Below, piece after piece: positions 1-46,659 of a DNA stretch of 46,659 nt. The stretch is from NCBI GenBank assembly GCA_028598975.1, contig JAQRMU010000063.1, positions 1 through 46,659 of the forward strand, in the 5' to 3' direction. Positions within the stretch are counted from its first letter, which is position 1. Every line of letters begins with the position of its first letter. A program made the position numbers and the translations under genes. The notes beneath the pieces were generated by a model. That model was not told the DNA's origin and made no database searches. It saw only the letters and a program-made list of their open reading frames with translations. This DNA comes from Gammaproteobacteria bacterium. Lineage in GTDB: Bacteria; Pseudomonadota; Gammaproteobacteria; Nitrosococcales; Methylophagaceae.

Positions 1-84
1 GATATTGAAGGTTAGGAAAGATAAATTCTCATATCTATTCTAAATATAAAATTATGCACTAATAATTCTAAATTTAAGCGTTAA

Positions 85-107
85 TAGAGTGGTTTTCCCC
101 CACTCTA
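85..107. other. Hairpin in the left-edge non-coding region
   Basis: An 8-bp perfect inverted repeat (TAGAGTGG/CCACTCTA) encloses a 7-base loop. It can be extended by AT pairs with one bulge. No run of T follows on the plus strand, so it is not a clear intrinsic terminator. It may end an upstream transcript that lies outside the window, or sit in the leader of the next gene. The rest of bases 1-253 is AT-rich and I see no gene in it. Confidence 0.4.
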
Positions 108-151
108 ATTAAGGCGTTAGCATGAACTATACGCTTTGTTTTGTGGCGCTT

Positions 152-180
152 TTGACGTTGTGAATGATTTGGGATTAATT
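152..180 (+). promoter_or_regulatory. Weak candidate sigma70 promoter for the PQQ-linked pair
   Basis: TTGACG at 152-157 matches the -35 consensus at five of six positions. A 17-base spacer leads to TTAATT at 175-180, which is a poor -10 element. Position and spacing suit the gene starting at 254, but the -10 is weak and an activator could be needed. This is pattern matching only. Confidence 0.25.
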
Positions 181-253
181 ATCAAGGAATTTCCTGATTG
201 TGGATTAGGAAAAACATAGTATTGTGTTCGCTAGATTAAGAACGGAGAAGGAA

Positions 254-1048
254 ATGAAATTGATGAAAATATGGCTTTTTGCCCTTGTAACTCTTGTGAG
301 TCAGGCATCATTAGCAGATGTACTTGATGTTAAATTACATTATGTTGGTCCAAGCGATGGAAGTGTCTGGTTGGGAGTGCAACAAGGTTTATCAGAAGCA
401 AATTTACAAGGTCAGTTCTTAGGTCAGACATATAGTGTGCAAACTGTTACTGTCGATGAATTGGCTAAATTAGATTCTGTGACTGCGCTATTATTAGCAA
501 CGGATTCTGAGCAGATTTTATCTATTGCACAATCAGAGCAGTTTTCTGGTGTACCTGTATTTAATTTGAATTCAGGTGATGATGCATTGCGATCTGCATG
601 TGTGGCTAATTTATTGAGTATTACTGCCAGCAATAAAATGAAGCAAGATGCAGAGGCTCAAATGTTGAAGAAGAACCCTGAGTCAAACGCACATGCTCAA
701 GGCTGGCATGAGGACTTTAGAAAGTTCGCTGCAAGCCAACTGAATAGCCGCTTTACTAAGGCGCATGGTGTAATTATGGATGATGACTCATGGGCGGGAT
801 GGGCGGCGGTGAAATTGCTGTCAGATACAGTTGCTAGAACACAAAGTATGGATGCTGGTGTCATGTTGAACTATTTGAAAAATGATATTGCCTTTGATGG
901 TCAAAAAGGTGCCGGCTCTACATTTCGAGATACTGGTCAACTTCGTCAATTAGTATTGATGGTCGAAAATAAAAAAATTGTTGCCGAAGCGCCATTACGA
1001 GGTGTGAAAGGTGGTTTAGATAGTTTAGGTTTGAGAACGTGTAAATAA
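254..1048 (+). CDS. Periplasmic substrate-binding-like protein of a PQQ-dependent alcohol dehydrogenase system (short form)
   Basis: A secreted protein of 264 residues. I chose the ATG at 254 because GGAG lies 6 bases upstream and the product then begins with a type I signal peptide (about residues 1-21, cleavage after Ala-Leu-Ala); a GTG 30 bases upstream would only add a charged extension. The C-terminal third (GWHEDF at 150-155, MDDDSWAGW at 175-183, then FDGQKGAGSTFRDTGQLRQ) resembles what I recall of the TIGR03863 family, periplasmic binding proteins found beside PQQ-dependent alcohol dehydrogenases. Family members are usually about 350-400 residues. Here the segment after the NSGDDALR region passes almost directly to GWHEDF, so roughly 100 central residues seem absent while the frame stays open. 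The next gene, 12 bp downstream, belongs to the same genomic context. The ligand and role are unknown. Confidence 0.7.
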   Translation: MKLMKIWLFALVTLVSQASLADVLDVKLHYVGPSDGSVWLGVQQGLSEANLQGQFLGQTYSVQTVTVDELAKLDSVTALLLATDSEQILSIAQSEQFSGVPVFNLNSGDDALRSACVANLLSITASNKMKQDAEAQMLKKNPESNAHAQGWHEDFRKFAASQLNSRFTKAHGVIMDDDSWAGWAAVKLLSDTVARTQSMDAGVMLNYLKNDIAFDGQKGAGSTFRDTGQLRQLVLMVENKKIVAEAPLRGVKGGLDSLGLRTCK

Positions 1049-1060
1049 GGAATTATAAAA

Positions 1061-2014
1061 ATGAAATTAAAACAATTACTACTTTCATCATTGGTATTGA
1101 TGAGTACAACAGTATGGGCTGATCCAACGTATCGCTTATTTGTTACCAATGAAAAGAGCAATACAGTTAGCGTGATTGATTCACGTACAGGAAAATTAGA
1201 AACGACATTAGAGATTGGTGATCGTCCTCGTGGTATTGGCTTGTCGCCAGATCAAAAAACATTATATGTTGCAATTAGTGAAGAAAATGCGATTGCGATG
1301 GTTGATGTTGCTAGTTTAGAAATAATTGGTCGGTTGGAAGCTGGTGAAGATCCTGAAACATTTGATGTTCATCCTAACGGTAATTTGTATCTATCGAATG
1401 AAGATGATGCAAAGGCAACAGTTGTTAATCCTGCAACAGGTGAGATTCTTCATGAGATAAAAGTTGGCTTAGAACCTGAAGGTGTGGCTGTTTCTCCAAA
1501 TGGTGAGCTTGTACTAGTAACCAGTGAATCAATGAATATGGTACATATCATTGAGACGAAAGAGCATAAAATTGTGGCGAATATTTTAGTGGCTGCACGC
1601 CCGCGAGGTTTGGCGTTTAATAGTGATGGTAGCCTTGCCTATGTGAGCAGTGAGATTGGTAATGAAGTCGCTATTATTGATACTAAAACATATAAATTGG
1701 TTAAAAAAGTGAAAATTGATTTAGAAAAATCAAAGCCAATGGCACTGACATTAAGTCCTGATGACAAAGTGGTGTATATGACAACAGGTCGTGCTGGGAA
1801 AGTGGCTGTGTTAGATGCTCAAACACTAGAGATTATTTCAACGGCAGATGTGGGTAAACGTGTTTGGGGTGAAGTATTAAGCCGTGATGGTTCAACACTT
1901 TATACTGCAAATGGTGTGAGTCATACGGTATCTGTTGTTGATACGGCTACGAGCAAATCAACAATGGAAATTGAAGTCGGCAAATTCCCTTGGGGCTTAG
2001 CACTTGATGACTAA
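1061..2014 (+). CDS. Secreted YVTN-type beta-propeller protein associated with PQQ-dependent catabolism
   Basis: A protein of 317 residues with a signal peptide (about 1-20, cleavage after Val-Trp-Ala). The rest is about seven repeats of roughly 42 residues with the YVTN pattern: a V-x-V-I-D strand, T/G-turn and RPRGI or PxGVAVSPNG segments (for example residues 38-66 and 130-160). Length and repeats fit the PQQ-dependent catabolism-associated beta-propeller family (TIGR03866), which accompanies quinoprotein alcohol dehydrogenases and cytochrome c genes in the periplasm; its biochemical role is not established. It lies 12 bp after the binding-protein gene, so the two are probably co-transcribed, and a strong terminator follows. 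No dehydrogenase gene is visible; it could lie left of the window or elsewhere. Confidence 0.8.
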   Translation: MKLKQLLLSSLVLMSTTVWADPTYRLFVTNEKSNTVSVIDSRTGKLETTLEIGDRPRGIGLSPDQKTLYVAISEENAIAMVDVASLEIIGRLEAGEDPETFDVHPNGNLYLSNEDDAKATVVNPATGEILHEIKVGLEPEGVAVSPNGELVLVTSESMNMVHIIETKEHKIVANILVAARPRGLAFNSDGSLAYVSSEIGNEVAIIDTKTYKLVKKVKIDLEKSKPMALTLSPDDKVVYMTTGRAGKVAVLDAQTLEIISTADVGKRVWGEVLSRDGSTLYTANGVSHTVSVVDTATSKSTMEIEVGKFPWGLALDD

Positions 2015-2067
2015 TGTTTAGACCACTATTCTATGATGAATAACAGACGTTAGTTAAATAGAAAGAT

Positions 2068-2101
2068 AACCCGATAGTGACATGTCATTATCGGGTTTTT
2101 T
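2068..2101 (+). terminator. Intrinsic terminator after the beta-propeller gene
   Basis: A 15-bp inverted repeat (AACCCGATAGTGACA against TGTCATTATCGGGTT) with one G-U pair and almost no spacer is followed by a run of six T. It closes the two-gene PQQ-associated unit and separates it from the membrane protein-mpl-ubiX cluster. Confidence 0.9.
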
Positions 2102-2143
2102 ATTGCCCTAAAATTTTGTTGTTGATGACTAGCAAGGTATGAT

Positions 2144-2662
2144 GTGTTCATGAATATTGCCTTACGATTTGTTGATTTATGTCTCTTTAAAGCGGGTCCA
2201 TCTGATCTGCCTGTTTCCCAATCTTTGTTGAGGATCACGCTATTTGTTTATTTGCTTCTAGGCATTGCTGTTAATCAATTAGACAGTGACTTACATACAA
2301 GCTTATTTGTTAGTTTGGCGGATGTATTAGTGATGATGATTGCAACAGGATTATTACTTAAGCTACGAGGTTTTCAGGCACGCTATATTCAAACTCTGAC
2401 CGCTTTAGCAGGAACGGGTTCATGTATTGCCATTATTGGTATGCCGATCATTTGGTGGTTTTATCAAATTAAAGCTGAACTACAGCCGACAAGTTATGCC
2501 ATGCTATTAATGGTTGGCCTTATGTTCTGGAGCTTGATGGTGATGGCCCATATTTTTAGGCAATCACTTGAGATTAAAGCGAGTACAGCGGCAATGTTAA
2601 CAATTGCCTACACGGTGGTCACCTTGTTAGTGGCTGGCCTTGTTATGTCAGGAGTTGCCTAG
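2144..2662 (+). CDS. Hypothetical five-TM inner membrane protein
   Basis: I do not recognise the function. The 172-residue product has a short amphipathic N-terminus containing AGPSDLPVS, then five hydrophobic segments at about residues 30-46, 53-75, 84-106, 118-138 and 147-171. Loops are short and there is no catalytic motif or signal peptide. The GTG at 2144 has AAGG 6 bases upstream; an ATG at 2150 is the alternative start. Its stop codon overlaps the GTG start of mpl by one base, so translation of the two is probably coupled, which hints at a link with murein recycling or envelope homeostasis. That link is inference from position. Codon use resembles its neighbours. Confidence 0.7.
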   Translation: MFMNIALRFVDLCLFKAGPSDLPVSQSLLRITLFVYLLLGIAVNQLDSDLHTSLFVSLADVLVMMIATGLLLKLRGFQARYIQTLTALAGTGSCIAIIGMPIIWWFYQIKAELQPTSYAMLLMVGLMFWSLMVMAHIFRQSLEIKASTAAMLTIAYTVVTLLVAGLVMSGVA

Positions 2663-4020
2663 TGCATATTCATATCTTAGGAATTTGTGGCACATTTATG
2701 GGCGGCATTGCTTTATTGGCACGTGAGTTGGGGATGACGGTCTCCGGCAGTGATGCGAATGTTTACCCACCGATGAGTGACCAACTTGAGCAAGCAGGCA
2801 TTGAATTACAACAAGGCTATTTAGCAGAACATTTGCAACCAGCACCAGATTTGGTAGTGATGGGCAATGCTATGTCTCGTGGTAACCCTGCTGTTGAATA
2901 TGTATTGAATAAAGGGCTGCCTTATATTTCAGGGCCACAATGGTTGGCTGAAAATGTATTGCAAGATAAGTGGGTTTTAGCGGTATCAGGTACACATGGT
3001 AAAACATCAACAAGTAGTTTATTAGCATGGCTATTAGAAGATGCTGGCATGGCACCAGGGTTTTTAATTGGTGGGGTGCCGGGTAACTTTGGTGAAACTG
3101 CCCGTTTAGGAAAAACGCCTTTTTTTGTTATTGAAGCTGATGAATATGACACGGCCTTTTTTGATAAACGGTCTAAGTTTGTCCATTATCATCCACGTAC
3201 ATTAATTATCAATAATCTTGAGTTTGATCATGCTGATATTTTTGATGACTTAGCGGGAATACAAAAACAATTTCATCACCTCGTTCGTACAGTACCTTCA
3301 GAAGGTATGTTGATTACGCCTCCAAATGAGAGTGCTATTGAAAAAGTGATCGAGATGGGAAGCTGGACTCCGCAACAGACAATAGGCTTAAATGACGGCC
3401 AGCTACAAGCACAGAATATAAGCGATGATGGAGGCCAGTTTGATGTTGTCTTGGACGGAAAGATAGAAGGCTCTGTAAACTGGTCAATGTTAGGTATGCA
3501 TAATGTAAGCAATGCTCTTGCGGCGATTGCCGCCGCACGACATGTTGGTGTCACTATTGAACATTCTTGCGAGGCATTACATCGGTTTAAAGGTATTAAA
3601 CGACGGATGGAGTTGCGGGGCGAAGAGCAAGGCGTGAAAGTCTATGATGACTTTGCTCATCATCCAACGGCGATTGCGACAACCATTAATGGCTTACGGG
3701 CTAAAATAGGCAAACGACAATTAACCGCTATTTTAGAGCCGCGTTCTAACACTATGAAAATGGGTATTCACCAACACACATTGGCTGAATCATTACAGGC
3801 CGCTGATAATATTATCTTATTTGAAGAAGCAGAGGGCGGCTTATCATTAAGTGATGTTCAACACAGCCTAGGGCAAAAAGCGACAGTTGAAACCAGTATT
3901 GATGACATTATCAAGCGAGTGTGTGACGAAGCAAAAGAAGGTGATGAAATACTGATTATGAGCAATGGTGGCTTCGGTGGCATTCATCAACGATTATTAA
4001 CCGCATTGGCAAAACGATGA
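2662..4020 (+). CDS. mpl: UDP-N-acetylmuramate:L-alanyl-gamma-D-glutamyl-meso-diaminopimelate ligase
   Basis: Mpl is a cytoplasmic murein-recycling enzyme. It uses ATP to join the salvaged tripeptide L-Ala-D-Glu-mDAP to UDP-MurNAc, bypassing MurC, MurD and MurE. The 452 residues show the Mur ligase layout: an N-terminal UDP-binding Rossmann domain (HILGICGTFMGG at 3-15), the ATP P-loop GTHGKTSTSS at 110-119, the EADEYD motif near 158, a central-domain NNLEFDHADIF segment, and a C-terminal ligase domain with YDDFAHHPTA and LEPRSNTMKMG. LEFDHADIF and EPRSNTMKMG distinguish Mpl from MurC. Translation starts at GTG, overlapping the previous stop by one base. The end overlaps ubiX by 4 bp (ATGA). 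Length equals the usual 450-460. Confidence 0.97.
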   Translation: MHIHILGICGTFMGGIALLARELGMTVSGSDANVYPPMSDQLEQAGIELQQGYLAEHLQPAPDLVVMGNAMSRGNPAVEYVLNKGLPYISGPQWLAENVLQDKWVLAVSGTHGKTSTSSLLAWLLEDAGMAPGFLIGGVPGNFGETARLGKTPFFVIEADEYDTAFFDKRSKFVHYHPRTLIINNLEFDHADIFDDLAGIQKQFHHLVRTVPSEGMLITPPNESAIEKVIEMGSWTPQQTIGLNDGQLQAQNISDDGGQFDVVLDGKIEGSVNWSMLGMHNVSNALAAIAAARHVGVTIEHSCEALHRFKGIKRRMELRGEEQGVKVYDDFAHHPTAIATTINGLRAKIGKRQLTAILEPRSNTMKMGIHQHTLAESLQAADNIILFEEAEGGLSLSDVQHSLGQKATVETSIDDIIKRVCDEAKEGDEILIMSNGGFGGIHQRLLTALAKR

Positions 4021-4625
4021 CAGATAATACACAAATAGCACTGGCACTGACCGGCGCATCAGGTGCTCCCTATAGTCAACGACTACTTGAAGTCTTGTTG
4101 GGACAGGGCATTACTGTTCATTTAATGATCTCAGCAGCAGCGCGTATCGTTTTTTCTGATGAACTAGATTGGAAGTTACCGGCACGAGCAGGTGATGTTC
4201 AGAAAATGTTAGTTGAAGAGTTTCAATGTGATCCTGAATTATTAAAAGTATATGGCGAGCAACAATGGAGCTCACCGCTGGCAAGTGGGTCACATAAAGT
4301 TGGAACGATGATCGTCTGTCCCTGCACGATGGGCACATTGTCATCTATTGCTGTTGGTAGTAGTGATAACTTAATTAACCGTGCCGCAGATGTCATGTTA
4401 AAAGAAGACAGAAAGTTGATTCTGGTGCCGAGAGAAGCACCATTCTCAGCAATACATTTAGAAAATATGCTTAAATTAGCACGCTTAGGAGTCTGTATTT
4501 TACCGCCTAGCCCGGGTTTTTATTTTAAACCAACTCAGTTGTCAGATATTGTTGATTTTGTTGTCGCTCGAATTTTAGACCAAGCAAAAATTGATCACCA
4601 ACTTGCACCTCGGTGGGGTGAGTAA
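4017..4625 (+). CDS. ubiX: Flavin prenyltransferase
   Basis: UbiX attaches a dimethylallyl group to FMN, making the prenylated flavin cofactor that the decarboxylase UbiD needs in ubiquinone synthesis. The 202-residue flavoprotein opens with ALTGASGAPY (residues 10-19), the FMN-binding start typical of the family. It then shows CPCTMGTLSSIAVGSSDNLINRAADVMLKE, and VPREAPFSAIHLENMLKLARLG, which contributes to the dimethylallyl phosphate site. The late PPSPGFYFKP segment is also conserved. The ATG overlaps the mpl stop (ATGA), so translation is likely coupled. Later ubiquinone genes ubiE, ubiJ and ubiB lie on the opposite strand 7 kb away; ubiD is not in the window. Confidence 0.96.
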   Translation: MTDNTQIALALTGASGAPYSQRLLEVLLGQGITVHLMISAAARIVFSDELDWKLPARAGDVQKMLVEEFQCDPELLKVYGEQQWSSPLASGSHKVGTMIVCPCTMGTLSSIAVGSSDNLINRAADVMLKEDRKLILVPREAPFSAIHLENMLKLARLGVCILPPSPGFYFKPTQLSDIVDFVVARILDQAKIDHQLAPRWGE

Positions 4626-4661
4626 TTTACATTTGAAGAGTGAGTTATTTTTAAACTTGAG

Positions 4662-4667
4662 TATAAT
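4662..4667 (+). promoter_or_regulatory. Possible -10 element upstream of fhs
   Basis: A perfect TATAAT lies 32 bases before the fhs start codon, in the only gap (73 bp) between ubiX and fhs. No acceptable -35 hexamer sits 16-18 bases upstream, so it would have to rely on other contacts or an activator. Chance occurrence in AT-rich DNA is quite possible. Confidence 0.3.
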
Positions 4668-4698
4668 AGTCAAGAATTTTTAGTCAGCTGGAAAAATT

Positions 4699-6369
4699 AT
4701 GTCAGATATCGAAATCGCACAACAAGCAAAAATGGAACAAATCATTCCGCTTGCTCAAAAGCGTTTAGGTTTAGATCCACTTCAGCTTGATCCTTATGGG
4801 CATTACAAAGCTAAAGTGTCTTTGGATGTGATGAATGAGGTGTCTGATAAAACTGATGGTAAGTTAATTCTTGTTACAGCCGTAAGCCCAACCCCTGCCG
4901 GTGAAGGAAAAACAACAACGACAATTGGTTTAAGTGATGCATTGAACCGTATTGGTAAGCAATCAATGGTCTGTGTGCGTGAACCCTCAATGGGCCCTTG
5001 TTTCGGCATGAAAGGTGGTGCGGCAGGAGGTGGTTATGCCCAAGTTGTACCAATGGAAGATATTAATCTTCACTTCACGGGTGACTTACATGCAATTGGT
5101 GCGGCACACAATCTATTAGCAGCGATGATTGATAATCATATTCATCATGGTAATGCCTTAGATTTAGACAGTCGAAAAATCACTTGGGGTCGAGTGATGG
5201 ATATGAATGATCGGGCCTTGAGACAAGTTAATGTAGGCCTTGGTGGTGTAGGTAATGGCTTCCCCCGTGAAGATGGTTTTGACATCGTTGTCGCCTCTGA
5301 AGTGATGGCTATTTTCTGTTTATCAAGTTCATTGAAAGAATTAAAAGAACGCCTTGGCAATATTTTAATTGGTTATTCTCGCGATGGCACTGCTCGATTG
5401 GCTAAAGATATTAAAGCTGCAGGAGCGATGGCAACATTGCTTAAAGAAGCCTTAAAGCCTAATTTAGTACAAACATTAGAAAATAATCCTGCCTTTGTTC
5501 ATGGTGGACCTTTCGCGAATATTGCTCATGGCTGTAACTCAGTCATTTCAACCAAAATGGCGCTTAAAATGAGTGACTATGTGGTGACTGAAGCTGGCTT
5601 TGGGGCTGACTTGGGTGCTGAGAAGTTTATTGACATAAAGTGCCGTAAAGCAGGAATTAAACCTGATGTAGCTGTCATTGTCGCTACAGTTAAAGCTTTA
5701 AAATATCATGGTGGCGCGAATGTAAAAGCGTTAGTCAATGAAGATTTAATGGCCCTTGAGCAAGGTATGGAAAACTTAAAACGGCATTTAAGTAACCTGC
5801 AAGATCAGTTTACTTTACCTTGTGTTGTGGCGATTAATCATTTTGATCAAGATACAGATGCTGAGATTGAATTGGTCAAAGCAATGGTTGAATCATTTGG
5901 TGCTAAAGCCATTGTTGCAAAGCATTGGGCTGAAGGTGGGGCTGGTGCTGAAGATCTTGCTCAAGAAGTTATTGCCATGTTGGATGAGACGACATCAGAG
6001 TGCCAATTTCTGTATCAAGATAATGAACCCTTGCTCGATAAAATTACTGCTGTTGCAACAAAAATCTATGGTGCTAAAGATATTGCAATAGATAAAAAGG
6101 TATTAGCTAAATTAACCAAGTTTAGTGAAACGCATGGTGACATTCCTGTTTGCATGGCAAAAACGCCGTATTCATTTAGTGGTGATGCAACTCAATTGGG
6201 TGCAGTTTCAGGACACACCATTACCGTTCGTGATGTTCGATTATCTCGAGGTGCTGAGTTTGTTGTCGCATTATGTGGCGATATTATGACCATGCCTGGC
6301 TTGCCTAAAATTCCTGCGGCAGAGCGGATTGATCTTAGTGATAATGGTGAAATTAGCGGCTTATTTTAA
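4699..6369 (+). CDS. fhs: Formate-tetrahydrofolate ligase
   Basis: This cytoplasmic enzyme makes 10-formyltetrahydrofolate from formate, tetrahydrofolate and ATP, feeding formate into the folate one-carbon pool or, in reverse, recovering ATP from it. The 556-residue protein has the family P-loop [11 protein letters not shown] (65-75) and the conserved stretches [37 protein letters not shown] and [14 protein letters not shown], ending with [20 protein letters not shown]. Length is normal (about 555-560). The ATG is preceded by a weak purine-rich TGGAAAAA. Many gammaproteobacteria lack this gene; here, beside PQQ-associated genes, it fits C1 metabolism. It stands apart from ubiX by 73 bp and may have its own promoter. 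Confidence 0.97.
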
Positions 6370-6375
6370 ATGTAG

Positions 6376-6407
6376 CTCGGAGATACAGACTGTTCTGTAT
6401 CTCCGAG
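6376..6407. terminator. Hairpin terminator between convergent fhs and the SPFH gene
   Basis: A perfect 14-bp inverted repeat (CTCGGAGATACAGA/TCTGTATCTCCGAG) with a 4-base loop fills the 46-bp gap between two genes transcribed toward each other. Neither side has a long T run, so termination may be partial or the stem may protect mRNA 3' ends, but location and stability suggest a bidirectional terminator. Confidence 0.75.
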
Positions 6408-6415
6408 TTGAATGA

Positions 6416-7657
6416 TTATTTAGGCAAGCTTAAGTCTAAGGCTAAATCTTTAGCTGTTTTAACACTCAACATATCGATTAAAGCGGCTGCATTGCTACCG
6501 CCTTCACTGCTATCTGATGATATACCCATTTGAATTTCAGGCACCCATTTTTGTTTTTCAATTGCTTGAGCAAAGCGGTTCATAACAGCTTCATAGGTCA
6601 TCAATTTTTGAGCTAAGGCACCATCGGCTTCCATAACAAGTCGTTTATACTCACCATCACCTTCACCACGAAGAATTTGTTCCTGTTTATATTCAGCCGC
6701 TGCTAATTTCTTTTGTTCTGCTTCGAGCTTTTGCTGTTCAGCAACATCTACAAGTTGTTTAGCTTTAATTACGGCAACTTCTTTATTTTGCTCTGCCATA
6801 ACGACGGCTCTTTCTTTCTCTACTTCTTTTTCATATTTTGCCGTCATGACATTTGCTTTACCTTGTTCTTCAGCGGTAAGTGCATCTTGTTTAGCACGTT
6901 CGGCATTCGCTTTGGCGGTAATGATTGCCATTGTTGCTTCACGTTTAGTAGATATTTGGTTCAATGTTTTTTGTTCAAAGTTCCAATCCGTAATTTGGAA
7001 ACCATTCACAACGATACCGTATTCTTTTAAGTCGCTTTTCAGATGAACGGGGCGACCATCGTCACCATAGGTGATGACAGGTATATTTTTCACTACACGT
7101 TTGCCAGTGCTTTCATCAACGGTTGATATTTGCTTTAATTCTGTCTGGTATTTACCACCTGAAATTTGTTCACTGGCCCATTGGGTGAAGATACTCCGCT
7201 TTTCTGTATAGGCTGCTTCACTACTCATCAAACCTGCTGTTAAGTTCATGCCTTCTTCAGTTACGGTTTTGATAAGTTTGCTGGCAACACCGGCGTTGCT
7301 ACGAAAGGCTTTATGTAACGCTAACATGGTTTGTTCATCATTCGGTAATGAAAAACGCGCTTTACCGTATACCGTACCCGTACCACCATCTTGATAACGA
7401 ACATCAATACCCTGTTGATTCATACTTGATGTGCCACCATCATTGATTTTGTCGTAGTCATAGGTCAGTACATCACGGTACACAGTTGCAGTACCAAACC
7501 ACTTCATATAAATGCCGGGTGTGAACTTGACGAGTAATTTACCCGTAGGGTATTGCACGACAGTTCGGTTACCAGCGTCATTGATACCAGCAGACATGAT
7601 CAATAATACTATCGCTATGGCAATGATCATAATAGGAGGGAGAAACTTAGAGTTCAT
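6416..7657 (-). CDS. SPFH/Band 7 domain membrane protein
   Basis: A 413-residue membrane-anchored protein. One N-terminal TM segment (about 7-25) leads into a prohibitin-like SPFH region (about 30-250, including YGIVVNGFQITDWNF). An Ala/Glu/Lys-rich coiled coil (about 245-335, many KAxAE repeats) comes next, then a short tail with a Ser/Gly linker. Such proteins form large ring assemblies at the inner membrane and often regulate membrane proteases such as FtsH or organise microdomains. It is not an obvious HflK or HflC, because the usual pair and their motifs are missing. It lies 3 bp after the gene for a 71-residue coiled-coil membrane protein, probably a partner. This is the last gene of the minus-strand cluster. 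Exact function is unknown. Confidence 0.8.
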   Translation of the reverse strand: MNSKFLPPIMIIAIAIVLLIMSAGINDAGNRTVVQYPTGKLLVKFTPGIYMKWFGTATVYRDVLTYDYDKINDGGTSSMNQQGIDVRYQDGGTGTVYGKARFSLPNDEQTMLALHKAFRSNAGVASKLIKTVTEEGMNLTAGLMSSEAAYTEKRSIFTQWASEQISGGKYQTELKQISTVDESTGKRVVKNIPVITYGDDGRPVHLKSDLKEYGIVVNGFQITDWNFEQKTLNQISTKREATMAIITAKANAERAKQDALTAEEQGKANVMTAKYEKEVEKERAVVMAEQNKEVAVIKAKQLVDVAEQQKLEAEQKKLAAAEYKQEQILRGEGDGEYKRLVMEADGALAQKLMTYEAVMNRFAQAIEKQKWVPEIQMGISSDSSEGGSNAAALIDMLSVKTAKDLALDLSLPK

Positions 7658-7660
7658 TAC

Positions 7661-7876
7661 TTATTTTCCTTTTTTGAGATCGTTGATATCTTGTTGAATA
7701 TCACGCTGATGTGCACGTTCTTGTGCAATATTTTTATCAATATCGAGTACATCACTATCCATTTCAGCTTCTTCCAATTCTTGTTCTTTTATTGAAAGTC
7801 GTTTCTGTTTATTGAATACCTTAATGACATAAACGATGGCTAGGATTAGTAATATGGCTAATGCAACTTGTATCAT
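7661..7876 (-). CDS. Small membrane-anchored coiled-coil protein
   Basis: This 71-residue product has one N-terminal TM segment (about 3-20) followed by a highly charged helix (about 24-70) rich in Glu, Gln, Lys and Asp, likely a coiled coil facing the cytoplasm. I know no family for it. The start ATG at 7876 follows a good AGGAGC ribosome binding site. Only 3 bp separate it from the SPFH gene, so co-translation and a direct partnership, for example coiled coil to coiled coil, are plausible but inferred. It is convincing as a gene because of its ribosome binding site, tight spacing and membrane-protein composition. Confidence 0.7.
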   Translation of the reverse strand: MIQVALAILLILAIVYVIKVFNKQKRLSIKEQELEEAEMDSDVLDIDKNIAQERAHQRDIQQDINDLKKGK

Positions 7877-7933
7877 GCTAGCTCCTTTATTGTGGTGTTA
7901 CCTGAGAATAACTTGGGGCGAGAGGCATGAAAT

Positions 7934-8716
7934 TCAAGATGCGCTACGGTGTTTCTTGATTAGGTCATAAGCAACTTGAATCTCTTTTGCTTGTTCTGTA
8001 GCCACTGCAATCATATCTTCAGGTAGGCCTTGTCCGATCAGTTTGTCGGGATGATATTGACTCATTAGTTTTCGATAAGCACGTTTGATTTCTTGATCGC
8101 TGTTTTCTTTGCTCACCCCTAAGGCTTTGTAGGCATCACTCAATACAGAGGTCGAATTTTGGCGTGTTTGACCTTGAGAGAAATGAGATTGATTAAGCAC
8201 CATGTCTAACAGTTGTCTAAACTCTGTTTGACTGTAACCTAAATGAACAGCAATCCCTTCTAGTAGGCTTTGTTCTGCTGGATCAAGCTTCCCATCAGCA
8301 AGTGCCATGACAATCAGATACATGAGTAACACTTGTTTCAGGTTCGATGTATGACCACAGCTCGTCATAAATTGATCTAATGTACTGGTGATGTCGAAGT
8401 CAGTTTCTGAGCCACGTTTAAATTGCTCAATAGCTTGCTGTCGATGTTCTGTCGACATACCATTCTTTTTAATAAAATGTTCTACATGAGAAATTTCATC
8501 TTCAGAAATTCGACCATCTGCTTTAGCCAACTTTCCCATTAAAACAAAAACGGTTTCAAGAAAGACTTCTTTACGCTGGGCATTGCTAAGCGGGTTTATT
8601 CCACCCAAACCATAATCGCGAGCACGGTCAATGCTGCTCCCGAATAAGTAGCCTAGAAAAGCACCAAAGAAGCCTAAAAGATAGTAACCGAGGGCGAGAC
8701 CTATATATTTATACAT
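7934..8716 (-). CDS. djlA: Membrane-anchored DnaJ-like co-chaperone DjlA
   Basis: DjlA is an inner-membrane J-protein that stimulates the DnaK ATPase and in enterobacteria affects the Rcs envelope stress pathway. The 260 residues run in the family order. An N-terminal Gly-rich TM segment (about 5-27, with GYYLLGFFGAFLGYLFG) is followed by a TerB-like helical domain (about 50-175, ADGRISEDE and ADGKLDPAEQ repeats). The C-terminal J domain (about 190-258) has the essential HPD at 222-224. Length is close to E. coli DjlA (271). It lies 42 bp after the HDOD gene and 57 bp before the small coiled-coil gene, placing a membrane chaperone next to an SPFH scaffold. Confidence 0.93.
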   Translation of the reverse strand: MYKYIGLALGYYLLGFFGAFLGYLFGSSIDRARDYGLGGINPLSNAQRKEVFLETVFVLMGKLAKADGRISEDEISHVEHFIKKNGMSTEHRQQAIEQFKRGSETDFDITSTLDQFMTSCGHTSNLKQVLLMYLIVMALADGKLDPAEQSLLEGIAVHLGYSQTEFRQLLDMVLNQSHFSQGQTRQNSTSVLSDAYKALGVSKENSDQEIKRAYRKLMSQYHPDKLIGQGLPEDMIAVATEQAKEIQVAYDLIKKHRSAS

Positions 8717-8758
8717 GGGGATTTATTAATTTAGTGTTAAATGGGATGGGGAATTGAG

Positions 8759-9592
8759 TTAGTCTAATAGACCTTCAAGTCCTGTTTCAAGGGTAAGAAT
8801 TTCAGCCATGCTGTCTTCAATATCTTCTTCTTTTAAGTCGAGTTTGACCCATTCTTCACGCGGGAACTCGACTAATTTTTCAGGCATTGTTTTCTCGCTG
8901 TAATTTGATTCACTAATATAGCGAGCAATAGATATGGCACAAGATGGTAAATAGGGTTGATCAAAGTTTAGCGGTTCGCCGGATTGTTCCACCGTTGTTG
9001 TTAAGTCATCAGAGAATAACCATAGGCGACAAAGTTCGGCACAGGCTTCTTGGTTGCTAAAACCAAGCTCTTGTTGTTCAGCCTTGAGGCGAGACATGCC
9101 TTCTTCTATAAGGTAGCTAATTTCATCTGCAGCAGCAGTATTACCTAAGTGAATAAGAATATTACCAAGGCCATTAATTAAACCAGCAGTAAAGATCATA
9201 TCGCTATCTTGAAGTTTTGCTTTATCAGCAATCCATTTTGCATAGGTTGCTGTACGGAAATTATCAATCCAGAAGTCTTCGAGATTAAAGTTTGGGATGT
9301 CCGGAATAGTGTTAATAAGACCGGTAGCAATAATAAGCTTTTTCAGTTCTGTCATTCCTAGAATAACCAGTGCCTGATTAATAGAACCAATTTTTCTTGG
9401 CAATCCGTAATAAGCAGAGTTGGCTAAATGCAGTATTTTTATTGCAATAATTTGTTCTTTTTCAACATTTTTAGCAATAGCGACAAAATCAATATCAGGA
9501 TCATTAACTTGAGACAATAAGGTGCGAACGACTTCGGGTACTTGTGGCACATTATCAATTTGGTCAAATAATTGCGTGATCTCTGACTTCAT
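8759..9592 (-). CDS. HDOD domain protein
   Basis: A 277-residue cytoplasmic protein whose N-terminal 200 residues form an HDOD domain, a relative of HD phosphohydrolases that has usually lost activity and acts in signalling. Visible motifs are ILHLANSAYYGLPRKIGSI (53-71), the INQALVILGMTELKKL helix, and AGLINGLGNILI (136-147). In the last motif the metal-binding His-Asp pair of true HD enzymes is replaced by Asn140-Gly141, so catalysis is unlikely. The C-terminal 60 residues are acidic with no recognised domain. No GGDEF, EAL or receiver domain is attached. It sits between ubiB (39 bp) and djlA (42 bp), and its role there is unknown. Confidence 0.87.
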   Translation of the reverse strand: MKSEITQLFDQIDNVPQVPEVVRTLLSQVNDPDIDFVAIAKNVEKEQIIAIKILHLANSAYYGLPRKIGSINQALVILGMTELKKLIIATGLINTIPDIPNFNLEDFWIDNFRTATYAKWIADKAKLQDSDMIFTAGLINGLGNILIHLGNTAAADEISYLIEEGMSRLKAEQQELGFSNQEACAELCRLWLFSDDLTTTVEQSGEPLNFDQPYLPSCAISIARYISESNYSEKTMPEKLVEFPREEWVKLDLKEEDIEDSMAEILTLETGLEGLLD

Positions 9593-9631
9593 AATTAAAA
9601 TCCCTTGTAGCGTAACTACGTTAAAAAGTAG

Positions 9632-11305
9632 TTATTTATTCGATAGTTTAGTTAAACTTGAATAAAGAAGAATGCCACCCCAGAGACCAAAGATCCAGCT
9701 TAATACGGGAATTCCTGCAAACATGGACGGTGCGTAGCCATCTAAACCCTTAATAACGGCTGCACCAATGATAAATGCAGCACCACTGATTGCTGTTGCA
9801 CTTCGGTAACTGGCATCACGTACTTCTTGTTTTAGTTGTTTTAAGTCATGAGATGATAATTGCATTTTTAGGCTACCATCTTGTGCTTGTTGAGCAATAT
9901 CATTAATTAGGCTCGGTAGCTTCGGAAGTGTTTCAGCCCAGTTTGGTATTTCTTTCTTTATATTATTAAGTGCAGCTTGCCAGCCCATTTTTTCTTGCAT
10001 CCATTGTTCAAGAATCGGTTTGGCTGTTTTCCATAAGTCTAATTCGGGATAAAGCTGGCGACCCAGACCTTCAATATTAAGCAGTGTCTTTTGCAGTAAA
10101 ACAAGTTGTGGTTGTACTTCCATATTAAAGCGACGTGCAGTTTGGAATAATCGTAATAATACTTGTCCAAACGAGATTTCATTGAGTGGTTTAGCAAAAA
10201 TAGGCTCGCATACGCTACGAATAGCGGCTTCAAATTCATCGATACGGGTATCAGCTGGCACCCAGCCAGATTGGACATGTAACTCGGCTACACGGCGGTA
10301 ATCACTTTTGAAAAAGGCGAGAAAGTTATCTGCTAGATAGCTCTGATCTTCAGGAGATAGGGTACCCATGATGCCAAAATCAACGGCAATGTATTGAGGA
10401 TTTTCAGGATCATTAACATCCACCATGATGTTGCCAGGGTGCATATCGGCATGAAAGAAACCATGTTTGAATGCTTGGGTGAAGAATATTTCAACACCAT
10501 TTTCAGCCAACTTTTCCATATTGACGTTATTGGCTTTTAATTGTGCAATATCACCAATAGGCACGCCGTAGATTCGTTCTTGAACTAATAAGTTAGTTTT
10601 TGTTAACTGCCAATTGATTTCTGGCACATAGAGTAAGTCACTATTTTCAAAGTTGCGACGCAGTTGTGATGCTGATGCTGCTTCACGCATCATATCTAAT
10701 TCGTCATAGAGGTTTTTTTCTATTTCAGTGACAACTTCTCTTGGGCGTAGTCGTCTGCCATCACTCCAAAAACGATGTGCTAAGCCAGCCAGAGTATGAA
10801 GTAGTTCGACATCTCGACGAATTTGTCGTTCAATATTAGGCCGAACAATTTTAATAATAACGTCACTACCATCAATTAATTTGGCCGCATGGACTTGTGC
10901 AATAGAAGCAGAAGCAAGTGGTTGTTCATCAATCTGGCTGAAAAGCGCATCAAGCGATTGTTCACCGTAGGCTTGTTGAATAAGTTCTAGTGCTTGTTCA
11001 TTAGGGAACGGGGCAACTTTATCTTGTAGGTTTGCTAGTGAATCAGCAATATCATCGGCTAATAAATCACGTCGTGTTGATAAGATTTGACCAAATTTAA
11101 CAAAGATAGGCCCGAGATCTTCTAATGCTAATCGAAGCCGCTCACCTCGTGGTGTATCTGTACTATGAGTCCAACGATACGGTGATAAATAGCTTAAAAA
11201 TCGAAGAGGGCGTAATAAATGTGTAGCTTGAATAAATTCATCTAAACGATGTTTAGAAAGTACATGGTTTATTTGAATGAGTCTAAAAATATGACGTAGT
11301 TTCAT
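9632..11305 (-). CDS. ubiB: Ubiquinone biosynthesis atypical kinase/ATPase UbiB
   Basis: UbiB is a membrane-bound ABC1/ADCK-family ATPase needed for ubiquinone synthesis, thought to extract or present hydrophobic intermediates to the soluble Ubi complex. In the 557 residues I see the family KxGQ motif (VKFGQILSTRRDLL, Lys70-Gln73) and the Ala-rich ATP loop LASASIAQVHAAKL. The catalytic HADMHPGN and metal-binding VDFGIMG also appear, and two C-terminal TM segments (about 505-525 and 530-552) follow. Length is normal (E. coli 546). The start ATG overlaps the ubiJ stop by 4 bp (ATGA), so the two are probably translated in tandem. Confidence 0.97.
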   Translation of the reverse strand: MKLRHIFRLIQINHVLSKHRLDEFIQATHLLRPLRFLSYLSPYRWTHSTDTPRGERLRLALEDLGPIFVKFGQILSTRRDLLADDIADSLANLQDKVAPFPNEQALELIQQAYGEQSLDALFSQIDEQPLASASIAQVHAAKLIDGSDVIIKIVRPNIERQIRRDVELLHTLAGLAHRFWSDGRRLRPREVVTEIEKNLYDELDMMREAASASQLRRNFENSDLLYVPEINWQLTKTNLLVQERIYGVPIGDIAQLKANNVNMEKLAENGVEIFFTQAFKHGFFHADMHPGNIMVDVNDPENPQYIAVDFGIMGTLSPEDQSYLADNFLAFFKSDYRRVAELHVQSGWVPADTRIDEFEAAIRSVCEPIFAKPLNEISFGQVLLRLFQTARRFNMEVQPQLVLLQKTLLNIEGLGRQLYPELDLWKTAKPILEQWMQEKMGWQAALNNIKKEIPNWAETLPKLPSLINDIAQQAQDGSLKMQLSSHDLKQLKQEVRDASYRSATAISGAAFIIGAAVIKGLDGYAPSMFAGIPVLSWIFGLWGGILLYSSLTKLSNK

Positions 11306-11883
11306 GATTGTAGTCTTTTTATTCGTGCTTCGATTCGGTCACTATCGGCACGTAATGTATCTATATCAGCCATATAGTCATTGATTTGTGATTTGTCGGG
11401 CAGTATGCGCACTTCTTCTTTTAGATATTCAGCAGTCGTTTCTTGTAATGAATTATGTGTTTCTTTTAGCCAGAGAGAGGCCTGTCTAATGCCATGTGCA
11501 ATCGGGTAGGCAAGGGTGTCGCCGGTAATTTTTGCTAGCTGAGCTTCCCAATCAAAGTCGAAACCTTCTAATAGATCACGGAGTTGTTTGGCAAACTGTA
11601 CATCACCATGAATATTGATCTCGGATGAAAAAAGACTTTCAGGATCGCTACCTAGTTTAGCTAAGGTAAGTGCTTTGCCGGAAATGGTAAGGTCAGAAGG
11701 CTGTTCTGAATGAGTCGATAACTGTATTTGTTGTTGTATAACAGACGCGTTAATTATTTTATCAAAATCACTAACAATGATGGCGATACAACGTTGTTCA
11801 AATTGTTTGAGTTTAGCTTTTGTTTCAAGGTCTTGTGATAGCGCACTATTTATCGCTAACTCAATGGGTTTGAGTAAACTCAA
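11302..11883 (-). CDS. ubiJ: Ubiquinone biosynthesis accessory factor UbiJ (SCP2 domain)
   Basis: UbiJ is a non-catalytic lipid-binding protein that helps hold ubiquinone intermediates in the soluble Ubi complex. The 193-residue sequence is weakly conserved but has the expected plan. An N-terminal helix ([11 protein letters not shown]) is followed by an SCP2-like sterol carrier fold (about 30-110, including [13 protein letters not shown] and [13 protein letters not shown]), and a C-terminal coiled coil (about 150-193). Its identity is strongly supported by position between ubiE and ubiB with 4-bp overlaps on both sides. The start is TTG inside the TTGA overlap with the ubiE stop; there is no nearby in-frame ATG, so initiation likely depends on coupling. 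Confidence 0.92.
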
Positions 11884-12626
11884 AATTTATAACCACTATG
11901 TAAGGCAACGATACCTGCACTCATATTATGGTAATCACAACGTTCAAAACCGGCATCACTCATCATGTTTTTCATCGTTTCTTGATCAGGATGCATGCGA
12001 ATTGATTCAGCTAAATAACGATAACTTTCTTCATCATTTGAAAATACCTTGCCAATTTTAGGTAAGAGTTTAAATGAATACGTGTCATATATCGGTGCCA
12101 ACCACTCAGAAGGTTTAGAAAATTCTAGTACTAATAAGCGACCACCAGGTTTCAAGATTCGGAACATCGAACGTAATGCGGCATCTTTATCAGTTACATT
12201 GCGCAAGCCAAAGGCAATTGTGATTACGTCAAAGGTATTATCGGGGAAGGGGAGGCATTCGGCATTTGCTTGTACATAATCAATGTTACCACTAATACCT
12301 TCATCTGTTAGACGATCACGACCGACATTAAGCATGCTGGCATTGATATCAGCCAAGACAACCTGCCCCGTACTACCAACTAGTTTAGAAAATTTTAATG
12401 CTAGATCACCTGTTCCTCCGGCAATATCAAGGACTTTTGCACCCCGACGAACACCGCTGGTGTGGATTGTAAAACGTTTCCAGAGACGGTGAATACCCAT
12501 CGACATGAGGTCATTCATCAGGTCATATTTACCTGCAACAGAGTGAAATACCCCTGCCACATGTTTCACTTTTTCTTCAGTCGGTACTTCTTTATAGCCG
12601 AAGTGAGTGGTTTTTTTATCGTCCAC
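11880..12626 (-). CDS. ubiE: Ubiquinone/menaquinone C-methyltransferase UbiE
   Basis: UbiE is a SAM-dependent methyltransferase that adds the C-methyl group to the benzoquinol ring in ubiquinone synthesis, and to demethylmenaquinol where menaquinone is made. The 248 residues include the family start [37 protein letters not shown] motif I is [11 protein letters not shown] at 65-75. The central [35 protein letters not shown] signature and a C-terminal [14 protein letters not shown] are also present. It starts at GTG with AAGGG 7 bases upstream. It lies 12 bp after the DUF971 gene and heads the ubiE-ubiJ-ubiB trio. Confidence 0.97.
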
Positions 12627-12638
12627 AATAAAACCCTT

Positions 12639-13001
12639 TTAGTCTACTTGTCGTTGATAACCTGCTTTTTCAAGCCGGTTCAAATAATCTTGCCAGTGTA
12701 CCTCTTGCTGCATTGCAAGATCGTATAAATAGTCCCAAGTGAATAAGCCACTGTCATGGCCATCATCAAAATAAATCTTTAGCGCATAATTTCCACTAGC
12801 TTCAAGTTGATTGATTCCGACACGTTCTTTATTGGTCTGTAAGACTTCTTGCCCTACGCCGTGGCCCCGCACTTCGGCTGAGGGAGAATATACCCGCAAA
12901 TATTCTGCAGGCAAAGTGTAGTGTTTATCACCATAGGCAAGTTCAAGGCTTCTTGACTGCGTGTGTAAGGTGATTTCTGTTGGGAAATTTGTATTAGCCA
13001 T
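12639..13001 (-). CDS. DUF971 domain protein (gamma-butyrobetaine hydroxylase-like N-terminal domain)
   Basis: A 120-residue protein that is essentially one DUF971 domain, the small beta-rich module also found at the N-terminus of gamma-butyrobetaine hydroxylases. Features are the YTLPAEYLRVYSPSAEVRGHG core (about 28-48), the VGINQLEASGNYALKIYFDDGHDSGLFTWDYL half (about 62-95) and a C-terminal helix. The Cys residues that bind zinc in some relatives are absent, as in other gammaproteobacterial stand-alone copies I recall. Its place 15 bp after hslU and 12 bp before ubiE is commonly conserved. No activity is established; iron-sulfur or redox-related roles have been proposed for the domain. Confidence 0.85.
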   Translation of the reverse strand: MANTNFPTEITLHTQSRSLELAYGDKHYTLPAEYLRVYSPSAEVRGHGVGQEVLQTNKERVGINQLEASGNYALKIYFDDGHDSGLFTWDYLYDLAMQQEVHWQDYLNRLEKAGYQRQVD

Positions 13002-13016
13002 TGCGAATATAGAACC

Positions 13017-14336
13017 TTATAGAATATAGCGAGAAAGATCTTCGTCTTGCACAAGGTCGCCTAACTGCTGGTTAACATAATCTGCGTCAATTGAAATGGT
13101 ATCGGTACCATCATCAGCTGTATTAAAAGAAATCTCTTCAAGCAATTTCTCTAACAAAGTATGTAAGCGGCGAGCACCAATATTTTCCGTTTGGTTATTT
13201 ACTTGGCAGGCGAGTTCTGCAATACGTTGTAAACCATCATCTGTGAATGAGAGTTGCGAGCCTTCAGCACCTAAGAGTGCAATATATTGTTCAGTTAATG
13301 ATGCATCAGGTTCTGTCAAAATACGCACAAATTCATCAGCACCCAAGGCACTGAGTTCAACTCGAATAGGCAAACGACCTTGTAATTCAGGGATAAGATC
13401 CGAAGGTTTACTTAAATGGAATGCACCAGAGGCAATGAATAGGATGTGATCCGTTTTCAACATGCCGTATTTTGTTGATACGGTGCTACCTTCAACAAGA
13501 GGCAGTAAGTCACGTTGTACACCAGCACGAGAGACATCAGAGCCACTGCCGGAATCACTTCGATGAGTGATTTTATCAATCTCATCAAGGAAGACGATAC
13601 CATCTTGTTCCACGGCATCAATAACTTGTGCTTTTAGCTCTTCTTCATTAATAAGCTGGTCAGCTTCTTCATCTGTTAGTGCACGTAGTGCTTTGGCAAC
13701 AGTTAATTTACGTGTTGATGTGCGTGATGAACCCATGTTTTGAAACATATCTTGTAATTGATTCGTCATTTCTTCCATACCTGGTGGAGACATGATTTCA
13801 ACACCAACATTAGGTGCATTGAGTTCCAATTCAATTTCTCGATCGTCTAATTTTCCTTCACGCAACATTTTCCGAAAACGTTGGCGAGTGGTTGACTCGT
13901 CATTGTCTTCTTGATCGCGTGCAGGAGGCAGTAATGCATCTAGTACACGTTCTTCTGCAGCATCTTCAGCTTTTGTTTTTACAGTTGAAATAGCGTGTTC
14001 ACGTAGCATTTTCATCGCCATTTCAGCTAGATCGCGAATAATAGATTCGACATCACGACCGACATAACCGACTTCTGTAAATTTAGTCGCTTCAATCTTA
14101 ATGAAAGGGGCATTCGCTAAAGTAGCTAGTCTACGAGCAATTTCCGTTTTACCTACACCCGTTGGGCCAATCATCAAGATATTTTTGGGTGTGATTTCTC
14201 TTTGTAACTCATCAGAGAGTTGTTTTCGACGCCAGCGATTACGTAAAGCAATAGCAACAGCCTTCTTGGCTGCCTGTTGGCCGACAATATGTTTATCAAG
14301 TTCTTGAACAATTTGTTTAGGTGTTAATGCTTGCAT
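13017..14336 (-). CDS. hslU: ATP-dependent protease ATPase subunit HslU
   Basis: HslU is the hexameric AAA+ unfoldase of the HslUV (ClpYQ) protease, feeding misfolded and regulatory proteins to HslV in the cytoplasm. The 439-residue protein shows Walker [10 protein letters not shown] starting at 57, the GYVGRD pore motif, an intermediate (I) domain at about 110-230, Walker B IVFLDEID and the sensor-like region with [11 protein letters not shown]. The C-terminal EDLSRYIL tail is the segment that inserts into HslV to activate it. Length is standard (E. coli 443). It begins 5 bp after hslV, so co-translation is expected. Confidence 0.98.
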
Positions 14337-14341
14337 AATAG

Positions 14342-14887
14342 TTATGAGTCGCTTTCTAATGTTTCAATAGTAAGGTTGCGGTTGGTATAGATACAAATAT
14401 CAGCTGCGATATTCAAACTTTTTTCAACAATATCGCGAGCGCTTAATTCTGTGTTTTGAAATAAAGCCGTGGCTGCAGATTGGGCAAATGGGCCACCTGA
14501 ACCAATAGCCATAAGACCATCTTCAGGTTCAATTACATCACCATTACCCGTAATAATGAGTGATGTCTCACTATCGGCTACAGCTAAGAGCGCTTCTAAG
14601 CGGCGCATCATTCGATCCGTTCGCCAATCTTTAGCAAGCTCGAGAGCACTGCGGGTTAAGTTGCCTTGGTGCTTTTCAAGCTTGGCTTCAAAACGTTCAA
14701 ATAAAGTAAATGCATCGGCAGTGCCGCCAGCAAAGCCAGCAATTACCTTATCATTATATAGGCGACGAACCTTACGAGCGTTGCCTTTCATAATAGTGTT
14801 GCCAAGGCTAACTTGGCCATCGCCACCAATAACCACTTGGCCATTGCGACGGTAAGAAAGAATAGTAGTACCGCGGTACTGCTCCAT
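14342..14887 (-). CDS. hslV: ATP-dependent protease catalytic subunit HslV
   Basis: HslV is the threonine peptidase of HslUV, forming two stacked hexameric rings. The 181-residue precursor starts [16 protein letters not shown]. Alignment with E. coli HslV places the catalytic nucleophile at Thr7, so a six-residue propeptide must be removed. Other conserved parts are [37 protein letters not shown] and the LAVAD and GDVIEP segments. It is the first gene of the minus-strand cluster. I find no convincing heat-shock (sigma32) promoter upstream, but a repeat and palindrome lie there (14910-14954). Confidence 0.97.
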
Positions 14888-14909
14888 TTTTAACTCCTAC
14901 ATAAAATTT

Positions 14910-14929
14910 GTGATACTAAGTGATACTAA
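14910..14929. repeat. Perfect tandem repeat of a 10-bp unit upstream of hslV
   Basis: GTGATACTAA occurs twice in direct succession, 22 bp before the hslV start codon (hslV reads leftwards). Two adjacent identical decamers on one helix face look like a tandem operator or activator site, but may be chance slippage. It lies inside the likely hslV 5' region and 110 bp from the divergent tRNA-tufB promoter. Confidence 0.6.
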
Positions 14930-14942
14930 ATATAAGCGCAGA

Positions 14943-14954
14943 ATAGTATACTAT
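14943..14954. promoter_or_regulatory. 12-bp perfect palindrome in the hslV/tRNA divergent region
   Basis: ATAGTATACTAT is self-complementary and is flanked by GCGC-containing arms on both sides, giving an imperfect longer dyad (about 14936-14960). On the minus strand it contains TATACT, a possible -10 for hslV, though no good -35 is correctly placed. It could be an operator for a dimeric regulator or a promoter element. Confidence 0.35.
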
Positions 14955-15038
14955 GCGCGCTTTTCCTACGCAGTGATAATTCAACTAGCGTGCCTGAGCA
15001 TGATTTAGCTAGGTAAAACTATATTAATGAAATTAGTG

Positions 15039-15067
15039 TTGACATCGGTCTCACTTTTAAGGAAAAT
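15039..15067 (+). promoter_or_regulatory. Candidate sigma70 promoter of the tRNA-tufB operon
   Basis: A perfect TTGACA (15039-15044) is followed after 17 bases by GAAAAT (15062-15067), four of six matches. A GC-rich discriminator (GCGTCC) follows, as is typical of stringently controlled stable-RNA promoters. The predicted start falls a few bases ahead of the first tRNA at 15082. Position supports it strongly; the -10 is mediocre. Confidence 0.6.
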
Positions 15068-15081
15068 GCGTCCTCTTTAGT

Positions 15082-15166
15082 GGAGGGGTTCCCGAGTGGC
15101 CAAAGGGATCAGACTGTAAATCTGACGGCTCAGCCTTCGGAGGTTCGAATCCTCCCCCCTCCACCA
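15082..15166 (+). tRNA. tyrT: tRNA-Tyr (GTA)
   Basis: An 85-base type II tRNA with long variable arm. The acceptor GGAGGGG pairs with CCCCTCC, the anticodon GTA is at 15116-15118 within ACTGTAAAT, the T loop is GGTTCGAAT, and an encoded CCA follows discriminator A. It closely matches E. coli tRNA-Tyr. It is first in the tRNA-tufB transcript. Confidence 0.97.
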
Positions 15167-15193
15167 CTAGATATATATTATGAGTTTATATAT

Positions 15194-15267
15194 GCGGGTG
15201 TAGTTCAATGGTAGAACTCCAGCCTTCCAAGCTGATCACGTGGGTTCGATTCCCATCACCCGCTCCA
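15194..15267 (+). tRNA. glyT: tRNA-Gly (TCC)
   Basis: A 74-base cloverleaf. The acceptor GCGGGTG pairs with CACCCGC, the anticodon TCC is at 15226-15228 in loop CTTCCAA, the T arm contains GGTTCGATTCC, and CCA is encoded. It reads GGA and GGG codons. It sits 27 bases after tRNA-Tyr, the conserved order of this operon. Confidence 0.97.
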
Positions 15268-15280
15268 CGTTTTGGGAAAG

Positions 15281-15356
15281 GCCCGCATAGCTCAGTCGGT
15301 AGAGCGCATCCATGGTAAGGATGAGGTCATCAGTTCGATTCTGATTGTGGGCTCCA
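15281..15356 (+). tRNA. thrT: tRNA-Thr (GGT)
   Basis: A 76-base cloverleaf. The acceptor GCCCGCA pairs with TGTGGGC (one G-U), the anticodon GGT is at 15314-15316 in loop ATGGTAA, the D arm is GCTCAGTCGGTAGAGC, and CCA is encoded. It reads ACC and ACT codons. It lies 80 bases before the tufB start and is co-transcribed with it. Confidence 0.97.
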
Positions 15357-15436
15357 CTGAATTTTTTACTAGGCAGGGTTTTACCGTGTCTTTTTTGTTT
15401 TTGTTATAGCTAATAATACTGACGGAGATTATGGTC

Positions 15437-16627
15437 ATGGCTAAAGAGAAATTTGAACGAAGTAAACCACATGTAAATGTGGGTACAATTGGTCACGTAG
15501 ATCATGGTAAAACAACACTAACAGCAGCGATTACAAAAGTAATGGCCGAAGCACTTGGTGGTGAAGCTAAATCATTTGCTGAAATTGATAACGCGCCAGA
15601 AGAAAGAGAGCGTGGTATTACTATCTCAACATCACACGTTGAATATGAAACAGAATCACGTCACTACGCCCACGTAGATTGCCCAGGCCATGCTGATTAC
15701 GTTAAAAACATGATCACCGGTGCTGCACAAATGGACGGTGCTATCTTAGTAGTAAATGCTGCTGATGGTCCAATGCCACAAACACGTGAGCACATCCTAT
15801 TATCACGTCAAGTAGGTGTACCATACATCGTAGTATTCATGAACAAAGCCGACATGGTTGATGATGAAGAACTTATCGAACTTGTTGAAATGGAAGTGCG
15901 TGAGTTACTAGACAAATACGATTTCCCAGGTGATGACACACCAATCGTAGTTGGTTCAGCACTTAAAGCATTAGAAGGCGACACAAGCGACATTGGTGTT
16001 CCATCAATTCTTAAGCTTGGTGAAGCAATGGATAGCTACTTCCCGTTACCAGAGCGTGCAGTAGATGGTTCATTCCTAATGCCGATTGAAGACGTATTCT
16101 CAATCTCAGGTCGTGGTACAGTAGTAACAGGCCGTGTAGAGCGTGGTATCGTAAAAGTTGGTGAAGAACTAGAAATCGTTGGTATCAAAGAAACAGCGAA
16201 AACAACCTGTACAGGTGTTGAAATGTTCCGTAAGTTACTTGACGAAGGTCAAGCAGGTGATAACGTAGGTGTATTACTACGTGGTACAAAACGTGAAGAT
16301 GTTGACCGTGGTCAAGTACTCGCACACGTAGGTACAATCAACCCACACACTCGTTTTGATGCAGAAGTCTACATCTTATCTAAAGATGAAGGTGGTCGTC
16401 ACACACCATTCTTTAATGGTTACCGTCCACAGTTCTACTTCCGTACAACAGACGTAACAGGCGCATGTGAATTACCAGAAGGTATTGAAATGGTAATGCC
16501 AGGCGACAACGTTAAAATGGACGTGACTTTAATCGCACCGATTGCGATGGAAGAAGGTTTACGTTTTGCTATTCGTGAAGGTGGCCGTACCGTTGGTGCC
16601 GGCGTCGTAAGTAAGATCGCAGAATAG
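15437..16627 (+). CDS. tufB: Elongation factor Tu, copy B
   Basis: EF-Tu carries aminoacyl-tRNA to the ribosomal A site as a GTPase. The 396 residues show G1 GHVDHGKT (19-26), the switch RGITIS, DCPGH, NKAD and the two C-terminal beta-barrel domains ending [12 protein letters not shown] chose the ATG at 15437 over one 6 bases upstream because the ribosome binding site GGAG is then 9 bases away and the protein begins exactly like tufA (MAKEKFER). Its DNA is identical to tufA (31978-33168) from the start codon until the last sense codon (GAA here, GAG there). It is flanked by tRNA genes on both sides, as in E. coli tufB. Codon use is extremely biased, with no ATA. Confidence 0.98.
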
Positions 16628-16642
16628 TTAGAAGTTCAAAAG

Positions 16643-16669
16643 CAGCTTGAATATTTGGAGTTCAAGCTG
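16643..16669 (+). other. Hairpin between tufB and tRNA-Trp
   Basis: The 9-bp repeat CAGCTTGAA/TTCAAGCTG with a 9-base loop lies 16 bases after the tufB stop and 16 bases before tRNA-Trp. There is no T run, so it is more likely an mRNA 3'-end stabiliser or processing site that separates tufB mRNA from the tRNA than a terminator. Confidence 0.5.
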
Positions 16670-16685
16670 TCGCAAGGAATATGTT

Positions 16686-16761
16686 AGGCCAGTAGCTCAA
16701 TTGGCAGAGCGACGGTCTCCAAAACCGTAGGTTGGGGGTTCGATTCCCTCCTGGCCTGCCA
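16686..16761 (+). tRNA. trpT: tRNA-Trp (CCA)
   Basis: A 76-base cloverleaf. The acceptor AGGCCAG pairs with CTGGCCT, the anticodon CCA is at 16719-16721 in loop CTCCAAA, the D arm holds AGCTCAATTGGCAGAGC, discriminator G follows, and CCA is encoded. It links tufB to secE, a placement conserved in many proteobacteria. Confidence 0.97.
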
Positions 16762-16800
16762 TTCTTGTTTTCATAAAGATTGATAACGTAAGAATATATA

Positions 16801-17139
16801 ATGGCAGATAATATCAAAATGATTATCGCAGTCGTCATCATGGCGGCTGCGATTGCTTTGTTTTATAACTACGCAGAGTATTCTACGTTGTTAAGAGTGC
16901 TTGGTTTGCTAACAGCGGCCGGGCTTTCTTTGTTTATTGCATCGCAAACAACAGTAGGTTCAACGGCGTTGAGCTATATTCGAGATACTCAAGTAGAGGT
17001 TCGTAAAGTTGTTTGGCCTACACGCCAAGAAACTGTGCAAACAACAATGCTAGTGATCTTGATGGTGATGGTCGCAGCATTAATGCTGTGGGCTGTTGAT
17101 TCAATGTTGGGCTGGGCGGTTCGCGCTCTAACTGTATAA
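16801..17139 (+). CDS. secE: Preprotein translocase subunit SecE
   Basis: SecE clamps SecY in the inner-membrane protein-conducting channel. The 112-residue protein has three hydrophobic segments (about 7-23, 30-48, 82-104). The conserved cytoplasmic amphipathic helix and hinge EVRKVVWPTRQE (66-77) come just before the last TM. It is close in plan to the 127-residue E. coli protein with a shorter N-terminus. It ends 15 bp before nusG, and the partner secY is at 42221. Confidence 0.96.
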   Translation: MADNIKMIIAVVIMAAAIALFYNYAEYSTLLRVLGLLTAAGLSLFIASQTTVGSTALSYIRDTQVEVRKVVWPTRQETVQTTMLVILMVMVAALMLWAVDSMLGWAVRALTV

Positions 17140-17154
17140 GTATAAGGTTTGGAT

Positions 17155-17688
17155 ATGAGTAAGCAGTGGTATGTAATTCAAGCTTTTTCTGGTTTTGAAG
17201 CACAAGTTAAACGTTCTTTAGAAGAAAGAATTGAACGATTCGAATTGCAAGATAAGTTCGGTGAGGTTTTGGTTCCTACTGAAGAAGTTGTAGAAATGCG
17301 TGAAGGGCAAAAGCGCCGTAGCGAACGTAAATTCTTCCCTGGCTATGTATTAGTGTTCATGGAAATGGATGATGAAACATGGCATGTGGTAAATGATATA
17401 CCGCGTGTACTTCGCTTTATCGGTGGTTCTGGTACACACCCTGCACCGATCACAGAAGCTGAAGCCGATCAGATTTTACAGCGTGTGCAAGAAGGTGTTG
17501 ACAGTCCAAGACCTAAAGTTTTATTTGAGCCAGGTGAAGTAGTCCGTGTTATTGATGGACCTTTCAATGATTTCACTGGTGTTGTTGAAGAAGTTAATTA
17601 CGAAAAAAGTACAATGCGTGTTGAAGTGGTCATCTTTGGTCGCTCTACTCCTGTTGAACTTGAATTTGGTCAGGTTGCTAAAGGTTAA
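17155..17688 (+). CDS. nusG: Transcription termination/antitermination protein NusG
   Basis: NusG binds the beta' clamp helices and beta gate loop of RNA polymerase, suppresses pausing and links it to Rho or ribosomal S10. The 177 residues contain the NGN domain (about 1-118, opening [13 protein letters not shown], with [14 protein letters not shown] and FIGG) and a C-terminal KOW domain (about 125-175, [23 protein letters not shown]). I chose ATG 17155 because AAGG lies 7 bases upstream; a TTG two codons earlier has poor spacing. It precedes rplK by 63 bp. Confidence 0.97.
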
Positions 17689-17711
17689 TCCTTAGCAATA
17701 ACTGATGTTTT

Positions 17712-17736
17712 GGGGAGCCGTAAGGCGTTTGTACCC
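17712..17736 (+). promoter_or_regulatory. Probable L1-binding autoregulatory hairpin ahead of rplK
   Basis: In the 63-bp nusG-rplK gap, GGG-A-GCC (17713-17719), loop GTAA, then GGC and CCC (17724-17726, 17734-17736) form two short stems separated by a strongly asymmetric internal loop (A against GTTTGTA). This resembles the L1 target in 23S rRNA and in proteobacterial L11-L1 mRNA leaders, where free L1 represses both genes. The structure is read by eye. Confidence 0.55.
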
Positions 17737-17751
17737 GTTTAGGAGAAAATA

Positions 17752-18186
17752 ATGGCTAAAAAAATAGATGCCTACATCAAGCTGCAAGTGCCAGCTGGTG
17801 CGGCAAATCCAAGTCCTCCTGTTGGTCCTGCATTAGGTCAACATGGTGTTAATATCATGGAATTCTGTAAAGCATTTAATGCTAAAACACAAAGCTTAGA
17901 ATCAGGTTTGCCTGTTCCTGTTGTGATTACAGTATTTAATGATAAAAGCTTTACATTCATTACTAAAACACCACCTGCAGCAGTATTGCTTCTTAAAGCA
18001 GCTGGTTTGAAAAGTGGTAGTGGTCGTCCAAATACTGAAAAAGTGGGTACGGTTACACGTGCACAATTAGAAGAAATTGCAACGACTAAACAGCCTGATC
18101 TTACAGCTGCTGATATGAATGCTGCAGTAAGAACTATTGCTGGTACTGCACGTAGCATGGGTTTGAATACAGAGGGTGTTGAATAA
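17752..18186 (+). CDS. rplK: 50S ribosomal protein L11
   Basis: L11 forms the GTPase-associated centre with 23S rRNA and L10/L12 and is needed for RelA activation on the ribosome. The 144 residues show the N-terminal proline-rich [32 protein letters not shown] and the C-terminal rRNA-binding domain ending [11 protein letters not shown]. The ribosome binding site is AGGAGA. Its stop overlaps the rplA start by one base (TAATG). E. coli L11 has 142. Confidence 0.98.
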
Positions 18187-18884
18187 TGGCTGCTATGGGT
18201 AAAAGAGGTCTTGCGATCCGTGAGAAACTAGAAGCAGGTACTGCTCATCAAATTGATGATGCTTTAGCGTTTATTAAAGATAATGCGTCAGCTAAATTTG
18301 TTGAATCAATTGATGTTGCGATTAACTTGGGTGTAGATCCTCGTAAATCTGATCAAGTTGTACGTAGCTCAACAGTATTACCAAACGGTACAGGTAAAAC
18401 TGTACGTGTTGCTGTATTTGCACAAGGTGCAAACGCAGAAGCTGCAACAGCTGCTGGTGCTGATGTTGTTGGTTTTGAAGATTTAGCAGAATCAATTAAA
18501 GCCGGTAATATGGACTTTGATGTTGTTATTGCATCTCCAGATGCAATGCGTATCGTTGGTACATTAGGTCAAGTATTAGGCCCACGTGGTTTAATGCCTA
18601 ACCCTAAAGTAGGTACTGTTACGCCAAACGTTGCCGATGCTGTTAAAAACGCTAAGTCAGGCCAAGTGCGTTACCGTACCGATAAAGCAGGTATCATCCA
18701 CTGCCCAATCGGTAATGCAAGTTTTGAAGTTGCGGCTTTACGTCAAAACCTTGAAGCTCTACTTGAAGATTTAAACAAGCTAAAACCAAGCTCAGCAAAA
18801 GGTACATACTTCAAAAAAGTAAGCGTATCTAGCACGATGGGTGCAGGTCTTATACTTGATAAAACATTTATCTCTCTTAAATAA
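18186..18884 (+). CDS. rplA: 50S ribosomal protein L1
   Basis: L1 forms the mobile stalk at the ribosomal E site and represses its own L11-L1 mRNA. The 232 residues include [14 protein letters not shown] near the start, [13 protein letters not shown], the [12 protein letters not shown] signature (about 139-150) and [14 protein letters not shown]. The start at 18186 overlaps the rplK stop by one base and aligns the N-terminus with E. coli L1; ATG 18195 is an alternative start. Confidence 0.97.
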
Positions 18885-18911
18885 ACCTAAGAGTTGATTA
18901 AAATTTGGACC

Positions 18912-19062
18912 ACTCGTACCTTGAGGTACGAGTTGTCTAAGACCGTAGGTATGTGAGTTTAATCGATTACATTCGTGTAATTGGCCTACGCAGACGGGTT
19001 CAGCTACAGAATTTCTGATGTTGAATGCCGTAAAGGTGGAAGAGGAGTTCCTCTTTCTTTTT
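18912..19062 (+). promoter_or_regulatory. L10 ribosomal protein leader with terminator-like hairpin
   Basis: The 222-bp rplA-rplJ gap holds a structured leader. A 9-bp hairpin comes first (18912-18933, loop TTGA). Then ACCGTAGGT (18942-18950) can pair with GCCTACGC...AGACGG (18984-18996), enclosing a GATTACATTCGTGTAATT hairpin. This is the kink-turn arrangement bound by the L10-L12 complex in gammaproteobacteria. Downstream, AAGAGG/CCTCTT with loop AGTT (19040-19055) is followed by TCTTTTT, which looks like an intrinsic terminator before the rplJ ribosome binding site. Autoregulation by L10-L12 is established for this leader class; transcription attenuation here is my inference. Confidence 0.75.
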
Positions 19063-19106
19063 AGCAACCATCACTACTTAGTTAGTGATCCTAAGGAGGT
19101 ACTTAG

Positions 19107-19634
19107 GTGGCAATGAATCTTGAAGGTAAGAAAGCCGTAGTTGCTGAAGTCGCTGAAGTAGCATCGACTGCATACTCTGCTGTAGCAGCAGAATATGATG
19201 GTTTATCTGTTTCAGACATGACTGAGCTACGTATCGCAGCACGTAATGAAAACGTTTATTTACGCGTTGTACGTAATACGTTAGCTAAACGTGCCGTTGA
19301 AGGAACTGAGTTCGCCTGCATGCAGGATGGAATGACAGGTCCTTTAGTATTTGGTTTTTCGCAAGAAGATCCAGGTGCAGTAGCACGCGTCATGGGCACT
19401 TTTGCCAAAGAAAACGACAAACTTGAAATCAAAATGGTTTCTCTAGGCGGTAAGTTATTACCTGCTTCTGATATTGAGAAACTAGCTAAAATGCCTACTA
19501 AGGACCAAGCAATTGGTATTCTTATGGGTACAATGAAAGCACCGATTGAGAAATTTGTTCGTACTTTGGTTGCTCCGACTAGCAAAATGGTTCGTACGCT
19601 CGCGGCTGTCCGCGATGCGAAAGAAGCAGCTTAA
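19107..19634 (+). CDS. rplJ: 50S ribosomal protein L10
   Basis: L10 is the stalk base that binds L11-region rRNA and carries L7/L12 dimers on its C-terminal helix. The 175-residue protein (E. coli 165) shows NLEGKKAVVAEV, YLRVVRNTLAKRAVEGT, a central LPASDIEKLAKMPTKD and the C-terminal VRTLAAVRDAKEAA. It starts at GTG, supported by a perfect AAGGAGGT at 19093-19100, 6 bases upstream, and by alignment of MAMNL with MALNL of E. coli. Expression is governed by the leader just upstream. Confidence 0.97.
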   Translation: MAMNLEGKKAVVAEVAEVASTAYSAVAAEYDGLSVSDMTELRIAARNENVYLRVVRNTLAKRAVEGTEFACMQDGMTGPLVFGFSQEDPGAVARVMGTFAKENDKLEIKMVSLGGKLLPASDIEKLAKMPTKDQAIGILMGTMKAPIEKFVRTLVAPTSKMVRTLAAVRDAKEAA

Positions 19635-19694
19635 ATTCATATTTGAATTTGAACTGTATAAATTAATTCTGTAAGCAAGAAATAGGAAAATAAA

Positions 19695-20072
19695 ATGGCT
19701 GTATCTAAAGACGATATCTTAGAAGCGATTTCTAACATGACTGTTGTTGAAGTTGTTGATTTAATTGAAGCAATGGAAGAAAAATTCGGCGTAACTGCTG
19801 CTGCTCCTGTAGCTGTAGCTGCTGCTGGCGGCGACGCTGGTGGTGCTGCTGCCGCTGAACAAACTGAGTTTGATGTTGTAATGACAAGCTTTGGCGCTAA
19901 CAAAGTAAGCGTTATCAAAGCAGTACGTGCAATCACAGGCCTTGGCTTGAAAGAAGCTAAAGACATGGTTGAAGGTGTACCTGCAACTGTTAAAGAAGGT
20001 GCTGAAAAAGCTGAAGCTGAAGATGTTGTTAAGCAACTTACTGAAGCTGGTGCAGAAGCTGAACTTAAATAA
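19695..20072 (+). CDS. rplL: 50S ribosomal protein L7/L12
   Basis: L7/L12 dimers form the flexible stalk that recruits and activates translation GTPases. The 125 residues comprise an N-terminal dimerisation domain ([30 protein letters not shown]), an Ala/Gly hinge (about 36-56) and the globular C-terminal domain ([38 protein letters not shown]). The gap after rplJ is 60 bp. It is acidic overall, as expected. Confidence 0.98.
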
Positions 20073-20120
20073 GCTTCTCATTGATCATGACAGCAATTTG
20101 CATGTCATGATATAGAAATT

Positions 20121-20149
20121 GGCTGGTGACTTTTGTCACCGGCCTTTTT
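20121..20149 (+). terminator. Attenuator-like hairpin between rplL and rpoB
   Basis: GGCTGGTGAC/GTCACCGGCC (10 bp, one G-U) with loop TTTT is followed by TTTTT at 20145-20149. It resembles a full intrinsic terminator, but rpoB starts 102 bases further on with no clear promoter, so partial read-through as in the E. coli rplL-rpoB attenuator is likely. A weaker TCATGACA/TGTCATGA dyad lies just upstream (about 20085-20110). Confidence 0.8.
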
Positions 20150-20251
20150 CCGTTACTGGTCAGTTAATAATTATCTGACCACCGAATACAATATTACAAT
20201 TCCTAGATTTCATGTCGTTACGTGGAGTCAGGATGATCTGAGGTGTAATAA

Positions 20252-23200
20252 ATGGCTTATACGTTTACCGAGAAAAAACGGATTCGTAAAGATTTTGGCA
20301 AACGCCCAAGTATCTTGAATGTTCCTAATCTAATTGCTACGCAAGTAGATTCTTATCAGGAATTCTTACAACAAGGTATTTCTGCAGACGAACGTGCATC
20401 AAAAGGCTTGCATGCCGCGTTTAGTTCTGTTCTTCCTATTAAAAGTCACACAGGTAAGGCTGAGTTACAATACGTCAGCTATCGCCTAGGTACGCCATCA
20501 TTTGACGTGAAAGAATGTCAACTTCGTGGTGTGACTTATGCTGCACCTCTAAGAGTAAAAATGCGTCTTGTCATTTATGATAAAGATGCACCTGCAAAAT
20601 CTAAAGTAGTTAAAGAGATTAAAGATCAGGAAGTTTACATGGGTGAAATCCCATTAATGACAGAGAAAGGTAACTTTGTCATCAACGGTACTGAGCGTGT
20701 TATCGTTTCTCAGTTACACCGTTCACCTGGTGTGTTTTTTGATAGTGATAAAGGTAAATCACATTCATCAGGTAAAATTTTATTTAATGCACGTGTAATT
20801 CCATATCGTGGTTCATGGCTTGACTTTGAATTTGATCACAAAGACGGTGTCTTTGTTCGTATCGATCGTCGTCGTAAATTGCCAGCAACTGTATTATTAC
20901 GCGCACTTGAATACACAACAGAAGAAATTTTAGATATCTTCTTTGATCATGATACTTTCACTAAGAAAGGTGATGAGTTTGAATTAGCGTTAGACCCTCA
21001 ACGCCTACGTGGTCAAACTGTACCTTGTGATATCAAATTACCAAACGGTAATGTCTTAGTTGAAGCTGATAACCAAATTACGGGTCGTCATGTTCGTCAA
21101 ATGACAAAAGCAGATATGACCACTTTGACTGTACCTGCTAGTTATTTGATTGGACGAGTCCTTTCTAAAGACTTAGTTGATACTGATAGTGGTGAATTAC
21201 TCTTTTCTGCGAACGATGAAATTACAGAAGAAGTATTAGAAACATTCGAACGTTTTGACATTTCGACTATTGAAGTTATCTATTCGAATGACTTAGATAA
21301 AGGTCCATATATTTCAGACACTCTACGTCTTGATGAAACTAAGAGCGCATTAGAAGCTAAAGTTGAAATCTACCGTATGATGCGCCCAGGTGAGCCACCA
21401 ACAGAAGACTCAGCTAATAACTTATTCAAGAACCTATTCTTCACAAGTGAACGTTATGACTTGTCGGCAGTAGGTCGAATGAAGTTTAACCGTCGCTTAG
21501 GAAAAGAAGAAGTCGAAGGCGAAGGCATACTATCTAACCAAGATATTCTTGATGTATTGCTAGAACTTATTTCAATCAGAAATGGTAATGGTATCGTTGA
21601 TGATATCGATCACCTTGGTAACCGACGTGTACGTAGTGTTGGTGAAATGGCTGAAAACCAATTCCGAGTAGGCCTGGTTCGTGTAGAACGAGCTGTTCGT
21701 GAACGTTTAAGCATTGCAGAATCTGAAGGTTTAATGCCTCAACAATTAATCAATGCAAAACCAGTTGCTGCAGCGATTAAAGAATTCTTTGGTTCTAGCC
21801 AACTATCTCAGTTCATGGATCAAAATAATCCATTATCTGAAGTAACACACAAACGTCGTGTTTCTGCGTTAGGCCCCGGTGGTTTAACACGTGAGCGCGC
21901 TGGTTTTGAAGTACGTGACGTACATCCAACACACTATGGTCGTGTATGTCCTATCGAAACACCTGAGGGTCCAAACATCGGTTTGATTAACTCTCTAGCG
22001 GTTTATGCGCGTACTAACGAATATGGTTTTATTGAAACACCGTACCGTAAAGTCATTGATGGTGTTGCAACATCTGATATTCAATACTTATCTGCGATTG
22101 ATGAGGGTGAGTTTAAAATTGCCCAAGCAACAATCACGTTGAATGATAAAAATGAAATTCAAGACAATATAGTGCCATGTCGTCATAAAAATGAATTCTC
22201 ATTAACGCCTGCAGATCAAGTTCAGTATATGGATGTATCGCCACGACAAGTTGTATCAGTTGCTGCGTCACTCATTCCATTCCTAGAACATGATGATGCT
22301 AACCGTGCCTTGATGGGATCGAACATGCAACGTCAAGCAGTTCCAACTTTACGTGCTGAAAAGCCTATCGTTGGTACCGGTATGGAACGTGCTGTAGCAC
22401 GTGACTCTGGTGTAATGGTTGTTGCCAAGCGTGGTGGTACAGTTGATTCTGTTGATGCCGGCCGTGTTGTTATTCGAGTTAATGATGCAGAAGCGGGTGA
22501 TGCTGATTCTGGTGTAGATATCTACAACTTAATTAAATATGCTCGTTCAAATCAAAGCACATGTATTAACCAACGCCCACTTGTTAAACCAGGTGATGTG
22601 ATTGCTAAAGGTGACATCCTTGCCGATGGTCCATCTACTGATAAAGGTGAGTTAGCATTAGGTCAAAACATGCTGATTGCATTTATGCCTTGGAATGGTT
22701 ACAACTTTGAGGATTCAATTCTTGTTTCTGAGCGTGTTGTACAAGAAGATCGTTTCACAACGATACATATCCAAGAACTTAATTGTTTAGCACGTGATAC
22801 TAAATTAGGTACTGAGGAAATCACCAGTGATATTCCTAATGTTAGCGAAGGCGCATTATCTAAATTAGATGAATCAGGTATCGTTTATGTTGGTGCTGAA
22901 GTTAAACCGGGTGATATTTTAGTTGGTAAAGTAACACCTAAAGGTGAAACTCAATTAACACCAGAAGAAAAATTACTCCGTGCAATCTTTGGTGAAAAAG
23001 CGGCAGATGTTAAAGATTCATCTTTACGTGTGCCATCTAGCACCTTTGGTACCGTTATCGATGTTCAAGTCTTCACTCGTGAAGGTGTGGATAAAGATGA
23101 ACGTGCTGTAGCAATTGAAAAAGCCGAGCTTGATAAAGTACGTGCTGATTTAAAAGACCAACATCGTATTATTGTTGATGACGTTTTTGCTCGTTTAGAA

Positions 23201-24328
23201 AAATCATTGACAGGTAAAGTAGCTAAAAAAGCACCAGGTCTAGATAAAGGCGCTAAAGTTACTAAGAGCTATTTAGGCAAGCTTGAGCATGCAAAATGGT
23301 TTGAGATTCAAATGGAATCTGACACATTGAACGCTCAATTAGAACAAGCTTCAGTACAACTTAAACAATATCGTCAAGATATGGATGATCAGTTCGAAAT
23401 TAAGAAAGAAAAATTGATTTCAGGCCATGACTTGGCAGCTGGTGTGCAACGTATGGTTAAGGTTTTCTTAGCGGTTAAACGTCGTATCCAACCGGGTGAC
23501 AAAATGGCGGGTCGTCATGGTAATAAAGGTGTTATTTCAAACATCGTACCAGTAGAAGATATGCCTTACACCGCAGATGGTCGTCCTGTTGATATCGTGT
23601 TGAACCCATTGGGTGTACCTTCACGAATGAATATTGGTCAGGTTCTTGAGATTCATTTGGGTTGGGCTGCAAAAGGCCTAGGCTTTAAGATCGCCGATAT
23701 GCTAGATGAAAAGCGTGAAATGGCTGAAATCCGTGAGTTCTTAGGCAAAGTCTACAATACAAGTGGTAAACAAGAAGACTTAGATTCTTTATCTGATGAA
23801 GAAATTGTAGAGTTAGCTGGAAACCTACGTGGTGGTGTGCCAATGGCAACACCAGTATTTGACGGTGCGAAAGAAACTGAAATTAAGGATATGCTTGAGT
23901 TAGCAGGCTTACCACGTAGTGGTCAGGCAACGCTCATTGATGGCCGCACAGGTGATGAGTTTGAAAGACCTGTCACAGTTGGCTATATGCATATGTTGAA
24001 ATTGAATCACTTAGTTGATGACAAGATGCATGCTCGTTCTACTGGTCCTTACAGTCTGGTAACACAACAACCATTAGGTGGTAAAGCACAGTTTGGTGGT
24101 CAGCGATTTGGTGAGATGGAGGTATGGGCATTACAAGCTTATGGTGCCGCTTATACACTTCAAGAAATGTTAACTGTAAAATCAGATGATGTTCAAGGTC
24201 GTACACGGATCTATAAAAACATTGTGGATGGTGATTATCGTATGGATGCAGGCATGCCTGAATCCTTCAAAGTTCTAACGCATGAGATTCGTTCTCTGGG
24301 TATTGACATTGATTTAGTCGAAGACTAA
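20252..24328 (+). CDS. rpoB: DNA-directed RNA polymerase subunit beta
   Basis: The beta subunit forms half of the catalytic core and DNA channel of RNA polymerase. The 1358 residues (E. coli 1342) carry the protrusion, lobe, fork, flap and hybrid-binding regions. Recognisable blocks include the rifampicin-binding fork (about 514-545: [11 protein letters not shown] through ALGPGGL), [36 protein letters not shown], and the C-terminal [20 protein letters not shown] clamp anchor. The usual rifampicin-contact residues Asp, His and Ser of this cluster are all wild type. The start follows a purine-rich TGAGGTG; rpoC follows after 72 bp. Confidence 0.99.
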
Positions 24329-24400
24329 ACCAAGTTCAATTCTAAAGTTAGTTAAAGATAATCAAACTATTGCCGGTTATACGGCAGCGGAGAAAGAAAC

Positions 24401-27400
24401 ATGAAAGACTTACTTAATCTGTTAAAGCAACAATCAACATCAGATGAGTTCGATGCTATTCGGGTTGGCCTAGCATCACCAAAAATGGTGAGATCATGGT
24501 CATTCGGTGAGGTTAAAAAGCCAGAAACAATTAACTATCGTACGTTTAAGCCAGAACGAGAGGGTTTATTCTGTAGTAAGATTTTTGGCCCAGTCAAAGA
24601 TTACGAGTGTTTGTGTGGTAAATACAAGCGTCTAAAACATCGTGGTGTTATCTGTGAAAAATGTGGTGTTGAAGTAACAGTTGCTAAAGTTCGTCGTGAG
24701 CGTATGGCTCATATCGAATTAGCAAGCCCAGTTGCACATATTTGGTTTTTGAAATCATTGCCATCACGTATTTCATCATTCTTAGATATGACACTACGTG
24801 ATATTGAACGTGTATTGTATTTTGAAGCATTTATGGTTGTTGACCCAGGCATGACAACGTTAGAAGTCGGCCAGTTAATGTCTGATGAAACGTATTTGAA
24901 TGCTGTTGAAGAGTACGGTGATGAGTTTGATGCACGAATGGGGGCAGAAGCCGTTCAGCATTTATTACGTAATATTGATTTAGAACAAGAAATTGCAAGC
25001 ATCCGTGAAGGTATGGATGCAACAAAATCTGAAACTAAAATTAAGAAATTAACAAAACGTTTAAAATTAATGGAAGCCTTCCTAAATTCTGGCAATAAAC
25101 CAGAATGGATGGTAATGGAAGTATTACCTATTCTTCCACCAGACTTACGTCCATTAGTTCCACTTGATGGTGGTCGTTTTGCAACGTCTGATCTTAATGA
25201 CCTATATCGTCGTGTTATTAACCGTAATAATCGTTTAAAACGTTTATTAGACCTAAATGCACCTGACATTATCGTACGTAATGAAAAACGTATGTTACAA
25301 GAATCAGTTGATGCCTTATTAGATAATGGTCGTCGTGGTCGTGCAATTACGGGTACAAACCGTATGCCATTGAAATCTTTGGCAGATATGATCAAAGGTA
25401 AGCAAGGGCGTTTCCGTCAGAACTTATTGGGTAAGCGTGTTGATTACTCGGGTCGTTCTGTAATCGTGGTTGGCCCATACTTGAAATTACACCAATGTGG
25501 TCTTCCTAAGAAAATGGCATTGGAACTTTTCAAACCATTTATCTACGGTAAATTGGAGCGTAAAGGCTTAGCAACAACGATTAAAGCTGCTAAGAAAATG
25601 GTTGAGCGTGAAGGGCCTGAAGTTTGGGATATTCTTGAAGAAGTGATTCGCGAACATCCAATCATGTTAAACCGTGCACCAACACTACATAGACTTGGTA
25701 TCCAAGCATTTGAACCATTACTGATTGAAGGTAAAGCGATTCAGCTTCATCCTTTAGTTTGTGGCGCGTTTAACGCCGATTTTGATGGTGACCAAATGGC
25801 GGTACACGTACCATTATCATTGGAAGCTCAACTTGAAGCACGTTCATTAATGATGGCGACAAATAATATCTTGTCACCAGCAAATGGTGAGCCAGTAATC
25901 ATCCCGTCACAAGACGTTGTCTTAGGCTTGTATTACATGACTCGCGTACTTGTGAATGCTAAAGGTGAAGGTCTTAAATTTGCTAACTTAGCAGAATTAA
26001 AACGTGCTTATGATAATAAAGAAGTCGCTTTACATGCTCAAATAACGGTTCGTCTTGAAGAAACAGACGTAACACTACCTGAACCAGAGCAACATAAAAC
26101 AATTCGTGTTGAAACAACAGTGGGTCGTGCAATCTTATTTGGTATCGTACCAAAAGGATTACCATTCTCAGTTGTTGACCGTTCAATGACTAAGAAAGCA
26201 TTGGGTGATTTAATCAACATTAGCTACCGTGCATTAGGTCTTAAAGATACTGTTATCTTTGCTGATCAATTGATGTATTTAGGCTTCAGTCAAGCAACTA
26301 AATCAGGTGCTTCGGTTGGTGTTGATGATATGGCAATTCCAGAATCAAAAGCAGAGATTCTTGCTGCTGCAGAAGCAGAAGTTGAAGAAATTGCAACACA
26401 ATATGCATCTGGTTTGGTAACAGATGGTGAGCGTTACAACAAAATCATCGACATCTGGTCTCGTACCAATGACCAAATTGCCAATGCGATGATGGATGGC
26501 CTTGGTGCTGATACTGTTGTTGATGCCGAAGGTAATGAAGTTGAACAGCAATCTATGAACTCTATCTATATGATGGCAGATTCAGGAGCGCGTGGTTCTG
26601 CTGCACAGATTCGTCAATTAGCGGGTATGCGTGGTTTGATGGCAAAACCAGATGGTTCAATCATTGAAACACCAATCACAGCGAACTTCCGTGAAGGTTT
26701 GGATGTACTTCAATACTTTATCTCTACTCATGGTGCTCGTAAAGGTTTGGCCGATACAGCATTGAAAACAGCTAACTCAGGTTATTTGACTCGTCGTTTA
26801 GTTGATGTATCTCAAGATCTTGTTGTAGTAGAGGAAGATTGTGGTACTGAAGATGGCGTAAATATGTCACCAATCATTGAAGGTGGTGATGTTGTTGAAC
26901 CGTTAGGTGAACGTGTATTAGGTCGTGTGGTTGCCGTTGATGTTATGTCATCTAGTGATGAACTTGTTATTGCTGCTGGTACATTAATGGACGAAGCATC
27001 GGTTACCCAATTAGAGCAGGCGGGTATAGATGAAGTTATCGTTCGTTCTGCAATTACCTGTGAATCTCGTCATGGTGTGTGTGCTGCATGTTACGGTCGT
27101 GACTTAGGTCGTGGTCATATCATTAATCAAGGTGAAGCTGTCGGTGTTATCGCGGCTCAATCAATCGGTGAGCCAGGTACACAGTTAACAATGCGTACCT
27201 TCCATATCGGTGGTGCCGCATCGCGTACAGCTGCAGATAACTCAGTTGCACTGAAATTTAATGGTACGATTCGCTTCCACAATATTAAGTCTGTAAAACA
27301 CTCAAGTGGTAAGTATATTGCCGTTTCTCGTTCGGGTGAATTACATTTAATCGATGATAATGGTCGTGAACGTGAGCGTTATAAGATTCCTTACGGTTCT

Positions 27401-28609
27401 GAAGTTACTGTAGCAGATAATGAAGCAGTTGAAGCAGGACAAGTAGTTGCAACATGGGACCCTCATACACATCCAGTTGTAACTGAAGTAACAGGTGTGG
27501 TTGAACTAAAAGACTTAATTGAAGGTGTTACTGTTGACAAACAAGTCGATGAAGTAACAGGTTTAACAAGTTTGATCGTTCGTGAGCCACAGCAACGAAG
27601 CAGTGCATCAAAAGATATGCGCCCAATGGTGAAATTGGTTGATAGTGACGGGAATGATGTATTCATTATTGGAACAGATATCCCAGCACAATATTTCTTA
27701 CCAGGTGGTGCGATCGTAACAGTATCTGATGGTGCTGAAGTTGGTGTCGGTGATGTACTTGCTCGTATTCCACAAGAAAGTAGTAAAACACGTGATATCA
27801 CGGGTGGTCTACCTCGAGTAGCTGATTTATTTGAAGCACGTAAACCAAAAGATCCTGCATTGATGGCAGAAATCTCCGGTACGATTAGCTTTGGTAAAGA
27901 AACAAAAGGTAAGCAGCGTTTAGTTATTACTCCTAAAGAAGGTGATGTTCATGAGGAGTTAATTCCAAAATGGCGTCATGTCTCAGTGTTTGAAGGTGAA
28001 CATATAGAGAAAGGTGAAATGGTTGTTGATGGGCCAGAAGATCCACATGATATTTTACGTCTAAAGGGTACCTTTGCTCTAGCCAACTATATGGTTGCTG
28101 AGGTACAAGAAGTATACCGCTTACAAGGTGTAAAAATTAACGATAAGCACATTGAAGTTATTGTTCGTCAAATGCTACGTAAGGTAGAAATTACCTCAGC
28201 AGGTGACACGACATTCCTTAAAGGTGAGCAAGTCGAACATGACACAATCTTAGAAGCAAATGACAAAATGCGTGCTGAAGGCAAACTTGAAGCTGAATAT
28301 ACTCATATGCTACTAGGTATTACTAAAGCATCACTTGCAACAGATTCATTTATTTCTGCTGCATCGTTCCAAGAAACAACACGTGTCTTAACAGATGCTG
28401 CTGTGACAGGAAAACGTGATCCTTTACGTGGTCTGAAAGAAAATGTAATTGTAGGTCGACTAATTCCTGCAGGTACGGGCTTGGCTTATCATAAAGAGCG
28501 TTACCGTAAACGTCACGCTGATGATGCGCCAGTCGTAGAGAAAAAAGCAAAAAAAACAGCAGTAGTAGAAGCTGATGATAATAATGAGGTTTCTGGAAAC
28601 GTATCTTAA
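24401..28609 (+). CDS. rpoC: DNA-directed RNA polymerase subunit beta'
   Basis: Beta' supplies the clamp and the catalytic magnesium site. The 1402 residues contain zinc site 1 (Cys70, Cys72, Cys85, Cys88), the invariant [12 protein letters not shown] loop with Asp460, Asp462 and Asp464, and zinc site 2 (Cys814, Cys887, Cys894, Cys897). The numbering is nearly identical to E. coli. Trigger-loop and bridge-helix regions ([22 protein letters not shown]) are intact. The C-terminus ends in a Lys/Ala/Glu-rich tail about as long as in E. coli (1407). The ribosome binding site is AGCGGAGAAAG. A long hairpin follows. Confidence 0.99.
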
Positions 28610-28654
28610 AGAAAATCTTAAGCTCCATTAATTTGAGTTTGTAGAATTAAATCA

Positions 28655-28683
28655 TAGAACACCCTCTATTTCAGGGTGTTCTA
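28655..28683 (+). terminator. Strong hairpin after rpoC
   Basis: An 11-bp perfect inverted repeat (TAGAACACCCT/AGGGTGTTCTA) with a 7-base loop, extendable with ATCA/TGAT, lies 45 bases after the rpoC stop. The T run is missing, so it may act in Rho-assisted termination or 3'-end protection. It separates the rpoBC transcript from the rpsL promoter. Confidence 0.6.
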
Positions 28684-28737
28684 TATGATGCTTTTACAAT
28701 CTAACTTAATGTTAGTTCCTTGATTTGAAAAGATACC

Positions 28738-28766
28738 TTGATCAATATTTGATTAAGTAGTAGAAT
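28738..28766 (+). promoter_or_regulatory. Candidate sigma70 promoter of the str-S10-spc-alpha cluster
   Basis: TTGATC (28738-28743, four of six), a 17-base spacer and TAGAAT (28761-28766, five of six) form a good promoter 106 bases before rpsL. It lies between the rpoC hairpin and the coding region, the only sizeable gap (262 bp) before the ribosomal cluster, so it probably drives much of it. Confidence 0.65.
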
Positions 28767-28872
28767 TCCTCTTCTTTGTCGGACATTCTCGTAGAGATGT
28801 TTGATTTTACCCGGTATAGCGGTTTATTTGAGTCGCTGATTTACCAAATAGAATATGTAAGGCTGTAATTCA

Positions 28873-29244
28873 ATGGCAACAATTAATCAACTGGTTCGTA
28901 AACCTAGATTGAAGCAGAAGAAAAAGAATAATGTACCAGCGTTGCAGGCATGTCCTCAACGTCGTGGTGTATGTACTCGTGTATACACAACTACACCTAA
29001 AAAACCTAACTCAGCGATGCGTAAAGTTGCTCGTGTACGTTTAACAAATGGTTTTGAAGTGACATCATACATCGGTGGTGAAGGCCATAACTTGCAAGAG
29101 CATAGTGTGGTATTAATCCGTGGTGGTCGTGTTAAAGATTTACCAGGTGTACGTTATCATACAGTTCGTGGCGCATTAGATACATCTGGTGTAGCTGCAC
29201 GACGTCAAGGTCGTTCTAAATACGGCGCGAAGCGTCCAAAATAA
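28873..29244 (+). CDS. rpsL: 30S ribosomal protein S12
   Basis: S12 lies at the decoding centre and controls translational accuracy. The 123 residues contain the [10 protein letters not shown] loop (Lys43 and Lys44) and [14 protein letters not shown] (Lys88). These positions mutate to streptomycin resistance in E. coli and are wild type here. It is first in the str cluster, with rpsG 46 bp downstream. Confidence 0.98.
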
Positions 29245-29290
29245 TAGTCGTTTAAATACGTCTAATATAATTAAGAATTAGGAAAGATAA

Positions 29291-29761
29291 ATGCCAAGAA
29301 GAAGGGTTGTTGCCAAACGCGAAGTACTGCCAGATCCAAAGTTTAATAACATTGGTTTAGCTAAGTTTATCAATGTCATCATGAAAGATGGTAAAAAATC
29401 AATAGCAGAAAAAATTGCTTATGATGCATTGGATTCTGTTGCAGAAAGCAAAGGTTCAAATGGTTTAGATGTTTTTCAACAAGCATTGGATAATATTAGC
29501 CCAATGGTTGAGGTTAAATCTCGCCGTGTTGGTGGTGCGACATACCAAGTGCCTGTAGAAGTTCGTGCTGAACGTCGTGTTGCTTTAGCAATGCGTTGGT
29601 TATCAGAAGCTGCGCGTAAGCGTGGTGAAAAGTCTATGTCAATGCGTTTAGCTGGTGAGCTTGGCGATGCATTTGATAGCAAAGGTAGTGCAGTTAAGAA
29701 GAAAGAAGATACGCATCGTATGGCTGATGCTAACAAGGCATTTTCTCACTTCCGTTTTTAA
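29291..29761 (+). CDS. rpsG: 30S ribosomal protein S7
   Basis: S7 nucleates assembly of the 30S head and contacts tRNA at the E site. The 156 residues show [34 protein letters not shown], the beta-hairpin [16 protein letters not shown] and ALRWL-like [14 protein letters not shown]. The start ATG at 29291 has AGGAAAG upstream. In E. coli S7 represses the str operon by binding between rpsL and rpsG; I cannot assign that structure here. Confidence 0.98.
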
Positions 29762-29765
29762 ACTT

Positions 29766-29785
29766 AAGGTCCTTTGGGGCCTTTT
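29766..29785 (+). other. Weak terminator-like hairpin between rpsG and fusA
   Basis: AAGGTCC and GGGCCTT (one G-U pair) enclose a short loop and are followed by TT only. It begins 4 bases after the rpsG stop. It is too weak to insulate fusA, but could trim expression or protect the rpsG mRNA end. Confidence 0.35.
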
Positions 29786-29846
29786 GTATGTTCCATCTAG
29801 TAACACCGTTCTTTAACAATATTTATTAACTTATAGAGTACCGATT

Positions 29847-31946
29847 GTGGCGCGAAGCACACCTATAGATCGATACCGTAATATCGGTATCATGGCTCAT
29901 ATTGACGCGGGTAAAACCACGACAACTGAGCGCGTGTTGTTTTACACAGGTATCTCTCACAAGATCGGTGAAGTTCATGATGGCGCAGCCACCATGGACT
30001 GGATGGAGCAGGAACAAGAACGAGGTATAACAATTACCTCTGCTGCGACAACATGTTTCTGGTCAGGAATGGACAAGCAATTTCCTGAGCATCGCATTAA
30101 CATCATTGATACACCAGGTCACGTTGACTTCACGATTGAAGTTGAGAGATCTTTACGTGTTTTAGATGGAGCTGTTGCAGTATTCTGTGCAGTCGGAGGT
30201 GTCGAGCCTCAATCTGAAACCGTTTGGCGACAAGCTAATAAATATAAAGTACCTCGTATGGCATTCATCAATAAGATGGATCGCTCAGGTGCTGACTTCC
30301 TCCGCGTTATCGAACAAATCAAAGACCGTTTGGGTGCAAACCCAGTTCCAATGCAGTTACCCATCGGTGCTGAAGAAGAATTTGAAGGTTTGGTCGATCT
30401 CATTCGCATGAAAGCAATCTATTGGAATGATACTGATTTAGGTGTTACTTACGAAGCACGTGATATCGCTCCAGATATGCTTGATAAATGTGAAATGTAT
30501 AGAGAGCAACTCGTTGAAGTTGCTGCAGAAGCGAATGAAGAGTTAATGGATAAATATCTGGAAGACGGAGAGCTTTCAGTACAGGATATTAAAGATGGTA
30601 TTCGTCTGCAAACATTAGCAAATCAAATAGTTCCTGCTTTTTGTGGTTCAGCATTCAAAAATAAGGGTGTTCAGGCGATGCTTGATGCCGTTGTGGAATA
30701 TATGCCATCACCATTAGATGTACCAGCAATAACAGGAATTCTTGATGACAAAGCAGAATCAGAAGGTTCTCGTCTTGCTGAAGATGAGCAAGCTTTCGCA
30801 TCACTCGCGTTCAAAATTGCCACAGACCCTTTTGTTGGCACATTAACATTCTTCCGCGTTTATTCTGGTGTTCTAAAATCAGGTGATGCTGTTTACAATC
30901 CAGTTAAAGGCAAAAAAGAACGTATTGGCCGCATTGTACAAATGCACAGTAATAGCCGCGAAGAAATTACTGAAGTACGTGCAGGTGATATTGCCGCAGC
31001 AATTGGCTTAAAAGATACCACTACTGGTGATACTTTATGTTCAATAGATGATGTTATTACACTTGAACGTATGGAGTTCCCTGAACCTGTAATTTCAGTA
31101 GCAATAGAACCTAGAACACAAGCTGATCAAGAAAAAATGAGTATTGCTCTTGGTAAGTTAGCAAAAGAAGATCCTTCATTTAGAGTCTCTACAGACGAAG
31201 AATCTGCACAGACAATCATTGCCGGAATGGGCGAACTTCACCTTGATATTATTGTAGATCGCTTGAAGCGTGAATTCAGCGTGGGTGCTAATGTCGGCGC
31301 TCCACAAGTGGCTTATCGTGAAACAATTCGTAAAACAGTTGAAGCTGAAGGTAAATTTGTGCGCCAAAGTGGTGGTAAAGGTCAGTACGGACATGTTTGG
31401 TTACGCTTGGTGCCGCAAGATGCAGGTGCTGGTTATGCCTTTGAAAATGCCATTATAGGTGGATCAGTTCCTAAAGAGTTCATCACATCTGTAGATAAAG
31501 GTATACAAGAGCAGATGAAAAATGGTGTAATAGCTGGCTACCCAGTAGAAGATGTCAAAGTTACATTGTTTGATGGTTCTTATCATGATGTAGATTCAAA
31601 TGAGATGGCGTTTAAAGTTGCTGGCTCACTTGGGTTTAGAAACGGTGCACTAGAGGCTGATCCTGCTCTCTTAGAGCCTGTTATGAAAATTGAGGTTGTT
31701 ACCCCAGAAAATTATATGGGTGACGTGATGGGCGACTTAAACCGCCGTCGTGGCCTTGTAAGTGGGATGGAAGATTCGGCAGGCGGCAAGATTATTAATG
31801 CCGAAGTGCCATTAGCTGAGATGTTCGGCTATGCGACAGATTTGCGTTCTGCAACGCAGGGACGAGCGACATACTCTATGGAGTTCTCTCGATATGCAGA
31901 AACACCGAATAATGTAACTGATGCAGTTGTCAGTAAAACAAGATAA
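29847..31946 (+). CDS. fusA: Elongation factor G
   Basis: EF-G is the GTPase that drives translocation and, with RRF, ribosome recycling. The 699 residues show G1 AHIDAGKTT (17-25), [28 protein letters not shown], and domain IV with [11 protein letters not shown] and the [15 protein letters not shown] tip region. Domain V ends with a [18 protein letters not shown] motif. It starts at GTG, matching MARxTPI in relatives. Compared with the flanking tuf and ribosomal genes it uses noticeably more ATA and AGA codons. It lies 31 bp before tufA. Confidence 0.98.
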
Positions 31947-31977
31947 TAAATATATATAGTTAATTGAGGTAGGCGAA

Positions 31978-33168
31978 ATGGCTAAAGAGAAATTTGAACG
32001 AAGTAAACCACATGTAAATGTGGGTACAATTGGTCACGTAGATCATGGTAAAACAACACTAACAGCAGCGATTACAAAAGTAATGGCCGAAGCACTTGGT
32101 GGTGAAGCTAAATCATTTGCTGAAATTGATAACGCGCCAGAAGAAAGAGAGCGTGGTATTACTATCTCAACATCACACGTTGAATATGAAACAGAATCAC
32201 GTCACTACGCCCACGTAGATTGCCCAGGCCATGCTGATTACGTTAAAAACATGATCACCGGTGCTGCACAAATGGACGGTGCTATCTTAGTAGTAAATGC
32301 TGCTGATGGTCCAATGCCACAAACACGTGAGCACATCCTATTATCACGTCAAGTAGGTGTACCATACATCGTAGTATTCATGAACAAAGCCGACATGGTT
32401 GATGATGAAGAACTTATCGAACTTGTTGAAATGGAAGTGCGTGAGTTACTAGACAAATACGATTTCCCAGGTGATGACACACCAATCGTAGTTGGTTCAG
32501 CACTTAAAGCATTAGAAGGCGACACAAGCGACATTGGTGTTCCATCAATTCTTAAGCTTGGTGAAGCAATGGATAGCTACTTCCCGTTACCAGAGCGTGC
32601 AGTAGATGGTTCATTCCTAATGCCGATTGAAGACGTATTCTCAATCTCAGGTCGTGGTACAGTAGTAACAGGCCGTGTAGAGCGTGGTATCGTAAAAGTT
32701 GGTGAAGAACTAGAAATCGTTGGTATCAAAGAAACAGCGAAAACAACCTGTACAGGTGTTGAAATGTTCCGTAAGTTACTTGACGAAGGTCAAGCAGGTG
32801 ATAACGTAGGTGTATTACTACGTGGTACAAAACGTGAAGATGTTGACCGTGGTCAAGTACTCGCACACGTAGGTACAATCAACCCACACACTCGTTTTGA
32901 TGCAGAAGTCTACATCTTATCTAAAGATGAAGGTGGTCGTCACACACCATTCTTTAATGGTTACCGTCCACAGTTCTACTTCCGTACAACAGACGTAACA
33001 GGCGCATGTGAATTACCAGAAGGTATTGAAATGGTAATGCCAGGCGACAACGTTAAAATGGACGTGACTTTAATCGCACCGATTGCGATGGAAGAAGGTT
33101 TACGTTTTGCTATTCGTGAAGGTGGCCGTACCGTTGGTGCCGGCGTCGTAAGTAAGATCGCAGAGTAA
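31978..33168 (+). CDS. tufA: Elongation factor Tu, copy A
   Basis: The second EF-Tu gene encodes the same 396 residues as tufB. The nucleotide sequences agree throughout by my reading and diverge only at the last codon (GAG TAA here, GAA TAG in tufB) and immediately upstream of ATG. It has its own ribosome binding site (GAGGTAGG) after fusA. Only 6 bp separate it from rpsJ, so the str cluster runs into the S10 cluster. Confidence 0.98.
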
Positions 33169-33174
33169 TAAATA

Positions 33175-33489
33175 ATGGCTACAAACCAAACTATTAGAAT
33201 CAGACTGAAATCTTTCGATCACCGATTGATAGACCAATCTGCTAAAGAAATTGTTGAAACAGCTAAACGTACTGGTGCTCGTATCAATGGACCTATTCCA
33301 TTGCCTACGAAAAAAGAACGTTTTACTATTTTGATTTCACCGCATGTCAACAAAGATGCACGTGATCAGTACGAAATCCGTACTCACAAACGTCTTATGG
33401 ATATTGTTGAACCTACTGATAAAACAGTAGATGCATTAATGAAACTGGATCTCGCCGCTGGTGTAGATGTCCAGATCAAATTAAATTAA
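33175..33489 (+). CDS. rpsJ: 30S ribosomal protein S10
   Basis: S10 belongs to the 30S head and also acts as NusE in antitermination with NusB and in coupling to NusG. The 104 residues show [44 protein letters not shown] and [12 protein letters not shown]. No leader separates it from tufA, and its ribosome binding site is poor, so translation may be coupled to tufA. Confidence 0.98.
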
Positions 33490-33501
33490 GGGGCTAGCTC
33501 A

Positions 33502-34134
33502 ATGACTATTGGACTTGTCGGCCGTAAACGTGGAATGACACGTGTCTTCACTGAAGACGGTGTGTCAACACCTGTAACGGTAATTGAAGTTGAAGCTAAT
33601 CGCATCAGCCAACTAAAAACAGTTGAGAATGATGGGTATAACGCGGTGCAAGTGACTGTTGGGTCTAAAAAAGCATCACGTGTATCTAAATCACAAGCTG
33701 GTCACTTTGCAAAAGCAGAATCTGCTGCTGGTAGCACTGTGAGTGAGTTTGTTGTTGATGATTTAGCAGGTTTGGAACTTGGTTCAGAAATCAAAGTAGA
33801 TATCTTTGAAGCTGGTCAAGCAATCGATGTAACAGGTATTACTAAAGGTAAAGGTTTTGCCGGTGTAATGAAGCGCTACGGTTTCCGTGGTGGTGATGCA
33901 ACACATGGTAACTCTATCTCTCATAGAGCGCCTGGTTCGATTGGTCAGTGTCAAACACCAGGCCGCGTATTTAAAGAAAAGAAAATGGCAGGACATATGG
34001 GTGATGTACAGCGTACATTACAAAACTTGTCTGTTGTTCGTATAGATGAAGAACGTAACTTAGTACTTGTAAAAGGTTCAGTACCTGGCGCAAAAGGCGG
34101 TAGCGTTATTATTCGTCCTGCTGTTAAAGCTTAA
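33502..34134 (+). CDS. rplC: 50S ribosomal protein L3
   Basis: L3 is an early assembly protein reaching toward the peptidyl transferase centre. The 210 residues include [26 protein letters not shown] at the start and [32 protein letters not shown]. The glutamine in GQCQTPG is the one methylated by PrmB in E. coli. It follows rpsJ by 12 bp with an AGGGGC-type ribosome binding site. Confidence 0.98.
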
Positions 34135-34152
34135 GATTCTTAGGGGAATATT

Positions 34153-34770
34153 GTGGATCTTCAATTACAATCTTTCGATGGAAAAAAAGCTGGAAACATT
34201 ACTGTTTCTGATGCTATGTTCGATCGTGAATATAATGAATCTTTGGTTCATCAAGTCGTAACAGCCTTTATGGCTGGTGCTCGTAGCGGTACGCACGCAC
34301 AAAAAACACGCTCTGAAGTTCGTGGTGGTGGTCGTAAGCCATTCGCACAAAAAGGTAGTGGTCGTGCTCGTGCAGGAACAATCAGAAGCCCATTATGGCG
34401 TTCTGGTGGTACTACATTTGCTGCTAAGCCTCGCGACTATAGCCAAAAAGTTAACCGTAAAGTGTACCGAAATGCAATTTGCACAATCCTTTCTGAGTTG
34501 CGTCGTAATGATGCACTAGTAGTGGTTGATAAAATTGAATTAGAGTCACCTAAAACAAAAGACTTACTTGCAAAAGTATCTGGTTTAGGTCTTAAAAATG
34601 CACTTCTTGTTACTGAGAATGCAGCAGGAAATGTAGATTTAGCATCACGTAATGTCTATGACCTTGCTGCTACAGATGCAGCGCATCTAAACCCAGTAGC
34701 ATTGCTAAGATTTGAAAAAGTTGTGATGAGTGAAGACTCAATTCGCAAACTTGAGGAGTCATTAGTATGA
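34153..34770 (+). CDS. rplD: 50S ribosomal protein L4
   Basis: L4 lines the peptide exit tunnel and in E. coli represses the S10 operon. The 205 residues carry the tunnel loop [32 protein letters not shown] (about 55-86), unchanged at positions tied to macrolide resistance. It starts at GTG with AGGGGAA ahead. The stop overlaps the rplW ATG by 4 bp. Since no S10 leader exists here, L4 control of this cluster by the E. coli mechanism is unlikely. Confidence 0.98.
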
Positions 34771-35060
34771 ATGTTGAAAGACTAACTAAAGTTATTGTTG
34801 GCCCTGTTGTTGCTGAAAAAGCATCACGTGTTGCTGAACAGAATAACCAGGTTGTATTAAAAGTACTTCCAAATGCAAACAAATTAGAAATCAAACATGC
34901 TGTAGAGCAAATGTTTGACGTAAAAGTTGCATCAGTTACTACGACAAATGTTAAAGGTAAAGTAAAACGTACTGGCCGCATTATGGGTAAACGTAGTGAT
35001 TGGAAGAAAGCCTATGTCACTCTTGTTGATGGCGCAGACATCAACTTCCTTGGTGAATAG
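34767..35060 (+). CDS. rplW: 50S ribosomal protein L23
   Basis: L23 sits at the tunnel exit and docks trigger factor and SRP. The 97 residues have the conserved [15 protein letters not shown] start, the [19 protein letters not shown] helix-strand and the [17 protein letters not shown] loop. Four bases overlap with rplD, so translation is coupled. Confidence 0.97.
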
Positions 35061-35088
35061 AAAATAATATATTGGTGAGGAAACAGGA

Positions 35089-35916
35089 ATGGCATTAATT
35101 AAGGCTAAACCTACATCAGCTGGACGTAGATTTGTAGTTCAGGTTAAAACAGATGATTTACATAAAGGTGCACCATATGCACCTCTAGTAGAAAAGAAAT
35201 CTAAATCTGGCGGACGTAACAACGCTGGTCGCATCACAGTAAGACATCGTGGCGGTGGTCATAAACAACGTTACCGTATGATTGATTTTAAACGTACTAA
35301 AGATGGCATCCCAGCTGTTGTAGAACGTATTGAATACGATCCTAATCGTACGGCTCATATCGCATTGTTAAGCTATGCTGATGGTGAGAAAACATACATT
35401 ATTGCGCCTAAAGGTGTAGTAGCAGGCGATCGTTTAGAGTCTGGTGAAAACGCAGCAATGCGTGCAGGTAACTGCATGAAGTTAGCTTCAATTCCACTAG
35501 GTAGCACGATTCACTGTATTGAAATGAAGCCTGGTAAGGGTGCACAAATTGCACGTAGTGCCGGTGGTAGTGCTCAATATGTAGCGCGTGAAAATGGTTA
35601 TGCAACTGTACGTTTACGTTCAGGTGAAATGCGTAAGATTCCATTGGAATGTAAAGCAACACTTGGTGAAGTTGGTAATGGCGAGCATGCATTACGTTCA
35701 TTAGGTAAAGCGGGTGCTACAAGATGGCGCGGTGTTCGTCCAACGGTTCGTGGTGTTGTTATGAACCCGGTAGATCATCCACATGGTGGTGGTGAAGGTC
35801 GTACATCAGGTGGTCGTCACCCTGTATCACCATGGGGTATGCCAACTAAAGGCTACAAGACTCGTAAAAATAAACGTACAGATAACTTGATTGTACGTCG
35901 TCGTAATAAGAAATAG
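35089..35916 (+). CDS. rplB: 50S ribosomal protein L2
   Basis: L2 is essential for subunit joining and peptidyl transferase structure. The 275 residues show [22 protein letters not shown], the AGGSAQ-like [12 protein letters not shown] segment and the [26 protein letters not shown] tail with the functionally critical histidine. The ribosome binding site is GTGAGGAAA. The gap before rpsS is 12 bp. Confidence 0.98.
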
Positions 35917-35928
35917 GTAGGAATATAT

Positions 35929-36201
35929 ATGCCGCGTTCGATTAAAAAAGGTCCTTTTATAGACCAACACCTTGAAAAGAAGGTTTTAGAAGCGATTGAA
36001 ACAAACAACAAACGTCCGATTAAAACATGGTCGCGTCGTTCAATGATTTCACCAGAAATGATTGGTTTAACGATTGCTGTTCACAATGGTAAGCAACATA
36101 TGCCAGTATTTATAACAGAAGATATGGTCGGACATAAGTTAGGTGAGTTTTCACCAACACGTACTTTCCGTGGTCATATCGCCGATAAGAAAACTAGGTA
36201 A
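35929..36201 (+). CDS. rpsS: 30S ribosomal protein S19
   Basis: S19 binds the 30S head with S13 near the A-site finger. The 90 residues begin [18 protein letters not shown] and include [32 protein letters not shown] and [15 protein letters not shown]. It is near the family length of 92 and follows rplB directly. Confidence 0.98.
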
Positions 36202-36211
36202 GGTTTAAATT

Positions 36212-36544
36212 ATGGCTACTACAGCAAAATACAGCTATGCAACAATATCTGCGCAAAAAGTACGTTTAGTTGCAGATCAGATTAGAGGATTGCCTGTTGA
36301 AAAAGCAATCAACCTACTTGCATACAGTCCAAAAAAAGCTGCGACATTAATGAAAGATGTGCTGAACTCTGCAATTGCAAATGCTGAGCACAATGATGGC
36401 GCAGATATCGATGAGCTCTATGTATCATCAGTTATGGTTGACGATGGCTCAACTATGAAACGTATGTCACCACGAGCAAAAGGTCGTGGTAACCGTATCC
36501 TTAAACGTACAAGTCACATTACTGTGATTGTAGACGAAAAGTAA
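36212..36544 (+). CDS. rplV: 50S ribosomal protein L22
   Basis: L22 extends a beta hairpin into the exit tunnel beside L4. The 110 residues show [24 protein letters not shown] and the hairpin [32 protein letters not shown], whose tip is intact. Start ATG is 10 bp after the rpsS stop. Confidence 0.97.
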
Positions 36545-36556
36545 GAGAGAATACTT

Positions 36557-37219
36557 ATGGGACAAAAGGTTCACCCAATAGGCTTCAGACTTGGTATAAT
36601 TAAAGATTGGAATTCGATCTGGTATGCTGACTCTGAAAATTTTTCAAGCATGCTTAATAATGATTTGAAAGTTCGTGCGTTTCTTAAAGAGAAATTAGCA
36701 CATGCTTCAGTTAGTAAAATTCAGATTGATAGACCAGCAAAAAATGCCAAAATTACAATCCATACGGCTCGTCCTGGGATCGTGATCGGTAAAAAAGGTG
36801 AAGATATTGATAAGCTTCGCGTAGCTGCCTCTGAAATCATGGGTGTGCCAGTCAATGTAGGTGTCGAAGAAATTCGCAAGCCTGAACTTGAGGCGACATT
36901 AGTTGCTGAAAGTGTTGCTCAGCAATTAGAACGTCGGATAATGTTCCGTCGAGCTATGAAACGTGCTGTTACAAATACTATGCGTTTAGGCGCAGGTGGT
37001 ATTCGTATTAACGTTGCTGGTCGTTTGAATGGTGCTGAGATTGCGCGTACAGAATGGTATCGTGAAGGTCGAGTGCCTTTGCATACTTTGCGTGCTGATA
37101 TCGACTATGGTACTGCGGAAGCAAACACGACTTACGGTATCATTGGTATCAAAGTTTGGATTTTTAAGGGTGAGGTTTTTGACGGTAATACGCAAACACC
37201 TGCTCAAGCAGAAAAGTAA
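36557..37219 (+). CDS. rpsC: 30S ribosomal protein S3
   Basis: S3 helps form the mRNA entry channel and its helicase activity. The 220 residues begin [17 protein letters not shown] domain carries the GxxG loop in [13 protein letters not shown] (about 77-88), and the C-terminal domain includes RRAMKRAV and GARGI-like [23 protein letters not shown]. It is shorter than the 233-residue E. coli protein at the tail. Confidence 0.98.
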
Positions 37220-37230
37220 GGTTATAACCA

Positions 37231-37644
37231 ATGTTACAGCCAAAAAGAACAAAATTTAGAAAGCAGATGAAGCTGCGTAATCGCGGTTTAGCACATCGTG
37301 GTTCAAAAGTAAGCTTTGGTGAGTTTGGTCTTAAGTCATTAGATCGCGGTAGAATTACTGCGCGTCAAATTGAGGCCGCTCGTCGTGCAATGACTCGTTA
37401 CATTAAGCGTGGCGGTAAAATCTGGATTCGTGTATTTCCAGACAAGCCGATCACTAGTAAGCCGTTAGAAGTGCGTCAAGGTAAAGGTAAGGGTAATGTT
37501 GAGTACTGGGTTGCTAATGTGCAACCAGGTCGCATGCTCTATGAAATGGAAGGTGTTTCTGAAGAAGTGGCACGCGAAGCGTTCCGTTTAGCAGCAGCTA
37601 AGCTTCCAGTTAAAACAACATTTGTAACTCGAGCGATACTGTAA
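37231..37644 (+). CDS. rplP: 50S ribosomal protein L16
   Basis: L16 is a late assembly protein near the A-site tRNA elbow. The 137 residues start [19 protein letters not shown] and include [31 protein letters not shown] and the conserved [28 protein letters not shown]. Its stop overlaps the rpmC start by one base (TAATG). Confidence 0.98.
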
Positions 37645-37829
37645 TGAATGCTAGTGAAATTAGAGCGAAATCTGCTGAAGATATTGGTAAAGAGCTAGAA
37701 GCTCTTCATAAAGAACAGTTTAATTTACGGATGCAAAATGCAACGGGTCAATTACAACGCACAAGTGAAATGCGTCGTGTTAGCCGTGAAATTGCACGTA
37801 TAAAAACTGTAATTAACGAAAATAAATAG
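37644..37829 (+). CDS. rpmC: 50S ribosomal protein L29
   Basis: A 61-residue two-helix protein near the tunnel exit. [36 protein letters not shown] and the [16 protein letters not shown] end are diagnostic. Single-base overlap with rplP suggests coupled translation. Ends the S10 cluster together with rpsQ. Confidence 0.95.
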
Positions 37830-37837
37830 GACTTAAG

Positions 37838-38098
37838 ATGAGTGAACAACAAAGTACTGCTCGTTCAGTAACTGGTCTTGTAGTCAGTGACAAGATGGAC
37901 AAAACAATTACGGTCTTAGTTGAACGTAAAGTTGCCCATCCTATCTACAAGAAATATGTAAGAAAATCTACAAAGCTACATGCGCATGATGAGAAAAATG
38001 AGTGCAATGTTGGTGATGTGGTAAGTATTTCTGCAAGTCGACCATTGTCTAAGAGTAAGTCTTGGAATTTGGTCGAAGTTCTAGAACGTGCTAAATAG
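37838..38098 (+). CDS. rpsQ: 30S ribosomal protein S17
   Basis: S17 is a primary 16S rRNA-binding protein in the 30S body. The 86 residues show the OB-fold pattern [41 protein letters not shown] and the [25 protein letters not shown] end. Last gene of the S10 set; rplN follows after 28 bp. Confidence 0.97.
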
Positions 38099-38126
38099 CA
38101 CAGCTATTAAACTTGGAGTTTAGACT

Positions 38127-38495
38127 ATGATTCAAATGCAAAGCAGTCTTGAAGCCGCGGATAATAGCGGTGCAAAGCGCATAGAATGTATTAAAGTATT
38201 GGGCGGTTCTCACCGTCGTTACGCTGGTATTGGTGATGTAATTAAAGTCACTATTAAAGAAGCTGTTCCTCGCGGTAAAGTAAAAAAAGGTGAGGTTCAT
38301 AATGCTGTGATCGTACGTACACGTAAAGGTGTTCGTCGTCCAGATGGTTCTTTAATCCGTTTTGATACGAATGCGGCTGTATTATTAAATGCAGCGCTTC
38401 AACCAATTGGAACTCGTATCTTTGGCCCTGTAACGCGTGAACTTCGTGGTGAAAAATTCATGAAGATTATTTCGTTAGCGCCTGAAGTATTATAA
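38127..38495 (+). CDS. rplN: 50S ribosomal protein L14
   Basis: L14 binds at the subunit interface and is the site where RsfS silences ribosomes. The 122 residues start [27 protein letters not shown] and include [23 protein letters not shown] and the [11 protein letters not shown] end. First gene of the spc set; the 28-bp gap carries no obvious promoter. Confidence 0.98.
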
Positions 38496-38508
38496 GTAGG
38501 AGTTCGAA

Positions 38509-38826
38509 ATGGAAAGATTAGTAAAAGGTGATCAGGTAATCGTTATTGCAGGTAAAGATAGCGGTAAAACTGGCGAAATTACGCAACGTGGTGATGATGG
38601 TAAGTTTGTTGTTCAAGGTATTAACCTTGTTAAAAAACACACCAAACCTAATCCTGCAATGGGTACGACTGGCGGCATCGTCGAAAAAGAAATGCCAATT
38701 CAAGGTTCTAACCTAGCTTTATTAAACCCTGCTACTGGCAAGGGTGATAAAGTGGGTTTTAAAGTATTGGAAGATGGCCGTAAGGTTCGCTTTTTTAAAT
38801 CAAATGGCGAAGTTGTCGGCGCATAA
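38509..38826 (+). CDS. rplX: 50S ribosomal protein L24
   Basis: L24 initiates 50S assembly at the tunnel exit. The 105 residues have an N-terminal KOW motif ([19 protein letters not shown]), the [23 protein letters not shown] stretch and the [29 protein letters not shown] end. ATG preceded by GTAGGAG. Confidence 0.97.
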
Positions 38827-38845
38827 GCAAAATTAGGTATATACA

Positions 38846-39385
38846 GTGAGCAGATTAAAAGAATTTTATGGTGATACTGTAGTTGAGCAGTTAACTAAAC
38901 AGTTCGGCTATAAGTCAGTAATGGAAGTTCCAAGAATTACCAAAATTACTCTTAATATGGGTGTTGGTGAGGCTCTGACTGATAAGAAAGTATTAGAAAA
39001 TGCAGTGGCTGATATGGAAAAAATTTCCGGTCAAAAAGTTGTTGTAACGAAAGCTAAAAAGTCTATTGCAGGCTTTAAGTTGCGTGAAGGGTGGCCAGTA
39101 GGTTGTAAAGTGACTCTACGTTCTGAAAGAATGTATGATTTTCTTGATCGCCTAGTGACTATTTCTATTCCTAGGATTCGTGATTTTCGTGGTTTAAACC
39201 CAAAATCATTTGATCGTCAAGGTAACTATAGTATGGGGGTTAAAGAACAAATTATCTTCCCAGAAATTGAATACGATAAAATTGATAAATTGCGTGGTAT
39301 GGACATTACTATCACGACTACTGCAAAAAATGCAGAAGAGTCTTTAGCATTATTATCGGCTTTTAAGTTTCCTTTTAAAAAATAA
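38846..39385 (+). CDS. rplE: 50S ribosomal protein L5
   Basis: L5 binds 5S rRNA and the P-site tRNA elbow. The 179 residues include [43 protein letters not shown], the [30 protein letters not shown] block and a [20 protein letters not shown] end. Start is GTG. In E. coli S8 represses the spc operon around here; I do not see a clear S8 site. Confidence 0.97.
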
Positions 39386-39404
39386 TATAGGTTAGGAATA
39401 AGTT

Positions 39405-39710
39405 ATGGCTAAACGTAGCATGGTTAATCGCGAAATTAAAAGAGCGAAACTAGTTAAGAAATATGCAGTCAAGCGTGCTGAATTAAAAAAGCAAATGCTT
39501 GATATGTCTTTAAGTTTTGATGATCGTCAAGAAGCTGCTAAGAAATTTCATGCACTTCCAAGAAACTCAAGCTCTGTTCGGATGAGAAATCGCTGTGAAA
39601 TCACAGGCCGTCCGCACGGTTACTATCGTAAGTTTGGTTTGTCTCGAAATAAATTGCGTGAACACGCAATGAAAGGTGATATTCCCGGCCTAGTAATGGC
39701 AAGCTGGTAG
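39405..39710 (+). CDS. rpsN: 30S ribosomal protein S14 (zinc-independent type)
   Basis: S14 assembles late into the 30S head. The 101 residues are the long, zinc-free form typical of proteobacteria: [16 protein letters not shown], then [44 protein letters not shown]. Only one Cys is present instead of the two CxxC pairs of the short form. Confidence 0.97.
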
Positions 39711-39741
39711 TCTTCTACCACAAACTTGGAGCTAATATAAA

Positions 39742-40137
39742 ATGAGTATGACAGATCCAGTTGCAGATATGCTTACACGTATCCGTAACGCACAACAAGC
39801 AAAGAAAACTGAAGTCACTATGCCTTCTTCAAAAGTAAAAGTGAGTATCGCTAACGTCCTTAAAGACGAAGGTTATATCTCAGCTTGCAATGTTAATGAT
39901 AACGATGGGAAAGCAACGCTTTCTATCTCATTAAAATACTTCGAAGGTAAAGCTGTAATTTCAAAAATTGACCGTGTTAGCCGACCTGGTTTACGCGTCT
40001 ATAAATCAGCGAAAGATTTACCAAAAGTCATTAACGGACTTGGTGTCGCTATTGTGTCAACATCTAAAGGTGTAATGGCTGATCGTAAGGCAAGAGAACT
40101 TGGTCAGGGCGGTGAAGTCCTGTGCGCAGTTAGCTAA
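39742..40137 (+). CDS. rpsH: 30S ribosomal protein S8
   Basis: S8 binds 16S helix 21 and is the spc-operon repressor in E. coli. The 131 residues start [31 protein letters not shown] and end [26 protein letters not shown], the RNA-binding C-terminal domain. The first ATG is kept because E. coli S8 begins MSMQDP; it is preceded by TTGGAGC. Confidence 0.98.
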
Positions 40138-40161
40138 GCCTTTATATTTGGAGATTTAAGA

Positions 40162-40695
40162 ATGTCACGTATAGCAAACGCAGCTGTAGAAATACCTGCA
40201 GGTGTTGAAGTCTCTCTTAATGGTGCAGAGGTTTCTATTAAAGGTACTAAAGGTACTTTAAACAGAAATATCCACGTAGATGTGGAAGTTGCCCAGCAAG
40301 GTAGTACTTTAACAACAACATCACGCAAAAAATCAAAACAAGCCGTGGCTCAAGCTGGTACAGCTCGCGCCCTACTTAATAATATGGTTCTTGGTGTTTC
40401 TCAAGGTTTTGAGAAGAAATTAACACTTGTTGGTGTTGGTTACCGTGCTAAAGCACAAGGTAGTAAGTTAGATCTTACACTTGGTTTTTCACACCCAGTA
40501 CAATATGAAGTTCCTGAAGGCATTAAGGTTGACACACCAAGTCAAACTGAAATTGTTATATCAGGTGCTGATAAGCAAGTAGTAGGTCAGGTTGCAGCAG
40601 ATATCCGCGCATACCGTCCACCAGAGCCATACAAAGGTAAAGGTGTTCGATATTCGGATGAGCATGTTGCTCGTAAAGAAGCTAAGAAGAAATAA
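40162..40695 (+). CDS. rplF: 50S ribosomal protein L6
   Basis: L6 lies near the sarcin-ricin loop. The 177 residues show the duplicated fold, with [20 protein letters not shown] in the first half and [33 protein letters not shown] in the second. The conserved [26 protein letters not shown] tail follows. Same length as E. coli. Confidence 0.98.
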
Positions 40696-40707
40696 TTAGG
40701 CTGAACA

Positions 40708-41061
40708 ATGGATAAGAAAAATTCAAGATTACGTAGAGCTACAAAAACTCGCGCTAAGTTAAAAGAGCTCGAAGTTTACAGATTGTCAGTTCATAGAACT
40801 TCACAGCATATCTATGCTCAAGTCCTTGCTCACGATAGCTCAAAAGTTATTGCCTCAGCATCAACACTAGATGCTGAAGTTAAGAAAGACTTAACTGCAA
40901 CAAGTAATGTTGCTGCTGCAGAAGCAGTTGGTAAAGCGGTTGCTTTGCGAGCTGTAAAAGAAGGCGTTGAAAAGGTTGCTTTTGACCGTTCAGGCTTCAG
41001 CTATCATGGTCGCGTTAAAGCGTTAGCAGATGCTGCACGCGAAAACGGCTTGCAGTTCTAA
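40708..41061 (+). CDS. rplR: 50S ribosomal protein L18
   Basis: L18 mediates 5S rRNA attachment to 23S rRNA. The 117 residues have a basic, flexible N-terminus (about 1-20), then [32 protein letters not shown] and the [26 protein letters not shown] end. Spacing from rplF is 12 bp. Confidence 0.97.
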
Positions 41062-41078
41062 TTTAAAGGTATTATCAC

Positions 41079-41588
41079 ATGGCACAAAATGATCAACGAC
41101 AAGCCCCTTCTGACGGTTTGATTGAAAAGTTAGTAGGTATTCGCCGCGTTGCTAAAGTTGTTAAAGGTGGTCGCGTATTCGGTTTCTCAGCACTAACAGT
41201 AGTTGGTGATGGTGAAGGTCGCGTTGGCTTCGGTCAAGGTAAAGCTCGCGAAGTACCTGTTGCAATTCAAAAAGCAATGGACGAAGCAAGAAAGAACATG
41301 CAAACAGTTACTTTGAACGGTAACACATTGCAGCATCCTTTAACTTCTCGTCACGGTGCAGCAAAAGTTTATATGCAACCAGCTTCTGATGGTACAGGTG
41401 TAATTGCCGGTGGTGCAATGCGTGCTGTATTTGACGTGGTTGGCGTTCATAACGTACTTGCTAAATCGATTGGTTCAACTAACCCATTAAATGTTGTGAG
41501 AGCAACAATTAAAGGTCTGACGGATATGAGTAATCCTGAAGCAGTTGCAGCTAAACGTGGTAAGACAGTTTCAGAGATTATGGAATAA
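41079..41588 (+). CDS. rpsE: 30S ribosomal protein S5
   Basis: S5 shapes the mRNA entry site and accuracy. The 169 residues include [39 protein letters not shown]; the KGGRV loop, whose changes give spectinomycin resistance, is wild type. The C-terminal half has [37 protein letters not shown]. rpmD starts 4 bp after the stop. Confidence 0.98.
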
Positions 41589-41592
41589 GAAA

Positions 41593-41781
41593 ATGACATC
41601 ACAAGCTAAATTGAAAGTCACTTTGGTAAAAAGTACCATTGGCCGTCTTGCTAAACATAAAGCATGTGTTGCTGGTTTAGGTTTAAGAAAAACGGGTAGT
41701 AGCGCTATTGTTATCGATACACCTGAAAATAGAGGCATGATCAATCATGTTTCATATTTGTTAAAGGTTGAGGAAGCATAA
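41593..41781 (+). CDS. rpmD: 50S ribosomal protein L30
   Basis: A 62-residue protein with the L30 core [57 protein letters not shown] chose the ATG at 41593; the frame is open further upstream into rpsE, but only this start gives the family N-terminus. rplO begins one base after the stop. Confidence 0.95.
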
Positions 41782-41782
41782 G

Positions 41783-42217
41783 ATGTATTTAAATACTATT
41801 GCACCAGCACCAGGCGCAACGAAAAACGCTAAACGCGTTGGTCGTGGTACCGGATCAGGTACAGGTAAAACATGTGGTCGTGGTCATAAAGGTCAAAAAT
41901 CACGTTCAGGTGGTTTTTCAAAACGTGGTTTTGAAGGTGGTCAACAACCTTTACAACGTCGTCTACCTAAAGTAGGTTTTAGATCTCGTAAAAGCTCAAC
42001 TACAGCAGAAATTAGACTTGATGTGGTTGCTAATATTTCGGGTGATGTAATTGACTTACTTGCATTGAAATCTGTTGGAGCAGTTCCGGACAACACACTT
42101 CGTTGCAAAGTTATCAACTCTGGTGAGATCGCTACAGCTATCACAGTAAAAGGTTTGTCTGTTACTGCTGGTGCACAAAAAGCGATTGAAGCTGCCGGCG
42201 GTAAAGTCGAAGACTAA
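41783..42217 (+). CDS. rplO: 50S ribosomal protein L15
   Basis: L15 is a late-intermediate 50S assembly protein. The 144 residues start [44 protein letters not shown], a glycine- and arginine-rich rRNA-binding extension. The globular end follows, with [24 protein letters not shown] 41783 has GAGGAAG upstream; an in-frame TTG at 41768 lies inside rpmD and would add unneeded residues. Confidence 0.97.
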
Positions 42218-42220
42218 TAC

Positions 42221-43555
42221 GTGGAAAATAATAAACAACAAACAGGGAAGTATGCAGAGCTAAAAAGTCGCTTACTTTTTGTCTTGGGAGCATTGCTTGT
42301 ATATCGAATGGGTACATTCATTCCTGTTCCCGGTATTGATCCTGCGGCTTTAGCTGTTATGTTTGAACAGCAAAAAGGCACTATTTTAGACATGTTTAAC
42401 ATGTTCTCTGGTGGTGCCTTATCGCGCTTGTCTGTATTTGCTTTAGGGATTATGCCTTACATTTCTGCCTCTATTATTATGCAGTTATTAACGGTTGTTC
42501 ACCCTAAGTTAGCGCAAATGAAGAAAGAGGGTGCCGCTGGTAAAAGAAAGATAACGCAATATACACGCTATGGAACATTGGTTCTTGCTACCTTCCAAGC
42601 ATTAGGTATTGCTGTTGCTCTTGAAGCTCAGAGCGCCGGTGGAATAGGTGTGGTAGTTGATCCTGGATTGTTATTCAGAATTACTGCAGTAATTACACTT
42701 GTTACTGGAACAATGTTCTTAATGTGGTTAGGTGAGCAGATTACAGAACGTGGAATCGGTAATGGTATTTCATTAATAATCTTTGCTGGTATCGTTGCGG
42801 GCTTACCTGCTGCGATTGGTGGAACACTTGAATTAGCGAGAACTGGGCAATTGCATACGTTCTTAGTAATTACATTATTGTTCTTGGCTTTAGCTGTAAC
42901 AGCATTTGTAGTTTATGTTGAACGTGCACAACGTAGAATCCCTGTACATTACGCTAAACGTCAACAAGGACGTAAGATGATGGCAGGGCAGGTAACGCAT
43001 TTACCGCTTAAGTTAAATATGGCTGGTGTGATTCCACCAATTTTTGCTTCAAGTATTATATTGTTTCCTGCTACAATAGCCGGCTGGTTTGGCGCATCTG
43101 AAGGAATGGAGTGGTTGCAGAATATCTCTACACTAATGTCTCCAGGTCAACCTATGTATGTGCTTGCATATGCAGTGGCGATTATTTTCTTTTGTTTTTT
43201 CTATACTGCTTTGGTATTTAATCCAAAAGAAACTGCAGAGAATTTACAAAAATCAGGCGCGTTTATTCCTGGAATACGCCCTGGAGAACAAACAACACGC
43301 TATGTAGATAGTGTTATGGGACGTCTAACATTAGCAGGTGCGGTATATATAACTGCAGTATGTTTGCTTCCTGAGTTTTTAATATTGTATTGGAATGTAC
43401 CGTTCTACTTTGGTGGTACATCGCTTCTCATTATTGTTGTTGTTGTGATGGATTTTGTGTCACAAGTACAATCGCATATGATGTCGCAACAGTATGAGAG
43501 TTTGATGCGTAAATCAAACAAGAAAGATAAAGGTATGTCAGGTTTTTTAAACTAA
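42221..43555 (+). CDS. secY: Preprotein translocase subunit SecY
   Basis: SecY is the protein-conducting pore of the inner membrane. The 444 residues have ten TM segments. Landmarks are [16 protein letters not shown] in the first periplasmic region, the plug-bearing second TM with [58 protein letters not shown], and the [14 protein letters not shown] cytoplasmic loop that contacts SecA and ribosomes. It starts at GTG 3 bp after rplO with no strong ribosome binding site, so translation is probably coupled. Confidence 0.98.
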
Positions 43556-43588
43556 AAACCATAAATACAAAATTGGTGGAGAAATTCG

Positions 43589-43702
43589 ATGAAAGTTCAA
43601 GCTTCGGTTAAGAAGATTTGCCGCAATTGCAAAGTTGTAAAAAGAAAAGGTGTCGTGCGTGTGATTTGTAAAGAAGCACGTCATAAGCAGCGTCAAGGTT
43701 AA
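43589..43702 (+). CDS. rpmJ: 50S ribosomal protein L36 (zinc-binding type)
   Basis: A 37-residue protein with start ATG after a GGTGGAGAAA ribosome binding site. It begins [15 protein letters not shown] and ends EARHKQRQG. The zinc ribbon ligands Cys11, Cys14, Cys27 and His32 are all present, so this is the zinc (C+) form. It is in its usual place, 33 bp after secY. The next 89 bp before rpsM show no strong promoter or leader. Confidence 0.95.
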
Positions 43703-43791
43703 AAGACGTCACGATAATTTAAATTGTTGTGGATGAGTGGTTTTATATGTTAATATTCACGGTTCACATCAGAAGAATTTAGGGTAGCTCA

Positions 43792-44145
43792 ATGGCTCGT
43801 ATAGCAGGAATAAACGTCCCTGTGCAAAAGCACACGGTGATAGCATTAACTTCTATTTATGGAATTGGATTAACACGCGCGCAGAAAGTTTGTGATGCCG
43901 CAGGTGTTGCTCGTGATGCTAAGGTTAGAGATCTAACAGAAGCGGAAGTAGAATTACTTCGTACAGAAATTGCTAAGTACACTGTAGAAGGTGATTTGCG
44001 ACGCGAAGTGTCAATGGATATTAAGCGCTTGAAAGATTTGGGCTGCTACCGTGGTGTCCGTCATCGTAGAGGCTTACCTCTTCGAGGTCAAAGAACTAAA
44101 ACAAATGCAAGGACTCGTAAAGGTCCTCGCCGCATGATTAAATAA
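43792..44145 (+). CDS. rpsM: 30S ribosomal protein S13
   Basis: S13 bridges the 30S head to the 50S and P-site tRNA. The 117 residues begin [33 protein letters not shown] and end with the basic [25 protein letters not shown] tail. It opens the alpha cluster. In E. coli the preceding leader folds into a pseudoknot bound by S4; I cannot confirm one in the 89-bp gap here. Confidence 0.98.
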
Positions 44146-44156
44146 AGAGGCTTTCG

Positions 44157-44546
44157 ATGGCAAATTCATCAGCACGCCAACGTAAGCGTGTAAAAAAGAA
44201 TGTAGTTGATGGTGTGGCACATGTGCATGCATCATTTAATAACACAATCATTACAATCACAGATCGTCAAGGTAATGCGTTATCTTGGGCTACATCTGGA
44301 GGTTGTGGATTCCGTGGTTCGCGTAAGAGCACACCTTTTGCAGCTCAAGTAGCAGCTGAAAAAGCGGGTGAGGTTGCACAAGGCTTCGGAATGAAAAACC
44401 TTGATGTTGAAATCAAGGGCCCAGGTCCAGGTCGTGAATCAGCGGTTCGTGCATTGAACAACCTAGGTTTTAAAATTAATAATATTACTGACGTTACACC
44501 TATTCCACATAATGGTTGTCGTCCGCCAAAAAGACGTAGAGTCTAA
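44157..44546 (+). CDS. rpsK: 30S ribosomal protein S11
   Basis: S11 sits on the 30S platform near the Shine-Dalgarno helix. The 129 residues include [53 protein letters not shown] and the [15 protein letters not shown] end, whose Asn-Gly pair is the known isoaspartate site. The family length is exact. Confidence 0.98.
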
Positions 44547-44561
44547 TTAGGAGAAATCATT

Positions 44562-45188
44562 ATGGCTAGATATATTGGTGCAAAATGTCGCTTATGTCGC
44601 CGAGAAGGCGAGAAGTTGTTTTTAAAAGGCGAAAAGTGTTACACGTCTAAATGTGCGATTGAAAATCGTGCGTTTCCACCGGGTCAACATGGTCAACGTC
44701 GTGGTCGCTTATCTGACTATGCTACACAGTTACGTGAGAAGCAAAAGTTACGTCGTGTATACGGAGTGTTAGAAAAGCAGTTCCGTTTATATTATAAAGC
44801 GGCTGACAACATGAAAGGTTCTACAGGTGAGAATCTTCTTCAGTTGTTAGAGAATCGTTTAGATAACGTTGTTTATCGTATGGGTTTTGGTGTTTCACGT
44901 AGTGAAGCGCGTCAACTAGTACGTCACAATGCAATCATTGTTAACGGTGAGAAAGTAAATATTCCTTCTTACCAAGTTAGTGCTGATGATGTAATTGCAA
45001 TTCGTGAAGCTGGTAAGAACCAAATTCGAATTAAAGCAGCTTTAGATCTTGCTGCTCAAAACGGGTTTTCTGATTGGGTTGAAGTTGATGTTGCTAAAAT
45101 GTCTGGAACATATAAACATGTACCAGAACGTTCTGATTTATCAGCAGATATCAACGAACATTTGATCGTTGAGCTTTACTCGAAATAG
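44562..45188 (+). CDS. rpsD: 30S ribosomal protein S4 (four-cysteine, zinc-type)
   Basis: S4 initiates 30S assembly, influences accuracy and, in E. coli, represses the alpha operon. The 208 residues share the core [30 protein letters not shown], the S4 RNA-binding domain (about 95-160) and the [21 protein letters not shown] end. Unlike E. coli S4, the N-terminus has four Cys (9, 12, 26, 31) in a CX2C-X13-CX4C pattern, a likely zinc site. This C+ form is usual in other bacterial groups. Confidence 0.98.
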
Positions 45189-45232
45189 AAATAACTAAAC
45201 CTATTGATTTAGGTTTGATTAGAGGAATTTAA

Positions 45233-46216
45233 ATGACGACCTTTACGAGTCAATTTCTTAAACCAAGTTTGGTTGATATAAAGAAATTTAGTGATACACG
45301 TACACGTCTTGTTCTTGAGCCACTTGAACGTGGCTTTGGACATACACTTGGAAATGCATTGCGCCGTATTCTTTTATCATCAATGGATGGTTCAGCAGTT
45401 GTTGAAGCTCAAATTGATGGTGTTGTACATGAATACTCAGCTATTGATGGTGTTCAAGAAGACGTTTTAGACGTGCTTTTGAATATGAAAGGACTTGCCT
45501 TTAAATTGCATGAGCAGAATGAAGTTGTGCTTACTGTAAATAAAGAGGGTGTTGGCCCAGTTACGGCTGCTGACATTCAACTGCCACATAACGTTGAAGT
45601 TGCAAACCCTGAGCATGTTATTGCCAATCTTACTGGTGGTAGTTTATCTATCACATTTAAGGTTGAAAAAGGTCGCGGATATTTACCGGCTAATAAACGT
45701 CAATCAGATGAAGATGAAGAACGTGTTATCGGTCAGCTATATTTAGATGCATCTTATAGCCCTGTTAACATGGTTACATATGAGGTTGAAAGTGCACGAG
45801 TGGAAAATCGAACTGATCTTGATAGATTAATTCTCGATGTTGATACCGATGGTACTTTAGATGCTGAAGATGCAATTAAATATGCCTCTACTATATTAAG
45901 TGACCAGTTATCTTCATTTGTAGACTTTACTGTTATCGAACCTGTAGAAGTGGAAGAAGAAGAAGCGCCAATTGCCCCAGAATTACTACAAGCAATTGAT
46001 GAGCTTGACTTAACTGTTCGCTCTGCAAACTGTTTAAAAGCAGAAAATATCTATTATGTTGGTGATTTGATTCAACGTTCTGAAATGGAACTGTTGAAAA
46101 CACCAAACTTAGGTAAAAAATCATTAACTGAAATTAAAGATGTATTGGCTTCAAAAGGATTATCATTAGGTATGCACCTTGATAGCTGGCCGCCTGCATC
46201 ATTAGAACAAAAATAA
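45233..46216 (+). CDS. rpoA: DNA-directed RNA polymerase subunit alpha
   Basis: Alpha dimers start polymerase assembly and contact promoters and activators. The 327 residues have the N-terminal domain (about 1-235) with [25 protein letters not shown] and an acidic linker ([13 protein letters not shown]). The C-terminal domain (about 250-320) has [21 protein letters not shown] and the [28 protein letters not shown] helices that bind UP elements. E. coli alpha has 329. It follows rpsD by 44 bp. Confidence 0.98.
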
Positions 46217-46228
46217 GGTATTTGAGAT

Positions 46229-46609
46229 ATGCGTCATCGTAACTCTGGTCGTAAATTAAACCGTAACAGTAGCCATAGAACAGCAATGTTCAAAAATATG
46301 GCGGCTTCTCTTGTTGATCACGAAATTATTCGTACAACATTGCCTAAAGCTAAAGAATTACGTGGTGTTATTGAACCACTAATTACTTTAAGTAAAGAAG
46401 ATACTGTTGCAAATCGTAGACTTGCTTTCTCTCGTTTAGGCGATAGAGATGCAGTAACAAAATTATTTTCTGATATTGGACCTCGTTCAGCTAACCGTCC
46501 AGGTGGTTATGTACGTGTTCTAAAAATGGGCTTGCGTGCTGGTGATAAAGCGCCAATGGCTATTGTGGAATTAGTTGACCGTAGCGTTGAAGCTACTGCT
46601 GCAGAGTAA
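46229..46609 (+). CDS. rplQ: 50S ribosomal protein L17
   Basis: L17 lies at the tunnel exit side of the 50S. The 126 residues start [45 protein letters not shown] and include [30 protein letters not shown]. It follows rpoA by 12 bp and ends the whole ribosomal gene run. Confidence 0.98.
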
Positions 46610-46631
46610 TTCTTTCAAAAAAGATACAATT

Positions 46632-46657
46632 AAAAAGCCGACGAAAGTCGGCTTTTT
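46632..46657 (+). terminator. Intrinsic terminator after rplQ
   Basis: AAAAAGCCGAC/GTCGGCTTTTT with a GAAA tetraloop and five terminal T is a textbook Rho-independent terminator and, being flanked by A and T runs, can work on both strands. It closes the alpha cluster 22 bases after the rplQ stop, at the right edge of the window. Confidence 0.95.
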
Positions 46658-46659
46658 AG

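Follow-up and report, generated by a model that had tools for sequence, protein, structure and literature searches.

The closest described counterparts of the locus reported here are the lanthanide importer PedA1A2BC of Pseudomonas putida and the Lut system of Methylorubrum extorquens. According to the relevant part of PMC6839425, loss of pedA1-pedA2-pedB-pedC raises the La3+ needed for PedH-dependent growth of P. putida about 100-fold, PedA1A2BC is required for growth at low La3+, and pedA1, pedB and pedC share more than 50% identity with Methylobacterium systems. In M. extorquens, LutA is described as the periplasmic binding component, with LutEF as its partners (PMC7391723, in part). The pedA2 gene carries the TIGR03866 family name (PMC12997753, in part) and its product was given in 2019 as 'of unknown function' (PMC6839425, in part), and xoxF3 clusters of Acidobacteria and Gemmatimonadetes are depicted with a propeller bearing that name (PMC10875860, in part). 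The periplasmic handling of lanthanides en route to the dehydrogenases is poorly known. Among the genomes compared here, full-length TIGR03863 genes are co-located with TIGR03866, ATPase and permease genes, as at locus L108, where the propeller scores 473.0 bits (TIGR03866), the permease 398.4 (TIGR03861) and the ATPase 293.0 (TIGR03864, just below the cut-off of 302.25). Since this operon order and these family names match pedA1-pedA2-pedB-pedC of P. putida, the full-length TIGR03863 proteins would correspond, by analogy, to PedA1 (PP_5538 in strain KT2440) and LutA.

The window, that is, the whole stretch of 46,659 nucleotides analysed here, is the entire contig C60. The genome to which it belongs comprises 1.88 Mb in 94 contigs, and its nearest named relatives are Methylophaga. 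It carries a much shorter relative of these binding proteins, with the following features:

254..1048, + strand: gene for a short, single-lobed TIGR03863-like (PedA1/LutA-type) binding protein of 264 amino acids (open reading frame, profile match, alignment)
254..316, + strand: signal-peptide-like start of about 21 residues (hydrophobic start in the translation, by eye)
317..688, + strand: pre-junction part, N-terminal portion of lobe 1 plus a putative remnant helix of lobe 2 at model residues 107-120 (model and alignment; lobes named after the anatomy of LivJ)
688..689, + strand: junction at residues 145/146, where about 90-95 lobe 2 residues of the full-length relatives are missing (profile match, alignment)
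689..1045, + strand: post-junction part, a short strand (model residues 127-129) plus the C-terminal portion of lobe 1 (alignment, model)
1061..2014, + strand: gene for a TIGR03866 (PedA2-type) beta-propeller, starting 12 bases past the short gene (323.9 bits against a cut-off of 287.3)

The short protein shares with PedA1/LutA homologous N- and C-terminal parts, a TIGR03866 propeller gene next to its own, and an occurrence together with PQQ alcohol dehydrogenases (PQQ-ADH). Unlike PedA1/LutA it lacks about 90-95 residues of lobe 2 and a loop of 18 alignment columns, the latter as a second gap following its first strand, and, unlike in PedA1A2BC/Lut, neither an ATPase nor a permease gene adjoins the main short form. 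The first-pass annotation had read both ends of the protein as TIGR03863-like, with roughly 100 central residues missing from an open frame with intact signal peptide and stop, and this observation was confirmed. TIGR03863 matches the protein in two stretches, profile columns 10-125 (41.5 bits) and 221-339 (74.4 bits) of 347, which together reach 115.7 bits and not the curated cut-off of 413.6; the central segment, columns 126-220 or thereabouts (some 95 columns), is absent, and the largest gap against the full-length protein of locus L104 measures 90 residues. The 264-residue frame (254-1048, + strand) is uninterrupted across the junction near bases 688/689 and ends in a stop, and the last conserved cysteine lies in the post-junction part. 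The boundary of the N-terminal resemblance did need to be moved, from NSGDDALR to about LKKNPESN, up to which the homology runs on. A Pfam search of the short protein at E values up to 1 returned no family, and a match to NF003984 (CDP-diacylglycerol diphosphatase; 12.5 bits, E 0.065) was taken as chance.

An isolated deletion in an otherwise full-length lineage, or an alignment without a gap, which the annotation had named as grounds for rejecting its reading, is not what we found. In a profile search of 63 genomes of the order, 39 matched and none rose above the TIGR03863 cut-off, nor did any of the 63 contain a match bridging the central gap; both pieces flank the same absent middle in 38 of the 39, the remaining one (G045) being a contig-end fragment only. 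A scan of GTDB for the short form yielded 37 loci, four of them from the named isolates Methylophaga thiooxydans DMS010, M. lonarensis MPL, M. sulfidovorans DSM 11578 and M. aminisulfidivorans MP. In a phylum-wide sample of 397 genomes, 65 exceeded the TIGR03863 cut-off and three (the window's genome, G442 and G458) showed the short pattern at E values up to 1e-15. We aligned 37 short sequences with two of a diverged type, here called short B, and 32 full-length sequences (24 of 30 phylum-sample loci kept by the filter plus eight more, three of which duplicate kept rows). The boundaries of the largest gap were identical in 38 of the 39 short sequences, the gap of L101 being one column shorter, so that the many short, conserved relatives proposed as a check do exist. 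In a tree built without the deleted columns all 39 short rows fall on one side of a branch with 100/100 support; the tree has no root, and the program issued a warning about long branches that meet.

Ka/Ks was 0.061-0.147 in nine of ten close pairs, the tenth being saturated, and 52 columns are invariant among 35 short sequences. Because the same junction recurs in 38 of 39 sequences and Ka/Ks is low, the short form is a real subfamily under selection, and not an assembly error or a chance product. Decay is visible in individual genomes (L113-L116 and L119, in G033, G038, G049, G043 and G008): the short gene is absent from G033, G043 and G049, where the propeller is kept in the same place, in pieces in G038 and split between frames in G008, the propeller again being kept in both. 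These cases would suit a decaying remnant or an assembly error, but the junction shared across the group, the low Ka/Ks, the presence in named isolates and the 52 invariant columns refute that explanation for the group as a whole and leave it a negligible probability. The short form is a conserved single-lobed PedA1/LutA-type protein that stays below the TIGR03863 cut-off. It is described in none of the titles and abstract openings listed by searches of the open-licence PMC literature, in which no paper with the word TIGR03863 was found either.

What has been lost becomes clearer from the predicted structure. An AlphaFold2 model of the mature window protein, made from an alignment of 35 sequences, was of high confidence with a pLDDT of 89.8 and a pTM of 0.89, and Foldseek and VIA-align group this model with type I binding proteins, the fold of lobe 1 being present. 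3n0w matched the model structurally (E 6.3e-8, Z 22.4, rmsd 2.8, 232 residues aligned within chain residues 26-399). When the PDB was searched by sequence, the short profile found a single, non-significant match, again 3n0w (E 0.39). The retained fold is comparable to two-lobed type I binding proteins (Z 22.4 for 3n0w, 19.8 for AmiC 1pea and 17.3 for LivJ 2liv), but unlike these the short protein consists of one lobe with a remnant helix and strand and has no two-lobed cleft. The full-length profile matches the two-lobed 3i09 at E 2.1e-4, and that alignment runs through the segment absent from the short form, which we take, from the anatomy of LivJ, to be the core of lobe 2. On this naming, the model suggests that of lobe 2 only the helix at model residues 107-120 and the strand at 127-129 are left, in agreement with the annotation's view that much of the second lobe is missing; with its core gone, the arrangement of two lobes with a ligand between them is not found in the short protein. 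The distant relatives have both lobes, which makes loss within the lineage of short proteins the more parsimonious interpretation. Judged by its title, a study by Bae et al. (2018), which is cited in PMC10601554, reportedly deals with a substrate-binding protein of Rhodothermus marinus made of a single alpha/beta domain, which would resemble the short form in that respect. A conserved, naturally single-lobed binding protein bears on the evolution of the two-lobed ones. Isolated halves of the ribose-binding protein are described as well folded and able to re-form a binding heterodimer (PMC10601554, in part), and therefore both docking of the single lobe on a partner and its dimerisation are physically possible.

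The propeller is one candidate partner. In 38 of 39 loci the short gene has a same-strand TIGR03866-type propeller gene directly downstream, and in the remaining one, L067, the contig ends; locus L065, whose gene is absent from the list of open reading frames, stands outside this count and inside the counts for 23 loci given below. The gene downstream resembles PedA2 in passing the TIGR03866 cut-off and differs from pedA2 in being paired with a short protein, with no pedBC behind. In Methylophagaceae the pair has secDF-like genes on one side and mpl-, ubiX- and FTHFS-like genes on the other (names read from translations), and no dehydrogenase gene lies beside the short gene of the window. The short form has dropped lobe 2 and kept its propeller, so that a possible role linked to the propeller can be viewed apart from transport, and the short gene with its propeller makes a two-gene system in which such a role can be tested directly.

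Outside Methylophagaceae, in other gammaproteobacteria, the surroundings are different. An AFOR-like gene lies upstream in 19 of 23 loci, and contigs of two of the other four (L057 and L066) start within about 0.5 kb of the short gene; an Fe-S gene and an FAD/NAD oxidoreductase gene are each found in 17 of 23. Families of these neighbours were scanned with profiles on L046, whose AFOR-like protein matches PF01314 and PF02730, and in L046 (1-5747) and similar loci a cluster of the AFOR-type aldehyde oxidoreductase with Fe-S, FAD/NAD and MoaD/ThiS-like genes adjoins the pair. The short protein could accordingly be an accessory of this oxidoreductase system, for example in metal supply. However, the Methylophagaceae loci have no AFOR gene beside the pair, and the L046 protein found nothing at 1e-20 in the 63 order genomes (a search run without positive control), which makes such a role very improbable. 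A kinase gene and a LuxR/NarL-type regulator gene, with families again scanned on L046, are likewise each near the pair in 17 of the 23 loci, homologues of these genes adjoin PQQ dehydrogenase genes in Methylophaga, and a gene table of P. putida places pedS2 and pedR2 after pedA1 (PMC12997753, in part). The short protein and the propeller might then be the periplasmic part of a sensor, presenting a lanthanide, PQQ or alcohol signal to a two-component system that controls PQQ dehydrogenases. We consider this quite improbable, given that the Methylophagaceae loci examined have no such genes beside the pair and that the sensory domain of PedS2 is described as cytoplasmic in the same partial source (PMC12997753). 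At L046:9985-12612 and in 11 other loci, an operon that includes a TolQ/ExbB-like protein lies close to the pair and possibly energises TonB-dependent uptake. A conserved open reading frame of about 85 amino acids without a Pfam match lies upstream of the pair on the opposite strand (L033:5390-5659, - strand, and 11 other loci).

A role in transport deserves more weight. Either singly or as two lobes facing each other in a dimer, the protein could feed Ln3+ or a lanthanide chelate to an ABC transporter encoded elsewhere, which in Methylophaga might be an ABC-2 type pair near the pqq genes. A PedC-like permease match was found in 46 of the 63 order genomes, and in all three Methylophagaceae loci that were read the permease and an ATPase adjoin pqqBCDE-like genes (read from translations), so that a link between the short protein and transport can be entertained; the ability of ribose-binding protein halves to fold alone and re-pair fits a dimer as well. 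None of the 46 matches rises above the cut-off, however, and such matches also occur in 8 of 14 control genomes; the permease of the window's genome scores 155.5 bits to TIGR03861 (cut-off 241.35) against 171.9 to drrB. Moreover, 18 of 23 bearers outside Methylophagaceae gave no match to TIGR03861 at 1e-10, and no pedBC-like or other transporter genes were found beside the main short form in the surrounding DNA examined. On balance we hold the transport subunit to be rather unlikely. The idea that Methylophaga is devoid of any such transporter was also rejected, being contradicted by the PedC-like permease matches and the pqq-linked ABC genes. The ABC-2 type permease and ATPase genes lie directly after the pqqBCDE-like genes in L135:7526-9234 (window genome, contig C53), L136:8472-10282 and L137:6228-7939, and their products could export PQQ or a PQQ precursor.

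Short B, the second, diverged short form, is found in a cluster with pedBC, which would favour a transport role for a single-lobed protein. At L140:10206-15153 and L138:3134-8127 its neighbours in a ped-like cluster are PedC, an importer-type permease, two ATPases and an NMT1-like binding protein. True PedC is present in G442 and G463. In both genomes, genes for a full-length relative, for short B and for a propeller share a ped-like cluster with ABC genes and with the gene of an NMT1-like binding protein, which was scanned in G442. The main short form is encoded at a separate locus, giving a full-length and two short forms per genome; the full-length TIGR03863 search covered genomes other than the 21 reached via named loci, and G463 was read directly. 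Because full-length and short forms coexist in G442 and G463, it is unlikely that the forms with and without lobe 2 are simple substitutes for each other.

Both forms go with PQQ enzymes. All 68 phylum-sample genomes with a full-length match (65 above the cut-off and three below) contain PQQ-ADH, as do all 23 short-form bearers examined outside Methylophagaceae (22 above the cut-off), against a base rate of 117 of 397; the window's genome has two TIGR03075 matches. We take the motif WDYD to be the mark of lanthanide-type dehydrogenases (DYD in XoxF, DYA in MxaF). Codons for WDYDG, counted as codon matches whose sites are not tied singly to dehydrogenase genes, occur in 21 of 23 bearers outside Methylophagaceae (reversed-pattern control 3/23) and in 41 of 63 order genomes (control 8/63). 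Among the 43 order genomes that are at least 90% complete (one with 6% contamination), the 25 bearers all hold PQQ-ADH, propeller and WDYDG codons, whereas the 18 non-bearers have PQQ-ADH in 8, propeller in 3 and WDYDG in 6; Fisher tests on such counts treat the genomes as independent of one another. In near-complete genomes the short form thus implies PQQ enzymes and lanthanide-type codons, and the reverse is not true. Over all 63 order genomes, four bearers are without PQQ-ADH and six without WDYDG, all at most 84% complete. Since propeller and PQQ enzymes persist in genomes without it, the short gene is dispensable for the retention of either.

Given the adjoining propeller gene and the co-occurring PQQ dehydrogenases, the annotation's suggestion that a binding protein with little of its second lobe may bind a partner protein or a cofactor is plausible; the connection to the PedA1A2BC/Lut importer goes beyond what the annotation proposed. 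Our preferred, if tentative, reading is that a single-lobed PedA1/LutA-type paralogue works with the propeller for lanthanide-type PQQ alcohol dehydrogenases; its periplasmic location, the single loss, the docking, the ligand and the hand-over are what we infer. The protein would be exported and consist of lobe 1 alone, as a paralogue of PedA1/LutA, a type I binding protein (TIGR03863). Nearly the entire core of lobe 2 would have been lost, in the simplest case by one event in an ancestor, and what is left would be an alpha/beta domain that folds by itself with the former cleft face open. With a single lobe, it would not be expected to capture a solute by closure. Instead, it may act jointly with the PedA2-type propeller in the periplasm, the exposed face docking on the propeller (or on the dehydrogenase) and holding or handing over Ln3+ or a lanthanide chelate. 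Against this reading, PQQ-ADH and WDYDG also occur without the short form in the near-complete non-bearers, the propeller persists in G033, G043 and G049 and, beside mere pieces of the short gene, in G038, Methylophagaceae have a PedC-like permease, the short B cluster contains pedBC, and the window gene has no dehydrogenase gene next to it. In a stronger version, the single-lobed protein and the propeller would form a transporter-independent periplasmic lanthanide chaperone, in which a former importer lobe docks and passes Ln3+ to XoxF/PedH-type dehydrogenases, with importer and chaperone forms side by side in some bacteria. This we find distinctly unlikely.

A second, diverged TIGR03866-like propeller of the lipoprotein type is encoded in a PQQ dehydrogenase cluster at L121:10846-11814 (window genome, contig C92) and at L117:9398-10366; the one in L121 scores 175.3 bits to TIGR03866, under the cut-off.
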